Shown piece after piece: positions 1 through 64,000 of a DNA stretch of 64,000 nt. Each line of letters starts with the position of its first letter. The first letter of the stretch is position 1. The stretch comes from Roseovarius sp. Pro17 (GTDB lineage: Bacteria; Pseudomonadota; Alphaproteobacteria; Rhodobacterales; Rhodobacteraceae): the NCBI RefSeq assembly GCF_035599575.1, contig NZ_CP141179.1:1488001-1552000 (forward strand), written 5' to 3'. The notes under the pieces were generated by a model. It saw only the letters and a program-made list of their open reading frames with translations. It did no database searches and was not told the DNA's origin. A program made the position numbers and the translations under genes.

Positions 1-948
1 CATGCGAGCGGCCATTTTTAGCGCCTCGATCAGCGAATTGGGGTTGGCTACGCCGCGCCCGGCGATATCCAGCGCCGTACCGTGATCGGGCGAGGTGCGC
101 ACGATGGGCAGGCCCAGTGTGACGTTGACGCCCCGGTCAAAATCCAGCGTCTTGATCGGGATGAGGGCCTGATCGTGATACATACAAATTGCTGCGTCAT
201 AAAGCGCGCGCGCGCCTGTGTGAAACATCGTGTCGGCGGAAATCGGGCCGGTCAGGTTCATTCCCTCGCTACGCAGCTCGGCGACGAGCGGCGCGATCAG
301 GTCCAGCTCTTCGTGACCCATGTTGCCGCCTTCGCCTGCGTGTGGATTCAGTCCGGCAATGGCGATGCGCGGCGCCGGAATGGCGAAATCACGGATCAGT
401 CCGGCATAGGTGATGCGGATTGTATCGCTCAGCAACTCGCGGGTCAGCGCGTCGGGCACGTCGCGCAGCGGCAGATGGATGGTGGCAGGCACGACGCGAA
501 GTTGGTCGCTGGCCAGCATCATCACGACGCGCGGCGTGCCGGTCAGCGCGGCAAGATATTCGGTATGACCAGGATGGGCAAAGCCCGCGCCATCCTGCAA
601 CGCCTTTTTATTGATCGGCGCGGTGCAGAGGGCGGACGCCGCGCCCGATCGCACCAAATCAACTCCGCGCGCTATGGCGTCGATGACACCCTGAGCATGT
701 GCCGGATTGGGTGTGCCGGGGGTCAGCGGTCCGGGCATGGGATGCGCCAGAACGGGCAGGCCAGCCGCGCCGGTGGCCTGATCCGGCCGCTCGATCATAG
801 TCACGGGGCATCCCTGCGGCAGGTGCGACGGATCGCCGATCCAGAAAAAAGGCAGGGACGGTCCCAGCGCCTCCCACGCCTTTTGCGCCAGTTCGGGGCC
901 GACGCCCGCAGGCTCACCGCAGCTGAGGGCGATGGCGCGCGCGGGCAT
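1..948 (-). CDS. pdxA: 4-hydroxythreonine-4-phosphate dehydrogenase (partial, C-terminus outside window)
   Basis: PdxA oxidises 4-phosphohydroxy-L-threonine in the DXP-dependent pyridoxal 5'-phosphate pathway in the cytoplasm. The translated minus strand starts MPARAIALSCGEPAGVGPE and carries the family hallmarks: GEPAGVGPEL near the N-terminus, TAPINKKAL around residue 110, HPGHTEYLA around 125, and the metal-binding MYHDQALIPIK and TSPDHGTALDIAG near the window edge. About 316 codons are visible with no stop, so the last few residues lie left of position 1. The ATG at 948 shares one base with the surA stop (TGATG), which places pdxA last among the visible genes of the lptF-lptG-lptD-surA operon. 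In related genomes ksgA usually follows. Identification is by motif recognition. Confidence 0.95.
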   Translation of the reverse strand, partial: MPARAIALSCGEPAGVGPELAQKAWEALGPSLPFFWIGDPSHLPQGCPVTMIERPDQATGAAGLPVLAHPMPGPLTPGTPNPAHAQGVIDAIARGVDLVRSGAASALCTAPINKKALQDGAGFAHPGHTEYLAALTGTPRVVMMLASDQLRVVPATIHLPLRDVPDALTRELLSDTIRITYAGLIRDFAIPAPRIAIAGLNPHAGEGGNMGHEELDLIAPLVAELRSEGMNLTGPISADTMFHTGARALYDAAICMYHDQALIPIKTLDFDRGVNVTLGLPIVRTSPDHGTALDIAGRGVANPNSLIEALKMAARM

Positions 949-2240
949 CAGTATTCGATGATCCGCGCCTCGGATTTGAGCCGCTCGAGATAGCCATTGG
1001 CAAAGGATTCGAGGCGGCGCGCAGCGATCTGCTGTGACAGCTGCGCTGTGTCGTCCTGCGCAGCGGGCTCGCCGTCCGCAGACTCACCACCCTCGGTGGC
1101 CACAAGGGGGGCATCCGCGCCCGTCTCACTGCGCCCGCACATCATCAGCAGCACCAGCGTCTGACCGTTCGCGCGAGTCACGTCATAGGACACTTCGCCC
1201 GGATCAAGGCGCGACAGCGAAATGGCGATGTCGTTCGGGATCTCGCCCGGTGCCTTGGTGCCACGCTCCAGCACGCTGGGGGGCTGGCCGTATGCAATGC
1301 CGTAGAGGTCATCGCAGGTGTCGGTCTGTGCATCGATCTGCGCCGCGCGGCTTAGCGCTGCCTGCGTGCGACCGCCGGGGATGTAATAGGCGGCATATTC
1401 GATGGCGCTGTAGGAGGGCTGCGCCACGTCCGTCTCTTCGATGTCGCGCAGCTGGAACAGGGCGACCGCGCCGTCCAGCGGCAGCGGATCGGTCACTTCG
1501 CCCGGCGCGAGGCCCAATACCAGCGGGCGCAGGACCGGCGGCAGTTTGGTCACTGGTTGCCATGGCAGGTGCCCCCCCGCATCGCGCGTGGGCGTCGCCG
1601 AGAATTGCCGCGCCTGCGCGCTAAACGCCGAGGTCGATGTCAGGTCCGCGATTTCGCGGGCTTTTGCCATCACCTGCTGTTCGCCGCGGCCTTGAAAGGG
1701 GATGATAATCTCGGACAAGAGAACGCGCACGCCGGTCCCGTCCGTTATGGCGGCGCGGGCGCGGGCCAGATCGGCCTCGCTGACCTTAACTTGCGCGCCA
1801 AACCGTGTCTGCGTCACTTCGCGCCAGATCAGGCCCGAGCGGATGAAGGCGGCGAAGGTTTCCTCGGACACGCCACCGCGTTCCAGCAGGGCGATCATCT
1901 GATCGGCCTTGAGTTTGCCTTGGGCCGCAAAATTCTCCATCCCGGCGCGGATTTGCTCTTCGTCGACGGTGATGCCTTGGGCGTCGGCCGCCTCGGCCTT
2001 GAGCCGGTCCTCGATCAGCTGCTGACGTGCGAGGCGCGCAGGATCGGCGGGCGCGCGCAACAGCCTGAGAAGCTTGGTGCGCTGGTCCAGCTCATAGCGG
2101 GTGACGGCGGTGCCGTTAACCTTGACCACAGGGTCAAAGAGCCCCTGCGCATGGGCGATGCCTGGCACGGCCAGCGACAAGGCAAGGGCAAGGCTGAGCC
2201 CGCGAAAGGCAGAGGTGGCGGAGGTCGTAAGTGAGTTCAT
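948..2240 (-). CDS. surA: SurA-like periplasmic peptidyl-prolyl isomerase/chaperone
   Basis: A 430-residue protein with a hydrophobic signal sequence ending near AHAQG, followed by a SurA N-terminal helical domain that includes VVKVNGTAVTRYELDQR. One parvulin-like PPIC segment follows (roughly residues 170-260, with LLSEIIIPF, DAGGHLPW and LRDIEE). Such proteins escort outer-membrane beta-barrels, including LptD, across the periplasm. The start is set at the ATG at 2240 because it overlaps the lptD stop as ATGA, the same coupling seen between lptF, lptG and lptD; a start three codons upstream is possible. The C-terminal 60 residues are acidic and low in complexity. Position between lptD and pdxA is the usual alphaproteobacterial arrangement. 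Confidence 0.9.
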   Translation of the reverse strand: MNSLTTSATSAFRGLSLALALSLAVPGIAHAQGLFDPVVKVNGTAVTRYELDQRTKLLRLLRAPADPARLARQQLIEDRLKAEAADAQGITVDEEQIRAGMENFAAQGKLKADQMIALLERGGVSEETFAAFIRSGLIWREVTQTRFGAQVKVSEADLARARAAITDGTGVRVLLSEIIIPFQGRGEQQVMAKAREIADLTSTSAFSAQARQFSATPTRDAGGHLPWQPVTKLPPVLRPLVLGLAPGEVTDPLPLDGAVALFQLRDIEETDVAQPSYSAIEYAAYYIPGGRTQAALSRAAQIDAQTDTCDDLYGIAYGQPPSVLERGTKAPGEIPNDIAISLSRLDPGEVSYDVTRANGQTLVLLMMCGRSETGADAPLVATEGGESADGEPAAQDDTAQLSQQIAARRLESFANGYLERLKSEARIIEY

Positions 2241-4450
2241 TTCTTGCATTCCCGAACATAGCTTTTGTCCTCGGCGCGGGCACTGAAGCCACGCAGGCCG
2301 ACGGTCAGCGAAAAATCCGTCGACGGTTCAAGGATAGTGGAAGAGGTGAAGCGGCGCGAGGCCGAAAGCGTAACATCAACGCATTCATTCGTATAGGTCA
2401 CGCCAACACCAGCGTTGACGCTGCGATCGCTGGCCATGTTGTAGCGCCATTCGGCGCTGCTGGTCCAGTGTCGCGACAGGCGGTAGGATCCGTCGATCGC
2501 AAATTCCGAGATCGTGCTGGACCGCTGCTCCTGCGGGTCCGCGCGCAACCAGATATAGGTCGCGCCCAGATCCAGCGCGGCGTTGCGCCAACTGGCGCGA
2601 GCCTCGGCCTTGGTGGTGTCGAACGCGCCGTCAAAGAGGCCGCGTGCGGCGAGGGTCAGTCCGTTTGCCGACGCGATCTGGCCAGCGATAAGAACGTCCG
2701 ATGTTTTGCCGCGCAGGCCCGACGACAGCGAAAACGTCTGTCCGCCCGTCGCCTCGCGCTGGGTACGGTCGCGCACGATCTGGCCGAAGCTGAGCGTGCT
2801 GCGCAGCCCGCCCGGTGCGAAGCGCGTCCAGCTGATGCCATAAGCCGCACTCGCCCCCCGCTCGCGCCGATCGGCAGCGGCAAAGCGCGAAAGAGACAAC
2901 AGGTTTCCCTCGTCGAATTCGGTGCGCGTGCTTTCGTCATTGGCGATATAGGGCGTGCTGCCGCCGATCCAGGCCAGCTGCATCAGTGGCTCGATCATGT
3001 GGACGGTGCCGCGCGCGGTGGTTTTTGCCAGCGGATAGCGTAGCGTCAGCGCGGCGCTGGGTGTTGCCTCGGTGATCTGACTGCGCGGCGTGGTGCCAGC
3101 GCCGCTTACGTTGATGTGATCCACCGCGACGCCGGTCTGAACCGCGGCGCGAACACCGCCGCCCAGCGTCCAACTGCGCAGCCAGTCGGCACTGGTGGTC
3201 AGGCGGGCGACATCGCGCCCGTCGGCAAAGAGGTCCACGTCCGGCCCGTCAGTGCGCAGCGAGGACGTGCGGTAGTGCCCATGCGCCTGAGCGGAAAACC
3301 GTAATTCGCCGCCTATGCGGGTGGGAAAGTACCGCTTTTCGTAGTCGAAATTGGCGACGCTGGTTGGCAGGGTCGTGTTGTCCTCGCTCGCGCGCAGAGT
3401 GTGAAAATATGTCAACGCGGCGTGTCGCCACTCATCCCGGCGAACCCGCTCGACCGAGATTTCGCTGTCGAGGCGATCCTTGTTCGAATAACCGTAATCA
3501 ACCAGATAGGCGTCGTCCTTGACCGCCTCTATATGAAAGCGCAGCACGTAGTCCTGAGGCAGGGCGAACACACCACGCCCGAACACATAGGCGCGATTTT
3601 CGCGCCGGGCCAGATCGTCACGGCTGAGCGCGCCCTCGAATTCGATCCCGCCATTGGCGAACGCCTGGCGATAGCGGAACTCCAGCGTGCGCGTCTTGGT
3701 CGTGTAGTAGGGCGTCAGCTTCAGATCCTTGCTGTCGCCGATGCGGATGAAATAGGGCACCTTGACGCCGAACCCGAGCAGCGTCGAATTATAGAGCGAT
3801 GGGGTCAGGAACCCGGTCAGCCGCGTCACCGTCGGATCGGGCAGGCGCAGGCGCGGAAAATAGGCGATAGGCACGTTCCCGACCCGGAACTGCGCGCCAT
3901 CCAGAAATAGCTGCCGCGTCTCGGCGTCATGGATCACGCGGCGCGCGCGGATCTGCCACAGCGGCGCCTTGCCGTCGGCGCAGACTTGGCACGAGGTGAC
4001 GGCTGCTTTGTAGAGCTGTGAATAGCGCCCATCCGTGCGGCTGACCTGATTGGCCGCCAGTTGCAGCTGGTCGTCCATCACGACGCGCGCGCCGGTCAGG
4101 ATACCGTTTTTCAGATCGCGATCCAGTTCGGCGGCGTCCGCGAGAACGACGGTGTAGTTCCCGTCATATAGGGTCACCGGCCCGGTGATCACCAACCGGT
4201 CCGAGGTGCGGTCATAGGTGATGCGCTGCGCCTTGAGGCGCTGGCCGTCATAGACCGCCTCGACATTGCCGCTGGCGATTAGCGTCTTGTCGCCCTCGAT
4301 CAGCACGTCGTCGGCAATCAGTAGCGCGGGGCCCGCGCCGCGCGCAGGCGGGCGGCGCACCTGCGCATCGAGCGCCGCGGGGGCGAGCGCTGTGGCGAGC
4401 AATGGCAGCAAGGCCAGAACCAAGGCAAAGGGGCGAAACCGCAATGTCAT
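2237..4450 (-). CDS. lptD: LPS assembly outer-membrane protein LptD
   Basis: A 737-residue protein with an N-terminal signal sequence (MTLRFRPFALVLALLPLLA), an OstA/LptA-like beta-taco domain at about residues 40-190, then a long beta-barrel region rich in alternating aromatic and polar residues. LptD with LptE inserts lipopolysaccharide into the outer leaflet. Cysteines occur in an early SCQVC motif and near the C-terminus (NEC and REC), compatible with the disulfides LptD needs. The start at 4450 overlaps the lptG stop as ATGA. It is encoded between the inner-membrane LPS transporter subunit and the SurA chaperone, so transport, folding and export partners are co-expressed. Confidence 0.95.
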   Translation of the reverse strand: MTLRFRPFALVLALLPLLATALAPAALDAQVRRPPARGAGPALLIADDVLIEGDKTLIASGNVEAVYDGQRLKAQRITYDRTSDRLVITGPVTLYDGNYTVVLADAAELDRDLKNGILTGARVVMDDQLQLAANQVSRTDGRYSQLYKAAVTSCQVCADGKAPLWQIRARRVIHDAETRQLFLDGAQFRVGNVPIAYFPRLRLPDPTVTRLTGFLTPSLYNSTLLGFGVKVPYFIRIGDSKDLKLTPYYTTKTRTLEFRYRQAFANGGIEFEGALSRDDLARRENRAYVFGRGVFALPQDYVLRFHIEAVKDDAYLVDYGYSNKDRLDSEISVERVRRDEWRHAALTYFHTLRASEDNTTLPTSVANFDYEKRYFPTRIGGELRFSAQAHGHYRTSSLRTDGPDVDLFADGRDVARLTTSADWLRSWTLGGGVRAAVQTGVAVDHINVSGAGTTPRSQITEATPSAALTLRYPLAKTTARGTVHMIEPLMQLAWIGGSTPYIANDESTRTEFDEGNLLSLSRFAAADRRERGASAAYGISWTRFAPGGLRSTLSFGQIVRDRTQREATGGQTFSLSSGLRGKTSDVLIAGQIASANGLTLAARGLFDGAFDTTKAEARASWRNAALDLGATYIWLRADPQEQRSSTISEFAIDGSYRLSRHWTSSAEWRYNMASDRSVNAGVGVTYTNECVDVTLSASRRFTSSTILEPSTDFSLTVGLRGFSARAEDKSYVRECKK

Positions 4451-5538
4451 CCGTCCTCCATATGCAGCACGATGCCAAGTGCAAGCATCAATGACGCCAC
4501 AGGCGGCGCCCAAGCCGCGAGGATGACAGGAATTTGTCCATTCTCGCCCAGCACTTGCGCGAAATTTCGGACATAATGCAGCGAAAAGCCCAGCATGATC
4601 GCAATCAGCACCGACACGCCAGTATTGGTGGTGCGCACATGGCGCAGGGTGAACGCGGCAGCGATCAACACCAGCGCCATGAGGAATATGGGACGCGCCA
4701 GCTCCATCTGGAACCAGACCGCGTAGCGGCGCGCGGAAAATCCCGCCGCCTCAAGCTGCGATATAAAGCGGGGTAAATCCCAGATTGGAATGTATTCCGG
4801 CTTGCCAAAGCTGTCGACGATGCCCTCGCGTGTCAGGGCGGACGGCACGGCCAGAAAATCCATCCGCTCGGCGCCCGCCTCTGGATTGATCTGGTCCGAG
4901 AGTTGCCAGCGCTTGACGTCCTGCAGTTCCCACTGGCCTATGCCCAACGTCGCGCGGCGCGCCGAGATGCGGCGGATCGGCTCGCCCTCGGGCGAGAATG
5001 AGATGAACGTTGCCTCATAGAGCGTTGATACGTCCGCACTGGCAGAAACCGCGTGGATCACGGTCTGGCCCCGCGCGCTGCCCTGACGCAGCCACAGACC
5101 CTCGGATGATAGCGCCAGGATGCTGGTGCCGTCGTCCCTATAGCTGGCGACAAGGTCATGGTAGCGCTTGGACGATGCGGCAACCATCGGGTTAAAGAGC
5201 GTGATCGACACCAATCCAACCAGCGCCGCCATCAGCACCGGCGCGCCGATTCCACGAATCCCCGACAGGCCCGACGCGCGCACAACCACCATCTCGGACG
5301 AGCGGGCAAGGCGCACGAACAGGGCGACAGAGGCGAGGATCATCACCAGTGGCAGTATCTCGTAATTGGCGTGAGGGATGTTCAGCAGCACGATCTCAGC
5401 CACGTCCCAGACGGGCAATTCGGGGAAATCCTGCAACTCATCGACCATGTCGATAAGGCCCAGCAGCACGACGAACACGAAGGAAATGCCGAGGTAGGTC
5501 CACAGGAATTTGCGCGCGAAATACCAATGCAAAGTCAT
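4447..5538 (-). CDS. lptG: LPS export ABC transporter permease LptG
   Basis: A 363-residue inner-membrane protein of the YjgP/YjgQ family, starting MTLHWYFARKFLWTYLG. An N-terminal pair of transmembrane helices, a central periplasmic beta-jellyroll domain and a C-terminal group of helices (VLIAAAFTLRHVR, VLIAIMLGFSLHYVRNFA) match LptG. With LptF and the LptB ATPase it extracts LPS from the inner membrane. The start at 5538 overlaps the lptF stop as ATGA; a longer open frame extends upstream, but only as an antisense-rich extension into lptF. The order lptF-lptG-lptD on one transcript is standard in this group. Confidence 0.95.
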   Translation of the reverse strand: MTLHWYFARKFLWTYLGISFVFVVLLGLIDMVDELQDFPELPVWDVAEIVLLNIPHANYEILPLVMILASVALFVRLARSSEMVVVRASGLSGIRGIGAPVLMAALVGLVSITLFNPMVAASSKRYHDLVASYRDDGTSILALSSEGLWLRQGSARGQTVIHAVSASADVSTLYEATFISFSPEGEPIRRISARRATLGIGQWELQDVKRWQLSDQINPEAGAERMDFLAVPSALTREGIVDSFGKPEYIPIWDLPRFISQLEAAGFSARRYAVWFQMELARPIFLMALVLIAAAFTLRHVRTTNTGVSVLIAIMLGFSLHYVRNFAQVLGENGQIPVILAAWAPPVASLMLALGIVLHMEDG

Positions 5539-6683
5539 GGTGCGATTGCCTCGCTCGACGCGCGCCGCATGCCGCGCAGACGGCGCAGAAGGCTTGGATT
5601 TGCAGCGGAGTAAAGCAGCAGCCACGCCAGCACGCAGCCCACCAGCCCCGGCAGGTAGAGCAACAACCACATGCCGGGCGCGGCCAGCACGGGCCCGGCG
5701 ACGGCGCCCTCAATCAGTTTGACCCCGATCAGCAACACGAATGCAGTGACGATCTGCCGCCAGACGCCAAAGCGGCTGAAACCGCCCTGAAGCAGCGTGG
5801 CAAAGCCCACCAGCGCCGCCACAACGCACAGGATCGCCTGCGCGAACCGGGCGTGCAGCGCTGATACGGCAACGCCCAGAGTGACATTCGTGCGCTCAGC
5901 CACGGCGGCAGGATCGCGCAACAACTCGGGCGTGCTGGCAAAAGCGATCCGGTCCCGATTGAGCGCACTTTGCGACATGAGGCGGCTGATATCGTAGGAA
6001 AAATCGTCGAAATGGGTGGTGAACAGGCGCTGGCCGTCCTCCGCCACGTTCTGGGCGAGGCCATCCAGCATCACCAGCTTGGTCCCTCCGCCCTCCTGCA
6101 CAAGATACGCCTTGGCCGAGGTGTAAGTCGTCGGCGCATCTGCCCGCCGTCGGTCCGACAGGAACACGTTGCGCAACTCGCCCTCGGGGGTGATCTGACG
6201 GATGTAGAAGGTGACACCTGAGGCCGGATGCAGGAATTCGCCCTCGGTAAGCAGCTTGGCGGTGATGTTGCCCGAAACTTGGGAGCGGCGCACTTCCAAC
6301 TGCTCCAGGCTGAGCGGGATCAGCACATGCGTCAGCAGCGACATCATCGCGGCGACGATCAGGCCATAGTATAGAACGGGCCGCGCCATGCGCCACGGCG
6401 AATAGCCGGTGGCCTGCATCACGGTCAGTTCGCTTTCGGTCGACAGGCGATTGGTCACGTAAACCGCGCCAGCAAAGGCGGCGATGGGCAACACCCCACC
6501 GATCACGCCGGGCAGCGTGAGCGCAGTGAATTCGGCAAAGACCCAGGCCGACTGCCCGTCGCTAACGAGGCGGTCGAACATGCGCACGGCCTTGTTGATC
6601 CAAAAGATCGACACCAGCACCAGCGCGAAAAAGCCGAACATCACCATGAATTGCGACAGCATGTATCTGTCGAATCTGGCCAC
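5535..6683 (-). CDS. lptF: LPS export ABC transporter permease LptF
   Basis: A 382-residue YjgP/YjgQ-family permease. It starts MARFDRYMLSQFMVMFGFF, has TESELTVMQATGYSPWRMARP after the first helices (the coupling region contacted by LptB), a periplasmic domain through about residues 130-260, and C-terminal helices. It is the first gene of the lptF-lptG-lptD-surA-pdxA operon and faces pepA, so the 194-bp gap to 6878 should hold two divergent promoters. No clear promoter elements could be assigned by eye there. Confidence 0.95.
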   Translation of the reverse strand: MARFDRYMLSQFMVMFGFFALVLVSIFWINKAVRMFDRLVSDGQSAWVFAEFTALTLPGVIGGVLPIAAFAGAVYVTNRLSTESELTVMQATGYSPWRMARPVLYYGLIVAAMMSLLTHVLIPLSLEQLEVRRSQVSGNITAKLLTEGEFLHPASGVTFYIRQITPEGELRNVFLSDRRRADAPTTYTSAKAYLVQEGGGTKLVMLDGLAQNVAEDGQRLFTTHFDDFSYDISRLMSQSALNRDRIAFASTPELLRDPAAVAERTNVTLGVAVSALHARFAQAILCVVAALVGFATLLQGGFSRFGVWRQIVTAFVLLIGVKLIEGAVAGPVLAAPGMWLLLYLPGLVGCVLAWLLLYSAANPSLLRRLRGMRRASSEAIAP

Positions 6684-6877
6684 CTCATCCCCTCCGAAAC
6701 ACTATATTTCGCGGCAAGCTATCCCAATTGGCGACGCGGGAAAACTGTTAAAGCGGGGGCAGGGCCGTCATGCGCGCCATTGCACTTGGGCCGAAAATGG
6801 GCACAGTCCGGCCCAGACGTGAATTGAGTGCGCCGGGCCGCTTCGCGATCCGCCGCCGGACCATCAGGAGCCGCCAA

Positions 6878-8350
6878 ATGACGACACCCGCATCCACCCA
6901 GATTATTGAGATCGACCTCGACGCCCTCGCCGACGTGACTGGCCGCATCGCCGTGCTGATCGGCAAGGACGGCAAGCTGGATTCAGGCGCGCGGCGCGTG
7001 AACAAGCTGACCAAGGGGGCGCTGGCCCGTATGATTGAGGCCGGCACGCTGGAAGACATGAAATCCGGTGACGTCAAGACGCTGGCATGGCCAACGGGCC
7101 TCAAGGCCGAGGCGGTCGATATTCTCTGCGTCGAGCGCGGTGCAAAAGAGGTCGAGGCACGCAAGGCTGGCGCGTCGCTTGGCAAGCTGTTGGACAAAAA
7201 GGGCATGACTGTGCTTGCCGCGCAAATCCGCCGGCCGGTCGATTTGATGATGGGGATCGCCTTGCGCGCTTATAGCTTTACTGCGCGCAAGACCGGCGAT
7301 CAAAAGGCGGTGGGTGAGGTGACGCTGATGGTGTCGAAACCCGATGAGATCGAGGTCGAGGCAGAAGCGGCGCGCGCCGTGGTTGAGGGTGTCTTCTTTA
7401 CCCGCGATCTGGTCAGCGAGCCTGCGAACCATCTGACGACGACCGAATTCGCCAAGCGAATCAAGGATATGGAGAAGCTGGGCCTCAAGATTACTGTGCT
7501 GGAGGAAGACAAGCTTGAAAGCCTCGGCATGGGGTGCCTGCTATGCGTGGGCCTCGGCAGTGCCAGCCCGACGAAAGTCGCGGTGATGGAGTGGATGGGC
7601 GGTGCCAAGGGCGACGCGCCGCTGGCGCTGGTCGGCAAGGGCGTCGTGTTCGACACTGGCGGAATCAGCCTGAAACCGGCAGCAGGCATGGAAGACATGA
7701 CTATGGACATGGGCGGCGCGGGGGTTGTCGCGGGCGTCATGCGCACGCTGGCGCTGCGCAAGGCCAAGGGCAATGTCGTCGGCCTTGTCGGCTTGGTCGA
7801 AAACATGCCGTCCGAGCGCGCCACGCGCCCCGGCGATGTGGTCACATCGATGAAGGGCGACACGGTCGAGGTGATCAACACCGACGCCGAGGGGCGTTTG
7901 GTGCTGGCGGACGTGATGTGGTACGCGCAGGAAAACTACAAACCCCGCGCGATGATCGACCTCGCCACCCTGACGGGCGCCATAATCGTCGGGCTGGGGC
8001 ATGAGAATGCTGGCGTTTTCAGCAATGATGACACGCTCACCCGCGACTTCCTCAAGGCGGCCGAGGCCGAGGGCGAAGGTGCATGGCGGATGCCGATGGG
8101 GCAAGCCTATGACGACGAATTAAAGAGCCAGATCGCCGATATGAAGAATGTCGGCGGGCGCCCCGGAGGCAGCATCACGGCCGCGCAGTTCCTCAAGCGG
8201 TTTGTGCAGGAGGACATGCCTTGGATGCATCTGGACATCGCCGGGGTTGCCTCGGTGAAATCCGATACCGCCTACGCGCCGAAGGGTGCAACCGGCTGGG
8301 GCGTAATGGCGCTGAACCGGCTTGTCGCGGACATGCTTGAGGGGGATTGA
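6878..8350 (+). CDS. pepA: leucyl aminopeptidase (M17 family)
   Basis: Cytosolic dimetal exopeptidase, 490 residues. The C-terminal catalytic domain shows VGKGVVFDTGGISLKP, a metal-binding DMGGAG segment, the M17 signature NTDAEGRLVLAD, and a terminal GATGWGVMAL. The start at 6878 (MTTPASTQ) is chosen because CAGGAG lies eight bases upstream; the frame remains open to 6770 but without a comparable ribosome site. Its stop overlaps the holC start (TGATG), a pairing of pepA and holC that is common in proteobacteria. Confidence 0.95.
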   Translation: MTTPASTQIIEIDLDALADVTGRIAVLIGKDGKLDSGARRVNKLTKGALARMIEAGTLEDMKSGDVKTLAWPTGLKAEAVDILCVERGAKEVEARKAGASLGKLLDKKGMTVLAAQIRRPVDLMMGIALRAYSFTARKTGDQKAVGEVTLMVSKPDEIEVEAEAARAVVEGVFFTRDLVSEPANHLTTTEFAKRIKDMEKLGLKITVLEEDKLESLGMGCLLCVGLGSASPTKVAVMEWMGGAKGDAPLALVGKGVVFDTGGISLKPAAGMEDMTMDMGGAGVVAGVMRTLALRKAKGNVVGLVGLVENMPSERATRPGDVVTSMKGDTVEVINTDAEGRLVLADVMWYAQENYKPRAMIDLATLTGAIIVGLGHENAGVFSNDDTLTRDFLKAAEAEGEGAWRMPMGQAYDDELKSQIADMKNVGGRPGGSITAAQFLKRFVQEDMPWMHLDIAGVASVKSDTAYAPKGATGWGVMALNRLVADMLEGD

Positions 8351-8823
8351 TGGGCGCCGCCTATTTCTATCACCTGACGCGCGCGCCGCTCGAGGTCACC
8401 TTGGCCATGCTTTTGGACAAGGCGCGCGGCGCGGGCTGGCGAGTCGCTGTCAGAGGCGTTGATCCCGCGCAGATGGACAAGCTGGACGAGGCGCTATGGA
8501 CGACGGGCGGCGATGAGTCGTTCCTGCCCCATGGCCGCGCGGGCCAGCCGTATGAGGCCGATCAGCCTATCCTGCTGACCACGCTGGCGGACATGCCCAA
8601 TGGCGCAAGCTGCCTGATGACCGTCGCGGGTGCCGAGGTGGCGCCGGACGAGGTAAGCCGACTCGACCGGGTCTGCGTGATCTTTGACGGTAACGACGAC
8701 GCTGCCGTCGCCCACGCGCGCACCCAGTGGAAGGCGCTGACCGATGCCGGCTGCACTGCGCAATACTGGTCCGAGGAGTCCGGTAAGTGGGAAAAGAAGG
8801 CCGAGAAGGAGGCTACCGGCTGA
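8350..8823 (+). CDS. holC: DNA polymerase III chi subunit
   Basis: A 157-residue HolC-type protein starting MGAAYFYHLTRAPLEVTL. The chi family features are present: an early FYHL segment, RGVDPAQMDKLDEALWT, and FLPHGRAGQPYEADQPILLT, which corresponds to the FxPH and QPVLL region of the family. Chi links the clamp-loader psi subunit to single-stranded-DNA-binding protein. The ATG at 8350 overlaps the pepA stop; a TTG one codon earlier is also open. The last 30 residues are lysine- and glutamate-rich (SGKWEKKAEKEATG). Confidence 0.9.
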   Translation: MGAAYFYHLTRAPLEVTLAMLLDKARGAGWRVAVRGVDPAQMDKLDEALWTTGGDESFLPHGRAGQPYEADQPILLTTLADMPNGASCLMTVAGAEVAPDEVSRLDRVCVIFDGNDDAAVAHARTQWKALTDAGCTAQYWSEESGKWEKKAEKEATG

Positions 8824-8856
8824 CCATGGATTGGGACCGGGAACCTCCTTCGCGCG

Positions 8857-9444
8857 CTAGTCTTTGCGAAGCGGGATCTTGTCCTTGGTCATGTCATAGC
8901 TCCACGGCAGGTTGCTGTTTTTCCAGCCATCTTTCAGGCGCATCGGGCCGCGCGGGTCGTCCGTAAGCGTGCCGCCCTCGAACCCGTCGACAACCACATA
9001 GACTTGGCTAAGCCCCAGAGGCGCAAGCGCAGTGGCCGATGGCGCGCCGCGCGTGCCACCCGAGCGGCACATCACGATCACCGGCGCATCGTGGTCCAGG
9101 CCGCGCGCCTCGAGCGCCGCCGCGACACCTGCGGTAAAATCGGGATTCGAGCGCATGGCGAGGCGCGGCTTTTCCGGGTTCCAGGCGGCGGGGTCGACCA
9201 GCATGAAGGGCACATTGACGTCCACGACATCTGTCCAGCCGGTAAACATGATTTCGACCGGCTCGCGCACATCCACGAATAGCACGCCGTCGCCTTGCGC
9301 CTGTTTCATTTCGAACGCCTCGCGGGCGGTCAGGTAGAGGCCCCACTCGGTCTGGTGCTTGGGGTCTTGGGGCGCGTCTGCGGCCAAGCCGGGCGCGGCC
9401 AGACTGGCGGCGAGCAGGGCGACGGATAGCGTTTTGCGAAGCAT
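8857..9444 (-). CDS. periplasmic rhodanese-like domain protein
   Basis: A 195-residue protein with a cleavable signal peptide (MLRKTLSVALLAASLAAPGLAA) and a single rhodanese fold. VLFVDVREPVE marks the start of the fold and VIVMCRSGGTRG is the active-site loop, with the catalytic cysteine followed by RSGGTR, as in sulfurtransferases. The C-terminal tail after GFEGG (KDGWKNSNLPWSYDMT) is typical of exported single-domain rhodaneses. It lies 30 bp downstream of a secreted DsrE-like protein on the same strand, so the two are probably co-transcribed and could pass sulfane sulfur between them in the periplasm. The substrate is not visible from sequence. Confidence 0.85.
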   Translation of the reverse strand: MLRKTLSVALLAASLAAPGLAADAPQDPKHQTEWGLYLTAREAFEMKQAQGDGVLFVDVREPVEIMFTGWTDVVDVNVPFMLVDPAAWNPEKPRLAMRSNPDFTAGVAAALEARGLDHDAPVIVMCRSGGTRGAPSATALAPLGLSQVYVVVDGFEGGTLTDDPRGPMRLKDGWKNSNLPWSYDMTKDKIPLRKD

Positions 9445-9474
9445 GATATTTCCTTTAAACTGGGTCAGGTGCGA

Positions 9475-9921
9475 TCAGAAAGACAGGACGCGGGCGTCCT
9501 TGGCCATCAGCCGCGCCGCCATATCGCCCGGCTTGGCCGCAGTGATGCCGTCCAGCAAAATGCCCGCATCGCCGCCCTTGCCGGGCAGGTATAGTGCGCA
9601 GACCTCGACCATACCTCCGGCCTCAATGATCTTTTGCATCAGGGCCTGCGGACTCATTCCCATTGGCGGCTGCGCGGTGGTCGCCGTATCGGGTGCGTCC
9701 TTGAGCGCGATATCACCGCCCGGACCGCAAAGCAGCATGTGTGCAGTCGCGCCCGCGCGTAGCGATTCCATGGTCAGCACCATGCCCATCAACTGGGTCT
9801 GTGGATTTTCGCTGGTAATGACTGTGACCAGATTGTTGTGCGCGTCCTGCGCATTGGCGGACAGGGCAGTCACGGACAGCGCCGTGGCGGTGCAGAGGGC
9901 GAGTGCGGGCAAAAGGCGCAT
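9475..9921 (-). CDS. secreted DsrE/DsrF-like protein
   Basis: A 148-residue protein with a signal peptide ending near LSANAQ. The mature part begins NNLVTVITSENPQTQLMGMVLTM, a DsrE-fold beginning (a strand followed by the helix that sits over the sheet). Two cysteines, in HMLLCGPGGD and VEVCALYLPG, occupy positions used for sulfur carriage in DsrE/TusD relatives. A strong ribosome site (AAGGAG) precedes the ATG at 9921. It is the upstream partner of the periplasmic rhodanese. The DsrE assignment is by fold pattern and should be treated as probable; specific function is unknown. Confidence 0.65.
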   Translation of the reverse strand: MRLLPALALCTATALSVTALSANAQDAHNNLVTVITSENPQTQLMGMVLTMESLRAGATAHMLLCGPGGDIALKDAPDTATTAQPPMGMSPQALMQKIIEAGGMVEVCALYLPGKGGDAGILLDGITAAKPGDMAARLMAKDARVLSF

Positions 9922-10027
9922 GGGAGGTCTCCTTGGATAAAACGCGTCTGAGGATCACGCTAAGGAAGGCAGCGAACGCGGCATTGATTTCGGTCAACCC
10001 CATCCTGTGGTGAGATGACGCAGACGA

Positions 10028-10612
10028 TCAGCGCTCCAGAACCAGCTTGCCACCTGTGATATGCACGCTTGTAAACCGCTCCAGATAGCCCATTCCCAGC
10101 AGAGATTCGCGTAGTTCGCCCGAATTGACCACGGCGCGCACTCCACGATCGCTGATGCTGCCGACGGTGAGGGTCTCCAGCCGCACCGGTGCGGTGCGCA
10201 CGATGCCGTTGGCAGTGGTGGCCTGCCCGGTAAAGTTCAGATCATCGGGATGCAGCCCGGCTGCAATCGCATCCTCGCGACTGAGCACGATGTCGCTGGC
10301 CCCGGTATCGACAACAAAGCGCACGGGCGCGCCATTGACCTCGGCAGCGAGGTAGTAATGCCCGTCAGGCGCGCGGGGCAGTTCGATCCGGCCCTGATCG
10401 GCGCTGATGGATTGGCGCGGCGCGACGGTGGCGCGGATATCGTCCCAGAGGCCGATTGCCGCAATAACGCCGATGAATATCAGACCCCAGACCGCCGCGT
10501 GCTGCGCCGTCTTGCCCAGTGAATTGCGGTTGGCGGCAAAGAACCAGATCATAACCGCGCAGCCCAGCACGATCAGATAGATGAGGTTCGCAGTGTCGAC
10601 AGTATCGCTCAT
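10028..10612 (-). CDS. membrane-anchored retropepsin-like aspartic protease
   Basis: A 194-residue protein with two predicted N-terminal membrane helices (IYLIVLGCAVMIWFFAA and a second around residues 35-55), then a single clan AA aspartic protease domain. The catalytic motif is VRFVVDTGASDIVLS; the second strand pair and flap follow (TANGIVRTAPVRLETLTVG) and LLGMGYLERF closes the fold. Retropepsin-like proteins with one DTGA motif act as dimers. The ATG at 10612 (MSDTVDT) fits the family's N-terminus; an earlier in-frame start adds nine residues. No substrate can be inferred. Confidence 0.85.
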   Translation of the reverse strand: MSDTVDTANLIYLIVLGCAVMIWFFAANRNSLGKTAQHAAVWGLIFIGVIAAIGLWDDIRATVAPRQSISADQGRIELPRAPDGHYYLAAEVNGAPVRFVVDTGASDIVLSREDAIAAGLHPDDLNFTGQATTANGIVRTAPVRLETLTVGSISDRGVRAVVNSGELRESLLGMGYLERFTSVHITGGKLVLER

Positions 10613-10643
10613 GATACCAAGATAAGGTGCGCAGCGCACATGC

Positions 10644-10679
10644 GCCAGATCATCCGATCATGCCAGATCATCCGATCAT
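10644..10679. repeat. perfect 18-bp tandem duplication at the 3' end of marC
   Basis: The 18-bp unit GCCAGATCATCCGATCAT occurs twice head to tail, at 10644-10661 and 10662-10679. The second copy encodes the last codons and the stop of marC; the first lies just after the stop in the direction of transcription. The unit is itself rich in GATC. It looks like a replication-slippage duplication. Confidence 0.9.
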
Positions 10680-11285
10680 GATAGTGTCGCGCAGTCCATC
10701 CAGCACAAATTGAACTGCCAGCGCGGCCAGCAACATGCCCAGAACGCGCGTAACCACGCTGATGCCGGTCTTGCCCAACGCGTGCTCCAGCATGCCCGCG
10801 CTCAGGAAAGACAGATAGACCATAAACATCACGAACAGCATCATGCCCAGCACCCAGGTCAAGCCCAAATAGCCTGAATGTTCGCCGGTCAGCAGGATGA
10901 CGGTGGCAATGGCGCCGGGGCCTGCAATCAGCGGAATCGCCAATGGGAAAATTGACGGATCCTCGTGATCATCCTGCTCGACCTGGCCCTCGCGCCGCTT
11001 GGTGCGCCGTTCAAACAGCATGTCGAGCGCGGTCAGGAACAGCAGCACACCACCGGCGATGCGAAAGGCGGGCATGGAAATACCGATAAAACCCAGCACC
11101 GCCTCGCCGAACGCGCCGAACAGGCACAAGAGCGCGGCGGCCGTCAGGCACGAATGCAGCGCGATGGTGCGGCGCCTCGACGCTGGCATGCCACGCGTCA
11201 TTGCCAGAAACAGCGGGACCAGCGCGAAGGGGTCCAGCACGATGAAAAGTGCGGCGAATGTCGTGATCAGCGTGGCGGTTTCCAT
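10668..11285 (-). CDS. MarC family integral membrane protein
   Basis: A 205-residue protein with about six hydrophobic helices. It begins METATLITTFAALFIVLDPFALVPLFLAMT, the typical MarC N-terminus with the conserved DP followed by PLFLA, and contains FPLAIPLIAGPGAIATVILL, the second MarC signature. The role of the family is unsettled, and older links with antibiotic resistance are not supported. The ATG at 11285 is preferred over an open upstream extension into the intergenic and ABC-F region. It is followed by an 18-bp duplication at its stop. Confidence 0.9.
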   Translation of the reverse strand: METATLITTFAALFIVLDPFALVPLFLAMTRGMPASRRRTIALHSCLTAAALLCLFGAFGEAVLGFIGISMPAFRIAGGVLLFLTALDMLFERRTKRREGQVEQDDHEDPSIFPLAIPLIAGPGAIATVILLTGEHSGYLGLTWVLGMMLFVMFMVYLSFLSAGMLEHALGKTGISVVTRVLGMLLAALAVQFVLDGLRDTIMIG

Positions 11286-11325
11286 GAGAGTCCTTTTCGG
11301 TGCTGGCCTTGCAATGCGACGTGGC

Positions 11326-13170
11326 TCAGGCCGTCGCGCGCTCCAGCTTTTCGAGTGCACGCATCCAGAGGGATTCGGCGCGGTCCTGAGCATTCATCAC
11401 TTCGGAATACTTCTTTTGCCAGACCGTCGCCTCGTCCTTGTTGTCATCGTCATACATCGCGGGATCGGCCAGCTTTTTGGCTAGCCTGTCCGCCATTATG
11501 TTCAGTTTTTCAACGCGTTCCTCGCATTTCTTTGCTTCCTGCTTTAACGCAGTGATCGCATCGCGCGAGGGGCGTTTCGGCTTTTGATCCTTCACCTTCG
11601 GCGCAGGCTTGTCGCCCGCCAACAGCATGTCACGGTAGCTTTCCAGATCGCCCTCATATGGGGCGACACCGCCGTCCTTGACCAGCCACAGACGGTCGGC
11701 AACCAGGCTGAGCAGGTGCATGTCGTGACTGACGAGGATCACTGCGCCGGTATAGGCGGTCAGCGCCTCGACCAGTGCTTCGCGCGATTCGATATCCAGG
11801 TGGTTCGTCGGTTCGTCGAGGATCAGCAAATGGGGCGCATCGATGGTCGCCAGCATAAGGCTAAGCCGCGCCTTTTGTCCGCCCGACAGCTTGCCCACCA
11901 GCGTTTCGGCCTGCTCGGCGCCGATGCCAAATCCGCCAAGGCGCCCGCGTAGGCGCGATGGCGTCTCGCCGGGGCGCAGGCGACGGATATGGTCGATCGG
12001 CGTCTCGTCGACGTGCAGTTCCTCGACCTGGTGCTGTGCGAAAAAGCCGACGCGCAGCTTGGACGAGGTGGTCATCTTGCCGCCCATTAGATCAAGTTTT
12101 CCTGCTAACAGCTTGGAAAGGGTGGATTTCCCCTCACCGTTCTTACCGAGCAGCGCTATCCGATCATCCTGATCAATGCGCAGGTTCAGTCGCTGCAGGA
12201 CTGCCTTGCCGTCATAGCCGACTGAACCACCCTCAATGTTGATGATCGGCGGAGACAGCTCCTCGGGCGAGGGGAAGGTGAACCGTTTGAGCGCGGCCTC
12301 TTGCGGGGTGGTGATCGGCTTCATCTTGGCGATCATCTTGAGGCGCGACTGGGCCTGAACGGCCTTGGACGCCTTGGCGCGGAAACGATCGACGAAGCTT
12401 TGCAGATGGGCGCGGCGCGCGTCCTGCTTTTTGGCCTCACTCTCCAACGCCGCCAACCGCGCGGCGCGGGTTTCGGCGAAGGTGTCGTAGGCGCCCTGAT
12501 AAAGCGTCAGTTTCTTGTCTTCGAGATGCAGGATCGAGTTGACGGCACGGTTCAGCAGACCGCGGTCATGGCTGACGATCAGCACGGTATGCGGATAGCG
12601 CGCGAGGTAAGTTTCCAGCCACAGCGCACCTTCGAGGTCCAGATAGTTTGTCGGCTCATCAAGCAGCAACAAATCAGGCTGCGAGAACAGCACAGCAGCC
12701 AGCGCCACGCGCATCCGCCAACCGCCTGAAAACGCCGAACACGGCTGGCGCTGCGCCTTGTCGTCAAAACCCAGTCCCTTGAGGATCGAGGCCGCGCGCG
12801 CCTCGGCGCCCCATGCGTCGATATCCGAAAGGCGTGTTTGTACGTCGGCGATGCGGGTGGGATCGCTCGCTGTCTCGGCCTCGGCCAAGAGGTTAGCGCG
12901 CTCGGTATCGGCGGCCAGAACCGTGTCGATTAGCGACACCTCGTTGCCCGGCACTTCCTGAGATACGCCGCCGATACGGGCGCGCTGGGGCAGGGTGATC
13001 GCGCCACCCTCAAGCGCCAGCTCGCCCCGGATCAGGCGGAACAGCGTGGTCTTGCCCGTGCCGTTGCGACCCACGATGCCCACCTTGTGGCCATCCGGGA
13101 TACTTGCCGAAGCGTTTTCAATCAGCGGGCGACCCGCGACGGAATAGGATATGTCATCAATGCGTAGCAT
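11326..13170 (-). CDS. ABC-F family ATPase (YheS-like)
   Basis: A 614-residue soluble protein with two ABC ATPase domains and no membrane segment. The first Walker A is GRNGTGKTT with signature FSGGWRMR and Walker B LLLLDEPTN; the second is GKNGEGKST with signature LSGGQKAR and LLILDEPTN. An approximately 80-residue arginine-, lysine- and alanine-rich linker (the P-site tRNA interaction motif) separates them, and a coiled-coil lysine-rich tail ends the protein. ABC-F proteins act on ribosomes and modulate stalled translation. A second ABC-F gene of the Uup type lies at 60608. Confidence 0.9.
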   Translation of the reverse strand: MLRIDDISYSVAGRPLIENASASIPDGHKVGIVGRNGTGKTTLFRLIRGELALEGGAITLPQRARIGGVSQEVPGNEVSLIDTVLAADTERANLLAEAETASDPTRIADVQTRLSDIDAWGAEARAASILKGLGFDDKAQRQPCSAFSGGWRMRVALAAVLFSQPDLLLLDEPTNYLDLEGALWLETYLARYPHTVLIVSHDRGLLNRAVNSILHLEDKKLTLYQGAYDTFAETRAARLAALESEAKKQDARRAHLQSFVDRFRAKASKAVQAQSRLKMIAKMKPITTPQEAALKRFTFPSPEELSPPIINIEGGSVGYDGKAVLQRLNLRIDQDDRIALLGKNGEGKSTLSKLLAGKLDLMGGKMTTSSKLRVGFFAQHQVEELHVDETPIDHIRRLRPGETPSRLRGRLGGFGIGAEQAETLVGKLSGGQKARLSLMLATIDAPHLLILDEPTNHLDIESREALVEALTAYTGAVILVSHDMHLLSLVADRLWLVKDGGVAPYEGDLESYRDMLLAGDKPAPKVKDQKPKRPSRDAITALKQEAKKCEERVEKLNIMADRLAKKLADPAMYDDDNKDEATVWQKKYSEVMNAQDRAESLWMRALEKLERATA

Positions 13171-13307
13171 ACGTGTGCCATGCCTCAGCCAGCGGGCGGC
13201 GTCAATCGCACCTTTTCATGTAGCGGTCCTCATGCTATCGGGGCCGCAATTGCGCAGAGGCAGGGCATGGGGCCCGGCCCACGCACATCAACCAACAAGA
13301 GGCTAAC

Positions 13308-13730
13308 ATGGCAACCGAACGCACGCTGAGCATTATCAAACCCGACGCGACCAAACGCAACCTGACCGGCAAGATCAATGCCAAGTTCGAGGATGCCGGT
13401 CTGCGCATCGTCGCGCAAAAGCGGATCCACCTGACACCGGCGCAGGCCGGCAAGTTCTACGAAGTCCACGCCGAGCGTCCGTTTTACGGCGAACTGTGCG
13501 ATTTCATGGCCTCGGGCCCCGTCGTCGTGCAGGTTCTGGAAGGCGAAGGCGCCATTGCCAAGAACCGCGAAGTCATGGGCGCGACAAACCCCAAGGATGC
13601 AGCCCCCGGCACAGTGCGCGCCGATTTCGCCGAAAGCGTTGGCGAGAACTCGGTCCACGGCTCGGACGCGCCCGAGACGGCCAAGGAAGAGATCGCGTAT
13701 TTCTTTGCTGGGCTCGAACTGGTCGGCTGA
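13308..13730 (+). CDS. ndk: nucleoside diphosphate kinase
   Basis: A 140-residue enzyme of the usual bacterial length that transfers the gamma phosphate between nucleoside triphosphates and diphosphates. It begins [18 protein letters not shown]; the catalytic histidine lies in [24 protein letters not shown] and [17 protein letters not shown] are also family hallmarks. An AGAGG ribosome site precedes the ATG. It is monocistronic, divergent from the ABC-F gene and convergent with the TfoX-domain gene. Confidence 0.98.
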
Positions 13731-13746
13731 ACGCAACGATCTGCGG

Positions 13747-14091
13747 TCAGCGAGGCCGCTCGAACACACCGATTTCGGCAAGGGCCGCATCCAGAGGGGT
13801 GCGGCCTTTGTCCTTGTTTGCAGCCTTGATCGCATCGAAACGGGCGCGAAGCGCTGTCTTTTCCGCGCCTTGGCAATCATTCCACGGTCGTCCCTGCAGC
13901 CCCATGACCATCGCGTAATACCCGATGAAGTGTGGAACCGTACCGCTGGCGATCAGCCGCGCATAGGCCGCATCAGCGCCAAGTTCGCGTAACTCGGCTG
14001 CCGAGTGGATGCCTGCACGCGTGCAGGATGCCTCAACAGCAGGGCCGAGATTTCGGATCGATGATACGGCGTCATGCGGTTCGCTGGTCAT
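13747..14091 (-). CDS. TfoX/Sxy C-terminal domain protein
   Basis: A 114-residue protein consisting of a single helix-hairpin-helix-like TfoX C-terminal domain. SSIRNLGPAVEASCTRAGIHSAAELRELGADAAYARLI is characteristic (NLGP, an AGI turn, then ELRELGAxxAY), here cited only by those landmarks. Full-length TfoX/Sxy regulates competence in gammaproteobacteria; stand-alone C-terminal domains in alphaproteobacteria have no proven function. The gene is convergent with ndk, with only 16 bp between the stops. Confidence 0.75.
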   Translation of the reverse strand: MTSEPHDAVSSIRNLGPAVEASCTRAGIHSAAELRELGADAAYARLIASGTVPHFIGYYAMVMGLQGRPWNDCQGAEKTALRARFDAIKAANKDKGRTPLDAALAEIGVFERPR

Positions 14092-14147
14092 CTAGCTAGC
14101 CTAGCGACGTAGTTTTGCGCGGGCCAGTGCAATGAGACGCTGCGCAA

Positions 14148-14297
14148 TCAAATGCTGGCAAAGTCGTTGAACACCTGCCGCGAAATAACCTTGGGTTGCG
14201 GCTTGGTTTTGCGCGGAGGGGTGCGTTTGATCTGCTTTGGGGCGGATTCAAGGGATTTGGCTACGTGCGCCTTGGGCGCGGGCGTTGACTTAAGCAT
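14148..14297 (-). CDS. small basic protein, unknown function (49 residues)
   Basis: The minus strand reads MLKSTPAPKAHVAKS at the start, continues through a lysine-, arginine- and proline-rich stretch (KRTPPRKTKPQPK) and ends RQVFNDFASI. GGAG is placed eight bases before the ATG. The short hydrophobic and acidic C-terminus after a basic, presumably disordered body is unlike random translation. No family was recognised. It sits between the TfoX-domain gene and the serine-cycle operon, on the same strand as both. Confidence 0.5.
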   Translation of the reverse strand: MLKSTPAPKAHVAKSLESAPKQIKRTPPRKTKPQPKVISRQVFNDFASI

Positions 14298-14419
14298 CGG
14301 TTTGCTCCTTCAAAAAGATCACGCCCCCAGATGACTCTTGAGCCTAGCAAGGAATCGGGGCGTGAATAAGGAGCAATTGGGACGAAACTGTGGCGGATAC
14401 AAGCCCCAGAGGTCCGGAT

Positions 14420-14451
14420 GTCTTGGGCATGGGCGGAACCACGCCCAAGAC
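14420..14451 (-). terminator. hairpin downstream of mtkB
   Basis: Perfect 9-bp arms GTCTTGGGC (14420-14428) and GCCCAAGAC (14443-14451) with a 14-nt loop, four bases past the mtkB stop codon in the direction of transcription. No strong T tract follows, so it may be a weak terminator or an mRNA-stabilising hairpin. Confidence 0.5.
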
Positions 14452-14455
14452 ACTC

Positions 14456-15337
14456 TTAGGAAAGCATTTTTTCGACAATTTCGCCGAATGCCGACGGCGT
14501 GGGCACGATGTTCACTCCCGCCCCGGACAGGATCTCGACCTTTTCCTGCGCCGACTCTCCAAAGGCCGATACGATCGCGCCTGCATGGCCCATACGCCGC
14601 CCTTTGGGCGCCGACAGGCCGGCGATGTAGGCCGCGACAGGCTTGGTCATGTGATCGCGGATGTATTCGGCTGCTTCTGCCTCTTGGGGGCCACCGATTT
14701 CGCCGACCATGACGACGGCGTCGGTTTCTGGATCGTTCTCAAAAAGCTCCAGAATATCGCGGAAGGACGAGCCGTTGATCGGATCGCCCCCGATCCCGAT
14801 AGAAGAGGACACGCCGATCCCACGCGCCTTCATCTGGCTGGCGGCCTCATAGCCCAAGGTGCCCGAACGCCCAACGATGCCGACGCGGCCTTCGAGGTAG
14901 ATCGAGGGCGGCATAAGGCCCGCAAAGGCCTGCCCCGGCGTGATGATCCCGGCGCAGTTCGGACCGATCAGCCGCATCCTGCGCGCTTCCTTGTAGCGGC
15001 GCATATAACGTTTGACGCGGATCATATCCTGCGTCGGGATGCCGTCGGCGATGCAAACGCAGGTCTCGATGCCCGCATCCGCGGCCTCCATGATGGAATC
15101 CGCAGCAAAGGGGGGCGGCACAAAGCAAATGGCCAGCGTCGCGCCCGTTTCGGCCACAGCACCCTTGACGGTGTTGAACACCGGCAGCCCGCCATGCAGC
15201 ACACCGCCCTTGCCGGGGGTGACGCCACCGACCACGTTGGTGCCGTAATCGCGCATTTCCTGCGCATGAAAGCTGCCGATGCGGCCTGTCAGGCCGGTGA
15301 CCAGCACCTTGGATGTCTTGTCGATCAGAATTGCCAT
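14456..15337 (-). CDS. mtkB: malate-CoA ligase alpha subunit (malate thiokinase)
   Basis: A 293-residue SucD-like subunit. LVTGLTGRIGSFHAQEMRDYG is the CoA-binding N-terminus, LIGPNCAGIITPG is present, and GHAGAIVSAFG contains the histidine that is phosphorylated in this superfamily. Sequence alone would also allow succinyl-CoA synthetase, but it is coupled to mtkA (TGATG) and followed upstream by malyl-CoA lyase and serine-glyoxylate aminotransferase, so the malate-activating enzyme of the serine cycle is the better reading. It converts malate, CoA and ATP to malyl-CoA together with MtkA. The TCA-cycle sucCD pair would be expected elsewhere with sucAB. Confidence 0.85.
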   Translation of the reverse strand: MAILIDKTSKVLVTGLTGRIGSFHAQEMRDYGTNVVGGVTPGKGGVLHGGLPVFNTVKGAVAETGATLAICFVPPPFAADSIMEAADAGIETCVCIADGIPTQDMIRVKRYMRRYKEARRMRLIGPNCAGIITPGQAFAGLMPPSIYLEGRVGIVGRSGTLGYEAASQMKARGIGVSSSIGIGGDPINGSSFRDILELFENDPETDAVVMVGEIGGPQEAEAAEYIRDHMTKPVAAYIAGLSAPKGRRMGHAGAIVSAFGESAQEKVEILSGAGVNIVPTPSAFGEIVEKMLS

Positions 15338-16527
15338 CAGACTGCCTCCGCGTTCTTGGATGATGCCGATTTCCATGCCGCGACCACTTTGTCCGCAGCT
15401 TCGGCCAGCGTTTCGGTGGTCGTGATGTCCAGCCCGCTGTCATTCAGCACCTTGCGACCTTCTTCGACATTGGTGCCGGACAGGCGCACGACGAGGGGCA
15501 TGGTCAGTTTCAGTTCCTGAACCGCCCGCACGACGCCCTCTGCGATCCAGTCGCAGCGGTTGATCCCGGCAAAGATGTTGACGAGGATCGCCTCGACATT
15601 GGGATCGTTCAGCACCGCCTTGAACGACATCAACACGCGTTCAGGGCTGGCCCCGCCGCCCACGTCGAGAAAGTTGGCAGGCTCACCGCCCGCCATCTTG
15701 ATCATATCGAGCGTCGCCATCGCGAGGCCCGCGCCGTTCACGATGCAGCCGATTTCGCCCTCAAGTCCGATATAGCTGAGACCCCGGTCGCTGGCATAGG
15801 TTTCGCGCGCGTCCTCTTGGCTCTTGTCGCGCAACTCCGAGATGTCGGGGTGACGGAACAGCGCGTTGTCGTCGAAGCTGAGTTTGGCATCCAGCGCGAC
15901 GATTTCGCCTGCGCCGGTTACGACCAGCGGGTTGATTTCCAGCATGGATGCGTCCAGTTCGTCCATCGCCTTGTAACAGCCAACGATCTGCTTGACGGCC
16001 TGCGGGATCAGCGCAGAATCAAGCCCCAACTGAAATGCGATTTCGCGCGCCTGAAAGGCCTGCATCCCCACCGCCGGGTCGATGACCGCGCGAATGATGC
16101 TGTCCGGCTCGTCCGAGGAAATATCCTCGATCTCCATCCCGCCTTGGGCGGAGGCAACGACGACGACGCGCTCTTCGGTGCGGTCCATGACAAAGCCCAG
16201 ATAGATTTCCTGAGCGATATCAGTCGCCTCTTCGATATAGAGGCGACCAACCAGCTTGCCTTGGGGGCCAGTCTGGTGCGTGACCAGCTTGCGGCCAAGC
16301 ATCCATGCTGCGGCTTGCCAAATCTCGTCATCGCTGGAACAGATGCGCACGCCGCCCGCCTTGCCGCGCGCGCCGGAATGGATCTGTGCCTTGACGACGC
16401 ATTTCTCACCCGACAGTTCCTGTGCCCGGTAGACGGCCTGTTCGGGGCTATAGGCAATGCCACCGCGCGGCACGTTGACGCCGAATTTCTTCAGCAGTTC
16501 CTTGGCTTGATATTCGTGAATATCCAT
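15337..16527 (-). CDS. mtkA: malate-CoA ligase beta subunit (malate thiokinase)
   Basis: A 396-residue SucC-like ATP-grasp subunit, starting [19 protein letters not shown], the usual N-terminus. [17 protein letters not shown] is the ATP-grasp lysine and glycine loop, EINPLVV holds a metal ligand, and GGGASPERV and [16 protein letters not shown] lie in the CoA-ligase domain. It works with MtkB to form malyl-CoA. Ten bases separate its start from the stop of mcl, and its stop overlaps the mtkB start, so mcl, mtkA and mtkB are one transcript. Confidence 0.85.
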
Positions 16528-16537
16528 TTGGTTTCCC

Positions 16538-17473
16538 TCAGCCCTTGGCTGCGATGGCATCGGCCACCGTCAGCACGTTCTGCGCCATGCGCTCGGAGGC
16601 GGCGTCGATCAGACGGCCATCAAGGTTCGCGGCACCCTTGCCCTGCTTTTCCGCCTCGCGCAGCGCTTCGATGATGCGGCGCGCGCGGGTCACTTCGGCC
16701 TCGGGAGGCGAGAAGGTCTCGTTCGCGAGCTTGATCTGGCTGGGGTGAATGGCCCATTTGCCTTCGATACCAAGGGCTGCGGCACGTTTCGCCGACGCGG
16801 TATAGCCCTCGGGATCGTTGAAATCACCGAACGGACCATCAATGGCGCGTAGGCCATAGGCACGGCAGGCGCCGTTCATGCGCGAGATGGCGTAGTGCCA
16901 CTGATCGCCCGGATAATCGGGGTTGAGACCACCGATAACCACGGTACGGGCGCGGGTGAAAGCGGCGTAGTCGCCGACGCCGAAATGCATCGCCTCCAGA
17001 CGGCCCGGTGCGGCGGCGATCGCCTCCACATTGGCCATACCGAGGGCGGTTTCGATCAATGCCTCCAGACCGATCTGATGCTTGAAACCCTTGGCCACTT
17101 CGATCTGGCTGAGCATAGTCTCGACACAATAAAGATCGCCGGGAACGCCGACCTTGGGGACCAGAACCGTGTGGATGTGCTGGCCGGCCTGTTCGACGAT
17201 ATCGACGACGTCGCGGTACATATAGTGCGTGTCGAGCCCGTTGATACGGATCGACATGGTCTTGCCTTTCCAGTCGATGTCATTCAGCGCCTGGATGATG
17301 TTCTTGCGCGCCTGCTCTTTGTCGGCGGGCGATACGGCGTCCTCAAGGTCGAGAAAGATATAGTCGACATCGCTGTTGGCGGCCTTTTCGAACATTTCGG
17401 TGTTCGAGCCGGGCACAGCCAGTTCGGATCGCTGAAGACGTTGCTTTTTCAGCGGGTGCAAAGTGTAGCTCAT
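16538..17473 (-). CDS. mcl: L-malyl-CoA / beta-methylmalyl-CoA lyase
   Basis: A 311-residue HpcH/HpaI-citrate-lyase-beta family enzyme. It begins [41 protein letters not shown] carries the metal-binding acidic cluster, [20 protein letters not shown] holds the active-site glutamate region, and [10 protein letters not shown] is the C-terminal signature. It cleaves malyl-CoA to glyoxylate and acetyl-CoA, the step after malate thiokinase in the serine cycle and also part of the ethylmalonyl-CoA pathway. It is first in the mcl-mtkA-mtkB unit; GGGAGG precedes the ATG. A palindrome shared with sgaA lies 107 bp upstream. Confidence 0.92.
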
Positions 17474-17580
17474 GTCGGTCCCTCCCTAGGATCACGTGGT
17501 TAGGAAAGGGTGCCGCAAACGCGGTTGGCCAAACACTTTCGCATGGGTAGCAAAGGTTGTTTCGGGTTGGGGCGGTCCGG

Positions 17581-17606
17581 CAAACGGGTAGGGCGGACTA
17601 CCCGGC
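17581..17606 (-). promoter_or_regulatory. candidate operator upstream of mcl
   Basis: CAAACGGGTAGGG is followed by a short linker and CTACCCGGC. The inverted arms are CGGGTAG (17585-17591) and CTACCCG (17598-17604), spaced 6 nt. It is 107 bp upstream of the mcl start codon. An almost identical element lies upstream of sgaA at 19030-19056. Interpretation as a shared operator is inferred from the duplication and placement. Confidence 0.6.
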
Positions 17607-17682
17607 ACGCGGTATTCGGAACACATCGGCACACCGGACGGTGCACCGGAAAGTGCAACAACATTTTAGTGCGAAATACGTA

Positions 17683-17714
17683 AACCATGCCCCGAGTTTC
17701 ATCAGGGCATGGTT
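17683..17714 (-). terminator. intrinsic terminator candidate downstream of sgaA
   Basis: Perfect 10-bp arms AACCATGCCC (17683-17692) and GGGCATGGTT (17705-17714) with a 12-nt loop, 37 bp past the sgaA stop on the minus strand. The transcript reads into TTTACGTATTT, a modest U-rich run. It separates sgaA from the mcl promoter region. Confidence 0.65.
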
Positions 17715-17751
17715 ATGGCGCAGTTGGACTACGCTGGGCTGTGATCGAAGT

Positions 17752-18930
17752 TTACGCCTTGGCGGTGCGATAATGCTCTAGGGCTGCCGCTACGCCAGCG
17801 CCGGGGGTAATGCGCGCGCCGGCGTCCATCAGCGCCATTTCCGCGGCCGACAAAGCGCCGCACAGCATCACCGAGTTAAGCGAACCCAGATGCCCGATGC
17901 GGAATGCGCGCCCGGCCAGCTTGTTCAGACCGCTGCCCAGCGACGTGCGGTATTTGCCATAGGCGCCTGCGATCACGTCGCGGGCATCGACGCCTTCGGG
18001 TGTATAGATCGCCGAAACCGTGTCGGACGCCCATTCCGGCCCTCTGGCCACCAATTCGCATCCGTCCCACGCGGCGACAGCGCGGCGCACGCCCTCAGCA
18101 AGGAAGGTATGGCGCGCCCAGATTGCCTCCATCCCGTCGCCCAGCATCAGGTCGAGCGATACGCGCAATCCGCGCAACAATTGCGTCGGCGGGGTGTAGG
18201 GGAAATAGCCGGTATCGTTCAAGGCGATCATGTCCGCAAAATTGAAATAGGCGCGCGGCATCTTTTCCGAGTTCGAGGCATTAATGGCCAGCGCCTTGTC
18301 CGACGCACCCAGAAATCCAAGGCCCGCAGGCAGCATGAAGCCCTTTTGCGATCCGGCAACCGCCAGATCAACGCCCCATTTATCCATCTCGAATTCGATC
18401 GAACCGATCGCGCTGACGCCGTCGACAAAGAGCAGCGCAGGATGGTTCGCATCGTCCAACGCGCGGCGAACCGCGGCAACGTCAGAGCTGACGCCGGTCG
18501 CCGTTTCGTTATGGGTGGCAAAGACGGCCTTGATCTGGTGATCGGTGTCGGCGTTGAGCTTGGCGGCGTAATCCTCCACAGGCACGCCCTTGCCCCATTC
18601 CACCTCGCACAGATCGACCTCAAGGCCGAGACGTTCGGCCATCTCGACCCAGAGCAGTGAGAACTGGCCAAAGCGTGACATCAACACCCGGTCGCCCGCA
18701 GCGAGCGTATTGGTGATCGCCGATTCCCAAGCGCCTGTGCCCGAGGACGGAAAGATGAACACGCGGCCGTTTTTCAGGCGGAACGTCTTCTTGATATCGG
18801 TCAGAAGGCCGGTGACGAAATCGCCGAAATCGGGCGCGCGCATGTCCTCCATCGGGACGTTCATGGCGCGGCGCACCTCTTCGGGGACGTTGGTCGGGCC
18901 GGGGATGAATAGATGGGATGTGCCGTGCAT
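17752..18930 (-). CDS. sgaA: serine-glyoxylate aminotransferase
   Basis: A 392-residue class V PLP aminotransferase. It starts MHGTSHLFIPGPTNVPEEV, with FIFPSSGTGAWESAI for cofactor phosphate binding, FVDGVSAIGSIEFEMDKWGVD, and GSQKGFMLPAGLGF holding the Schiff-base lysine. The enzyme converts serine and glyoxylate to hydroxypyruvate and glycine, the entry reaction of the serine cycle for one-carbon assimilation. It is separated from mcl by a terminator and its own promoter. GGAGAAAC precedes the ATG. A LuxR-type regulator is divergent, and the shared palindrome is 99 bp upstream. Confidence 0.93.
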   Translation of the reverse strand: MHGTSHLFIPGPTNVPEEVRRAMNVPMEDMRAPDFGDFVTGLLTDIKKTFRLKNGRVFIFPSSGTGAWESAITNTLAAGDRVLMSRFGQFSLLWVEMAERLGLEVDLCEVEWGKGVPVEDYAAKLNADTDHQIKAVFATHNETATGVSSDVAAVRRALDDANHPALLFVDGVSAIGSIEFEMDKWGVDLAVAGSQKGFMLPAGLGFLGASDKALAINASNSEKMPRAYFNFADMIALNDTGYFPYTPPTQLLRGLRVSLDLMLGDGMEAIWARHTFLAEGVRRAVAAWDGCELVARGPEWASDTVSAIYTPEGVDARDVIAGAYGKYRTSLGSGLNKLAGRAFRIGHLGSLNSVMLCGALSAAEMALMDAGARITPGAGVAAALEHYRTAKA

Positions 18931-19029
18931 GATGTTTCTCCTGTTGGCTGATCAATCTATCGGGCGGGGTCCATGAGGATGTAATGCCCGACTGCATGGC
19001 GCTGGCCGCGATCTGTCGCGCTGCGACGC

Positions 19030-19056
19030 CAAACGGGTAGGGTGGGGCTACCCGGC
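19030..19056 (-). promoter_or_regulatory. candidate operator between sgaA and the LuxR-type regulator
   Basis: CAAACGGGTAGGG followed by a linker and CTACCCGGC, with arms CGGGTAG (19034-19040) and CTACCCG (19048-19054) spaced 7 nt. It differs from the copy at 17581-17606 only in the linker. It is 99 bp from the sgaA start and 103-121 bp from the possible starts of the regulator. Confidence 0.6.
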
Positions 19057-19177
19057 GGGGTGAAAAGCAGCGCGGCATACCGCGGCACACAGAAAAATCG
19101 TTCGAATTCATAGGTTTCCTGCTTTTCGGGCTGTAAAAACCCGTGACAAGCGAGCGCGCATGTGCAGCAATCACGGG

Positions 19178-19804
19178 ATGAACGAACAACAAAACACAGA
19201 CGCACGCGTCATCGTCGCGGACCGGCAGCTGATCGTGTGTCAGGGAATCGGATCGCTCGTGGGTCAGATTCCGGGGACTGAACTGGGCGCGTTCGCAACC
19301 GACCTGCCGGCGCTGCGCGCCTTGCTTGAGGCCGAGGAGGGGCGCGTGATCGTCATTCTGGGCGTGCGCCTTGCCGACTGTGATCTGGCCGCGGCGATGG
19401 AAATGATGCGGCGCGAGCATCCTGGCGCGCTGGTCGTCGTGGTCGCGGACGAGACGGAATTCGCGTTCATCCGCGCGGCGGTCAAGGCGGGGGCCAACTC
19501 GGTCTGCATGATGGCGCAGATACTGGTCAGCCTGCCCAAGATACTGGGCAAGCTGGTCGAGGGTCATTCCATCGTCCCGACCGAGATCCTGCGCCGCCTC
19601 GCGAACGAGACGACGGATACCCTGTCGCGGCGCGAACATGAGATATTGGGCCTGCTGGCGAACGGGCTGACCAATTTTCAGATCTCGGCCCGGTTGGGCC
19701 TGTCGGAGAATACGGTGAAATACTATCTCAAGGCGATTTACCAAAAGCTTGACGTGAATTCGCGCGGCGGTGCCATCGCGAAATACGTCGCCGGCAATTA
19801 CTGA
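19178..19804 (+). CDS. LuxR-family transcriptional regulator with a degenerate receiver domain
   Basis: About 208 residues. The C-terminus is a clear LuxR/FixJ-type helix-turn-helix: [19 protein letters not shown], then [15 protein letters not shown] and KLDV. The N-terminal 120 residues look like a response-regulator receiver ([15 protein letters not shown], then [12 protein letters not shown]), but the phosphoacceptor aspartate expected after the third strand is glycine (ILG rather than LLD), and the switch lysine segment is replaced by CMMAQ. It is probably phosphorylation-independent. Divergent from sgaA, it is the natural candidate regulator of the serine-cycle genes. An earlier ATG at 19160 is also possible; neither start has a strong ribosome site. 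Confidence 0.8.
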
Positions 19805-19868
19805 GGCCGCCGCGAGGGCGAGGCTATTGGTGAATACCCTCGCCCGTCATCTGGTGGCGTGACTTAAA

Positions 19869-19910
19869 GCGTTTCGCGAAAAACCTGAGTCACAGATTTT
19901 CGTGAAACGC
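19869..19910. repeat. REP-like extragenic palindrome
   Basis: GCGTTTCGCGAAAA at 19869-19882 and TTTTCGTGAAACGC at 19897-19910 form an imperfect 14-bp stem (one mismatch) around a 14-nt loop. It lies between convergent genes, which suits a bidirectional terminator or a dispersed extragenic palindromic element. A second partial GCGTTTCG occurs about 30 bp further on. Confidence 0.55.
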
Positions 19911-19955
19911 GCGCAACATATCAGCGTCGCGCGCGTTTCGCCTTTATCCGATGCC

Positions 19956-20396
19956 TCAGTTGGAAGGATCTTTTCCTGCCAGGGGTTTCTTTTTCGTGCG
20001 CTTGGCCTCAGCTGCGGCCTTGGCTGGCTCATAGGTCTGGATCGCGATGGCCGGGCTGCAGCCGCGGGCGTTATAGCGGCTCACGAGGCCTTGATTGCGG
20101 CGCTGATAGGCGCGCGCCTCTTCGGCAGAGGCGCCTTTCAGATCCATAAAGAAGAGCGCGGGAAAGAACAGAATTGCGCCTGCCGCGCCTGCGACCACAT
20201 TCTGCGTCTGCTTGTCGCGCTTTTCGTCGATCAGGCCGCGCACGGCTTGCGAATTGACATCAATCTCGCGCCGCAGCTCGGGGCAGGAGAGGCGCGCGTC
20301 GCCGTCCTGAATTTCGTTGACCGGATTTGGATCACGGCCAGCGCAGGCGGTAAGGGTCATCACGGCAAGCAGAGAGAGGGGCAGACAGCGTTTCAT
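19956..20396 (-). CDS. small lipoprotein with a transmembrane-like segment
   Basis: A 146-residue protein with a lipoprotein signal sequence (MKRCLPLSLLAVMTLTACAG; lipobox LTAC). The mature part has LSCPELRREIDVNSQAVRGLI, a helical region, then a glycine- and alanine-rich hydrophobic stretch (NVVAGAAGAILFFPALFFMD), QRRNQGLVSRYNARGC and a basic tail (AKRTKKKP). The LxCxEL helix plus GGxxxG-like stretch resembles small roseobacter envelope lipoproteins. Function is not recognised. Confidence 0.8.
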   Translation of the reverse strand: MKRCLPLSLLAVMTLTACAGRDPNPVNEIQDGDARLSCPELRREIDVNSQAVRGLIDEKRDKQTQNVVAGAAGAILFFPALFFMDLKGASAEEARAYQRRNQGLVSRYNARGCSPAIAIQTYEPAKAAAEAKRTKKKPLAGKDPSN

Positions 20397-20485
20397 ACAA
20401 TATTATCCTAAGGTTACTCGTTACTCAGCATATGCCACCAGACGTTGCTATTTCGCTAAAGCGCGTACGCAAAGTGCAGCGCACA

Positions 20486-20527
20486 AAAGAAAAACGCCGC
20501 AGGGCATTCAAATGCTCGACGGCGTTT
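20486..20527 (-). terminator. intrinsic terminator of the RACo-like gene
   Basis: Arms AAACGCCG (20492-20499) and CGGCGTTT (20520-20527). On the minus strand the hairpin is followed by TTTTTCTTTT, a good U tract. It lies 54 bp past the stop of the corrinoid activator gene. Confidence 0.85.
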
Positions 20528-20580
20528 ACTGAGATCGGGGCCGAACGTCTACGCCGATTGGCCCAAAATTATGCGCTGTG

Positions 20581-22626
20581 TCATCCGCGCCGTCTGCGTC
20601 GCCGTCCACCGTCCTCGCCGCCGCCGGAGCCTGCGTTGAAATTGGGGTTGGGCAGCGTCGTGACCTTGGACAATTCCGGAAATGGGTCAGTCTTGTGCGG
20701 GATCGCGTTAGCGGCGACGAAATGCTCCTGAAATTTCGGCGCGATGGCGGTTTCGACCTTGTTTATCTGACGCACCATGCGCTCAACCTCGGCGCGGGCG
20801 GCAATATTGCACAGCGCGATGCGCGCGCCGGTGCCAGCCGCGTTGCCAGCCGATGTTACCCGGCTCAGATGCGCGTCGGGGATCATGCCCAGCACCATCG
20901 CGTGCAGGTTCGAGATGTGCGCGCCAAACGCACCCGCCAGCACGATGCGGTCCACCTTGTCGACGCCGCGCTCGTCCATCAGCAGGCGCGCGCCTGCGTA
21001 GAGCGCGGATTTGGCCAGCTGGATTGCGCGAATGTCACCTTGGGTTACGGTGATCCGCGGGCCGCCGTCGGCGGTGGAATCGTGGACAAGGTAGCTGTGC
21101 GTGCGCCCTTCGGGCACCATGCGGGGCGTTCCTGTCGCCTCGGCCGAACCCATCAGGCCGTTTTCGTCCAGCAGCCCGGCCATGCGCAACTCGGCCACCG
21201 CCTCGATGATGCCAGAGCCACAGATGCCGGTAATACCTGAGGCGCCGATGGCCTCGTCAAAGCAGGGATCGTCGGACCAGATATCGCTGCCGATAACGCG
21301 AAAGCGCGGTTCCTTGGTCTGAGGATCAATGCGGATTGCGTCGATCGCGCCGGGCGCGGCGCGCTGGCCCGACGATATCTGTGCGCCCTCAAAGGCTGGG
21401 CCGGTCGGGGATGAGCAGGCCAGAACGCCCTGTTTATCGCCCAAGAGGATCTCGGCATTCGTGCCGACGTCGATGATCAGAACCAGATCGTCGGATTTTC
21501 CCGGCTGCTCGGCCAGCGCCACGGCCGCTGCGTCGGCACCGACATGGCCCGCGATGCACGGCAGGATATAGATCCGCGCGCGGTCATTGATCGTGGTGAT
21601 ATCCATTTCACGCGCGTCCAGCGTGATACTCTGAGAGGTGGCCAGCGCAAAGGGCGCCTGACCCAGTTCGACCGGGTCGATTCCCAGCAAGAGGTGGTGC
21701 ATCACCGGGTTGCACACGATCACCGTCTCGACGATCAGGTCGGGCGCAATTTCAGCCTCCTTGGCGATCTCTTCGGCCAGCGTGTTGATCGCCTCGCGCA
21801 CCGCGCTGGTCATTTCCTTGTCGCCGCCAGGGTTCATCATCGAATAGCTGACGCGGCTCATCAGATCCTCACCAAAGCGGATTTGCGGATTCATGATGCC
21901 CGAAGATGCGATCACTGCGCCGGTATGCAGATCGGTCAGATGCGCCGCCACTGTGGTCGAGCCGAGATCGATGGCGAGGCCGTAGAGCCCGGATTCGTGC
22001 AGGCCCGGCCAGATTTCGAGCACGCGCGCAATATCATCGTCATGGGCCTTGTTCAGGGCGACCGTAACCTGCCATTTACCTTTGCGCAAAACAGGTTGCA
22101 GCTTGCTGAGCAGGCTCAGATCGGCGGTGATGCCGGGGATGTCCCATTGCTGTTGCAGCGCGCGCGCCAGACGCTCCAGATCGCCGGTCGGTTCATGCAT
22201 GTCGGGCTCGTCCACCTGCACCATATAGAGACGCGTGGCCGGGTCCATTTCGATCACGCGGGTCGAGGCGGCCTTGCGCACGATCTGGCGGTGAAGCTGG
22301 GATTCGGGCGGCACATCGATCACGACGTCGCCCTGCACAGTTGCCTGACAGCCGAGGCGGCGACCTGCCTTTAGCCCGCGCTTGTCCTCGTAGCGCTGCT
22401 CGACAGAATTCCATTCTGACAGCGCATCGGCGGCAACGGTCACGCCATGTTTGGCAAACTCGCCATAGCTGGGCGTGATCTGACATTTTGAGCAGATGCC
22501 CCGCCCGCCACAAACCGAATCGAGGTCGACCCCCAATTGCCGTGCGGCTGTAAGAACGGGCGTGCCGACCGCAAAGCGTCCGCGTTTGCCGGAGGGGGTA
22601 AAGACGACGAGGGGATCGGTGCTCAT
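20581..22626 (-). CDS. RACo-like corrinoid protein reductive activator (2Fe-2S plus ASKHA domain)
   Basis: A 681-residue protein. The N-terminal ferredoxin-like domain holds a 2Fe-2S motif (SVCGGRGICSKC, then RLGC further on). A linker follows, then a large ATPase domain of the acetate/sugar kinase-Hsp70-actin fold with GLAIDLGSTTVAAHL and VLIIDVGTNAEILLG as phosphate loops and GICGSGIIEAVAEL. Relatives (RACo, RamA type) reduce Co(II) corrinoids in methyltransferase systems to the active Co(I) form with ATP hydrolysis. No corrinoid protein or methyltransferase is adjacent, so its partner is elsewhere. Start MSTDPLVV at 22626 is chosen over an upstream extension. The C-terminus ends in an odd glycine tract and a run of six arginines. 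Confidence 0.88.
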   Translation of the reverse strand: MSTDPLVVFTPSGKRGRFAVGTPVLTAARQLGVDLDSVCGGRGICSKCQITPSYGEFAKHGVTVAADALSEWNSVEQRYEDKRGLKAGRRLGCQATVQGDVVIDVPPESQLHRQIVRKAASTRVIEMDPATRLYMVQVDEPDMHEPTGDLERLARALQQQWDIPGITADLSLLSKLQPVLRKGKWQVTVALNKAHDDDIARVLEIWPGLHESGLYGLAIDLGSTTVAAHLTDLHTGAVIASSGIMNPQIRFGEDLMSRVSYSMMNPGGDKEMTSAVREAINTLAEEIAKEAEIAPDLIVETVIVCNPVMHHLLLGIDPVELGQAPFALATSQSITLDAREMDITTINDRARIYILPCIAGHVGADAAAVALAEQPGKSDDLVLIIDVGTNAEILLGDKQGVLACSSPTGPAFEGAQISSGQRAAPGAIDAIRIDPQTKEPRFRVIGSDIWSDDPCFDEAIGASGITGICGSGIIEAVAELRMAGLLDENGLMGSAEATGTPRMVPEGRTHSYLVHDSTADGGPRITVTQGDIRAIQLAKSALYAGARLLMDERGVDKVDRIVLAGAFGAHISNLHAMVLGMIPDAHLSRVTSAGNAAGTGARIALCNIAARAEVERMVRQINKVETAIAPKFQEHFVAANAIPHKTDPFPELSKVTTLPNPNFNAGSGGGEDGGRRRRRRG

Positions 22627-22809
22627 GAGCGTGGTCCATCTGTTGCGCAAAGGCGTTGCGAGGGACATTAGGGATTTAATCGCGGAGGGGAAGGCCGGTA
22701 GCGCCGGAAACTGGTTCAGTCGCGGCATGTTTTGCGTAGTGCGGCCCAAACTGCCGCTCTGCCGGGAATCTAGCCGAAGGCGCCGCGCGAGCGGGGTTTC
22801 AGTAGCCCC

Positions 22810-23634
22810 TCACCCCCGCCTGAGCGGTTCGCCGTCCGGCAGGGTGATACCGGCGACCTGTTCCGCGATCGGATCGTTCGACAGCGGATGCGCCTGAGTG
22901 CTGTAATCTGAGGGGTCGCGCATCGCTTCCCACTGGCCAGCGACAAACAACTGCAACCCGGAAAACCCAGCCTTGTAGCCCATTTTCGGACTGCCCGGCA
23001 CCCAGTAGCCCAAATAGACATGCGGCAGGTTCGCCTCGCGGGCGATCTCGATATGATCGAGGATGATGTAAGTGCCAAGGGAGGCACGCGCGCGGTCCGG
23101 CTCGAAAAAGGAATAAACCATGCTGACCCCGTCCTCCAGCACGTCGGTCAGGCACACGGCGACCAGCGCGCCAGTCTCAGTGTCGACATATTCCACGACG
23201 CGGGTGCGGATCGGCGTTTCCTCGACCATCGAGGCGAATTCGAACGCGTCCATATCGGCCATACCGCCCGCTGCGTGGCGACTCTCCAGATAGCGGCGAA
23301 AGAGGGCATATTGATCTTCGGTCGCCCAAGGCGAGGTCGCGCGCCGCTCAAGGCCCACGTTGCGCCTGATCGTGCGCTTTTGGCTTTTGGACGGGGAAAA
23401 CCCGGCCACGCTAATGCGCGCCGACAGGCACGCAGCGCAATCGGCGCAAGACGGGCGGTAGAGCACGTTTTGCGAGCGGCGAAAGCCCTGCTTGCTCAGC
23501 CCGTCGTTCAGCCGCTGCGCGCCGTCGCCTTGCAGGGCGGTGAACAGCTTGCGCTCCATCCGGCCCTCCAGATAGGGGCAGGGCTGCGGTGCCGTCACGT
23601 AGAACTGCGGCGCAATGGTATTGGTATGTCGCAT
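22810..23634 (-). CDS. bpt: aspartate/glutamate leucyltransferase (N-end rule)
   Basis: A 274-residue member of the ATE/Bpt family. [17 protein letters not shown] and [15 protein letters not shown] hold the N-terminal cysteine cluster; [24 protein letters not shown] and [18 protein letters not shown] form the GNAT-like acyltransferase core. Bpt leucylates proteins bearing N-terminal aspartate or glutamate and so feeds them to ClpS/ClpAP. An ATG at 23634 is preceded by an in-frame TTG, and the ATG is taken as start. Confidence 0.93.
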
Positions 23635-23728
23635 CAAGACCCGTTTGCATCAGCGTTTCAACAAACTTAGCAATGATGCCGCGTCACGCCAAGCGGGGAA
23701 TCGGAGTCCCGGCAGAGTCAGGTCAGTG

Positions 23729-24184
23729 TCAGGCGCGCCGGTTGATCGCAACTGTGCCCAGCACCAGATCGCTCAGACCCTGTGCGCGTTGCCCGGTCAG
23801 CATCAGCAGAACCGACACCACCTGCGGGATGACGAACGCCATCGAAACCGAATAGCCCAGCGTGTGCAGCAAGGCCGTCAGCGTGTCCAGACGCGCCCCG
23901 TCATGTCGCCGCAACTCAAGCGCCATCAACGCCATGCCCCATGTCGCCGAGCCGCGCGCCAGCGTGGCAGTGCGATAAACAAAGCCGACCGTCAGCATCA
24001 ATGCGGGCAGGAAAAAGAAACCGATGCCAAGGGTCAGCACCAGCGCGACAACGCAAAAGATCAGGATCAACAGCGAATCGATCAGCCAGGCAAGCAGGCG
24101 CTTGGTCGGCACCGAGGCATAAAATTCGGGCTGCGCCACAGGGTCGGGCAGATGCAGGTCGGCGGTCAGATTGCTATAGCTCAT
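23729..24184 (-). CDS. RDD family membrane protein
   Basis: A 151-residue protein with three hydrophobic segments. The RDD pattern is visible around residues 20-45 (ASVPTKRLLAWLIDSLLILIF, where the usual RRxxAxxxD arrangement is KRLLAWLID) and again at RGSATWGMALMALELR. RDD proteins are small integral membrane proteins, some linked to ion exchange. No partner is evident; bpt lies downstream with 94 bp between. Confidence 0.85.
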   Translation of the reverse strand: MSYSNLTADLHLPDPVAQPEFYASVPTKRLLAWLIDSLLILIFCVVALVLTLGIGFFFLPALMLTVGFVYRTATLARGSATWGMALMALELRRHDGARLDTLTALLHTLGYSVSMAFVIPQVVSVLLMLTGQRAQGLSDLVLGTVAINRRA

Positions 24185-24274
24185 GGGGCCTCTCGTTAGG
24201 CAGGGATGCGGTGCGCCCGTGAGGGTCGCAAAGGAATACCAAATTACTCAGGGCGACATAATCAACCCTCAGAC

Positions 24275-24299
24275 GCCCGCCCAAGATACTTGGACGGGC
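24275..24299 (-). terminator. hairpin downstream of the DUF2852 gene
   Basis: GCCCGCCCAAG (24275-24285), ATA loop, CTTGGACGGGC (24289-24299): 11-bp arms with one wobble pair, 15 bp past the stop at 24315. No U tract follows on the minus strand, so termination efficiency is uncertain. Confidence 0.5.
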
Positions 24300-24314
24300 C
24301 GCAATTGCTCAGGC

Positions 24315-24743
24315 TCAGGCCTCGTTCGGGGTCTGATCGTTCTGATCCGAGTCGCGGGGTGCCTTAGCGCGGTCTTCCATGAACTGGTCGAACTCGGCCT
24401 TATCCTTGGCCTGACGCAGCCGGTCGAGAAAGCTCTCGAAGCTGGCTTGTTCATCCTGAAGGCGGCGCAGCGTTTCGTCGCGGTAAGCATCAAAGGCAGT
24501 GTTGCCGCTGCTGCGGGTCGTGGTGGGGGCCGCTGAGCGGCGCGATTTGCAGGGTCCGAACATGCGTTTACTCCAGATCATATAGGCGAGAATGGCGAGG
24601 CCGACGGGCCAGACGAAGATGAAACTGATCACAATCGCTGCGATCCAGGCCATTTTGCCGCGTTGGTCCAGCCAAGCTGCAGCGTTCTCGATCCAGCGCA
24701 GGGGGCCGCCGGTGGCTGTTGGGGGGTGGGCATATGTGCTCAT
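24315..24743 (-). CDS. DUF2852 domain membrane protein
   Basis: A 142-residue protein with one strong membrane segment (MAWIAAIVISFIFVWPVGLA) followed by YMIWSKRMF, a signature of the DUF2852 family. A conserved amphipathic helix follows (GNTAFDAYRDETLRRLQ, FLDRLRQAKDKAEFDQFM), then an acidic disordered tail. Function is unknown. The ATG at 24743 (MSTYAHPP) is preferred; the frame is open further upstream, but the leader sequence is poor. Confidence 0.8.
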   Translation of the reverse strand: MSTYAHPPTATGGPLRWIENAAAWLDQRGKMAWIAAIVISFIFVWPVGLAILAYMIWSKRMFGPCKSRRSAAPTTTRSSGNTAFDAYRDETLRRLQDEQASFESFLDRLRQAKDKAEFDQFMEDRAKAPRDSDQNDQTPNEA

Positions 24744-24914
24744 TTGAGGTCCTTTGCGAGGGTTGCGTGCGGTCATGTGAATTGGCTTCACATTGAATAG
24801 ATTGGAATGGCACGGCGCGGATGCAAGAGGTAATGTAAACTAAATTTACATTGATTCGTTGGCCAACGTTCGCGCGCCATTGACCGCCGTTGTCCCATAG
24901 GTATCACTGTGGGG

Positions 24915-27749
24915 ATGGATTTCGCCCATCGCATCAGCCGTATTCCGCGCCCCTATCACAGCGATCACGCCGATGAGGTTCGCGCGCGATATCCGACGCA
25001 ATCAGGCGATTTGGCGGACGTCATCGGCGGCGCAGCAGGATGCAGCCCCTACCTGCGCCAGCTCTTGCAATCCGAGGCAGATTGGTTGCCGGACGCCCTT
25101 GACGCGCCTGAAAGGGCGCTGGATGCGTTGCTAAAATCGCTTAGCGGCGTCGAGGGTGACCCATCCGGCCCGCTGCGCCAAGCCAAGAGGCGCGCGGCTC
25201 TGCTGACCGGCCTCGCCGATCTGGCGGGCGTCTGGCCGCTTGAGACGGTTACGCAGGCCCTCACTGATCTGGCCGGTCTCGCCTGCAATCTGGCGTTGCG
25301 CCACACCGTCGGCCATGAGATCAAACGCGGCAAGCTGCCCGGCATGAGCGAAGAGGATATCCTGACCTGCGCTGGCATGACTGTGCTGGCCATGGGCAAG
25401 ATGGGCGCGGGCGAACTGAATTACAGCTCGGATATCGACCTGATCTGCCTCTATGACGAGACCCGCTTTGAACGGGACCAGCAGCATGATGCGCGCGCCT
25501 CGTTTGTGCGCGCAACCCGGCGTATGGCCGCAATATTGGGCGAAAATACCGCCGAGGGCTATGTTTTTCGAACCGATCTACGCCTGCGCCCCGATCCCGG
25601 CGTCACCCCCGTCTGCATGTCGATGGCCGCCGCCGAAGCCTATTACGAGAGCCTCGGGCGCACGTGGGAACGTGCGGCCTATATCAAGGCGCGTCCCTGC
25701 GCGGGCGATCTGGAGGCGGGCGAGCGGTTTCTGAAAACGCTGTCGCCATTCGTGTGGCGGCGTCACCTTGATTTCGCGGCCATTGAGGACGCGCACAACA
25801 TGCGGTTGCGCATTCGCGCGCACAAGGGTCTTGGTGCCGATCTGGGTGGCCCGCTGGACCTGATGGGCCACAATATGAAGCTGGGGCGCGGTGGCATCCG
25901 CGAGATCGAATTCTTTACCCAGACCCGCCAGTTGATCGTCGGCGGGCGTGATCCCAGTTTACGGATGCGCGGCACGCTGGACGGACTGGCGGGGTTGGCG
26001 GACAAGGATTGGATCCCGGCAGATGTGGCAGAGGATCTGAGCGGGCATTACCGCTTTCACCGTGAGGTCGAGCATCGGTTGCAAATGCTGCGCGACCAGC
26101 AAACCCATGATCTGCCCACCAGCGAGGACGAGTTCCAGCGCCTCGCCGCCTTTATGGATCGCGAAACGGGCGATCTGAAGGATGAGCTGCTATCGCGTCT
26201 CACCACCGTCGACGGCGTGATCGAGCGGTTTTTTAAACCCGACGAGGGCGAGGATACACCGACCGAAGCTGAGCAGGGCACATGGCTGGACGCCAAGGTG
26301 ATCGCGCGCTGGCCGGGCTATCCAGCGCTGCGCTCTGACCGGGCGGGGCAGATATTCCGCCGCCTTCGTCCCGATATTCTGGCTCGGCTGTCGCGCACGT
26401 CGCATCCCGAAGAGGCGCTGTTGGCGTTCGACGGATTCCTCGCCGGATTGCCTGCCGGCGTGCAGGTCTTTTCCCTTTTCGAGAGCAATCCGCAGCTGGT
26501 TGAACTGCTGGTCGATATCGTCGGAACAGCCCCCGCGCTGGCGCGCTATCTGTCGCGCAACGCGGCGGTGTTCGATGCGGTGATCGCGGGCGATTTCTTT
26601 GCCCCATGGCCGGGGCTGAGGGCGCTCAGTGCTGATTTGGCCGCGCGCCTCGCGGGTGAGGGCGACTACGAAGCGCGGCTGATTGAGCTGCGCAACTGGC
26701 GGCGTGAATGGCATTTTCGCATCGGCGTGCATCACCTGCGCGGGCTGGTGGATGCCGCCACGTCTGCGCGCCACTACGCCGATCTGGCCGAGGCGGTGCT
26801 GAGCGCACTCTGGCCCGAGGTCGTGCAGCAATTCTCGGCCAAGCACGGGCCGCCGCCGGGGCGCGGCGCGGCGGTCTTGGGCATGGGATCGCTGGGCGCG
26901 CGCGCGCTTAACGCCGCGTCGGATCTGGATCTGATCGTGATCTATGACGCAGACGGGGTAGAGGCGTCGGAGGGGCGCAGGCCCCTTGCCGTCGGGGCAT
27001 ATTACGCGCGGCTGACGCAGGCCATGATCTCGGGCCTCACTGCGCAGATGACGGGCGGGCGGCTCTATGAAGTAGACATGCGCCTGCGCCCGTCGGGCAA
27101 CCAAGGGCCTGTGGCCACGTCGCTGAGCGCCTTTCAGGACTATCAACAAAGTCGCGCTTGGGGGTGGGAGCATTTGGCCCTGACCCGCGCGCGCGCTATT
27201 GCTGGCGACGCCGCGCTTGGGGCCGAGATCGAGGCCTTTCGCACCGATTTGATCGCCGAGGTTGCGGCGCGCGACGGTACCGGCGCGCGCATCGCGGACG
27301 AGGTCGCAAACATGCGCGCGCGCATCGCGGCGGCCAAGACGCGCGATGGCCCGCTGGATGCCAAGCTGGGGCCGGGCCGGCTTCAGGATGTTCAGTTGAT
27401 CGCGCAGGCCGCCACGCTGGTCGCCGGTCGCGCAAAACCCGGCACGCAGGCAGGGCTAAGCGCCGGAACTGCGCTGGAATGGTGGGACGCGGACGGCGCG
27501 CAGACTTTATCGCGCGCAGCGTCGCTCTGCCGAGACGTGCAGATGGCCGCGCGCCTCTTAGGCGACGCTGCGCTGGATGCAGATGCGCTGGGGTCCGGCG
27601 CGCGCGCCTTCGTCTTGCGCGAAACCGGTTGCGCGGATATCTCCGATCTTATCGCAGCGTTGGAGACGCGCGCACAGGGTGCCGCAACCGTCATTGATGC
27701 AGCGCTGGCGCAGGCTGGCACGGATGAGGGGCAGGAGGGCACGAAATGA
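24915..27749 (+). CDS. glnE: bifunctional glutamine synthetase adenylyltransferase/deadenylase
   Basis: About 944 residues, the usual length. Two nucleotidyltransferase domains are visible: GKMGAGELNYSSDIDLICLYD near residue 160, and GMGSLGARALNAASDLDLIVIYD near residue 660, each followed by GxxxxxDxRLRP-type segments (YVFRTDLRLRPDPG; YEVDMRLRPSGNQGP). The central region is helical (the PII-responsive linker). The enzyme adds or removes AMP on glutamine synthetase according to PII state. In the second domain the usual GGRE before the SDLD motif reads GARALN. A GTG at 24909 could also start the gene; neither has a strong ribosome site. Confidence 0.95.
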   Translation: MDFAHRISRIPRPYHSDHADEVRARYPTQSGDLADVIGGAAGCSPYLRQLLQSEADWLPDALDAPERALDALLKSLSGVEGDPSGPLRQAKRRAALLTGLADLAGVWPLETVTQALTDLAGLACNLALRHTVGHEIKRGKLPGMSEEDILTCAGMTVLAMGKMGAGELNYSSDIDLICLYDETRFERDQQHDARASFVRATRRMAAILGENTAEGYVFRTDLRLRPDPGVTPVCMSMAAAEAYYESLGRTWERAAYIKARPCAGDLEAGERFLKTLSPFVWRRHLDFAAIEDAHNMRLRIRAHKGLGADLGGPLDLMGHNMKLGRGGIREIEFFTQTRQLIVGGRDPSLRMRGTLDGLAGLADKDWIPADVAEDLSGHYRFHREVEHRLQMLRDQQTHDLPTSEDEFQRLAAFMDRETGDLKDELLSRLTTVDGVIERFFKPDEGEDTPTEAEQGTWLDAKVIARWPGYPALRSDRAGQIFRRLRPDILARLSRTSHPEEALLAFDGFLAGLPAGVQVFSLFESNPQLVELLVDIVGTAPALARYLSRNAAVFDAVIAGDFFAPWPGLRALSADLAARLAGEGDYEARLIELRNWRREWHFRIGVHHLRGLVDAATSARHYADLAEAVLSALWPEVVQQFSAKHGPPPGRGAAVLGMGSLGARALNAASDLDLIVIYDADGVEASEGRRPLAVGAYYARLTQAMISGLTAQMTGGRLYEVDMRLRPSGNQGPVATSLSAFQDYQQSRAWGWEHLALTRARAIAGDAALGAEIEAFRTDLIAEVAARDGTGARIADEVANMRARIAAAKTRDGPLDAKLGPGRLQDVQLIAQAATLVAGRAKPGTQAGLSAGTALEWWDADGAQTLSRAASLCRDVQMAARLLGDAALDADALGSGARAFVLRETGCADISDLIAALETRAQGAATVIDAALAQAGTDEGQEGTK

Positions 27750-28018
27750 AGACAAGCGATCCTCTGGACAAAAAAGGCCTCATCTATGAGGCCTACCGCA
27801 TCGACGGCATCATCCCTGATGAGTGCCGCTCGATCTTTCTGGACTGGGCGTTGTCACTGCCTGATGGGCAGGACACGCAAGCCGCCATCGCGCATTTCCT
27901 TGGTATCTATCAGGCCGAAAATCCAGATCATCCCATGACCGTCGTGCTGTTGCAGGGGCAGGAGGCCGCCGCGCACCCGCGTAGGCGGGGCGGCTGGAAA
28001 ACCCGCCCCCGAGACTGA
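27746..28018 (+). CDS. conserved-looking small protein coupled to glnE
   Basis: A 90-residue protein whose ATG overlaps the glnE stop (ATGA), indicating translational coupling. Sequence landmarks are KKGLIYEAYRIDGI, RSIFLDWALSLPDG and HPMTVVLLQGQ, with a basic arginine-rich tail (PRRRGGWKTRPRD). The YEAYRID, FLDWALSLP and DHPMTxVLxEG-like pattern looks like a small roseobacter family that commonly follows glnE. Function is unknown. Confidence 0.8.
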   Translation: MKTSDPLDKKGLIYEAYRIDGIIPDECRSIFLDWALSLPDGQDTQAAIAHFLGIYQAENPDHPMTVVLLQGQEAAAHPRRRGGWKTRPRD

Positions 28019-28034
28019 CCCGATGCTGATATAG

Positions 28035-28053
28035 CCATTGCATATAGCAATGG
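28035..28053 (+). terminator. perfect palindrome after the glnE unit
   Basis: CCATTGC (28035-28041), ATATA loop, GCAATGG (28047-28053), 17 bp past the small gene's stop. It could terminate the glnE unit; no U tract follows. The 184-bp gap also contains an A/T-rich stretch near 28090-28130 likely to include the promoter of the next lipoprotein gene. Confidence 0.45.
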
Positions 28054-28201
28054 AGGGCGCAAAACTGTGCTTGGCCGCGCAACAATAACGTAATTTTAAG
28101 GATTTTGTTGCTACTGGGCCTTATTCTAGCGCGATGCCCATGCTCAAAGCCGGGGCGAGTTTGCCCAACGAGATCAGGCCGAAGGCCGCAGGAGAAAAGA
28201 A

Positions 28202-28846
28202 ATGATACACCAAGCAACGATCCGCATTATCGCCGCACTGGCCTTCGTCCTTGGCGTGTCAGCCTGCGCCGGCACCCAGAACCAAACCGCGTCGAGCGCC
28301 ACGACGGCGGATGCGTCTCAGCGCGCTGCGCCGGTGGCCCTCGATATTCAGGCGATCCGTGTGAACGTGCCGCGTACGCTTAAAGTGTCCGAGAAAAACC
28401 GCTACTACCCTGGCGGTGATATTGTCTGGCGCGGCGAGCCGATAGGCGATCGCTATCAGCAAGTGACCGCAATCTTTGAGGAGGCGATGGCGCGCGGCAC
28501 CGCGGGCATGGATAGCGGAGTGCCCACTGTGCTTGACGTCGAGGTCAAGCGATTTCACGCGCTGACCGAAAAGACGCGCTATACCGTAGGCGGCGTTCAC
28601 GCGCTGACCTTTGTCATCACGCTGCGCGATCCTGCCACCGGTCAGGCGATGACCCAACCGCGCGAGATCAAGGCCGACCTCAAGGCCTATGGCGGCAGTC
28701 AGGCAATCGCCGCTGATCAGCGCGGCCAGACCCAAAGGGTTCGCATCACCGGCCATCTGGCACAGGTGATCCGCGCCGAGCTAACAGAGCCCGGCAGCTT
28801 TCACTCCGAAGGGCTAGGCCTGATCGGGATGCTCAACACGCTTTGA
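28202..28846 (+). CDS. lipoprotein of unknown function (DUF6778-like)
   Basis: A 214-residue protein with a lipoprotein signal sequence ending SACAG, a strong ribosome site (AGGAGAAAAG) and no membrane segment afterwards. The core has IRVNVPRTLKVSEKNRYYP, DIVWRGEPIGDRYQQV, VEVKRFHALTEKTRYTVGGVHA and a C-terminal GLIGMLNTL. The pattern is that of a Rhodobacteraceae envelope lipoprotein family, recalled as DUF6778 (from memory, not searched). Function is unknown. Confidence 0.8.
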   Translation: MIHQATIRIIAALAFVLGVSACAGTQNQTASSATTADASQRAAPVALDIQAIRVNVPRTLKVSEKNRYYPGGDIVWRGEPIGDRYQQVTAIFEEAMARGTAGMDSGVPTVLDVEVKRFHALTEKTRYTVGGVHALTFVITLRDPATGQAMTQPREIKADLKAYGGSQAIAADQRGQTQRVRITGHLAQVIRAELTEPGSFHSEGLGLIGMLNTL

Positions 28847-28883
28847 GCTTTTCGCAGCGCTGGAATTCCTCTAAGGGGACGGC

Positions 28884-30092
28884 ATGACGCCATCCCCTTT
28901 GCCCGTTATTCGCCTGATGCCAAAAACCTCGCCTACGGGTGTGCGGCGCGGTGTGCCTTGGTTATATGACAACGAACTGGTCATGGACCGCCGCACAAAG
29001 GCAATCGCGCCCGGTTCAATCGCCATGCTAGAGGATGCAAACCGCGCGCCTTTGGCGCTGGTCGCAGTCAATCCTGCCTCGCGCATCACGGCACGTGTGC
29101 TGGATCTGGATACGTCGACCACCATCGACCGAGCTTGGCTGACCGTGCGCTTGCGGCGCGCGCTTGCGCTGCGCGAGGTGCTGTTTGATGCGCCCTATTA
29201 CCGCCTGATCCACGCCGAGGCAGATGGCATGCCGGGCGTCGTTATCGACCGTTTCGGCGATACCTGCGTCATCCAGCCAAATACAGCATGGGCCGACGTG
29301 ATGCTGGACGATCTGGCCGCCGCGCTGGTCGATGTGACGGGCGCAGTCAACGTGTTGAAAAATTCCAGCGGACGTGCGCGCAGCCATGAGGGCATGGACG
29401 ACATCAGCGCCGTGTTAATCGGTGCCGCGCCAGACGCGCCCGTGCCCGTGCCGATGAATGGCGCAACCTATCTGGCGGATCTGACCGGCGGGCAGAAGAC
29501 CGGGATTTTCTACGATCAAAGGCCCAATCACGCATTTGCCGCGCGTCTCGCCAAAGGCGCGCGCGTGCTGGACGTGTTCAGCCATGTCGGGGGCTTTTCG
29601 CTGGCTGCGCTGGCGCAGGGCGCAACCTCGGCGCTGGCGGTGGACGGGTCCGAGCCTGCGCTGTCCCTCGCGCTCGCCGGGGCCGAGGCGATGGGTGTTT
29701 CGGACCGCCTAGAGACGCGCAAGGGCGATGCCTTTGATGTGCTGACAGCGCTGGGGCAGGAAGGTGCGACGTTCGATATGGTCGTTTGCGACCCGCCCGC
29801 CTTTGCCCCGTCGAAAAAGGCGCTGGAGGCCGGTCTGCGCGCTTATGAGCGTACCGCACGCCTCGCTGCGCCGTTGGTGCGCGAGGGTGGATTTCTGGTC
29901 CTCTGTTCATGCAGCCACGCGGCCGACATGGAGGCGTTCCGCCGCGCCTGCTTGCGGGGCATCGGACGGGGCCTGCATGAAACGGGCCGCGCGGCCCAAC
30001 TGATCCATACCGGCGGCGCGGGGCCTGATCATCCAATGCATCCGCAACTGGCGGAATCGGGATATCTCAAGGCGCTCTTCTTTCGGCTGTGA
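28884..30092 (+). CDS. RlmI-like class I SAM-dependent rRNA methyltransferase
   Basis: A 402-residue protein. The N-terminal PUA-like domain shows GVRRGVPWLYDNELV, then a central segment YRLIHAEADGMPGVVIDRFG, and a Rossmann methyltransferase with TGGQKTGIFYDQRPNH, VLDVFSHVGGFSLAALA (SAM loop) and MVVCDPPAFAPSK (the catalytic DPP-F-like motif). This domain order is typical of RlmI (23S rRNA m5C1962). The exact nucleotide modified cannot be told from sequence, so no symbol is given. The stop overlaps the downstream PIN gene. Confidence 0.88.
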   Translation: MTPSPLPVIRLMPKTSPTGVRRGVPWLYDNELVMDRRTKAIAPGSIAMLEDANRAPLALVAVNPASRITARVLDLDTSTTIDRAWLTVRLRRALALREVLFDAPYYRLIHAEADGMPGVVIDRFGDTCVIQPNTAWADVMLDDLAAALVDVTGAVNVLKNSSGRARSHEGMDDISAVLIGAAPDAPVPVPMNGATYLADLTGGQKTGIFYDQRPNHAFAARLAKGARVLDVFSHVGGFSLAALAQGATSALAVDGSEPALSLALAGAEAMGVSDRLETRKGDAFDVLTALGQEGATFDMVVCDPPAFAPSKKALEAGLRAYERTARLAAPLVREGGFLVLCSCSHAADMEAFRRACLRGIGRGLHETGRAAQLIHTGGAGPDHPMHPQLAESGYLKALFFRL

Positions 30093-30628
30093 AGGCACTG
30101 CTGGATACCTGCGTGATCTATCCCACGGTCATGCGCCAGATGCTGCTGGGCGCAGCACGGGCAGGGGCCTTCACGCCGCTCTGGTCGGCGCGCATCATCG
30201 AAGAATGGCAGCGCGCGGCGGTCAAGCTAGGTCCCGAAGGTGTAGCACAGGCAGGGGCAGAGGCGGCGCTGCTAGCGGTCGGTTGGCCGGGCGCCGAGGT
30301 GACATGGCCACCCTCGCTCGAGGCGCGGTTGTGGCTGCCCGATCCTGCTGACACCCATGTTCTGGCCGCTGCCATTGCGGGGTCAGCCGACGTCATCGTC
30401 ACCCTCAACGCCAAGGATTTTCCACGCCAGATCCTGGCCGAAGAAGGGTTGTCGCGCAGCGATCCGGATGCGTTGTTACACGGCATCTGGCAGGCGCAAC
30501 CTGACATGATAGCCCAAGTTGGCGCAAACATTCTGGCCGAGGCGCAGCGCCTTAGCGGCGCGGACTGGACGATGCGCGCCCTGCTGAAAAAAGCGCGCCT
30601 GCCGCGCCTCGCCAAGGCGCTGGGATAG
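30089..30628 (+). CDS. PIN domain protein, no visible antitoxin
   Basis: A 179-residue protein with the PIN nuclease layout. LLDTCVIYP at the N-terminus gives the first acidic residue, RIIEEWQRA the second, LPDPADTHVLAAAI the third and VTLNAKDFP the last. It starts at a GTG overlapping the methyltransferase stop (GTGA), so it is coupled to an RNA-modifying enzyme and not to a small antitoxin gene. I recall this type as the RSP_2648 family of Rhodobacter. RNA processing is a plausible role, but inferred. Confidence 0.85.
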   Translation: MKALLDTCVIYPTVMRQMLLGAARAGAFTPLWSARIIEEWQRAAVKLGPEGVAQAGAEAALLAVGWPGAEVTWPPSLEARLWLPDPADTHVLAAAIAGSADVIVTLNAKDFPRQILAEEGLSRSDPDALLHGIWQAQPDMIAQVGANILAEAQRLSGADWTMRALLKKARLPRLAKALG

Positions 30629-30637
30629 GCAACCACC

Positions 30638-31324
30638 TCAGGCCTGCCCCCAACGCGCCTCCAGCTTTTCGATTGCGGCGATACGCTCGTGCGTTTTGGG
30701 GTGGCTCATCATCCAAGCAGGCGCTGCGCCGGAATTGGATTTCGTCAGCGCCTCCAGCTTGCGAAACAGCGACTTCTGCGGTGCGGTCCCGATCCCGGCC
30801 TTGACCAGCAGCGCGGCGGCGTATTCGTCGGCCTCGTATTCGTCGCCCCGCGACAGCCGCGCGGCCAGAAGGGATGTCAGCGCGCCCGCGATCATGATGC
30901 CGATACCCGGCAGGAACCGCGACAGCACCATGGCGAGGGCGGTGCGCAGCGCATTCTGGCCAGAGAAATCGATCATCCGCCGTCGCGAATGTCCCAAGGC
31001 TACATGCCCCAGCTCATGTGCGATAACCGATGTCAGCTCTTCGCCCGACACATCACCGGATTGGAATTTTGCATAAAACCCCCGTGTGATGAAAATGCGC
31101 CCATCCGGCGCGGCAAGGCCGTTGACCGGATCAATCTCGTAGATATGGACGCGAATGCGCGCAAGATCGAGCGCGGCGGCCAGCCGGTCGGTCAGCGCTT
31201 TGAGTTTCGGGTCGGCCAGTTCACTGGAATTGCCCGTCAGATCGCGCGACGTGCGCCAGACCGAAAAACGGAACATGACGTAGGCGTAGATCAATGCCAG
31301 CAGGATAGGGGTGAACTTTAACAT
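30638..31324 (-). CDS. M48 family zinc metalloprotease
   Basis: A 228-residue membrane-anchored protease. It starts MLKFTPILLALIYAYVMFRFSVW with a helix, then VYEIDPVNGLAAPDGRIFITRG-type strands (cited by landmarks VNGLAAPDGR), the zinc motif HELGHVALGHSRRR and the third ligand region DEYEADEYAA. A second hydrophobic segment lies around residues 120-150. M48 enzymes such as HtpX degrade membrane proteins; this short form lacks the four-helix layout of HtpX. An ATG at 31351 would extend it by nine residues. Confidence 0.9.
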   Translation of the reverse strand: MLKFTPILLALIYAYVMFRFSVWRTSRDLTGNSSELADPKLKALTDRLAAALDLARIRVHIYEIDPVNGLAAPDGRIFITRGFYAKFQSGDVSGEELTSVIAHELGHVALGHSRRRMIDFSGQNALRTALAMVLSRFLPGIGIMIAGALTSLLAARLSRGDEYEADEYAAALLVKAGIGTAPQKSLFRKLEALTKSNSGAAPAWMMSHPKTHERIAAIEKLEARWGQA

Positions 31325-31547
31325 CTTTTGAATATGGGGCCCGCGCGCCACCGGGGCAAGCAGGGATAGGCGACAGGACGATACACGGTGACGTTATTAT
31401 GCGGTGTTTCCAGCTTGGATCGGGCGCGGTCAGTCGTCCCATCTGGGATCGTCGTACATCACCCACGCCCGGCCGTATTTCCACAGGCCATATTGCTGAG
31501 ATTCGGAATCCCAATTTGAGAGATGCCGCTGCTGCGCCGCCCATGAC

Positions 31548-31664
31548 CCCCCACCTTGCATCTGCATCCGTCACGCGCGCCGTTGTTCTGGCCCGCACAT
31601 GACCATAAGACCTCTCGATCATTTCCAGCGATGTGCCGGGATCGGTAAAAACTTCGGCCACCAA
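31548..31664 (-). pseudogene. tyrosine recombinase C-terminal remnant (tentative)
   Basis: A 39-codon stretch translating to AEVFTDPGTSLEMIERSYGH followed by VRARTTARVTDADARWG. SLEMIERSYGH resembles the C-terminal tyrosine box of phage-type integrases found in roseobacters (the MIERxYGH pattern). No upstream arginine and histidine boxes remain in any frame. It lies 28 bp from a DeoR remnant in a 770-bp gene-poor patch between the M48 and radical SAM genes. Confidence 0.4.
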
Positions 31665-31692
31665 AATACCAATCTCATAAGCCTTCGTTATT

Positions 31693-31905
31693 TCACGCTA
31701 ACTGGAAATCGGTCCGCTGCACGTCTTGGATCACTGCGCCATGGGCGCGGCGCAAAGCCCCCTCAGTCTCGAAGTTCTTCAGATTGCAGTGGACGGTTTC
31801 ATCAGAGACGTTCACTTCGGTGACGATAGCCGTGTCCGATATCCGCCCACGTGTGTTGAAGTTGTGCAGGATGTGGTCCCGCAGGTGACTGTTCAAATGG
31901 ACCAT
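31693..31905 (-). pseudogene. truncated DeoR-family regulator
   Basis: A 70-codon frame that matches only the N-terminal helix-turn-helix of DeoR/GlpR regulators: LRDHILHNFNTRGRISD, then VNVSDETVHCNLKNFETEGA and LRRAHGAVIQ, equivalent to the family's VSxxTIRRDLxxLExxGxLxRxHGGA. The roughly 180-residue sugar-binding domain is absent and the conserved TIRRD is degraded to TVHCN. Bases 31906-32095 upstream show no convincing gene or promoter. The whole interval 31325-32095 is best viewed as decayed DNA. Confidence 0.6.
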
Positions 31906-32095
31906 GCGCTAGACCTCAGCGGACTGTTCAGGGGCGCGCGCGGTTTGGCATCCTCGGTGCCAGTGATGCGCTTGGACAACGAACGGAAATGCGTGCGCAG
32001 CGCTAGATTTGGCCGGAACGCCCCCGCGGCTTTCGAACGAGAGGGGGCTAGGATGAGCAATTGAACGGCACAAACTCGACGCGGAGCGCCGCGCT

Positions 32096-33052
32096 TCAAG
32101 CCGAGCAGCTGGCCCCGCCCAAGACGCAGAATTTTGCGCAATGGGGATGGTTGAGGGCCACGTCACGCTCGGCCTCGGCGAGCGTTTCGCCCAGCTCGAA
32201 TTCGGGTGCGTAGGGCAGGAGCGTGCAGGCCAGCACAGCGGGGCGGGCAGCGCCCTTGCGCTTGACCACCATACGCGAGGACGCGCACATCACTGCGTCG
32301 GGGGACTTGTTCAGGATGTCCCAGCAGGCGGTCGTAATTTCGGGTACCTCGACCTCTTCATCCATTTCTGGAAAGAGCACAGTCGCGCCCGGGTTCTGCG
32401 CGTCGATGTCGTAGCCGCGCTGCGCAAAGAGGTGCGCATAGCCCGCGCGCCCGTCCGCCTCGCTTTCACTCCAGAGGGTGCGTCCGGCAACGGCCATGGG
32501 TACGCCGTGATCGCGCAGCCAGTCCATGCCAACGATCGTGCGGGCAAAGGCGCCTTTGCCGCGCTCTTGGTCATGCAGCGCCTCGGACCAGTGATCTACC
32601 GATATGCGAAAGGTCATTTTGCCCGGATATGCGGCGTTCAGTTCGTCGATCCCGGCGCGCATGGATTTGCGCATCATCGGGCGCATCGCGTTCGTCAGGA
32701 TCAGCACATCATAACCCCGCGCCAGTGCCGCGCGGGTCATGCCGATCATCTGAGGGTTCATGAAAGGCTCGCCGCCGGTAAAGGCTATCTCGCGAACTGG
32801 CCAGCCGCGCGCCTCAATCTGGTCCAGATAATCGACCACCTCGGCCTCGGAGATGTAGACCAGCGCGTCATTGGTGGGCGAACTGAGGATATAGCAATTG
32901 GCGCATTCAATGTTGCATAGCGTGCCGGTGTTGAACCACAGCGTTTCGGCATGACCTAGCGCGACATGCGCGCGCGGCTCGCCCTTGGCGGTGCGTTCTG
33001 GATCACAAAATTTGCCGGCATTGGCGGCGCCTGCATGGGGGGCGTCTTTCAT
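32096..33052 (-). CDS. radical SAM protein with extra C-terminal cysteines
   Basis: A 318-residue protein. LCNIECANCYI (Cys46, Cys50, Cys53) is the CX3CX2C iron-sulfur motif and IAFTGGEPFMNPQM the GGE motif binding SAM. The C-terminus has HPHCAKFCVLGGASCSA (Cys305, Cys309, Cys316), with further cysteines near VMCASS and VLACTL, which could bind an auxiliary cluster. The SVDHWSE and LFPEMDEEVEVPEITTACWD segments were not assigned to a named family. No substrate or peptide gene is adjacent. Function is unknown. Confidence 0.85.
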   Translation of the reverse strand: MKDAPHAGAANAGKFCDPERTAKGEPRAHVALGHAETLWFNTGTLCNIECANCYILSSPTNDALVYISEAEVVDYLDQIEARGWPVREIAFTGGEPFMNPQMIGMTRAALARGYDVLILTNAMRPMMRKSMRAGIDELNAAYPGKMTFRISVDHWSEALHDQERGKGAFARTIVGMDWLRDHGVPMAVAGRTLWSESEADGRAGYAHLFAQRGYDIDAQNPGATVLFPEMDEEVEVPEITTACWDILNKSPDAVMCASSRMVVKRKGAARPAVLACTLLPYAPEFELGETLAEAERDVALNHPHCAKFCVLGGASCSA

Positions 33053-33185
33053 GGGATCCTTTCCGGTGCTCTGCCTTCCGTGCCTATCCCGGTGACGCCT
33101 GTATGAAAAGCCGCCTGCACGCGCCTGACACAGTTGTGAACGCGCGTCAGAGTGCTAAGGTGCGCGACGAAGAGGAGGCAAATCC

Positions 33186-34643
33186 ATGGTATCGCGCGTC
33201 ATTCCCGCACAGCCGTTCGATCTGGTGATTTTCGGCGGTACCGGCGATCTGGCCCGGCGCAAGATCCTGCCGGCGCTATTCCGGCGATATTGCGCAGGCC
33301 AGATGGATCGGGATGCGCGCATCATCGGCGCCGCGCGCGGCGATATGGATGACGCGGCCTACCGCGATTTTGCCCGCGCGGCCATCGACGAGTTCGACGA
33401 TGACGCCGTCTGCGCGGCCGAGCATCTAGAGACATTTCTGAGCCAGCTGAGCTATGTCACACTGGACGCGCGTGGCGACGACGGATGGGCCGCGCTCAAG
33501 GATCGGCTGGACGGATCAGAGCGTATCCGCGCCTTCTACTTCTCGGTCGGGCCCGCGCTCTTTGGCGATCTGGCAACGCGGATCGAGGCGCATGGGCTGG
33601 CCACGCCCGAGGCGCGCATTGTGGTGGAAAAGCCGTTCGGGCGCGATCTGGCATCGGCCCGCGCGCTGAATGCCGAACTGGCGAAGCACTTCAAAGAGAC
33701 GCAGATCTACCGGATTGATCACTATCTGGGCAAGGAGACCGTGCAGAACCTGATGGCAATCCGGTTCGGCAACACATTGTTCGAGCCGCTCTGGAATAGC
33801 CAATATGTCGATCATATCCAGATCACCGTTGCCGAATCCGGCGGCGTCGGCACGCGCGGCGGGTATTATGATAAATCCGGCGCGATGCGCGACATGATGC
33901 AGAACCACATCATGCAACTCCTGTGCCTGACCACGATGGAGCCGCCGGCGAAATATGACCCCCACGCCGTGCGCGACGAAAAGCTAAAGGTCATTCGCGC
34001 GCTGTCTCCAGTCGAGCCAGGTGATGTCGTGCGCGGCCAGTATGAGGGCACAGACCGCCTGCCGGGCTATCGCAACGAGGTGGAAAATTGCGACACGTTG
34101 ACCGAGAGCTTTGTCGCGATCAAGGCGCGAATCTGCAATTGGCGGTGGGCCGGAACGCCCTTTTATCTGCGCACAGGCAAGCGGTTGCGCGCGCGCGCCA
34201 GCGAGATTGCAATTGTGTTCAAGGACGCGCCGCACTCGATCTTTGGCGCTGCTGCGGGGCGCCACCGCAACATTCTGACCATTCGCCTGCAACCCAATGA
34301 GGGGATCGAGATGGGCGTAACCATCAAAGAGCCGGGGCCGGGCGGAATGCGGCTGGTCGACGTACCGCTCGACATGACCTTTTCCGAGGCATTGGGGCCG
34401 GAGGCCGCCGACATTCCCGACGCCTATGAGCGGCTTATCATGGATGTGATCCGCGGCGATCAGACCCTTTTCATGCGCGGGGACGAAGTCGAGGCGGCGT
34501 GGGAATGGACCGACCCGATCATCGACGCATGGGAGGCATCGGGCGCAGCGCCGCTGCGCTATGCCACGGGCAGTTCAGGACCGGATGACGCACTGGCCTT
34601 GATGCATCGCGACGGGCGTAGCTGGCGGGAGATACGACCATGA
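33186..34643 (+). CDS. zwf: glucose-6-phosphate 1-dehydrogenase
   Basis: A 485-residue enzyme starting the oxidative pentose phosphate and Entner-Doudoroff routes. LVIFGGTGDLARRKILPALF is the nucleotide-binding loop; IYRIDHYLGKETVQNLM holds the catalytic histidine and substrate lysine. An AGAGGAGG ribosome site precedes the ATG. The pgl start overlaps the stop (ATGA), and pgi follows, so three hexose-phosphate steps are encoded together. edd and eda are not in the window. Confidence 0.97.
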   Translation: MVSRVIPAQPFDLVIFGGTGDLARRKILPALFRRYCAGQMDRDARIIGAARGDMDDAAYRDFARAAIDEFDDDAVCAAEHLETFLSQLSYVTLDARGDDGWAALKDRLDGSERIRAFYFSVGPALFGDLATRIEAHGLATPEARIVVEKPFGRDLASARALNAELAKHFKETQIYRIDHYLGKETVQNLMAIRFGNTLFEPLWNSQYVDHIQITVAESGGVGTRGGYYDKSGAMRDMMQNHIMQLLCLTTMEPPAKYDPHAVRDEKLKVIRALSPVEPGDVVRGQYEGTDRLPGYRNEVENCDTLTESFVAIKARICNWRWAGTPFYLRTGKRLRARASEIAIVFKDAPHSIFGAAAGRHRNILTIRLQPNEGIEMGVTIKEPGPGGMRLVDVPLDMTFSEALGPEAADIPDAYERLIMDVIRGDQTLFMRGDEVEAAWEWTDPIIDAWEASGAAPLRYATGSSGPDDALALMHRDGRSWREIRP

Positions 34644-35311
34644 AGCTGCAGGAATATCCAGATTCGGAATTCATGGCGATGGGCCTCGCCGATGTCATCT
34701 CGACCCAGCTGAACGCGGCTTTGCGTCAGCGCGAGCGCGCCTTGCTGGTGGTGCCGGGCGGCAGCACGCCGGGGCCGGTTTTTGACACGCTTTGCGGCGC
34801 GCGACTGGAGTGGGACCGCGTCGACGTCCTGCCCAGCGACGAGCGGTGGAGACCGCAGGCGCATCTGCGTTCAAACGGGGGGATGATCGCGCAACGCCTC
34901 ATCTGCGAGCGGGCGGCGTCGGCGACCTTGCTGCCACTTTATATCGAGGGCGCATCGCCCGAAGAGGCCGCACCGCAATTGTCCGAGGGGATCGCACCAC
35001 GCCTGCCGATCGACGTTGCGCTGGTGGGCATGGGCGAGGACATGCACACCGCCTCGATGTTTCCGCGTGCGCCTAATCTTGAGGCGGCGCTGGCGCATGA
35101 CGCGCCGATTTTGGTCCCCGTGCGGATCGAGGGCGAGCCAGAGCCGCGTATCACGCTCGCCGCGCATGTGCTGCGGGGTGCCATGCATTTGCACGTCGTC
35201 ATCACCGGTGAGGCCAAACGCGCCGCGCTGGAACGGGCGCGCGGGCAGGACGCGGCGCACGCGCCGATTGTCGCCCTTCTGGACGATGCCACCGTGCATT
35301 GGGCCCCCTGA
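34640..35311 (+). CDS. pgl: 6-phosphogluconolactonase
   Basis: A 223-residue DevB-type lactonase. [16 protein letters not shown] near the N-terminus, [17 protein letters not shown] and [14 protein letters not shown] are the family's conserved loops. It hydrolyses the product of Zwf to 6-phosphogluconate. It overlaps zwf by four bases and is separated from pgi by one base. Confidence 0.95.
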
Positions 35312-35312
35312 A

Positions 35313-36914
35313 ATGTGGCGCGATCTGAAAACCCTGGCTGAAAAGGCTCGCGCACGTGGCATCGCGCCGTTGTTTGGCGCCGGGCGCGCAGCGAATTTTT
35401 CGGTACGCTGGGATGGAATGCTGCTGGACTATTCCAAGACGTCGATAGCCGAGGACGCCCGCGCCGCCTTGCTGGCACTGGCAGAGGATCGCGGGGTCGC
35501 GGCGCGCCGGGAGGCGATGTTTACCGGCCAGCCCATAAACGAGACCGAAGACCGCGCCGTGCTGCATACGGCGCTGCGCGACTTGTCGGGCAAGCCGGTG
35601 ATGGTGGATGGCGAGGATGTCATGCCCGGCGTTCGCGACACTCTGGCGCGGATGAAGAGCTTTGCCGGGGCAGTGCGCAGCGGCGCGTTCAAGGGGGCGG
35701 GCGGCACGATCACTGACGTCGTGAATATCGGTATCGGCGGCTCGCATCTGGGGCCTGAAATGGCGGCACGCGCGCTGTCGCCTTATCATGACGGGCCGCG
35801 GTGCCATTTCGTCTCGAACGTGGATGGTGCTGATATAGCTGACACGTTGGCGGGCCTTGATCCTGCGCGCACGCTGGTGCTGGTCGCGTCCAAGACATTC
35901 ACCACGACCGAAACGATGACCAACGCCGCCACTGCGCGCGATTGGATCGGGGCATCAATCGACAATCCGGGCGATCAATTCGCCGCGCTGTCGTCGGATG
36001 AAGAGAGGGCAGCCGCGTTCGGTATCGACGCATCCCGCGTCTTTGGATTTGAGGACTGGGTCGGCGGACGCTATTCGATTTGGGGGCCGATCGGTCTGTC
36101 GCTGATGATCGCCATCGGAACCGACGATTTCACCGATTTCCTGCGCGGCGCCGAGGCGATGGACCAGCATTTCCGCACCGCACCACCCGAGGAAAACATG
36201 CCGCTGCTGCTGGCACTCGTCGGCCTTTGGCATCATCAGGCCTGTGGCTATCCGACCCGCGCCGTGCTGCCCTATGACCAGCGTCTGGGACGGCTGCCCG
36301 CCTATCTGCAACAGCTGGAAATGGAATCTAACGGCAAGGGCGTGGCGATGGACGGACGCGCCCTCAGCCAAGGTAGCGGCCCCGTCGTCTGGGGCGAGCC
36401 GGGCACCAACGGGCAGCACGCCTTCTATCAGCTGATCCATCAGGGCAGCCAGATCGTGCCGTGCGAATTTCTACTGGCGACGAAAGGTCATGAGCCGGAT
36501 CTAGCACATCACCACACGCTGCTGATCGCCAACTGCCTCGCACAGTCCAAGGCGCTGATGCAGGGCCGCAATCTGGAGACGGCGCGCGCGCTGATGAAGG
36601 AAAAAGGCTTTGCCGGGGCCGAGCTTGAGAGACAGGCCCGCCATCGCGTTTTTCCGGGGAACCGGCCTTCGACGACGCTGATCTATGATTTGCTGACGCC
36701 GCGCCGACTGGGCCAGATCATCGCGCTCTACGAGCATCGCGTTTTCGTCGAGGGGGTGATCCTTGGCATCAACTCTTTCGATCAATGGGGCGTCGAACTG
36801 GGCAAGGAACTGGCGGCGGCGCTACGACCTGTTCTGGCAGGTGATACTTCGGCGGCTGGTGAGGACGGATCGACCCGGCAACTAGTAGACTTTGTACAAT
36901 CGTCAAATGGGTGA
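35313..36914 (+). CDS. pgi: glucose-6-phosphate isomerase
   Basis: A 533-residue enzyme starting [55 protein letters not shown] [29 protein letters not shown] and [18 protein letters not shown] mark the two SIS domains and active site. It interconverts glucose and fructose 6-phosphate and lets fructose 6-phosphate enter the upstream Zwf and Pgl steps. The frame is open 297 bp upstream, but that region is pgl in another frame, so the ATG at 35313 is the start. Confidence 0.97.
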
Positions 36915-36978
36915 CCCGTCCTCGCGCCGCTAACGCCTTATGGGGCGTGTCTGCGACGTCTCGTGTCGTGTCGGTTAA

Positions 36979-37205
36979 TTTCGGCACGAGAACTATATCG
37001 ACGACGTGAAACGCGCCGTTCGATTGATCGACATTGGCGATCGTCGGGGCAAAGACGATAGATGGCCCTTTAGATTTCAGCGTGATGTCGACGATGGTCT
37101 TGGCCGCAAACAGGTCGGCACCGCCGACCACAGGGTTTGCGCCGAATGCAATCGAGGCGGTGACGACGGGATAGATGCCAGCGCGAGCGTGCTAAACGGT
37201 TTCAT
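36979..37205 (-). pseudogene. broken fasciclin (FAS1) domain protein
   Basis: A short start (MKPFSTLALASI) in one frame resembles the signal peptide of secreted FAS1 proteins; the following homology is shifted: TASIAFGANPVVGGADLFA, then KTIVDITLKSKGPSIVFAPT, then NVDQSNGAFHVVDIVLVPK. In intact relatives an approximately 130-residue domain lies between the signal sequence and the SNGxxHVxDxVLxPK end, so a frameshift and at least two internal deletions have occurred. It faces pgi tail to tail. Bases 36915-36978 and 37206-37390 hold nothing else I can identify. Confidence 0.65.
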
Positions 37206-37392
37206 GGAGTATCTCAGTCTGTGCTATGTCTCCTACAAATCGGCCCGCCTGTTCGGGGTCTGGCCCAATACACGCAGCCTTCCGGCGGATAGTTGCAGCA
37301 CGTCGGCAGTTTTTTGCCCTGAACAGCATTTTATAACTATCGGGGTGGAACTAAGGCGGGCCGATAGCGTTTACAGCTCACAGCCGTCGCGT

Positions 37393-37422
37393 GTGCACCT
37401 TTATGTGCACCGTAATGGTGCA
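37393..37422 (+). promoter_or_regulatory. three spaced GTGCA repeats upstream of the glycine-zipper gene
   Basis: GTGCACC at 37393, GTGCACC at 37405 and GTGCA at 37418, a near 12-bp spacing on one face of the helix, about 30-58 bp upstream of the start codon. GTGCAC is itself a palindrome. It could be an operator; no regulator is known. Confidence 0.35.
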
Positions 37423-37450
37423 ACCGACTGACACACGAAGGAGTTACTTT

Positions 37451-37726
37451 ATGAAGATGTGGATATCCGCGATTGCATGCACTGCGGTGCTGGGCCTTGG
37501 CGCCTGCGAGAACCTTACCACGAACCAGCGCACTGTCGCAGGTGTGACAGGCGGCGCGGCTGCTGGCCTGCTGACGGCCAAAGCGTTGGGCGCTGGCAGC
37601 GACTGGCAGTTGATCTCGGCCCTTGGCGGCGCGGCTGCCGGTACGGTCGTTGCGCAGAACCAGAACCGCAAGGTTTGCGCCTACTCGCGCGGTGATGGCA
37701 CCTATTACGAGGCGGCTTGCCCGTAA
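37451..37726 (+). CDS. glycine-zipper small lipoprotein
   Basis: A 91-residue protein with a lipoprotein signal sequence (MKMWISAIACTAVLGLGAC) and a glycine-zipper body: GVTGGAAAGLLTAKALG and ALGGAAAGTVVAQN. The tail CAYSRGDGTYYEAACP has two cysteines that could pair. The AAGGAG ribosome site lies before the ATG at 37451. Such proteins are 17-kDa-antigen-like outer-membrane lipoproteins; the precise role is unknown. Confidence 0.85.
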   Translation: MKMWISAIACTAVLGLGACENLTTNQRTVAGVTGGAAAGLLTAKALGAGSDWQLISALGGAAAGTVVAQNQNRKVCAYSRGDGTYYEAACP

Positions 37727-37750
37727 GTAAGATGGCTACAGGATGAACGA

Positions 37751-37784
37751 AAAAGGCGCGGCATCACTGCAGCGCCTTTTTTGT
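37751..37784 (+). terminator. intrinsic terminator
   Basis: AAAAGGCGC (37751-37759) and GCGCCTTTT (37772-37780) followed by TTGTTAT. It is 25 bp past the glycine-zipper gene and also faces the enolase gene end, so it may act for both strands. Confidence 0.85.
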
Positions 37785-37846
37785 TATATCGTGACTGATA
37801 CGACAGCCGAGCGACGTTGCGCGCCTTCACAAAGACGCGCGACCGA

Positions 37847-39157
<1,311 letters not shown>

Positions 39158-39196
39158 TCAGTTATCAAATTGGCGCGGGTAATGGAATTGCTTCGC

Positions 39197-40093
39197 TCAG
39201 AGCGGCCCCTTTGGCTTGGCTTGTCGAAAGGCGTGCCGCGCCAGCCGCTGCTCGCGGATCAGCGTATAGAGGCCCGAGGCGATGATGACCGCCGCGCCGA
39301 TCAGCGTCCATGTATCGGGGCGCTCGCCCAGCAGGCTCATCCCGAGGATCAGCGCAAAGATCAGGCGCGCATATCGAAACGGGGTGACGGCAGCGACCTC
39401 GCCGATGCGCATGGCACCGACGATGAAATAATAGGCCATGACGCCAAACACCATCGCACCCAGAAGGTATGCCCACGCGAGCGGGTCCGGCATCGACGGC
39501 TCTCCGTGGAACATCAGCATCACAGCACCTGTCGGCACCATCGTGCCAAAGGCGTAACAGGACAGCTGCATGGATGACACACTGGTCGGGATCGCACGCG
39601 TCGCCAGATCGCGGATCGCAAGCCCGACGACCGAAATGACGGCAAAGATGGATGAAACGTCGAACGCGTCCAAACCGGGCCGCACGATCATCAACACGCC
39701 GATCAGCCCGACGAGGATCGCCGACCAGCGTCGCCAGCCAACCTGCGCCCCCATAAAGAGCGCGGCCCCCAGCGTCACCGCTAGAGGCGTCGCCTGAAGG
39801 ATCGCCGACACGGTCGACAGGTCCGCCAGCGCCAGCGCGGTGATATAAGTCACGGCTGCGATGATTTCGCCCACGTTGCGCAGTATAACAGGGCGCGTCA
39901 GCAGCACGGGGCTGATGAGGCGCGTGCCCTGGGCGCGCGTGGCGATGGCAAAGGTGACACAGCCCGCCGTGCCCAGCATCATCAATATCTGCCCCACAGG
40001 CATGTTTTCCGACAGCAGTTTGACGAAAAGATCCTCGGCGGCGAAACCGGCCATTGCCACCAGCATCAGAATGCTGCCGCGTAGATTATCCAT
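39197..40093 (-). CDS. DMT superfamily (EamA) transporter
   Basis: A 298-residue inner-membrane protein with ten hydrophobic segments and two EamA repeats; landmarks are MLVAMAGFAAEDLFVKLLSE at the N-terminus and FRYARLIFALILGMSLLGE in the second half. Substrate is unknown; relatives export metabolites or amino acids. It is 23 bp downstream of xth on the same strand. Confidence 0.88.
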   Translation of the reverse strand: MDNLRGSILMLVAMAGFAAEDLFVKLLSENMPVGQILMMLGTAGCVTFAIATRAQGTRLISPVLLTRPVILRNVGEIIAAVTYITALALADLSTVSAILQATPLAVTLGAALFMGAQVGWRRWSAILVGLIGVLMIVRPGLDAFDVSSIFAVISVVGLAIRDLATRAIPTSVSSMQLSCYAFGTMVPTGAVMLMFHGEPSMPDPLAWAYLLGAMVFGVMAYYFIVGAMRIGEVAAVTPFRYARLIFALILGMSLLGERPDTWTLIGAAVIIASGLYTLIREQRLARHAFRQAKPKGPL

Positions 40094-40116
40094 GAGTTTG
40101 CCCTTTCCGGGGGTGA

Positions 40117-40899
40117 TCAGGCGCGCAGGCGCACCCAGACAGGCACATGATCCGACGGCTTTTCACGCGCGCGGATTTCACGGTCGATCTGGCAGTCCTC
40201 CAGCATATCAGCGCAGGCGGGGCTGAGCAGGAAATGATCGATGCGAATGCCATCGTCCTTGTTCCATGCCCCCGCCTGATAATCCCAGAAGCTGTAGTGA
40301 CCGGGCCCTTGGGTCCGGGCGCGGAACGCCTCGGTAAAGCCCATGTTTAGCAGACGGCGAAAGGCCGCACGCGTTTCGGGGCGGGCCAACGCGTCCTCCT
40401 GCCATGCCTCGGGGCGTTTGGCGTCCTCGTCTTGCGGGATCACGTTATAGTCGCCCGCCATCAGGAACGGCTCTTCCAGCGCCAGCAGCTCGGCGGCGCG
40501 GGTTTGCATCCGCTCCATCCACGACAGTTTGTAATCGTATTTCGGCCCCGGCACCGGGTTGCCATTGGGCAGGTATAGGCCGCAGACGCGCAGCGCCGTC
40601 TGATCGCCGATCACGGTGGCCTCAATCCAGCGGGCCTGTTCGTCACTTTCGTCGCCGGGCAGGCCGCGCGTGACGTCCTCAAGGGGCAGTTTCGACAGGA
40701 TCGCAACCCCGTTAAAACCCTTTTGCCCATGTGTTTCGACGGTATAGCCGCAATCCTCGAAAATTTCGCGCGGGAATGCCTCATCGACCGATTTAATCTC
40801 TTGCAGCAGCACGACGTCGGCCTCCGACTCGTCCAGCCAATCGGGCAGGGCGTTTATCCGAGCCTTGATGCCGTTGATGTTGAACGTCGCAACTTTCAT
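40117..40899 (-). CDS. xth: exodeoxyribonuclease III
   Basis: A 260-residue AP endonuclease starting MKVATFNINGIKARI. VVLLQEIKSVDEAFP carries the metal-binding glutamate, LMAGDYNVIPQDEDA the catalytic aspartate-asparagine region, and RIDHFLLSPA with SDHVPVWV the C-terminal histidine site. The enzyme cuts abasic sites in base-excision repair. The start at 40899 replaces a longer open frame that lacks family sequence. Confidence 0.96.
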   Translation of the reverse strand: MKVATFNINGIKARINALPDWLDESEADVVLLQEIKSVDEAFPREIFEDCGYTVETHGQKGFNGVAILSKLPLEDVTRGLPGDESDEQARWIEATVIGDQTALRVCGLYLPNGNPVPGPKYDYKLSWMERMQTRAAELLALEEPFLMAGDYNVIPQDEDAKRPEAWQEDALARPETRAAFRRLLNMGFTEAFRARTQGPGHYSFWDYQAGAWNKDDGIRIDHFLLSPACADMLEDCQIDREIRAREKPSDHVPVWVRLRA

Positions 40900-41301
40900 C
40901 TGCCGGTCCTCGCAAGGTTGGGGCGGGATTGGGTATAGCTCCCCTCTATCGCGCAGCTCTGCGGCAGGGGCAAGTCGCAGGGTGCGCCTTGTCGCGAATC
41001 GCACCCCCGAATCCGACAGAGGTGAGTCGCCTCTTCCGATCCATAAAAACTGGCAAACACGTTAAAGTTGTGGATGAAACGGCTGTTTCTCAGACAGAAA
41101 CAGGGGCAAAATCACGTCAAAAACACCTGTGGATAAGTTTTTTTGGCCTCCGAAATTCATCAAGAGTCAGTGCACCTTACACCCCGTTCTTGACCTCGTT
41201 TTTGAACCCTTGCTCGCCTTTAGGTTGAAATTTTCCTTGGCAGTTTCGCCACAAGCTGCAAGCCTCTGGGGGTCAACAACATCAATCTGGGGATTACGAA
41301 A
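40900..41301. other. 402-bp intergenic region between xth and the repeat-protein gene
   Basis: Divergent promoter space. It contains a hairpin CTGTTTCT (41083-41090) and AGAAACAG (41096-41103) with a 5-nt loop, and one perfect DnaA-box sequence TGTGGATAA (41128-41136), with a near match TGTGGATGA about 60 bp before it. AGAGG at 41018-41022 pairs with CCTCT at 41030-41034. No open frame with family sequence was seen on either strand. Confidence 0.5.
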
Positions 41302-41955
41302 ATGACAGCTCAACGCAAAACAGAACTCACCTTCGCCGCCGCTCAAAGCACGCGCACTCACAACCTGCATGACGGCGTCGCGACAGAAATGTTCACCTCG
41401 TCCATGGCACCGGTTGCTGCTGCCGATGCTGGCCTGGGCGAAGGTCTCGAAATGTTCACGTCGTCGATGGCGCCGACCCTGCGCAGCGATGCATCGGCTG
41501 GTGACAGCGTCGAGATGTTCACCTCATCCATGGCGCCCTCGATGCGCAGCGAGGCGGCCGCAGGCGACAATGTTGAAATGTTCACCTCGTCGATGAGCCC
41601 GTCGGCCCGCGCCGATGCCTCTGTCGGCGACAACGTCCAGATGTTCACATCCTCGATGGCCCCTTCGGCCCACACTGACGCCAGCGCCGGTGACAATGTC
41701 GAAATGTTCACGTCCTCAATGAGCCCCTCGGCCCGTACTGATGCATCTGCCGGCGACAACGTCGAGATGTTCACCTCCTCGATGGGCCCTTCGATCACTG
41801 CCGATGCGACCGCGGGTGACAACGTTCAGATGTTCACGTCGTCGATGGCACCTGTCGCGGTTGGCGAGGCAGTGGGCGCATTCACCTCCTCGATGACGCC
41901 TATCGGCGAAGCGCGCGAAGGCGACGCTGTCGAAATGTTCACCTCGAGCATGTAA
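41302..41955 (+). CDS. MFTSSM tandem-repeat protein, unknown function
   Basis: A 217-residue protein. A 29-residue N-terminal part (MTAQRKTELTFAAAQSTRTH and on) has no signal peptide. The rest is ten copies of MFTSSM (one AFTSSM), linked by acidic spacers such as DASAGDNVE; seven intervals are exactly 21 residues, the last two 16 and 19. The protein ends exactly at the tenth MFTSSM. No cysteine is present. GGGGA lies about ten bases before the ATG. It is followed by an uncharacterised helical protein and an EamA exporter on the same strand. Multi-core peptide precursor, methionine-based redox or metal binder, and scaffold are all open. Confidence 0.9.
   Translation: MTAQRKTELTFAAAQSTRTHNLHDGVATEMFTSSMAPVAAADAGLGEGLEMFTSSMAPTLRSDASAGDSVEMFTSSMAPSMRSEAAAGDNVEMFTSSMSPSARADASVGDNVQMFTSSMAPSAHTDASAGDNVEMFTSSMSPSARTDASAGDNVEMFTSSMGPSITADATAGDNVQMFTSSMAPVAVGEAVGAFTSSMTPIGEAREGDAVEMFTSSM
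41389..41952 (+). repeat. ten-copy coding repeat with a mostly 63-bp period
   Basis: Copies begin at 41389, 41452, 41515, 41578, 41641, 41704, 41767, 41830, 41878 and 41935. The first eight are 63 bp apart; the last two intervals are 48 and 57 bp. The hexapeptide is spelled with varied serine and threonine codons (TCG, TCC, TCA, AGC; ACC, ACG, ACA), so the array is old and kept at the protein level, not a recent expansion. Confidence 0.95.
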
Positions 41956-42011
41956 TCGCAGCGCTTGAACGGGGCCTCGGGTCCGGACCTTTTGAAATGG
42001 AGATCACCAAA

Positions 42012-43100
42012 ATGACCACCATCGTCCAACTCGACGTCCCGTTCCGGCAGCACAGCAAGGCCGCGCGCCAAGCGGCCTTGCTCAAGACCTTTGCGCAAGG
42101 ACGGCGCACGCAGGAGGATGTTTTCTGGCTCAAGGAAAACGCCGAAATGCTGAACATCCTTGAATCCACCGGCGCCGACATGGCCCCCGGTGCACTGTCC
42201 GCCTATCAGTCATTTTACGACGAAATCGAGCAGCGGATGGAATTCTTTCCGCAGTATTACCGCTTTTTGCTGTCGATTTGCCTCGACCTCGAAGACCTCG
42301 GGATGCAGGGCGGCAAGGGCGCGGCACTGACCGAATGGATTGCCCACCAAGGGCTGGCCGACGCGGAGCTGTCGGATCTGCAACGCGCCGAGGCACGACG
42401 CCTTTGCGCACGGCGCGGCGTCGATCCGCTGCCCGGCGATACCGGCCTTGATGCACGTCTGCGTGGCTTCGCCGCGCGGTCGCACACCTTCACGATGCCA
42501 AACAAGAAGGCGGCGTATGAACTGACGCATATTGTGTTCTATCTGTCCGAATATGGCCGCACCGATCCGCATCTGGACGATGCCGCTCAGCGCAGCCTGA
42601 TGTTTGCCGGCACGTTGGCCTTCCTCGATTTCAATGCCGATCTGCTGGCCGAAATCTGCTTGGCGCTGCGTTTCGCCGGGATGGAAGCGCCCGAAGTCTG
42701 GGAAATCTGGCTGACCCAACAGATCCGCACCTTTGCGCTGGAGGACGGGGACGGATTTCAGGACGACTACCACGAATATCTCATGCTGAACTGGTTCATG
42801 ACCCGCGCGGGGCAGGGTGGTTTCGGCGATCATGTGCCTGAGGGGCGGCTGACATTTGCACGCACGCGGCCCAGATCTGCGCCGCTGCGCGAGTTGTCGC
42901 AGTGCATTTACTCAATGGGCCATGCCCGTTCTGCCGATTGGGAGGCCATGCGCGGCGAAGTCGCAGCGCAGGTCTCGGACGAGGCGCAGGCGGCGCTGAT
43001 CGCCGCCGAGGCATCGACCGATCAATTTGCCGCATTTTTTGAGGGTTTCGCGCGTGTCGGCCTGCGCGGCGGGGTGCCTTCCATGGGGGCTGCACAATGA
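42012..43100 (+). CDS. all-helical protein of unknown function, DUF6902-like
   Basis: A 362-residue soluble protein. Landmarks: YRFLLSICLDLEDLGM, HTFTMPNKKAAYELTHIVFYLSEYGR, LDFNADLLAEICLALRF, WEIWLTQQIRTFALEDGDGF and YHEYLMLNWFM. Predominantly alpha-helical with conserved tryptophans and acidic residues; no nucleotide-binding loop, metal motif, or known enzyme signature was seen. I recall the family label DUF6902 from memory only. The ATG at 42012 is preferred over one at 41997 because GGAG lies nine bases before it. It is 56 bp downstream of the repeat gene and overlaps the transporter (ATGA). Confidence 0.85.
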   Translation: MTTIVQLDVPFRQHSKAARQAALLKTFAQGRRTQEDVFWLKENAEMLNILESTGADMAPGALSAYQSFYDEIEQRMEFFPQYYRFLLSICLDLEDLGMQGGKGAALTEWIAHQGLADAELSDLQRAEARRLCARRGVDPLPGDTGLDARLRGFAARSHTFTMPNKKAAYELTHIVFYLSEYGRTDPHLDDAAQRSLMFAGTLAFLDFNADLLAEICLALRFAGMEAPEVWEIWLTQQIRTFALEDGDGFQDDYHEYLMLNWFMTRAGQGGFGDHVPEGRLTFARTRPRSAPLRELSQCIYSMGHARSADWEAMRGEVAAQVSDEAQAALIAAEASTDQFAAFFEGFARVGLRGGVPSMGAAQ

Positions 43101-44005
43101 TCGCTGCGCGCGCTGCGGGTGCGACCATTCTGACCGGTGTCGGGCTGACGGTGATCTATACCGCGCTCATTTCCAGCGCCGATGCCATCACCAAAATGTT
43201 CGCGGCAAGCTATGCGGCGCCGCAGCTTTTCGCGTTGTCGGGTGGCATCGTTGCGCTGCTGGCGGTGTTGTTCAATCGCGCGGGACCGACGCCGCGCGGC
43301 GTCGCCACGACCTGTCCGCGCGCCATGGCGCTGCGTAGCGGGGCGACCGTGCTAGGGGCGGCTGCATTTTTCTATGCGTTCCGCCTTTTGCCGTTTGCCG
43401 AGGTGTTTCTCTTTATTGCGATGATCCCGCTGATCACGGCGCTTTTGTCCGGCCCGGTGCTGGGCGAAATGGTGCGCCCACAGGCGTGGGGCGCGGTAAT
43501 GCTGGGCATCGTCGGCCTCTTGTGCCTCGCGCCCGGTGGGTTTCAGTCATTGGGTCTTGGCCATGCGGTGGCGCTGGCCGCGGTGCTTTTGGGCACGGTG
43601 TCCATGATGGCATCGCGCTATATCGGAGTGCGCGACGGCAACCTCTTGGCGCAAGTATTCTGGCCAAATCTTGCGTTGGGGGCCGTCAGTGCCTGCGCGC
43701 TGCCCTTTTTCTGGGCACCGATGGGGTTGGTCGATTTGGGCTGGGCCACACTATATGCTGGTCTGCTGTTCGGCGCACGTTGGGTGCTGGTGGCAGCGTT
43801 CAAGGCGCTGCCTGCATATGTGATCACACCGCTGATGAACCTGCAATTCCTGTGGATGGTCATCATTGGCGCTGCCGTCTTTGGCGAGGTGCCGGGACCG
43901 GCGCTTTACCTTGGGGCGGCTCTGGTGATCACGGCGGGGGCGTGGCTGATCTATGATCAGGCATTTCCGGGCGGGCAGTCGCGCAAGTTGATTCCAGCTG
44001 AGTGA
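43097..44005 (+). CDS. DMT superfamily (EamA) transporter coupled to the repeat-protein cassette
   Basis: A 302-residue protein with ten hydrophobic segments in two EamA repeats (TVIYTALISSADAITKMFAA; FYAFRLLPFAEVFLFIAMIPL; VITPLMNLQFLWMVIIGA). Its ATG overlaps the upstream stop (ATGA), so translation is coupled. Substrate unknown; placement suggests it acts with the repeat protein and the helical protein, for example in exporting a product. It is distinct from the EamA gene at 39197. Confidence 0.88.
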   Translation: MIAARAAGATILTGVGLTVIYTALISSADAITKMFAASYAAPQLFALSGGIVALLAVLFNRAGPTPRGVATTCPRAMALRSGATVLGAAAFFYAFRLLPFAEVFLFIAMIPLITALLSGPVLGEMVRPQAWGAVMLGIVGLLCLAPGGFQSLGLGHAVALAAVLLGTVSMMASRYIGVRDGNLLAQVFWPNLALGAVSACALPFFWAPMGLVDLGWATLYAGLLFGARWVLVAAFKALPAYVITPLMNLQFLWMVIIGAAVFGEVPGPALYLGAALVITAGAWLIYDQAFPGGQSRKLIPAE

Positions 44006-44040
44006 TGTTTGGAATTAGGAGCGCACCGTAACACCCTGTG

Positions 44041-44364
44041 TTACATCGAAAAAGATGTTCCGCATCCACAGCTGCTGCTGGCGTTCGGATTTTCGATGAC
44101 AAACCGCGCGCCGATCAACTCTTCGCTAAAGTCGATGACCGCACCTGTCAGGAATGGCAGTGACATAGCGTCCACAACGACCCTCTGCCCTTGTCCCTCC
44201 AGCACCAGATCGTCGTCGGCAGGCATGTCCAGCTTGATCTCATACTGAAAGCCCGAGCATCCACCGCCCTCGACGGCGACGCGCAGGGCCTGTCCCTTAT
44301 CGCCTGCGCCGATTTCGCTCAGACGCTCGAATGCGCGGTCGGTGACTGTGGGTGGCAAATTCAT
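44041..44364 (-). CDS. iron-sulfur cluster assembly accessory protein (HesB/IscA/ErpA type)
   Basis: A 107-residue A-type carrier. GGGCSGFQYEIKLD and NASSSCGCGTSFSM hold the three conserved cysteines (one, then CGC). The start at 44364 (MNLPPTVTD) fits family length; an upstream extension lacks homology. It inserts or transfers 2Fe-2S or 4Fe-4S clusters to targets. Divergent from dgt with 90 bp between. Confidence 0.93.
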   Translation of the reverse strand: MNLPPTVTDRAFERLSEIGAGDKGQALRVAVEGGGCSGFQYEIKLDMPADDDLVLEGQGQRVVVDAMSLPFLTGAVIDFSEELIGARFVIENPNASSSCGCGTSFSM

Positions 44365-44454
44365 TGATGGCCTCCGAAGGGAACTGGGCAGTTTCGCTAT
44401 TGCTTGAGATGCAATATATGACCCCCAGCACCACCCGGCAAGGAGGCCGCTCAC

Positions 44455-45648
44455 ATGACCTCGCGCATCGCCGCACATCCAGACCGATCACGCGGGCGGC
44501 TCAAGGCCGAAGAAGAGAGCGCATTCCGCTCGTGTTTCCAGCGCGACCGCGACCGGATCATCCATTCCAGTGCCTTTCGGCGGCTCAAGCACAAGACGCA
44601 GGTCTTCGTCGCCCATGAGGGTGATTATTTTCGCACGCGCCTGTCGCATTCCATTGAGGTCGCGCAGGTTGCGCGCACGATTGCCGGCGCGTTGGACCTC
44701 AACGGCGAACTGACCGAGGCGGTGGCGCTGGCGCATGATCTGGGCCACACGCCGTTCGGACACACTGGCGAAGACGCGCTGCACGCGCTGATGCAGCCCT
44801 ACGGCGGCTTTGATCACAACGCGCAGGCAATCCGGATCGTTACCGTGCTGGAGCGGCACTACGCCGAATTCGACGGGCTGAACCTGACATGGGAGACACT
44901 GGAAGGGCTGGCCAAACATAACGGGCCGGTAACGGGTGATCTGCCTTACGCGCTGGCCGAATATGACGCACGCCACGATCTGGAGCTGCACACACATGCA
45001 AGCGCCGAAGCGCAGGTGGCCGCGCTGGCCGACGACATTGCCTACAACAATCACGATCTGCATGACGGTCTGCGCGCGCGCCTCTTTACCGAGGCCGAAG
45101 TGGCCGAACTGCCCATCCTCGACACATGCTACGGCGAGGTCGATCTCCTCTATCCCGGGCTCGATCCTTACCGGCGGCGACACGAGGCCTTGCGCCGTGT
45201 CTTTGGCGTCATGGTCGGCGACGTGATCGAAACCTCGCGCGATATCATTGCCGCATCGGACGTCGCCAGCAGCGATGCAGTGCGGCATCTAGGCCGCCCG
45301 GTTATCAAGTTTTCGGACACGCTCTGGCGCGATTTGCAGGTGATCCGGCGCTTTCTATTTACGCGTATGTATCGCGCGCCCAAGGTGATGGTGCAGCGCA
45401 CTGAGGCGAGCGAGGTGGTCGAGGGCCTCTTTCCGTTCTATATGGCACAGCCTGAGTTTCTGCCGCGCCGCTGGCAGAGCGACGTGGCGGCGGCAGACAC
45501 GACGACCGCGCTGGCCCGGCTGGTCAGCGACTATATCGCCGGGATGACCGACCGTTTCGCGTTTGCACAGCATGCGCGGCATCTGGGCGGTCGTGGCGGG
45601 GCCGGGTCCTGGCCGAATGAGACTGGAGATATAAGCCATGGCAGTTGA
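44455..45648 (+). CDS. dgt: deoxyguanosine triphosphate triphosphohydrolase-like protein
   Basis: A 397-residue HD-domain dNTPase. FRRLKHKTQVF, RTRLSHSIEVAQVAR (metal histidine), ALAHDLGHTPFGHTGED (HD pair) and ADDIAYNNHDLHDGL are its signatures. It hydrolyses dNTPs to deoxynucleosides and triphosphate. AAGGAGG precedes the ATG at 44455. Its 3' end overlaps the antiporter start by 11 bp. Confidence 0.95.
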   Translation: MTSRIAAHPDRSRGRLKAEEESAFRSCFQRDRDRIIHSSAFRRLKHKTQVFVAHEGDYFRTRLSHSIEVAQVARTIAGALDLNGELTEAVALAHDLGHTPFGHTGEDALHALMQPYGGFDHNAQAIRIVTVLERHYAEFDGLNLTWETLEGLAKHNGPVTGDLPYALAEYDARHDLELHTHASAEAQVAALADDIAYNNHDLHDGLRARLFTEAEVAELPILDTCYGEVDLLYPGLDPYRRRHEALRRVFGVMVGDVIETSRDIIAASDVASSDAVRHLGRPVIKFSDTLWRDLQVIRRFLFTRMYRAPKVMVQRTEASEVVEGLFPFYMAQPEFLPRRWQSDVAAADTTTALARLVSDYIAGMTDRFAFAQHARHLGGRGGAGSWPNETGDISHGS

Positions 45649-47536
45649 GACAGCGGGCGCGATGGCGCCGGTCATGGCCTTTGCGCTGGTCGGCGCAATC
45701 GGCGTTGGCGCGCAATGGGTAGCGTGGAGGTTGCGATTGCCTGCCATCGTGCTGATGCTGCTTGCGGGGCTAGTGATCGGGCCGGGCCTTGGCATCTTTG
45801 ACCCTGAGCGTGACATCGGCCCGCTGATGGGGCCGATGATCTCGATTGCGGTGGCCATCATCCTCTTTGAGGGGGGCATGACGCTGAACCTGCACAGCTT
45901 GCGCGAGGCCGCTAAAGGCGTGCGGCGACTGGTGCTGATCGGCGCGCCGATTGGTTGGCTAGGCTCAGCGCTGGCGCTGCACTATATCGCAGGCCTTAGC
46001 TGGGCCAGTGCGGCAGTGTTCGGCGGCATCATGATCGTGACCGGTCCGACTGTCATCGCGCCGCTTTTGCGCACCGCGCGGCTCAGCAAACGTCCCGCGC
46101 AACTGCTGCAATGGGAGGCGATCGTTAACGACCCCATTGGCGCGCTGGCCGCTGTCCTCGCCTTTGAGGTGGTGCTGGTGATCTACGCCAGCGAGACATT
46201 CGGCGCCGCGATCTGGGACATGGGCGTTGGTATCGCGCTGGCCACCGTGATGGGCGTCGCCGCAGGCTGGCTGCTGTCCGAAGGGTTCCGCCGGGGCCGC
46301 GTGCCGGAATACATGAAGGTGCCGGTGCTGTTTGCCTCGCTGCTGCTGGTCTTTGCCCTGGCCGACAGCAGCCTGCACGAAAGTGGGCTGTTGGCGGTGA
46401 CAATCATGGGCTTTTACATCGCGAATGCGGGCCTTCCCAGTTATACCGAGCTGCGCCGCTTCAAGGAGCACGCGACGATCCTGCTGGTTTCCGGCGTATT
46501 CATCCTGCTGGCGGCATCGATGGATATCGAACGGCTCAGCCTGCTGGGATGGCCCGCGCTGGCCTTTGTGGTCGCCACGATCCTGATTGTGCGCCCGGTA
46601 ACGGTGATGACCTCGCTCGCGTTCAGCAATATCCCGATGCGCGAGCGGCTGCTGGTCGCCTTTACCGGCCCGCGCGGTGTGGTGCTGGTGGCGGTCGCTG
46701 GCCTATTCTCGGACCGTTTGGTGAATGCAGGGGTCGAGGATGCGGCGTTGCTGACGCCACTGGCCTTTGCGCTGGTCGCAGCGACCGTAGTTCTGCACGG
46801 CTTTACTCTGCGGCCCATGGCGCGCGCGCTGGGGTTGGCCGGCGGGCAGGTGCCGGGGGTCATCTTTGTTGGTGGATCGCGCTTTTCCGCCGCCTTCGCC
46901 GCCGCACTCCAAAAGGAAGAGGTCCCGGTGCTGGTCGTCGACGCCAACCGTGCCCGCCTGCGCAGCGCGCGCGAGCAGGGGCTGCCGATCTATGTGGGCG
47001 ATATCTTGTCCGACGGCGCCGAACATGGGGTTGAGTTCATCAGCTTTGGTCGCGTCATCGCCACGTCCGACAATGATGCCTATAACACGCTGGTCGCCAC
47101 CGACCTTGCTCCCGAATTCGGGCGCGAGCATGTATATCAGCTGCGCCGCGCCAAGCAGGAACATACGCGCCACGCTTTGCCCGCCACGCTGGGCGGACGC
47201 ACAATCGCTGGTGATCTGCGCTATCTCGAGTTGGCCCGCCATATGCAGGAGGGCTGGGAAATTCGCGCGACCAACCTGACTGAGGAGTATGGGCTGGATG
47301 AGTGGCAGGCGGATAACCCCGAGTCGATCCCGCTGGCCGAGGTTACGCCGGGTAGTGCCCTGCGCATCCTTGCCGCCGACGCCTCCCTAAAGGCAGGGGC
47401 AGGAATGCGCCTGCTGGCGCTGTCGCCTGCACGCGAACGTGTGGTCGAGGCGGCAGAGCGCACCGGCGAGGAAAATGCCAAAGAGGCCGCGGCCAACGCA
47501 GCCAGTGACGCAGGGAAGGGCAGCACGGCGGATTGA
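45638..47536 (+). CDS. CPA-family monovalent cation:proton antiporter with a TrkA-N-like domain
   Basis: A 632-residue membrane protein. Eleven to thirteen hydrophobic helices (LPAIVLMLLAGLVIGPGLG; EAIVNDPIGALAAVLAFE, the ion-binding ND pair), then a C-terminal Rossmann-like domain (VPGVIFVGGSRFSAAFAAAL, VLVVDANRARLRSAREQGL, then TSDNDAYNTLVA) as in NAD(H)-regulated transporters. The final 40 residues are low complexity. It overlaps dgt and is followed by argS. K+ versus Na+ specificity is not visible. Confidence 0.9.
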   Translation: MAVETAGAMAPVMAFALVGAIGVGAQWVAWRLRLPAIVLMLLAGLVIGPGLGIFDPERDIGPLMGPMISIAVAIILFEGGMTLNLHSLREAAKGVRRLVLIGAPIGWLGSALALHYIAGLSWASAAVFGGIMIVTGPTVIAPLLRTARLSKRPAQLLQWEAIVNDPIGALAAVLAFEVVLVIYASETFGAAIWDMGVGIALATVMGVAAGWLLSEGFRRGRVPEYMKVPVLFASLLLVFALADSSLHESGLLAVTIMGFYIANAGLPSYTELRRFKEHATILLVSGVFILLAASMDIERLSLLGWPALAFVVATILIVRPVTVMTSLAFSNIPMRERLLVAFTGPRGVVLVAVAGLFSDRLVNAGVEDAALLTPLAFALVAATVVLHGFTLRPMARALGLAGGQVPGVIFVGGSRFSAAFAAALQKEEVPVLVVDANRARLRSAREQGLPIYVGDILSDGAEHGVEFISFGRVIATSDNDAYNTLVATDLAPEFGREHVYQLRRAKQEHTRHALPATLGGRTIAGDLRYLELARHMQEGWEIRATNLTEEYGLDEWQADNPESIPLAEVTPGSALRILAADASLKAGAGMRLLALSPARERVVEAAERTGEENAKEAAANAASDAGKGSTAD

Positions 47537-47586
47537 CGCCAAGCGCCGCGATGCTAAACCGGGGGCGAATTCAAGGGATGATTGCG

Positions 47587-49332
47587 ATGAACCTCTTTAC
47601 CGATATCCGCGCCGCCGTTCTGGACGCGCTGAGCGCGCTCGAAGCCGCAGGCACGCTGCCCACTGGGCTGGACCTGGGCAACGTCACGGTCGAGCCACCT
47701 CGCGATCCCGCACATGGTGACATGGCGACCAATGCGGCGATGGTTCTGGCCAAGCCTGCGGGCCTAAAGCCGCGCGACATTGCCGACGCGCTGATCAAAC
47801 AGCTGACACAGGACGCGCGCATCGACAGCGCCGAGGTGGCCGGCCCCGGTTTCCTGAACCTTCGCCTTGCGCCGGACTGCTGGCGCGACATCGTGCGTAA
47901 TGTCCTGAGCGTCGGCGACGATTTTGGACGCTCGACCGTGGGGCAGGGCCAACGCGTCAACGTTGAATATGTCAGCGCCAACCCCACCGGCCCCTTGCAT
48001 GTGGGCCACACGCGCGGCGCGGTTTTTGGCGATGCATTGGCCAGTCTTCTGGATTTCAACGGCTATGATGTCACGCGCGAATATTACATCAACGACGGCG
48101 GCGGGCAGGTCGATACGCTCGCGCGGTCGGTCTATCTGCGCTACCTTGAGGCGCATGGCCGCGCCGTCGATTTCCCCGACGGCACCTATCCCGGTGACTA
48201 CCTGATCGCAGTTGGCGAGGCGCTCAAGGACAAGATCGGCGATGCTTGGGTCGGCCAACCCGAAGAGGTCTGGCTGGCTGAACTGCGCAGCTATTCGACC
48301 GATGCTATGATGGACCTGATCCGCGCCGACCTGAAATCTCTGGGCGTCGAGATGGACAAATTTTCGTCCGAGAAGTCGTTCTACGGAACCGGCTTGATCG
48401 AAAAGGCGATCCAGTCGCTCGACGACAAGGGGTTGATCTACGAGGGCGTTCTTGAGCCGCCCAAGGGCAAAATGCCCGAGGATTGGGAGCCGCGCGAGCA
48501 GACGCTGTTTCGCTCCAGCGCGCATGGCGATGATGTGGACCGGCCGGTTAAGAAATCCGACGGAGCGTGGACCTATTTCGCCCCCGATATCGCCTATCAC
48601 TATGACAAGGTCACGCGCGGGTTCGATTTGCTGATCGACGTCTTTGGTGCGGATCATGGTGGCTATGTCAAACGCATGAAGGCCGCTGTGTCGGCCCTTT
48701 CGGATGGCAAGGTCCCGCTCGAGATCAAGCTGACGCAACTGGTCAAGCTCTGGAAGAACGGCGAGCCGTTCAAGATGTCCAAGCGGGCAGGGACGTTCGT
48801 GACGCTGCGCGACGTGGTCGATCTGGTCGGGGCGGATGTCACCCGTTTTGTCATGTTGACCCGTAAAAACGACGCACCGCTCGATTTTGATTTCGACAAG
48901 GTGCTGGAGCAGTCCAAGGACAATCCGGTTTTCTACGTGCAATATGCCCATGCGCGGGTCTGCTCGGTCCTTCGCAAAGCAGCAGAGGCGGGGATCGACG
49001 TCAGCGACGAGGCCCTTGGGGCCGCCGACCTGACGCTGATCGCGCATGAGGCTGAACTGGCGCTGGCGCGCAAGATCGCTGAATGGCCGCGCCTCGTGGA
49101 AATCGCGGGCCGCACCAGCGAGCCGCACCGCGTCGCGTTCTATCTCTATGATCTGGCGTCGGACCTGCACGCGCTGTGGAACCGGGGCCACGACGCGCCC
49201 GAACTGCGATTCATCCAAGAGGGCGATCCTGCCACGTCTCAGGCGAAAATCGCGCTGGTAAGGGCAGCAAGCGTTGTTATTTCCGCAGGTTTGGGTATCT
49301 TGGGCGTCACTCCGGCCGAAGAGATGCGATAA
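47587..49332 (+). CDS. argS: arginyl-tRNA synthetase
   Basis: A 581-residue class I synthetase. The HIGH motif is in NPTGPLHVGHTRGAVFGD, the KMSK motif in FKMSKRAGTFVTL, and the C-terminal DALR anticodon domain begins near QYAHARVCSVLRKA. The start at 47587 (MNLFTDIR) is selected over upstream starts at 47533 and 47578 because AAGGG lies about eleven bases before it. It is followed by a SPOR-domain gene. Confidence 0.96.
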   Translation: MNLFTDIRAAVLDALSALEAAGTLPTGLDLGNVTVEPPRDPAHGDMATNAAMVLAKPAGLKPRDIADALIKQLTQDARIDSAEVAGPGFLNLRLAPDCWRDIVRNVLSVGDDFGRSTVGQGQRVNVEYVSANPTGPLHVGHTRGAVFGDALASLLDFNGYDVTREYYINDGGGQVDTLARSVYLRYLEAHGRAVDFPDGTYPGDYLIAVGEALKDKIGDAWVGQPEEVWLAELRSYSTDAMMDLIRADLKSLGVEMDKFSSEKSFYGTGLIEKAIQSLDDKGLIYEGVLEPPKGKMPEDWEPREQTLFRSSAHGDDVDRPVKKSDGAWTYFAPDIAYHYDKVTRGFDLLIDVFGADHGGYVKRMKAAVSALSDGKVPLEIKLTQLVKLWKNGEPFKMSKRAGTFVTLRDVVDLVGADVTRFVMLTRKNDAPLDFDFDKVLEQSKDNPVFYVQYAHARVCSVLRKAAEAGIDVSDEALGAADLTLIAHEAELALARKIAEWPRLVEIAGRTSEPHRVAFYLYDLASDLHALWNRGHDAPELRFIQEGDPATSQAKIALVRAASVVISAGLGILGVTPAEEMR

Positions 49333-49413
49333 AAATCGCGCGTCGCCGGGATTGAATGAGGCAGATTTCACACCCCGGTAGCCTCTGGCACGCCGGAGGC
49401 AAAGAGGCGGGAC

Positions 49414-50493
49414 ATGGCAGATTTTCATGCACAAGAGGCCGCAAGCGGGCGGGCGGACGACGCAACCGGTGGCGCTTATGGCAGCGCGCAAACTGCGCCG
49501 CGATGGGATGACGGTAAGGCGCAAAATCCTTTGTCACGCGCCACTTACGCGATTGGTTCGATTGTGTCGGTCGGTTTAGTGATCGGCCTTGGGGTCTGGG
49601 GGTACAAGCTCCTCGTGCGCGACGTGAGCGGTGTGCCTGTGATCCGCGCCGCCGAAGGACCGATGCGCATCCAGCCCGAAGATCCGGGAGGGCGGCAGAC
49701 CCTCAACCAGGGCTTGTCTGTCAACGCGGTCGCCGCCGTCGGCACCGCTGGCAATGCCCCGGATGAGCTGATCCTCGCCCCCGCGCCGCTTAACCTGAGC
49801 GAAGACGACGCGCCGACTGCCGCGCCCCAACGCGTGCAGCAGGCCCTCGCCGAGACTGCTGACGCCTCCGAGACCCCTGAAGCCGAGGTGCAGCAGGATA
49901 TCGAACCCGCTGAGCCCGAAATTGCTGCTTCAGAAATTGCTGCTTCAGAAACTGCCGTGCCGGAAACTGCTGAGCCCAAAACCGAGGCCGTTTCCGACGA
50001 CATGCTTGCCCTCGCCGAGGCCATAAGCCAAGGGATTACCCCCATGGCTGCGCTGGAGGACGCCCCAAACTCCCCTCTGCCCGACGCCGACGCCGACGCC
50101 GAAGAAGCAGAGCAGCCCATGGGCGGCATCGCCACCTCACTGAGGCCCCGCGCGCGCCCTGCCGATCTGAGCAACATCCGTCAGGTCTCGGCAAGCGGGG
50201 CTGGCGCTGGAGTGCGCGACGTCGATCCCGAGTCAATCGCCACCGGTACACGCCTTGCGCAATTGGGCGCCTTTGCCAGCGAAGAGATAGCGAACGAGGA
50301 ATGGAGCCGCCTTGGCGCGCGCTTTGAGGAATATCTTGCAGACAAGGATCGTGTGATCCAAAAGGCGACCAGCGGCGGGCGCACATTCTATCGCCTGCGC
50401 GCGATGGGGTTTGATGATCTGGCAGATGCCCGGCGCTTCTGCTCAGCCCTTGTTGCTGAAAAAGCCGAATGTATACCGGTCGTTACGCGGTAA
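49414..50493 (+). CDS. SPOR domain cell-division-type protein
   Basis: A 359-residue protein with a cytoplasmic N-terminus, one membrane helix near residues 47-66 (YAIGSIVSVGLVIGLGVWGY), a long low-complexity alanine-, glutamate- and proline-rich linker, and a C-terminal SPOR domain (TRLAQLGAFASEEIANEEWSRL, TFYRLRAMGFDDLADARRFC). SPOR domains bind denuded glycan at the septum. It precedes nagZ, consistent with a peptidoglycan role. The linker contains a 15-bp tandem duplication. Confidence 0.9.
   Translation: MADFHAQEAASGRADDATGGAYGSAQTAPRWDDGKAQNPLSRATYAIGSIVSVGLVIGLGVWGYKLLVRDVSGVPVIRAAEGPMRIQPEDPGGRQTLNQGLSVNAVAAVGTAGNAPDELILAPAPLNLSEDDAPTAAPQRVQQALAETADASETPEAEVQQDIEPAEPEIAASEIAASETAVPETAEPKTEAVSDDMLALAEAISQGITPMAALEDAPNSPLPDADADAEEAEQPMGGIATSLRPRARPADLSNIRQVSASGAGAGVRDVDPESIATGTRLAQLGAFASEEIANEEWSRLGARFEEYLADKDRVIQKATSGGRTFYRLRAMGFDDLADARRFCSALVAEKAECIPVVTR
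49921..49950 (+). repeat. 15-bp tandem duplication in the SPOR linker
   Basis: The unit ATTGCTGCTTCAGAA is repeated exactly at 49921-49935 and 49936-49950, encoding IAASE twice. A third diverged unit follows (ACTGCCGTGCCGGAA). Confidence 0.85.
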
Positions 50494-50515
50494 TCCCAAT
50501 CTACGGAGTGCGGGT

Positions 50516-51526
50516 ATGACCCATTTTGGCGCCACCATCCTCGACGCCACCGGCGAGCGGCTGAGTCCGCAGGAAAAACGCTTTTTCGCCGAGGCCGATC
50601 CGTTCGGGTTTATCCTATTTGCACGCAATATCGCCAGCGCCGATCAGGTCCGTGCCCTTTGTGCCGATATGCGCGATGCGGTTGGCCGCAACGCCCCCAT
50701 CACCATCGACCAGGAGGGCGGGCGCGTGCAGCGCTTGCGCGCACCGCTTTGGCGCAACTGGCCCGCGCCGCTGCCACATGTTGCGGCAGCGGGCAGGAAT
50801 GCCGCCGAGGCGATGTATCTGCGCTATCGCCTCATCGCACATGAGTTGCACGAACTGGGAATCGACAGCAATTGTGCGCCGTTGGTTGATGTGGCAGGCG
50901 CGCAAACCCATGATTTCCTGCGCGATCGCTGCTATGGAACTGACCCCGCACGCGTGGCTGAGTTGGGCCGCGCTGTCGCCGATGGTCTCTTGGACGGCGG
51001 CGTGCTGCCGGTGCTGAAACACATCCCCGGTCATGGGCGCGCGCAATCCGACAGCCATCTGGACCTGCCCGTCGTATACGATGTGTTGGAAACACTGACA
51101 GCCTGGGATTTCGCGCCCTTCAAGGCGTTGAATGATCTGCCGATGGGGATGACTGCGCATCTGGTCTATGCCGCCATCGACGAACTGCCCGCCACGGTGT
51201 CACCCACGATGATGCAGCTGATCCGCGATCAGATCGGCTTTGACGGGTTGATCATGACCGACGACATCTCGATGAAGGCGCTCAGCGGCAGCCTGACGGA
51301 CATCACCCGTGCGTCGCTGGACGCCGGTTGCGACATCGCGCTGCTGTGCAACGCCACGCTTGATGAGCGCCGTGCAGTGGCGGACACGGCAGGTCGGCTG
51401 AACGACGTCGGACAGGCCCGCGCCGAGGCCGCGCTTGCCGCACGCCGAACACCCACCAAGGTTGACATTTCCGCGCTGGAGGCAAAGCTGTCCGCCATGA
51501 GCGGCGGGCTGACATATGGCAGATGA
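50516..51526 (+). CDS. nagZ: beta-N-acetylhexosaminidase
   Basis: A 336-residue glycoside hydrolase family 3 enzyme without signal peptide. DPFGFILFARNI, TIDQEGGRVQRLR and LKHIPGHGRAQSDSHLDLP (catalytic His-Asp pair loop), with TDDISMKAL holding the nucleophile aspartate. It removes N-acetylglucosamine from muropeptides in the cytoplasm during wall recycling. GGAG precedes the ATG at 50516. The scpA start lies inside its end. Confidence 0.95.
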   Translation: MTHFGATILDATGERLSPQEKRFFAEADPFGFILFARNIASADQVRALCADMRDAVGRNAPITIDQEGGRVQRLRAPLWRNWPAPLPHVAAAGRNAAEAMYLRYRLIAHELHELGIDSNCAPLVDVAGAQTHDFLRDRCYGTDPARVAELGRAVADGLLDGGVLPVLKHIPGHGRAQSDSHLDLPVVYDVLETLTAWDFAPFKALNDLPMGMTAHLVYAAIDELPATVSPTMMQLIRDQIGFDGLIMTDDISMKALSGSLTDITRASLDAGCDIALLCNATLDERRAVADTAGRLNDVGQARAEAALAARRTPTKVDISALEAKLSAMSGGLTYGR

Positions 51527-52310
51527 CGATTGGGACGATAAGCGCGCGGATGTCGCTGAGCGGCAGGCCGCAGAGGCGCTGATCGTCGATGTCGACGGCT
51601 TTGAGGGGCCGCTGGACCTGCTGCTGACGCTTAGTCGCACGCAAAAGGTGGACCTGCGTAAGATCAGCGTACTGCAACTGGCCCGCCAGTACCTTGAATT
51701 CGTTGAGAAGGCCCGCCGACTGAGGTTGGAATTGGCCGCCGACTACCTCGTCATGGCCGCATGGCTCGCCTTTCTTAAGTCACGCCTGCTACTGCCCCCG
51801 GATCCTGACGAGGACGGCCCCTCAGGCGCGGATCTGGCCGCGCATCTGGCCTTTCAGCTCGAGCGTTTGCAGGCGATGCGCGACGTCGCCGCGCGACTGA
51901 TGGCGCGCGGTCAGCTAGGGCGCGATTTCTTTGCTCGTGGTGCGCCCGAGAGTGTCACGCGCACGCGGCGCATCACCTACACCGCGTCGCTGCTGGACCT
52001 GATGCAAGCCTACGCCCGGACCCGCACGCGGGACGAATTTCGCCCCTATGCGATGGACCGCGATGCGATATTCTCGCTTGAACAGGCGCTGGATCGGATG
52101 CGCGGGTTGCTCGGGTTTGGCGGCGACTGGACGGATATCGCCACCTATCTGCCCGAGGGGTTCGGTACTGACCCCGCACGGCGCCGCTCGGCCATGGCGT
52201 CAACTTTTGCGGCCTCACTTGAACTGGCCAAGGAGGGACGCATCGAGCTGCGCCAGACTGAAGTATTCGCCCCCATCGAAATCCGAACGAGAGATCAAGA
52301 ACGTGGTTGA
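51516..52310 (+). CDS. scpA: segregation and condensation protein A
   Basis: A 264-residue kleisin. DGFEGPLDLLLTLSRTQKVDLRKISVLQLARQY is represented by landmarks FEGPLDLLL and DLRKISVLQLA; YLVMAAWLAFLKSRLLLP follows, with a C-terminal winged helix. ScpA bridges the SMC heads. It overlaps nagZ by 11 bp and scpB by 8 bp. Confidence 0.95.
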   Translation: MADDDWDDKRADVAERQAAEALIVDVDGFEGPLDLLLTLSRTQKVDLRKISVLQLARQYLEFVEKARRLRLELAADYLVMAAWLAFLKSRLLLPPDPDEDGPSGADLAAHLAFQLERLQAMRDVAARLMARGQLGRDFFARGAPESVTRTRRITYTASLLDLMQAYARTRTRDEFRPYAMDRDAIFSLEQALDRMRGLLGFGGDWTDIATYLPEGFGTDPARRRSAMASTFAASLELAKEGRIELRQTEVFAPIEIRTRDQERG

Positions 52311-52968
52311 AGAAACTGAAGATAAACGAGAAAGCCTGTTCGAGGCCCCGCCTATGGCCGAGCAAGAGCGCATGGTCGAAGCGATCCTTTTTGCCACGTC
52401 CGAACCGATTGGCGCACGCGAATTGGACGCGCGCCTGCCACATGGCAGCAACTCTGCCGAGGCGCTGGTGCACCTGCGCAAACGCTATGCGGGGCGCGGC
52501 GTGCACCTAACGCGCGTGGGCGATGGCTATGCGATGCGCACCGCGCCTGATTTGGGTTTTCTGATGGAGCGCGAGACAGTCGAGACCCGCAAGCTGAGCC
52601 GCGCTGCAATCGAAACGCTGGCGATCATCGCCTATCATCAGCCCGTGACCCGCGCTGAAATCGAGGAAATCCGCGGTGTGTCGGTCAGTCGCGGCACGGT
52701 CGATCAACTGCTGGAGATGGAGTGGATCCGCTTTGGCCGCCGCCGCATGACGCCCGGTCGGCCCGTCACTTTTGCTGTGACCGACGGCTTTCTGGCCCAT
52801 TTCGGATTGGAAAGCGCCCGCGATCTGCCCGGCCTGAAAGAGCTGCGCTCGGCCGGACTGTTGGACAGCCGCCTGCCACCAACATCAATGCCGGGCGCGA
52901 ACTCCGTCGATGATGAGGAGGATATGCCGCTAAACGAGGGCGATCAGAGCGAACTTTTCGAGGAATAG
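52303..52968 (+). CDS. scpB: segregation and condensation protein B
   Basis: About 221 residues. EAILFATSEPIGARELDARLP is the first winged helix and ETLAIIAYHQPVTRAEIEEIRGV the family signature; GRPVTFAVTDGFLAHFGL follows. The GTG at 52303 overlaps the scpA stop and is favoured for coupling; an ATG at 52354 (MAEQERMVEAIL) would give a shorter protein. ScpB dimers bind ScpA in the condensin complex. Confidence 0.93.
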   Translation: MVEETEDKRESLFEAPPMAEQERMVEAILFATSEPIGARELDARLPHGSNSAEALVHLRKRYAGRGVHLTRVGDGYAMRTAPDLGFLMERETVETRKLSRAAIETLAIIAYHQPVTRAEIEEIRGVSVSRGTVDQLLEMEWIRFGRRRMTPGRPVTFAVTDGFLAHFGLESARDLPGLKELRSAGLLDSRLPPTSMPGANSVDDEEDMPLNEGDQSELFEE

Positions 52969-53040
52969 TTTGAATATGCCCTGAAAAGTTCTTGATTCTC
53001 TGCTATGTGTTGGACTTGAGGAAAAATGCAGGAGGGCGCG

Positions 53041-53241
53041 ATGAACGCCAATCAACTGATCAACATGGCGATACGGATGATCATGCGCCGTCTAATGCGC
53101 TCGGGCGTGGATGCAGGCGTTGGTGTCGTCGGCAAGCATATGTCCAAGGGCAAATCGCCAAGCGCGGCGCCCGACAGCAAGGCCACGCAAAAGCGCGCCC
53201 GCAGCACGATGAAGATCGCAAGACGCATGGGCCGGATGTAG
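53041..53241 (+). CDS. small basic protein, unknown function (66 residues)
   Basis: MNANQLINMAIRMIMRRLMRSG starts an amphipathic helix rich in methionine and arginine, cited in part; the middle is GVGVVGKHMSKGK and the tail is lysine- and arginine-rich (KATQKRARSTMKIARRMGRM). AGGAGG lies eight bases before the ATG. It looks like a conserved small roseobacter protein following scpB. Function unknown. Confidence 0.8.
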   Translation: MNANQLINMAIRMIMRRLMRSGVDAGVGVVGKHMSKGKSPSAAPDSKATQKRARSTMKIARRMGRM

Positions 53242-53265
53242 TAAAAATAGAGCGTTAACCGTGCA

Positions 53266-54342
53266 TCACAACGCCTTGAAATGCTTGGATAATTTAAGGC
53301 CTTGCCCCTGATAATTTGAGCTGAGCCCGGCGCCGTATAGTGTGGCGGGCCGCTCGCTCATCCGCTCGTAAATCAGCCGCCCGACGATCTGACCATGTTC
53401 AAGCACAAACGGCGCCTCATGGCAGCGCACCTCAAGCACACCGCGTGACCCTGTCCCGCCCGCCGCATCGTGGCCAAAGCCGGGGTCGAAGAATCCGGCA
53501 TAGTGCACGCGAAATTCACCCACCATAGCCAGATAAGGCGCCATTTCAGCTGCGTAGCAGGGCGGGATGTGCACCGCCTCGCGGCTGACTAGGATGTAGA
53601 ATGCGCCCGGATCGAGGATGATCTGTCCACGATCAGAGTGGACCTCTTCCCAAAAGTCCGCAGGTTCGTAATGGCCGATATTGTCCAGATCGATCACGCC
53701 GGTATGCGGCTTGGCGCGGTAGCCCACCAGCGTGCCGGTTTGCGGTTTCAGATCGACGGAAAAGCCGAGGCCGTCGTCGATCACCGGAGTGCTGTCGACC
53801 AGCGTGTCAGAGGCGTGCAACGCAGCCAGTTCGGCATCGTTCAGCACCGCGTCGCCACTGCTGAATCGGATCTGGTTCAGCCGCATGCCGGGTCGCACCA
53901 GCACGGAAAACGACCGGGGGCAAATCTCGGCATAGAGAGGCCCGTGATAGCCGGGCGGGATGCGGTCAAATTCGGCCCCACCATCGGTGATTGCACGCGT
54001 CAGAAGGTCAAGCCGCCCGGTCGAGGATTTGGCATTGGCGGACGCTTGAATACCCGCAGGCAGGGCCAGCGTTTCCATCAGCGGCACGACATAGACGCAG
54101 CCTTTTTCCAGCACTGCACCAGCGCTAAGATCAATGCGGTGCATCTCGAATTCGGATAGTCGATCGGCCACGCGCCGCCCTTGCCCGGCAAGGAACGAGG
54201 CGCGCACGCGATAGGCGATATGGCCAAGGCGCAGATCAATGCTGGCGGGCTGGATCTGCTCGGGGCGAACTGCCGGATCGGCGGCAATGGCACCATCCGC
54301 GATCAAACCTTCGAGTTGCTGGCTGGAGAGAACTCCGGTCAT
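53266..54342 (-). CDS. dcd: 2'-deoxycytidine 5'-triphosphate deaminase, duplicated-domain form
   Basis: A 358-residue protein, about twice the length of the enteric enzyme. The first half has QPASIDLRLG and SANAKSSTGRLDLLTRAITDGG; the second half repeats dUTPase-fold strands (DPGAFYILVSREAVHIPP, FFDPGFGH and GRLIYERMSE). It deaminates dCTP to dUTP for thymidylate synthesis. The long form is typical of alphaproteobacteria. It is convergent with the small gene at 53041. Confidence 0.9.
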   Translation of the reverse strand: MTGVLSSQQLEGLIADGAIAADPAVRPEQIQPASIDLRLGHIAYRVRASFLAGQGRRVADRLSEFEMHRIDLSAGAVLEKGCVYVVPLMETLALPAGIQASANAKSSTGRLDLLTRAITDGGAEFDRIPPGYHGPLYAEICPRSFSVLVRPGMRLNQIRFSSGDAVLNDAELAALHASDTLVDSTPVIDDGLGFSVDLKPQTGTLVGYRAKPHTGVIDLDNIGHYEPADFWEEVHSDRGQIILDPGAFYILVSREAVHIPPCYAAEMAPYLAMVGEFRVHYAGFFDPGFGHDAAGGTGSRGVLEVRCHEAPFVLEHGQIVGRLIYERMSERPATLYGAGLSSNYQGQGLKLSKHFKAL

Positions 54343-54449
54343 CGCTGCGCCCCTTTGAAACTCGCGCTGGTTTAGCCGCGTTGGCAGACCATTGCAATTG
54401 TGAGAGGCGCTGGTGCTGCGATTTCACAATGTCAGGGGGAGGTGATAAA

Positions 54450-54526
54450 TGGTCGGGCTAGCAGGACTCGAACCTGCGACCTTCCGTCCCCCAGACGGAC
54501 GCGCTACCAGACTGCGCCATAGCCCG
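54450..54526 (-). tRNA. tRNA-Pro (anticodon GGG)
   Basis: A 77-nt cloverleaf with encoded CCA. Acceptor CGGGCTA pairs with TAGCCCG, D-arm begins GCGCAGTCTGG, the anticodon loop is CTGGGGG between TCCGT and ACGGA, and the T-loop is GGTTCGAGTCC. The anticodon at positions 34-36 is GGG, reading CCC and CCU proline codons. Confidence 0.95.
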
Positions 54527-54613
54527 ACGATTGCGTTGTCATACCTGTTTTTCTGGCAGGGACAAGGGGGGAAACCCACTTTCCACTGCGTATTTCAGCA
54601 TAGGTTTGTCGCG

Positions 54614-55603
54614 TCAGGATGATTTCGCGCTGCCTGACATGCGGGATCGCAGATCGGTGAGGCGGGTCGCAATATCTGCAAGTGCAGCGCGGTTTTGAGT
54701 GGACGACGCACGGTCCAGCCCAGCCAGCGCGCTGAGCGCGGAAGGCGGCGCAGAAATCGTGTCGGGCGGATCGTCAGGTGTGTCGATTGCTACAATCCGG
54801 GGTCGGGGCGGCGAGTCGTCTGGCGCGGCTGCGTCACCTGTCTCGGACGGCGCAGCTTCCGGTGCTTTCTCTTGGATCGGAGGCTCTGTAATTTCTGCGG
54901 GGGCCGTTTGCTCTGAAGTGGTCGCATCCTCAGGCGTGAGGTCCGGCTCGGGCGGCGTTGTGCTGTCGGTATCTGTTGCCTGCGGCGAAGGCGTATCAGG
55001 TTGCTCCGGCTCCGGCTCCGGCACGTCGGCCTTGGCCGAGGTGGTATCCGTCTGCTCAGCGGCGTCGGACGCGGGCGCATCTGCTGATGCTGGCTCTTCT
55101 GCTGGCACGCTGGCCTCATCGCTGCGAGAGGCGGTGGGTTCTTCGGACGCTTGATCTTCCTGAACAGGCGTGGGTGCGTCGTGCGCAGCCGGGTCAGGCG
55201 TGTCGACAACCGGCTCGGTTGTCTCCTGCGGGGTCGTGCGGTCGAAGCTGACGACCTGACCGCGCGGCTCGTCTTCGGCCTCGGTAACATCCAGCGCGAT
55301 CCCCGCGACGGTGGACTCTAGATCAACGTCCAGCGGCGGAGACATCGCGGCCACATGGCGCACGCCCTGATCGCGCATCACCTTCTGAACGCCCTTGATG
55401 GTCATGCCCTCATCGTGCAGCAACTTGCGAATGCCGCCCAGCAGCTGCATGTCCGCGGGGCGGTAATAGCGTCGCCCGCCGGCGCGCTTGACCGGCTTCA
55501 CCTGAGTGAACTTGCTTTCCCAGAAGCGCAGGACATGGGCAGGAACTTCCAGCCATTCTGCGACTTCGCTGATGGTGCGAAAGGCGTCTGCGGATTTGGA
55601 CAT
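54614..55603 (-). CDS. MerR family transcriptional regulator with a long acidic tail
   Basis: A 329-residue protein. Residues 1-75 form a MerR helix-turn-helix ([23 protein letters not shown] and [17 protein letters not shown]). Residues 110-270 are a disordered proline-, threonine-, glutamate- and alanine-rich stretch, and the C-terminus forms a helix ([29 protein letters not shown]). The lack of effector cysteines suggests a non-metal role. It follows ihfA by 11 bp, a linkage seen across alphaproteobacteria. Confidence 0.88.
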
Positions 55604-55614
55604 TGATCGGCTCG

Positions 55615-55917
55615 CTAGCTCTTGTTGCCGGCAGCCACACGATCCTTCATCAGATGCGAAGGGCGAAAGCTGAGCACACGACGCGGGTTGATAGGTACCT
55701 CTTCGCCGGTTTTTGGATTACGGCCTACGCGCGCCGATTTCTCGCGCACCGAAAACGTGCCGAAAGATGATATTTTCACCTGCTCGCCGCGCACCAGCGC
55801 GTCCGACATATGGTCCAGAACGCTTTCGACCAGTTGGGACGAATCGTTTCGCGATAATCCGACCTCGCGAAAAATCGCCTCGCTCAGATCCATGCGCGTC
55901 AAAGTCTTGTCACTCAT
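55615..55917 (-). CDS. ihfA: integration host factor alpha subunit
   Basis: A 100-residue HU/IHF protein. It starts [42 protein letters not shown] is the DNA-arm start, cited by landmarks [17 protein letters not shown], and [15 protein letters not shown] holds the intercalating proline. Paired with IhfB it bends DNA at specific sites. It lies between fabH and the MerR gene. Confidence 0.95.
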
Positions 55918-56027
55918 TGCTATCCCCCGATTGCATTTGCACAACAATAGGGGTGAAGAAATTTGCGAGTCAATTACAATGACTTGCAGGAGGCTGTTTA
56001 AGCGAAAATTGCGCGCTTGAGTTGCAC

Positions 56028-57002
56028 TTACCAGCGCAGTGCGACCGCACCCCAAGCCAAACCACCACCAATTGCCTCGCTCAGAATCAGATCGCCGCGC
56101 TTGATCCGCCCATCTGCTACGCCCACCGACAGCGCCAAGGGAATCGATGCCGCCGAGGTATTGCCGTGGTCCTGAACGGTCTGGATCACGCGATCCATGG
56201 ACACGCCCATCTTGCGCGCAGTGCCCTGAATGATGCGGATATTGGCCTGATGTGGCACGATCCAATCGACGTCGGCGGCGGTTAGCCCGGTCTTGTCCAG
56301 CACGGCGTCCGCTGTCTGGGTCAGCTTGTCCACTGCCTGCCGAAACAGTGGATTGCCCTGCATCCGAACCTTGCCCGACGTGCCGGTCGAGGACACGCCG
56401 CCATCGACATAAAGCATCTCGCGGTAGCGGCCGTCAGAATTGAGATCGCTCGCCAGAATACCGCGATCTTTGGTTGTCCCTGCGCCATCCTCGGCCCCCA
56501 GCAGCAGCGCACCCGCGCCGTCGCCAAAGAGCACGCAGGTGCTGCGGTCGGTCCAGTCCATGATGCGGCTGAACGTCTCGGCGCCGATGACCAGCAGGCG
56601 GTTGGCCTGGCCCGACACGATCATCGCGTCCGCTGTGCAGAGCGCAAATATGAAGCCCGCGCAAACCGCCTGCACGTCAAAGGCAAAGCCGTGCGTCATG
56701 CCAAGATTTGCCTGAACCATCGTGCCGACCGACGGAAAGGTCAGATCGGGGGTCGAGGTGGCCACTATGATTCCGTCGATATCATCGGGAGTCAGGCCCG
56801 CATTCTCTAGCGCGGCGCGCGCGGCGCGGCTGGCCAGGTCTGAGGTGGTCTGGCCCTCGGCGGCGAAATGGCGCCGCTCAATGCCCGACCGGGTGCGAAT
56901 CCACTCGTCGGTGGTATCGACCAGCCCCTCGAAATGGGAATTTGGCACGACACGCTCAGGCAGGTAATGCCCGATGCCCAGAGGGACCGCGCGACGGGTC
57001 AT
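56028..57002 (-). CDS. fabH: beta-ketoacyl-ACP synthase III
   Basis: A 324-residue thiolase-fold enzyme. [15 protein letters not shown] has the catalytic cysteine, [13 protein letters not shown] the histidine, and [13 protein letters not shown] the asparagine. It starts fatty acid synthesis by condensing acetyl-CoA with malonyl-ACP. The start overlaps the plsX stop (ATGA). Confidence 0.97.
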
Positions 57003-58228
57003 GTGCTTTTATCCGCAGGGGTCGGCGCGGATTCGTCTTCTGAATCGTCATCCCGGGCGGCCGGCATAGCTGCGGCGACGCGCGCGGCCAGTTTTTCGGA
57101 AAATCCGGTCTGGGCCAGTTGAAACGCCAGTTTAACTGCGGCCGAAACGCCTGTGGCATCTGCCGCCCCGTGCGATTTGACGACCGTGCCGTTTAGGCCC
57201 AGAAACACCCCACCGTTAACATGGCGCGGGTCGATCCGTTTTTTGAGGCGGCGCAGCGACGGATAGGCCAGCAGCGCTGCAAAGCGCGACAGGATCGAAT
57301 ATTGAAACGCCTCGCGAAGCAAATCCGCGATCAGGGTCGCGGTGCCTTCGCCCGTCTTGAGCGCGACATTGCCGGTGAAACCGTCGGTCACGATCACATC
57401 GCAGGTGTTACCGGGCAGATCGCGCCCTTCGACAAAGCCGACAAAATCGAAATCCGCACCGCGCGCATGGGCCGTGATCAGATCATGCGCCTCGCGCAGC
57501 TCGGCGCGGCCTTTATGTTCTTCTGTGCCGACGTTCAGCAGGCCGATACGCGGGCGCGTCACGCCAAATCCGTTGCGCGCATAGGACACGCCCATCAGCG
57601 CGTATTGCATGAGATCCTTGGCGTCGGCGCTGATATCGGCGCCGCCATCCATCAACAGATTAAAGCCCTGAGGATTGCGCGAGGGCCACATCACGGCGAT
57701 AGCCGGGCGGTAAATGCCGGGCAGGCGGCGCAGACGCAGCACCGACATCAACATCAGCGCGCCGGTATTGCCGCAGGAAACGCAAACTGTCGCCTCGCCC
57801 GCGCGCACTGATTCTAGCGCGGACCACATCGAGGTGTCCTTGCCGTGGCGCGCGACATGGCCGGGCTTGTCCTCCATCGTGACGATGCCGGGCGCATTGC
57901 GCAGCGCGCAGCGCCCCGCCAGCGTGCGATGCCGGGCCACCAGCGGCTCAAGCTCGGCCAAGGGGCCGTGCAGGATAAAGGCAATGTCCGGATTCTTGTT
58001 CGCGCTGGCTGCGATGCCTGCGACGACGGTGGCAGGGCCCATGTCCCCGCCCATGGCGTCGACGGAAATTACCGTCTTGCCCTGGAAGGAGGCAGTTTTG
58101 ATATCGGAGTCAGTTTCGCTCAGACTGGACTTGGCGCCCGTCTGGTCCATACCCGTCTGGTCGGGTCCAGCCTGGCTTGCGCCGGTAGGACCTGCATCCG
58201 CGGGTCTGATCTCTGGACGCGCGGTCAT
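56999..58228 (-). CDS. plsX: phosphate acyltransferase PlsX
   Basis: A 409-residue protein. After an unusual N-terminal extension of about 50 residues (glutamine- and aspartate-rich, with QTGMDQTG), the PlsX fold starts at [30 protein letters not shown] and NVGTEEHKG, and [17 protein letters not shown] are its conserved loops. It makes acyl-phosphate from acyl-ACP. An internal start is possible, but no good ribosome site was seen there. Confidence 0.95.
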
Positions 58229-58299
58229 GCGGGCGGTCCGTCCTTGATAATGGGCCTGGCGCCACTGTAACGGCCGTGACTGTGACGGCGCGCGGCGGT

Positions 58300-58506
58300 T
58301 CAGGCCGCGTCGTCATCCAGATCGATCTCGTCCGCCATGGCGACGACTTCACGGTCCGCATAGTGACCGCAGGCTGAACAAACGTGATGCGGGCGCTTCA
58401 GCTCGCCACAGTTCGGGCATTCGTTAGGGTTGGCGCCGCTGAGGGCGTCATGCGCGCGGCGATTGTTGCGGCGCGATTTCGATACTTTGTTCTGCTGGAC
58501 GGCCAT
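58300..58506 (-). CDS. rpmF: 50S ribosomal protein L32
   Basis: A 68-residue protein beginning [40 protein letters not shown] carries the four zinc-binding cysteines. The acidic tail [11 protein letters not shown] is typical of alphaproteobacterial L32. It lies in the yceD-rpmF-plsX-fabH order. Confidence 0.98.
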
Positions 58507-58665
58507 GTCGCGATCCCTATTCCTGTGGGCCGGATCGGCCCTGTTTCATGAGGTTCTGCGGCTCTTAGTCCGCCTTGGGGCGTTGGTTCAACCCCAAATC
58601 CCCATGAAGGCGCGAAAATACAACGAATTGGCGCGCCCGCAAGCGAATTCTCGCGGCAAGGCGGC

Positions 58666-59232
58666 TCAATCGCCGTCCTCCATCCGCGCCTTGAGCGCGG
58701 CCAGCCCCGCAAACGGCTTGATCGCGTCGTCATCGAGCGGCACCTCGCCCGGCGGCGCGACGGCGGCGCTGGCAGGCCCGGCGCCGTCCTTGCGGGGATA
58801 ATCGGGCAGCGCCAGCGCCAGCGCCTCGATCAGTACGCGTGCCAGGTCGATAACCTCGCCCAGCGGCTCTTCGGCCTCATCTTCGGGCATCGGCACACCG
58901 TCCTCGGGCGTCGGGTCCAGCTCTTCGGGGCGGGGCATGTCGCTGAGGAATCGGCGCTGGATACTGGTGTCGATGCGGCTGGTCACTGGCTCTAGGGTGG
59001 CAATGCAGGCTTGCTGGGCGGTTGCGCCCAGTTGCGCACTCAGTTGCCAGTCGCGCCGTCCCAGCGGGGCGAGCGTGCCGCGAAAGGTTAGTTTGCGCAG
59101 GGCATTGATGCCCAGTTCTTCGGCCATGGCCGCGCGCATAGCGGCGTCCGGCACGATATCGAAGGGCAGGGAGGCACCCTTGGGCAGCTCGGCCACGCGT
59201 AGCGCGGCGGGATCTGTCAGCAGCTTTACCAT
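58666..59232 (-). CDS. yceD: YceD/DUF177 family protein
   Basis: A 188-residue protein. LTFRGTLAPLGRRDWQLSAQLGATAQQACIATLEPV, seen as landmarks LTFRGTL and QACIATLEPV, is the central signature, followed by EEPLGEVIDLARVLIEALALALPDYPR as landmarks DLARVLIEALAL and PDYPRK. Linked with 23S rRNA and L32 assembly in bacteria and plants. It lies upstream of rpmF. Confidence 0.9.
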   Translation of the reverse strand: MVKLLTDPAALRVAELPKGASLPFDIVPDAAMRAAMAEELGINALRKLTFRGTLAPLGRRDWQLSAQLGATAQQACIATLEPVTSRIDTSIQRRFLSDMPRPEELDPTPEDGVPMPEDEAEEPLGEVIDLARVLIEALALALPDYPRKDGAGPASAAVAPPGEVPLDDDAIKPFAGLAALKARMEDGD

Positions 59233-59321
59233 AGCGCGGGCGCTTCCTTTCTTGAACCTTTGGTGTGCAATGTTGTAAGCGGGATAAAAGGCCCAGCGGG
59301 CCGAGATGCAAGAGGGCAGTC

Positions 59322-59783
59322 ATGTTCAGGACTAATTTTTCGCTGAAAGCCATCTGTTCGGTGCTGGCGGTGATCTGCCTTGGCGCGGTAGCAGGTTGCT
59401 CTGCGACCTACCAGAACCACGGCTATGTGCCGCTGGACGAGGATCTGGCGCAGATCGTGCCGGGGGTCGATTCCCGCGCCACTGTCGACGAAGTGATCGG
59501 CGTACCATCGACCGCGGGCGTTCTGTCTGGGGGCGATTACTATTACGTGCGCAGCCGGGTCCGGCACTCTGGAATGTTTCGCCCCCAAGTGATTGACCGG
59601 CAGGTGCTGGCCATTAGTTTCGATCAGCAGAACGTCGTCGCCAATATCGAGCGGTTCGATCTGCGCGACGGCAATGTCGTGCCGCTGTCGCGCCGTGTCA
59701 CGGATACGTCCGTGCAGGGCAAAGGCTTCTTGCGGCAGATGCTGGGCAATCTCGGCAACATCAATCCGGCCGATTTCTTTTAG
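59322..59783 (+). CDS. bamE: outer membrane assembly lipoprotein BamE/OmlA family
   Basis: A 153-residue lipoprotein with signal MFRTNFSLKAICSVLAVICL, lipobox VAGCSA. The SmpA/OmlA fold shows VPGVDSRATVDEVIGVPSTAG, with landmarks VDSRATVDEVIG, then YYYVRSRV and DRQVLAISFD. It is part of the BAM machine that inserts beta-barrels. The ATG at 59322 follows AGAGGG. It is divergent from yceD. Confidence 0.93.
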   Translation: MFRTNFSLKAICSVLAVICLGAVAGCSATYQNHGYVPLDEDLAQIVPGVDSRATVDEVIGVPSTAGVLSGGDYYYVRSRVRHSGMFRPQVIDRQVLAISFDQQNVVANIERFDLRDGNVVPLSRRVTDTSVQGKGFLRQMLGNLGNINPADFF

Positions 59784-59833
59784 GTCTTATGACATGGTGG
59801 CCATCGGGGGCCGCCATCCGGCGGAGCGCGTCG

Positions 59834-60598
59834 ATGAAGCAAGATCAGTCCCCGAATTACCCCATAGATCCAAGGCGCTATATCGTGCGCGCCGCCGAAG
59901 GACCCGACGATCTGATCGCGGCGCAAAGGCTGCGCGCAGCGGCGTTCGGCTTGGATATGCCGGACGGCGACGCGTTCGATTCGGTGTGCACCCATATGCT
60001 GATCGAGGACCGCAGGCTGGACAGTTTGGCGGGCTGTTTCCGCTTGTTGCCGCTGGACAGCGGGGCCGGGATCGTGGGCAGCTATGCGGCGCAATTCTAT
60101 GATCTCTCGGCGTTAGCTGCCTACCCCGAACCAATGACAGAACTGGGGCGATTCTGTATCCACCCGGCTGCGCGTGACCCAGAAATTCTGCGCGCGGCAT
60201 GGGGCGCGATTGCTGCGCATGTGGACGGCTGCGGGGTCGGGATGCTGTTCGGCTGCACGTCGTTTCGCGGCACAGATCCCACACCCTATCGCGCCGCATT
60301 TGCCGCGCTGGCAAGGACGCATCTGGCACCGCGAGCATGGGCGCCGCGACCGCGCGCAGCCACCACAGTGCCGCTGGCCGGGGCAACGGCGCCCGACGAT
60401 GCAGGCCGCGCTATTGCGGACGTGCCGCCGCTCTTGCGCAGTTATCTGCGGATGGGCGGTTGGGTCAGCGATCATGCGGTGGTCGATTCGGCAATGGACA
60501 CGCTACATGTCTTTACCGGGCTCGAGATCGCGTCCATTCCAGAGGCGCGAAAGCAGCAATTGCGCGCTACGCTTGACGGCGGCGCCGGGGCGGGATAG
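59834..60598 (+). CDS. olsB: OlsB-like ornithine-acyl-ACP N-acyltransferase (GNAT)
   Basis: A 254-residue GNAT protein. RYIVRAAEGPDDLIAAQRLR starts the fold; AGCFRLLPLD, GSYAAQFYDLSAL, MTELGRFCIHP and MLFGCTSFRGTDP are the family segments. It makes lyso-ornithine lipid, a phosphorus-free membrane lipid; OlsA would acylate it. Here olsA is not adjacent; an ABC-F gene follows by 9 bp. The ATG at 59834 is preferred over 59789. Confidence 0.85.
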   Translation: MKQDQSPNYPIDPRRYIVRAAEGPDDLIAAQRLRAAAFGLDMPDGDAFDSVCTHMLIEDRRLDSLAGCFRLLPLDSGAGIVGSYAAQFYDLSALAAYPEPMTELGRFCIHPAARDPEILRAAWGAIAAHVDGCGVGMLFGCTSFRGTDPTPYRAAFAALARTHLAPRAWAPRPRAATTVPLAGATAPDDAGRAIADVPPLLRSYLRMGGWVSDHAVVDSAMDTLHVFTGLEIASIPEARKQQLRATLDGGAGAG

Positions 60599-60607
60599 CG
60601 GGCGGGC

Positions 60608-62416
60608 ATGGCCGCACGTCCCCCCCTTTTGCAACTCAGCGACATCTCCCTCACATTCGGGGGCGATCCGGTATTCGCGGACCTGTCGCTGGTCATTCAG
60701 CCTGGTGACCGGGTGGCGCTGGTCGGGCGCAACGGGTCAGGTAAATCTACCTTGATGAAGGTGATGGCGGGCCTGGTTGAGGTGGATGCCGGCACGCGTG
60801 TCGTTGCGCCAGCCGCCTCTGTTGGCTACATGGATCAGGATCCCGATATGGCGGGTTTTGCCACGCTTGGCGATTTCGCGTCCAGTCAGCTGGACCCGGC
60901 CGAGGTATATCGCGTCGAGATGGCGGGCGAAGGCCTGAAATTCGATCCCGCGCGGCCTGTCGAAACCGCCTCGGGTGGTGAGCGGCGCCGCGCCGCGCTG
61001 GCCAAGCTGATGGCCGAAGCGCCTGAGCTGATGCTGCTGGACGAGCCGACGAACCATTTGGACATCGAGGCGATCGCGTGGCTGGAAAACACGCTGAAAG
61101 AGACGCGCACGGCCTATGTCCTGATCAGTCACGACCGCGCATTTCTGCGTGAACTGACCCGCGCAACTCTCTGGATAGACAGAGGAATGACGCGGCGACA
61201 GGAAAAGGGTTTCACCCATTTCGAGGAATGGCGCGACAAGGTTTGGGAGGACGAAGATCAGTCCCGCCACAAGCTGAACCGCAAGATCAAGGCCGAGGCC
61301 CGCTGGGCCGTCGAGGGCATCAGCGCCCGGCGCAAGCGCAATCAGGGTCGCGTGCGCGCCCTGCAAGATCTGCGCGCCGAGCGTGGCAGCCAGATCAAGC
61401 GTCAGGGCGCGGCCGCAATGGCGCTGGAGGCCGGACCGAAATCCGGCAAGAAGGTGATCGAAGCGGTCGGCATTTCAAAAGCTTACGGCGAAAAGGTCAT
61501 CCTGAGTGAGTTTTCTCTGAGGGTGCAGCGCGGCGACCGAATCGCGCTGGTGGGACCGAATGGCGTGGGCAAGACGACGCTTTTGAACATGCTGCTAGGC
61601 ACAGAGGCCCCTGATAGTGGCACGGTCAGCTTGGGGACAAACCTCATGCCGGCCGTCTTTGATCAGGCGCGCGCACAACTGGACCCCGAGATGAGCCTTT
61701 GGGATTCGCTGACCGGTGATCCCGACATGCGCGTGTCAGGCAAGGCGGACCAGATCCTAGTACGCGGGATGCCGCGCCATGTAATCGGCTATCTCAAGGA
61801 ATTCCTCTTTGACGAGGCGCAGGCACGCGCGCCCGTTCGCTCCCTGTCCGGCGGGGAAAAAGCGCGGCTCTTGCTGGCCAAGCTGATGGCGCGCGAAAGC
61901 AACCTGTTGGTGCTGGACGAACCTACGAACGATCTGGATATCGAGACGCTGGACCTGTTGCAGGAACTATTGGACGATTACGATGGCACGATCATATTGG
62001 TCAGCCACGACCGTGATTTTCTGGACCGCGTCGCAACCACCACCATCGCAATGGAAGGTGATGGCCGCGCTACCGCCTATGCAGGCGGGTGGAGCGACTA
62101 CCGCTCGCAGCGCCAGTCGGATCAAGCGGACACAGCGCCGAAAGCGACTTCGCGATCAAAAGGCAACGCCCCAACGTCAAAAGGCAAGACGCCCAAGATC
62201 AGCTTTACCGAAAAGCACAGGCTGGCAGAATTGCCGGACGTCATCGCGCGTCTCGAGGCCGAGATCGGCAAGCTGGAGGGGCTGATGGCGGACCCTGAAT
62301 TGTTCACGCGCGAGCCGGTCAAGTTCCGCAAGGCAAGCGAGGCCCTGACGGCCAGGCAAAAGGCACTGGCCGCTGCCGAACAAGAATGGTTGGAATTGGA
62401 AGAGAAGGCGGGCTGA
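60608..62416 (+). CDS. uup: ABC-F family ATPase, Uup-like
   Basis: A 602-residue protein. Walker A loops GRNGSGKST and GPNGVGKTT; signatures ASGGERRR and LSGGEKAR; Walker B LMLLDEPTNHLD and LLVLDEPTNDLD. A C-terminal coiled coil (RLAELPDVIARLEAEIGKLE) is typical of Uup, which acts on branched DNA and on ribosomes. It is the second ABC-F gene in the window; the other at 11326 is YheS-like. It follows olsB. Confidence 0.9.
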   Translation: MAARPPLLQLSDISLTFGGDPVFADLSLVIQPGDRVALVGRNGSGKSTLMKVMAGLVEVDAGTRVVAPAASVGYMDQDPDMAGFATLGDFASSQLDPAEVYRVEMAGEGLKFDPARPVETASGGERRRAALAKLMAEAPELMLLDEPTNHLDIEAIAWLENTLKETRTAYVLISHDRAFLRELTRATLWIDRGMTRRQEKGFTHFEEWRDKVWEDEDQSRHKLNRKIKAEARWAVEGISARRKRNQGRVRALQDLRAERGSQIKRQGAAAMALEAGPKSGKKVIEAVGISKAYGEKVILSEFSLRVQRGDRIALVGPNGVGKTTLLNMLLGTEAPDSGTVSLGTNLMPAVFDQARAQLDPEMSLWDSLTGDPDMRVSGKADQILVRGMPRHVIGYLKEFLFDEAQARAPVRSLSGGEKARLLLAKLMARESNLLVLDEPTNDLDIETLDLLQELLDDYDGTIILVSHDRDFLDRVATTTIAMEGDGRATAYAGGWSDYRSQRQSDQADTAPKATSRSKGNAPTSKGKTPKISFTEKHRLAELPDVIARLEAEIGKLEGLMADPELFTREPVKFRKASEALTARQKALAAAEQEWLELEEKAG

Positions 62417-62521
62417 CCGGCTCAGCCGCGTTGGTCGGGATACTGCCGGGCGTGGGATCATAGGTCGCACGACAAAGCGCAATCGAGCGCTACGGGCAAA
62501 TCCAAATACTGTCTTGAGGTT

Positions 62522-62595
62522 TGGAGCGGGTAACGGGAATTGAACCCGTAACTAAAGCTTGGGAAGCTGCCGTGATACCTTTTCACCATACCCGC
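62522..62595 (-). tRNA. tRNA-Gly (anticodon CCC)
   Basis: A 74-nt cloverleaf with encoded CCA. Acceptor GCGGGTA with TACCCGC, D-arm GTGAAAAGGTATCAC, loop TTCCCAA flanked by GCAGC and GCTTT, T-arm ACGGGTTCAATTCCCGT. The anticodon is CCC. The anticodon stem has one mismatch and a wobble at its outer end, as seen in some alphaproteobacterial tRNA-Gly. Confidence 0.92.
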
Positions 62596-62674
62596 CTCGA
62601 AGGTCGTGGTAGCACCGAGTCCCGGCGGGAATCAAGGTAAAATCAGCCGAATGGGCGCCGTAGGGTAGGGCGAT

Positions 62675-63244
62675 TCAGCCGCCCCAGCTACGCACCACGC
62701 CGCAATCCATATGCACAAAATTCGAGCGCGAATATTTGCCAACACCGCCGGCACGGCAGGCAATTGCCGCCTTGCCCATCTGACCGACCGAGCGAGAGCT
62801 GAGGCGCAAGTCAGCAGCCTGACCCTTGAGGTGCAGCGAATTCTTGGCGACACCGCCTGATCGGCTGCGCAGCATCGCGTTGGTCTTGGGCGTGCGGTAG
62901 CCGGACAGCAGTGTGTAGGGTTCGGTCGTGTTCAGCAAATTATGTGAGGCAGTCAAGATATCGATCGTCCGGGTGTCGATAGCTATCACGTCGTTCGAGC
63001 GCCAGTCGCGCATGAAGGACGAAATTTCCTGCACCGCTTCGCGGATATATTCGCCTTCGATCCAGTAGATCGTATCGATCTTTTCACCAGTGCGAGGCGA
63101 CGTCATGCGCAGACGGCGAATGTCGCCCGCACCGCGCAAAAGACCAAAAGCATTTCCGTAGGAGGGTGCTGCCACAAGGGCTGTTGCCGCGAATGCGCCC
63201 AATAGCGCACGCCGCGACAGGCTGGTCGGTTCGATCTGAGTCAT
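62675..63244 (-). CDS. Tat-exported DUF882 / M15-like peptidase (YcbK type)
   Basis: A 189-residue protein. The Tat motif SRRALLG lies in MTQIEPTSLSRRALLGAFAA. NSLHLKGQAADLRL carries the HxxxxxxD metal site and NFVHMDCGVVRSWGG the second histidine, as in the YcbK/M15 murein endopeptidase group. Divergent from an L,D-transpeptidase gene, which supports a peptidoglycan role. The ATG at 63244 is chosen over an earlier one at 63331. Confidence 0.9.
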   Translation of the reverse strand: MTQIEPTSLSRRALLGAFAATALVAAPSYGNAFGLLRGAGDIRRLRMTSPRTGEKIDTIYWIEGEYIREAVQEISSFMRDWRSNDVIAIDTRTIDILTASHNLLNTTEPYTLLSGYRTPKTNAMLRSRSGGVAKNSLHLKGQAADLRLSSRSVGQMGKAAIACRAGGVGKYSRSNFVHMDCGVVRSWGG

Positions 63245-63559
63245 TGATTTGCCTGTCCGTCGCTTCAATTTAAATCCCGCTTTTCGCGGGTGCTCATCAC
63301 ATCCCCAGATGTATTTATAGCTATGGCACATTAAGATTCGCTAACCAAGACTCGGGTTCCCGAATATTCTAATGGCAACCCATTTCGGCATAAATCCGCG
63401 CACTTCGCGGGGGCCGTGGCAGGTTTACCATGAGTTGATGCCTTTTGGCCTCAGGGGGTATTACGTGCTTTGCGCCCGGCAGAAATGATTGGACAATAAG
63501 GGACTAGCCGCGTCTGTCTGGAGATTGTTGTACCATTTTGCTAGCTGCCAGAGGTTCCC
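63245..63559. other. 315-bp divergent intergenic region
   Basis: It should hold the promoters of the DUF882 gene and the L,D-transpeptidase gene. GCTTTTCGCGGG is adjacent to the minus-strand start. I saw no convincing open frame, hairpin with T tract or repeat. Confidence 0.4.
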
Positions 63560-64000
63560 ATGACGATTGCCGCTTTGTTCGAGTTCAAACCTAGTGCCCG
63601 CCGAGTGATTCTACCGGCCATTGCCGCTTTGATGATCCTGACGGCACCGCCTGCCGTGCATGCCGGTGTGACGGCGTTCAAACAGGCAGTCGCCGAGGGC
63701 GCTGCGCGCGATGACGGGCTGGCCGCGCATTATCGTGCCAGCGGCTATGATGCGATCTGGACAGGCCAGGATGAGGCTGGCCGTGCGCGCCGCCAAGCGC
63801 TGCTACAGGCGATCGAAGCGGCCCCCGCGCATGGCCTGCCTGCTACGCGGTATGATGCGCCGGGCCTTTTGGCGATGATGCGCGCCGCGCGCACACCTCG
63901 CGATTTGGGTCAGGTCGAGATCGAGATGTCGCGCGTTTTCCTGCGCATTGCCCATGACATGCAAACCGGAATCCTGACGCCTTCGAGCGTCGATTCAAAT
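63560..64000 (+). CDS. L,D-transpeptidase family protein (partial, N-terminus only)
   Basis: A 147-codon open frame running past the window end. MTIAALFEFKPSARRVILP then a hydrophobic signal region ending near PAVHAG, then an N-terminal scaffold: AHYRASGYDAIWTGQD, RRQALLQAIEAAPAHGLPAT and FLRIAHDMQTGILTPSSVD. These match the helical domain of YcbB-type L,D-transpeptidases. The catalytic YkuD domain would lie beyond 64000. Confidence 0.85.
   Translation, partial: MTIAALFEFKPSARRVILPAIAALMILTAPPAVHAGVTAFKQAVAEGAARDDGLAAHYRASGYDAIWTGQDEAGRARRQALLQAIEAAPAHGLPATRYDAPGLLAMMRAARTPRDLGQVEIEMSRVFLRIAHDMQTGILTPSSVDSN

Follow-up and report, generated by a model that had tools for sequence, protein, structure and literature searches.

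The 64,000-nucleotide stretch of the Roseovarius sp. Pro17 genome analyzed here (the window) contains a gene for a repeat protein that resembles a multi-core peptide precursor, directly followed by genes for a DUF6902 protein and an EamA-type transporter (Table 1). The first two very probably represent a precursor and its modifying enzyme. It is reasonably likely that all three genes form a RiPP-type operon, in which DUF6902 would epimerise the cores of the multi-core precursor. Gene architecture, selection, and co-occurrence point to an encoded precursor with a leader-like start and core, located next to a dedicated partner gene, as is the case in RiPP systems. In the proposed mechanism, the repeat protein would serve as the precursor, with one leader-like start and ten short cores (FTSSM), and DUF6902 would recognise the repeats and modify each core. 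The likeliest reaction would be epimerisation of one or more core residues, in which two conserved histidines with an Asp/Glu pair in an alpha/alpha toroid could remove and return the C-alpha proton. The modified cores would be excised by a protease encoded outside the operon, and EamA would export the small product in most strains.

More tentatively, these loci could represent widespread undescribed ribosomal peptides in about a quarter of the family genera surveyed, with each precursor carrying 2–20 copies of a lineage-specific, D-residue short peptide, which change jointly and are often under DnaA-type box pairs. If true, a large group of marine bacteria would possess a new and very simple kind of RiPP system, consisting of one precursor, one enzyme, and often one exporter, and a function could be assigned to DUF6902. 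With many identical cores in each precursor, such loci would also provide a natural test bed for peptide epimerisation. Among the matches listed from the open-licence PMC literature, no description of a repeat-DUF6902-EamA system was found, nor was any mention of DUF6902, DUF6749, or MFTSSM found in open-licence PMC papers.

Table 1. Features of the repeat protein locus, in window positions
Feature	Position	Strand	Basis
DnaA-box-like site 1, TGTGGATGA, one mismatch to TGTGGATAA	41069..41077	+	starts 59 bp upstream of site 2
DnaA-box-like site 2, TGTGGATAA, exact	41128..41136	+	motif search
Repeat protein, multi-core precursor-like, 217 aa	41302..41955	+	ORF reading, A3 profile match, selection on cores
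Leader-like start, 29 residues (MTAQRK...)	41302..41388	+	translation; similar starts in many relatives
Ten FTSSM cores, spacers often ending G[DE]xV[EQ]	41389..41952	+	translation, codon pattern, selection
Core starts 1–5	41389, 41452, 41515, 41578, 41641	+	
Core starts 6–10	41704, 41767, 41830, 41878 (AFTSSM), 41935	+	
DUF6902 protein, 362 aa; proposed peptide-modifying enzyme, probably C-alpha epimerase	42012..43100	+	Pfam, model
Codon H173 (LTH motif), proposed catalytic	42528..42530	+	residue alignment
Codons D210 to E214 (DLLAE), proposed catalytic acids	42639..42653	+	residue alignment
Codon H254 (YH motif), proposed catalytic	42771..42773	+	residue alignment
EamA-type transporter, ATGA-coupled; proposed small-product exporter	43097..44005	+	ORF, Pfam, neighbour counts

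Six proteins encoded at 39197–44364 were scanned: the repeat protein, DUF6902, two EamA-type proteins, an exonuclease/phosphatase-family protein, and an Fe-S_biosyn protein. ORF reading confirmed the sequence-only reading of a 217-residue protein with a 29-residue start and ten repeats, nine MFTSSM and one AFTSSM, with the stop codon directly after the tenth copy. The strict 63-bp period claimed for eight of the copies was recovered in a search of the 4.24-Mb genome with an MFTSSM codon pattern with TCN serines, which gave eight matches at exactly this period, all in the repeat gene (8 forward, 0 reverse), and no matches with the reversed-pattern control. This pattern is blind to the AFTSSM copy and, because of an AGC serine, to the tenth. 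The likely DUF6902 start codon is the ATG at 42012, 56 bp past the stop at 41955, with an earlier in-frame ATG at 41997, and the DUF6902 stop overlaps the EamA start (ATGA at 43097); both the 56-bp gap and the coupling had been described previously and agree with the coordinates.

The repeat protein has no credible family in Pfam, NCBIfam, PADLOC, or PHROGs. Candidates that were set aside include the Pfam matches, all below cut-off, NCBIfam NF002919 (E 1.6e-6 but 27.8 bits against a cut-off of 482), and phrog_5187 (3e-4, with no stretch). When the repeat protein was queried against a large protein collection, three sequences matched, of which two are fusions with unrelated domains. These two, P0001 and P0003, carry FTSSM repeats fused to an oxidase domain (PF02913) and CobT (PF06213); their contigs measure 778 and 1457 bp, and both may be chimeras created at repeats during assembly. 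The window also contains a 15-bp tandem repeat of 4.5 copies at 49909–49976, inside the ORF 49414–50493.

The closest named relatives of the window DUF6902 protein are from Roseovarius (87–89% identity). Within the window's genus, 18 of 36 genomes (that of the window included) have DUF6902 above cut-off, compared with none of 24 genomes outside the genus, one of which (G038) gave a match below cut-off. At the family level it was present in 108 of 394 genomes (107 of 393 genera), and in the class in 3 of 240, all three from the window's family. Profile A3, made of 16 repeat proteins, matched 99 of the 394 family genomes, all inside the 108 with DUF6902 (Fisher 3e-83, genomes taken as independent); since it was built from DUF6902-linked repeats, unlike repeats would escape it. 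Nine DUF6902 genomes had no profile match: six of them have divergent cores in 2–8 copies, G198 has a DUF6902 fragment at a contig end, and in G346 and G098 (loci L116 and L133) no repeat gene was found by the profile or by the script at the locus. The script detected at least two similar cores upstream of DUF6902 in all 80 named-genome loci. The two 80-locus sets (family survey and named genomes) overlap, and crude gene calls were excluded from the counts.

Repeat proteins lacking the partner gene were thus sought with this DUF6902-linked profile and, as regards DUF6902, none occurred among the 394 family genomes (99 of 99 matched genomes carry it). Of the earlier proposal of a precursor, a partner, and an exporter, in which no known modifying enzyme was recognized nearby, the tie between precursor and helical protein is therefore supported by co-occurrence, with EamA being only a usual member. 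In one genome an additional repeat-protein match (G112:C31:27412-27729) is located on a different contig from DUF6902 and its adjoining repeat gene, and could be due to another precursor gene or to an assembly split.

The helical protein of the window passes DUF6902 (PF21843) with 535 bits against a cut-off of 27 (model positions 1–351 of 351). It also passes DUF6895 (PF21836) with 71.9 bits against 23.8, in a partial match (model positions 10–229 of 289). The DUF6895 family contains a lasso-peptide epimerase, as stated in the title of Shi et al. (ACS Catal 2026, doi 10.1021/acscatal.5c08590) cited in a 2026 review (PMC13352647). This title and the two family matches correct the sequence-only reading, according to which no known modifying enzyme was adjacent. 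The residues H173, D210, E214, and H254 are common to the window protein and three DUF6895 proteins of other families, and the LS/TH, D, E, and YH residues conserved in DUF6895 are present in the window protein. In a 14-row DUF6895 alignment, the first row of which is nearly identical to the L218 protein, the first three of these residues never vary, and only one row, which lacks its end, is without the fourth. These four residues are predicted from the alignment to be catalytic; like the core pattern and the box motif, they were picked after data inspection.

H173 and D210 are each kept in 159 of 161 DUF6902 rows, which are not independent because the two genome sets overlap. The only rows without them are L116 and L133, the same two loci in which no repeat gene was found; these loci likewise have no EamA relative beside DUF6902 and no exact box. 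A decayed or repurposed form of DUF6902 is possible there. H254 is missing in L133 and L151; owing to a stop within its reading, the latter was excluded from A2. A PDB sequence search with DUF6902 gave no match (best E 0.08), and a sugar epimerase was not found among the 50 matches listed for the DUF6902 model.

The family relationship and the conserved residues make epimerisation a moderately probable reaction of DUF6902. MslH, a metal-dependent peptide C-alpha epimerase of MS-271, has two His/Asp pairs (PMC10406935), and its mechanism resembles that proposed for DUF6902, whereas MslH has a calcineurin-like fold and acts on a single C-terminal Trp, and DUF6902 has a helical toroid-like model. 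With the DUF6895 lasso-peptide system the window protein shares the 71.9-bit match and the same His/Asp/Glu/His set. Unlike in that system, no lasso-peptide genes were found among the neighbours scanned (39197–44364), the enzyme would act on a linear repeat protein containing as many as 20 cores, and the window protein is 16–21% identical to three DUF6895 proteins, none of which is known to be the published epimerase. Appreciably less probable is that the precursor and partner are the same, but DUF6902 performs cyclisation, oxidation, or group transfer: the alpha/alpha toroid is common to LanC-like cyclases, terpene cyclases, and prenyltransferases, while the link of DUF6902 to the family of a named peptide epimerase and cores such as FSSGS and FTSSM, without Cys for thioethers, argue against it.

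DUF6895 is rare outside the window's family. It was above cut-off in 6 of 299 phylum genomes, four of which belong to this family, and among the kin of the two outside carriers it was found in 1 of 120 and 1 of 150 genomes, each time in the carrier itself; weaker matches were seen in L224 and L225. The DUF6895 loci include L218, whose protein is that of Rhizobium sp. CF122, L219, from a genome outside the class, and L019, from another alphaproteobacterial family. Small ORFs are located directly upstream of DUF6895 in L218 (751–951 and 1093–1350), L219 (2407–2838, minus strand), and L019 (2340–2576, minus strand). They contain a Trp-containing end motif (LVGPWFVL-like), in two copies in L219, and are possible candidate substrates of another type. 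Since the DUF6895 genes follow one or two small ORFs in these three loci, a small number, the enzyme superfamily may tend to adjoin small peptide genes.

Cores were called by the script in 75 of 80 loci and comprised 41 five-residue kinds, in 2–20 copies per locus (median, 7). The uncalled loci were L082 (masked), L090 (contig edge), L116, L128, and L133; profile A3 matches the genomes of L082, L090, and L128 (G249, G309, and G257, respectively), so that two loci without repeats remain. The spacing of cores was 20–21 residues in 388 of 434 intervals, the counted copies were all identical in 53 of 75 loci, and 47 of the 75 have their last core immediately before the stop codon. Mean core identity was 0.97 within loci, a value inflated by the rule that copies were counted only if alike at at least four of six positions, and 0.48 between loci. 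Multi-core RiPP precursors, such as those of cyanobactins, plesiocin-type graspetides, and fungal dikaritins, likewise contain short cores between spacers behind one leader; differences are the up to 20 like cores here and the absence of ATP-grasp, YcaO, and protease genes among the neighbours scanned.

An unprocessed repeat scaffold, in which the motif binds DUF6902 as a sensor, chaperone, or titrated regulator, is unlikely. The operon contains no protease, no product is known, and the regular spacing could suit a scaffold, but 2–20 copies would be odd for a fixed one, the conserved His/Asp/Glu set is common with a family named as enzyme, and DUF6895 genes adjoin quite different small ORFs.

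The MFTSSM sequence is lineage-specific, while F followed by small or polar residues is more general, with F present in 67 of 75 loci and S at the third core place in 58 of 75. In FxSxx-COOH/triceptide chemistry an F-x-S-x-x motif is cross-linked by a radical SAM enzyme. The precursors of FxSxx-COOH type have a C-terminal F-x-S-x-x motif (PMC7159879), which is also present here, in many copies. Cross-linking of this type by a radical SAM enzyme encoded elsewhere would be consistent with the core composition and with the position of the last core at the stop. It is nevertheless very unlikely, as the cores MMCCS, MPTSN, YIAGL, and AQSFS do not fit the motif and neither a radical SAM enzyme nor a zincin peptidase, the FxSxx-COOH partners, was found among the six window proteins scanned (39197–44364).

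The cores of the window have a pS of 0.54 and no amino-acid change, their pN of 0.04 being due to the path between TCN and AGC serine codons; pN in the flanks is 0.32. The window repeat is therefore not a mere recent expansion, since its cores differ at silent sites with amino acids unchanged and flanks changed. In the 61 loci with at least four copies, pS and pN were 0.55 and 0.056 for cores and 0.61 and 0.35 for flanks; high silent change with low amino-acid change indicates that the core copies are old and kept alike by selection. Among close relatives, all copies counted contain FTSSM in the window, L138, and L145, and FTSSL in L139–L143. The last copy retains the AGC serine codon and the AREGDAVE spacer in the window and L138–L142, hence every copy differs at position five although the core as a whole was not overwritten. 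Such a joint M/L switch is as expected if all copies must yield one product; small conversion tracts may have contributed to it. If the switch reflects receptor or enzyme matching, these loci could become a model for species-specific peptide signalling. The DUF6902 tree was not used as evidence because 41 kinds need at least 40 core label changes (49 were counted) and support is weak for 31 of its 73 inner branches. Copy number varies among close relatives (10 in the window, 9 in L138, 6–7 in L139–L142), as a selfish or phase-variable tandem repeat kept by slippage and yielding no product might do, but this origin is hardly credible given the high silent change of cores with unchanged amino acids, the nesting of repeat genomes within DUF6902 genomes, and the presence of promoter sites.

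The EamA protein passes PF00892 with 36.8 bits against a cut-off of 28.2, in two stretches, as in EamA/DMT exporters. An EamA relative was found beside DUF6902 in 63 of 80 family-survey loci and directly downstream of it in 75 of 80 named loci, with less than 2 kb of DNA left in three of the five misses. The transporter assigned earlier to the cassette is thus a usual neighbour, yet a dispensable one. Members of the EamA/DMT group named in PMC11005379 export single amino acids and similar metabolites, with peptide export not established, and EamA would therefore suit a small product; that it is the exporter of the product is a plausible prediction, somewhat short of probable. A second EamA-type gene (39197–40093, minus strand) precedes the repeat gene by about 1.2 kb, with the exonuclease-like gene in between.

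Upstream of the repeat gene, site 2 is the only exact TGTGGATAA, a match to the DnaA-box consensus, on either strand of the 64-kb window. Counting both strands, the regions upstream of 75 repeat genes (22.4 kb in total) contain 69 exact boxes and the other 945 kb of these loci contain 10, so that boxes are approximately 290-fold denser upstream, in a comparison not matched for base composition. With a slightly looser motif, boxes were observed in 49 of 75 loci and in a mean of 0.275 loci in shuffled upstream stretches. Boxes are common, not universal: an exact one was present in 43 of 75 loci and in 44 of 80 named loci, and in none of the Shimia rows of the named set. Of 44 pairs counted with one mismatch allowed, 20 were 75–78 bp apart start-to-start, 10 were 52–54 bp, 5 were 87–90 bp, 2 were 64–65 bp, and 7 were 49 bp or less (including 11–26 and 49); the window pair (59 bp, one mismatch) is outside the two common spacings. 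Spacings of 53, 64–65, 76, and 87–90 bp lead us to suspect phasing by helical turns. DnaA of Escherichia coli prefers box pairs 2–3 bp apart (PMC11317965), a spacing that differs from the start-to-start distances of 75–78 or 52–54 bp in most pairs here.

These sites suggest a box-bearing promoter that may be controlled by DnaA or another protein using that site. If the peptides exist, this arrangement would fit a species-specific signal or recognition peptide made in step with the replication cycle, and the DnaA-box-like pairs allow a direct test of whether peptide production is tied to the cell cycle. Single boxes were not in genome-wide excess in G000 (21 against 23 for the reversed pattern), where no exact pair was found. 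Exact pairs with a 40–70 bp gap occurred at 17 places in 149 family genomes (1 for the reversed pattern), of which 11 are just upstream of a repeat gene by coordinates and 6 are elsewhere. Assignment of the boxes to the neighbouring exonuclease-like gene is disfavoured: L116 and L133 have no exact box in 13 kb, and no such gene was seen by eye, from ORF starts, at the six pair places away from the precursor. In L235 (G135:C18), seven exact TGTGGATAA-type boxes were seen by eye within about 560 bp (1922–2479) beside a LysR-like gene, a possible DnaA-binding cluster.
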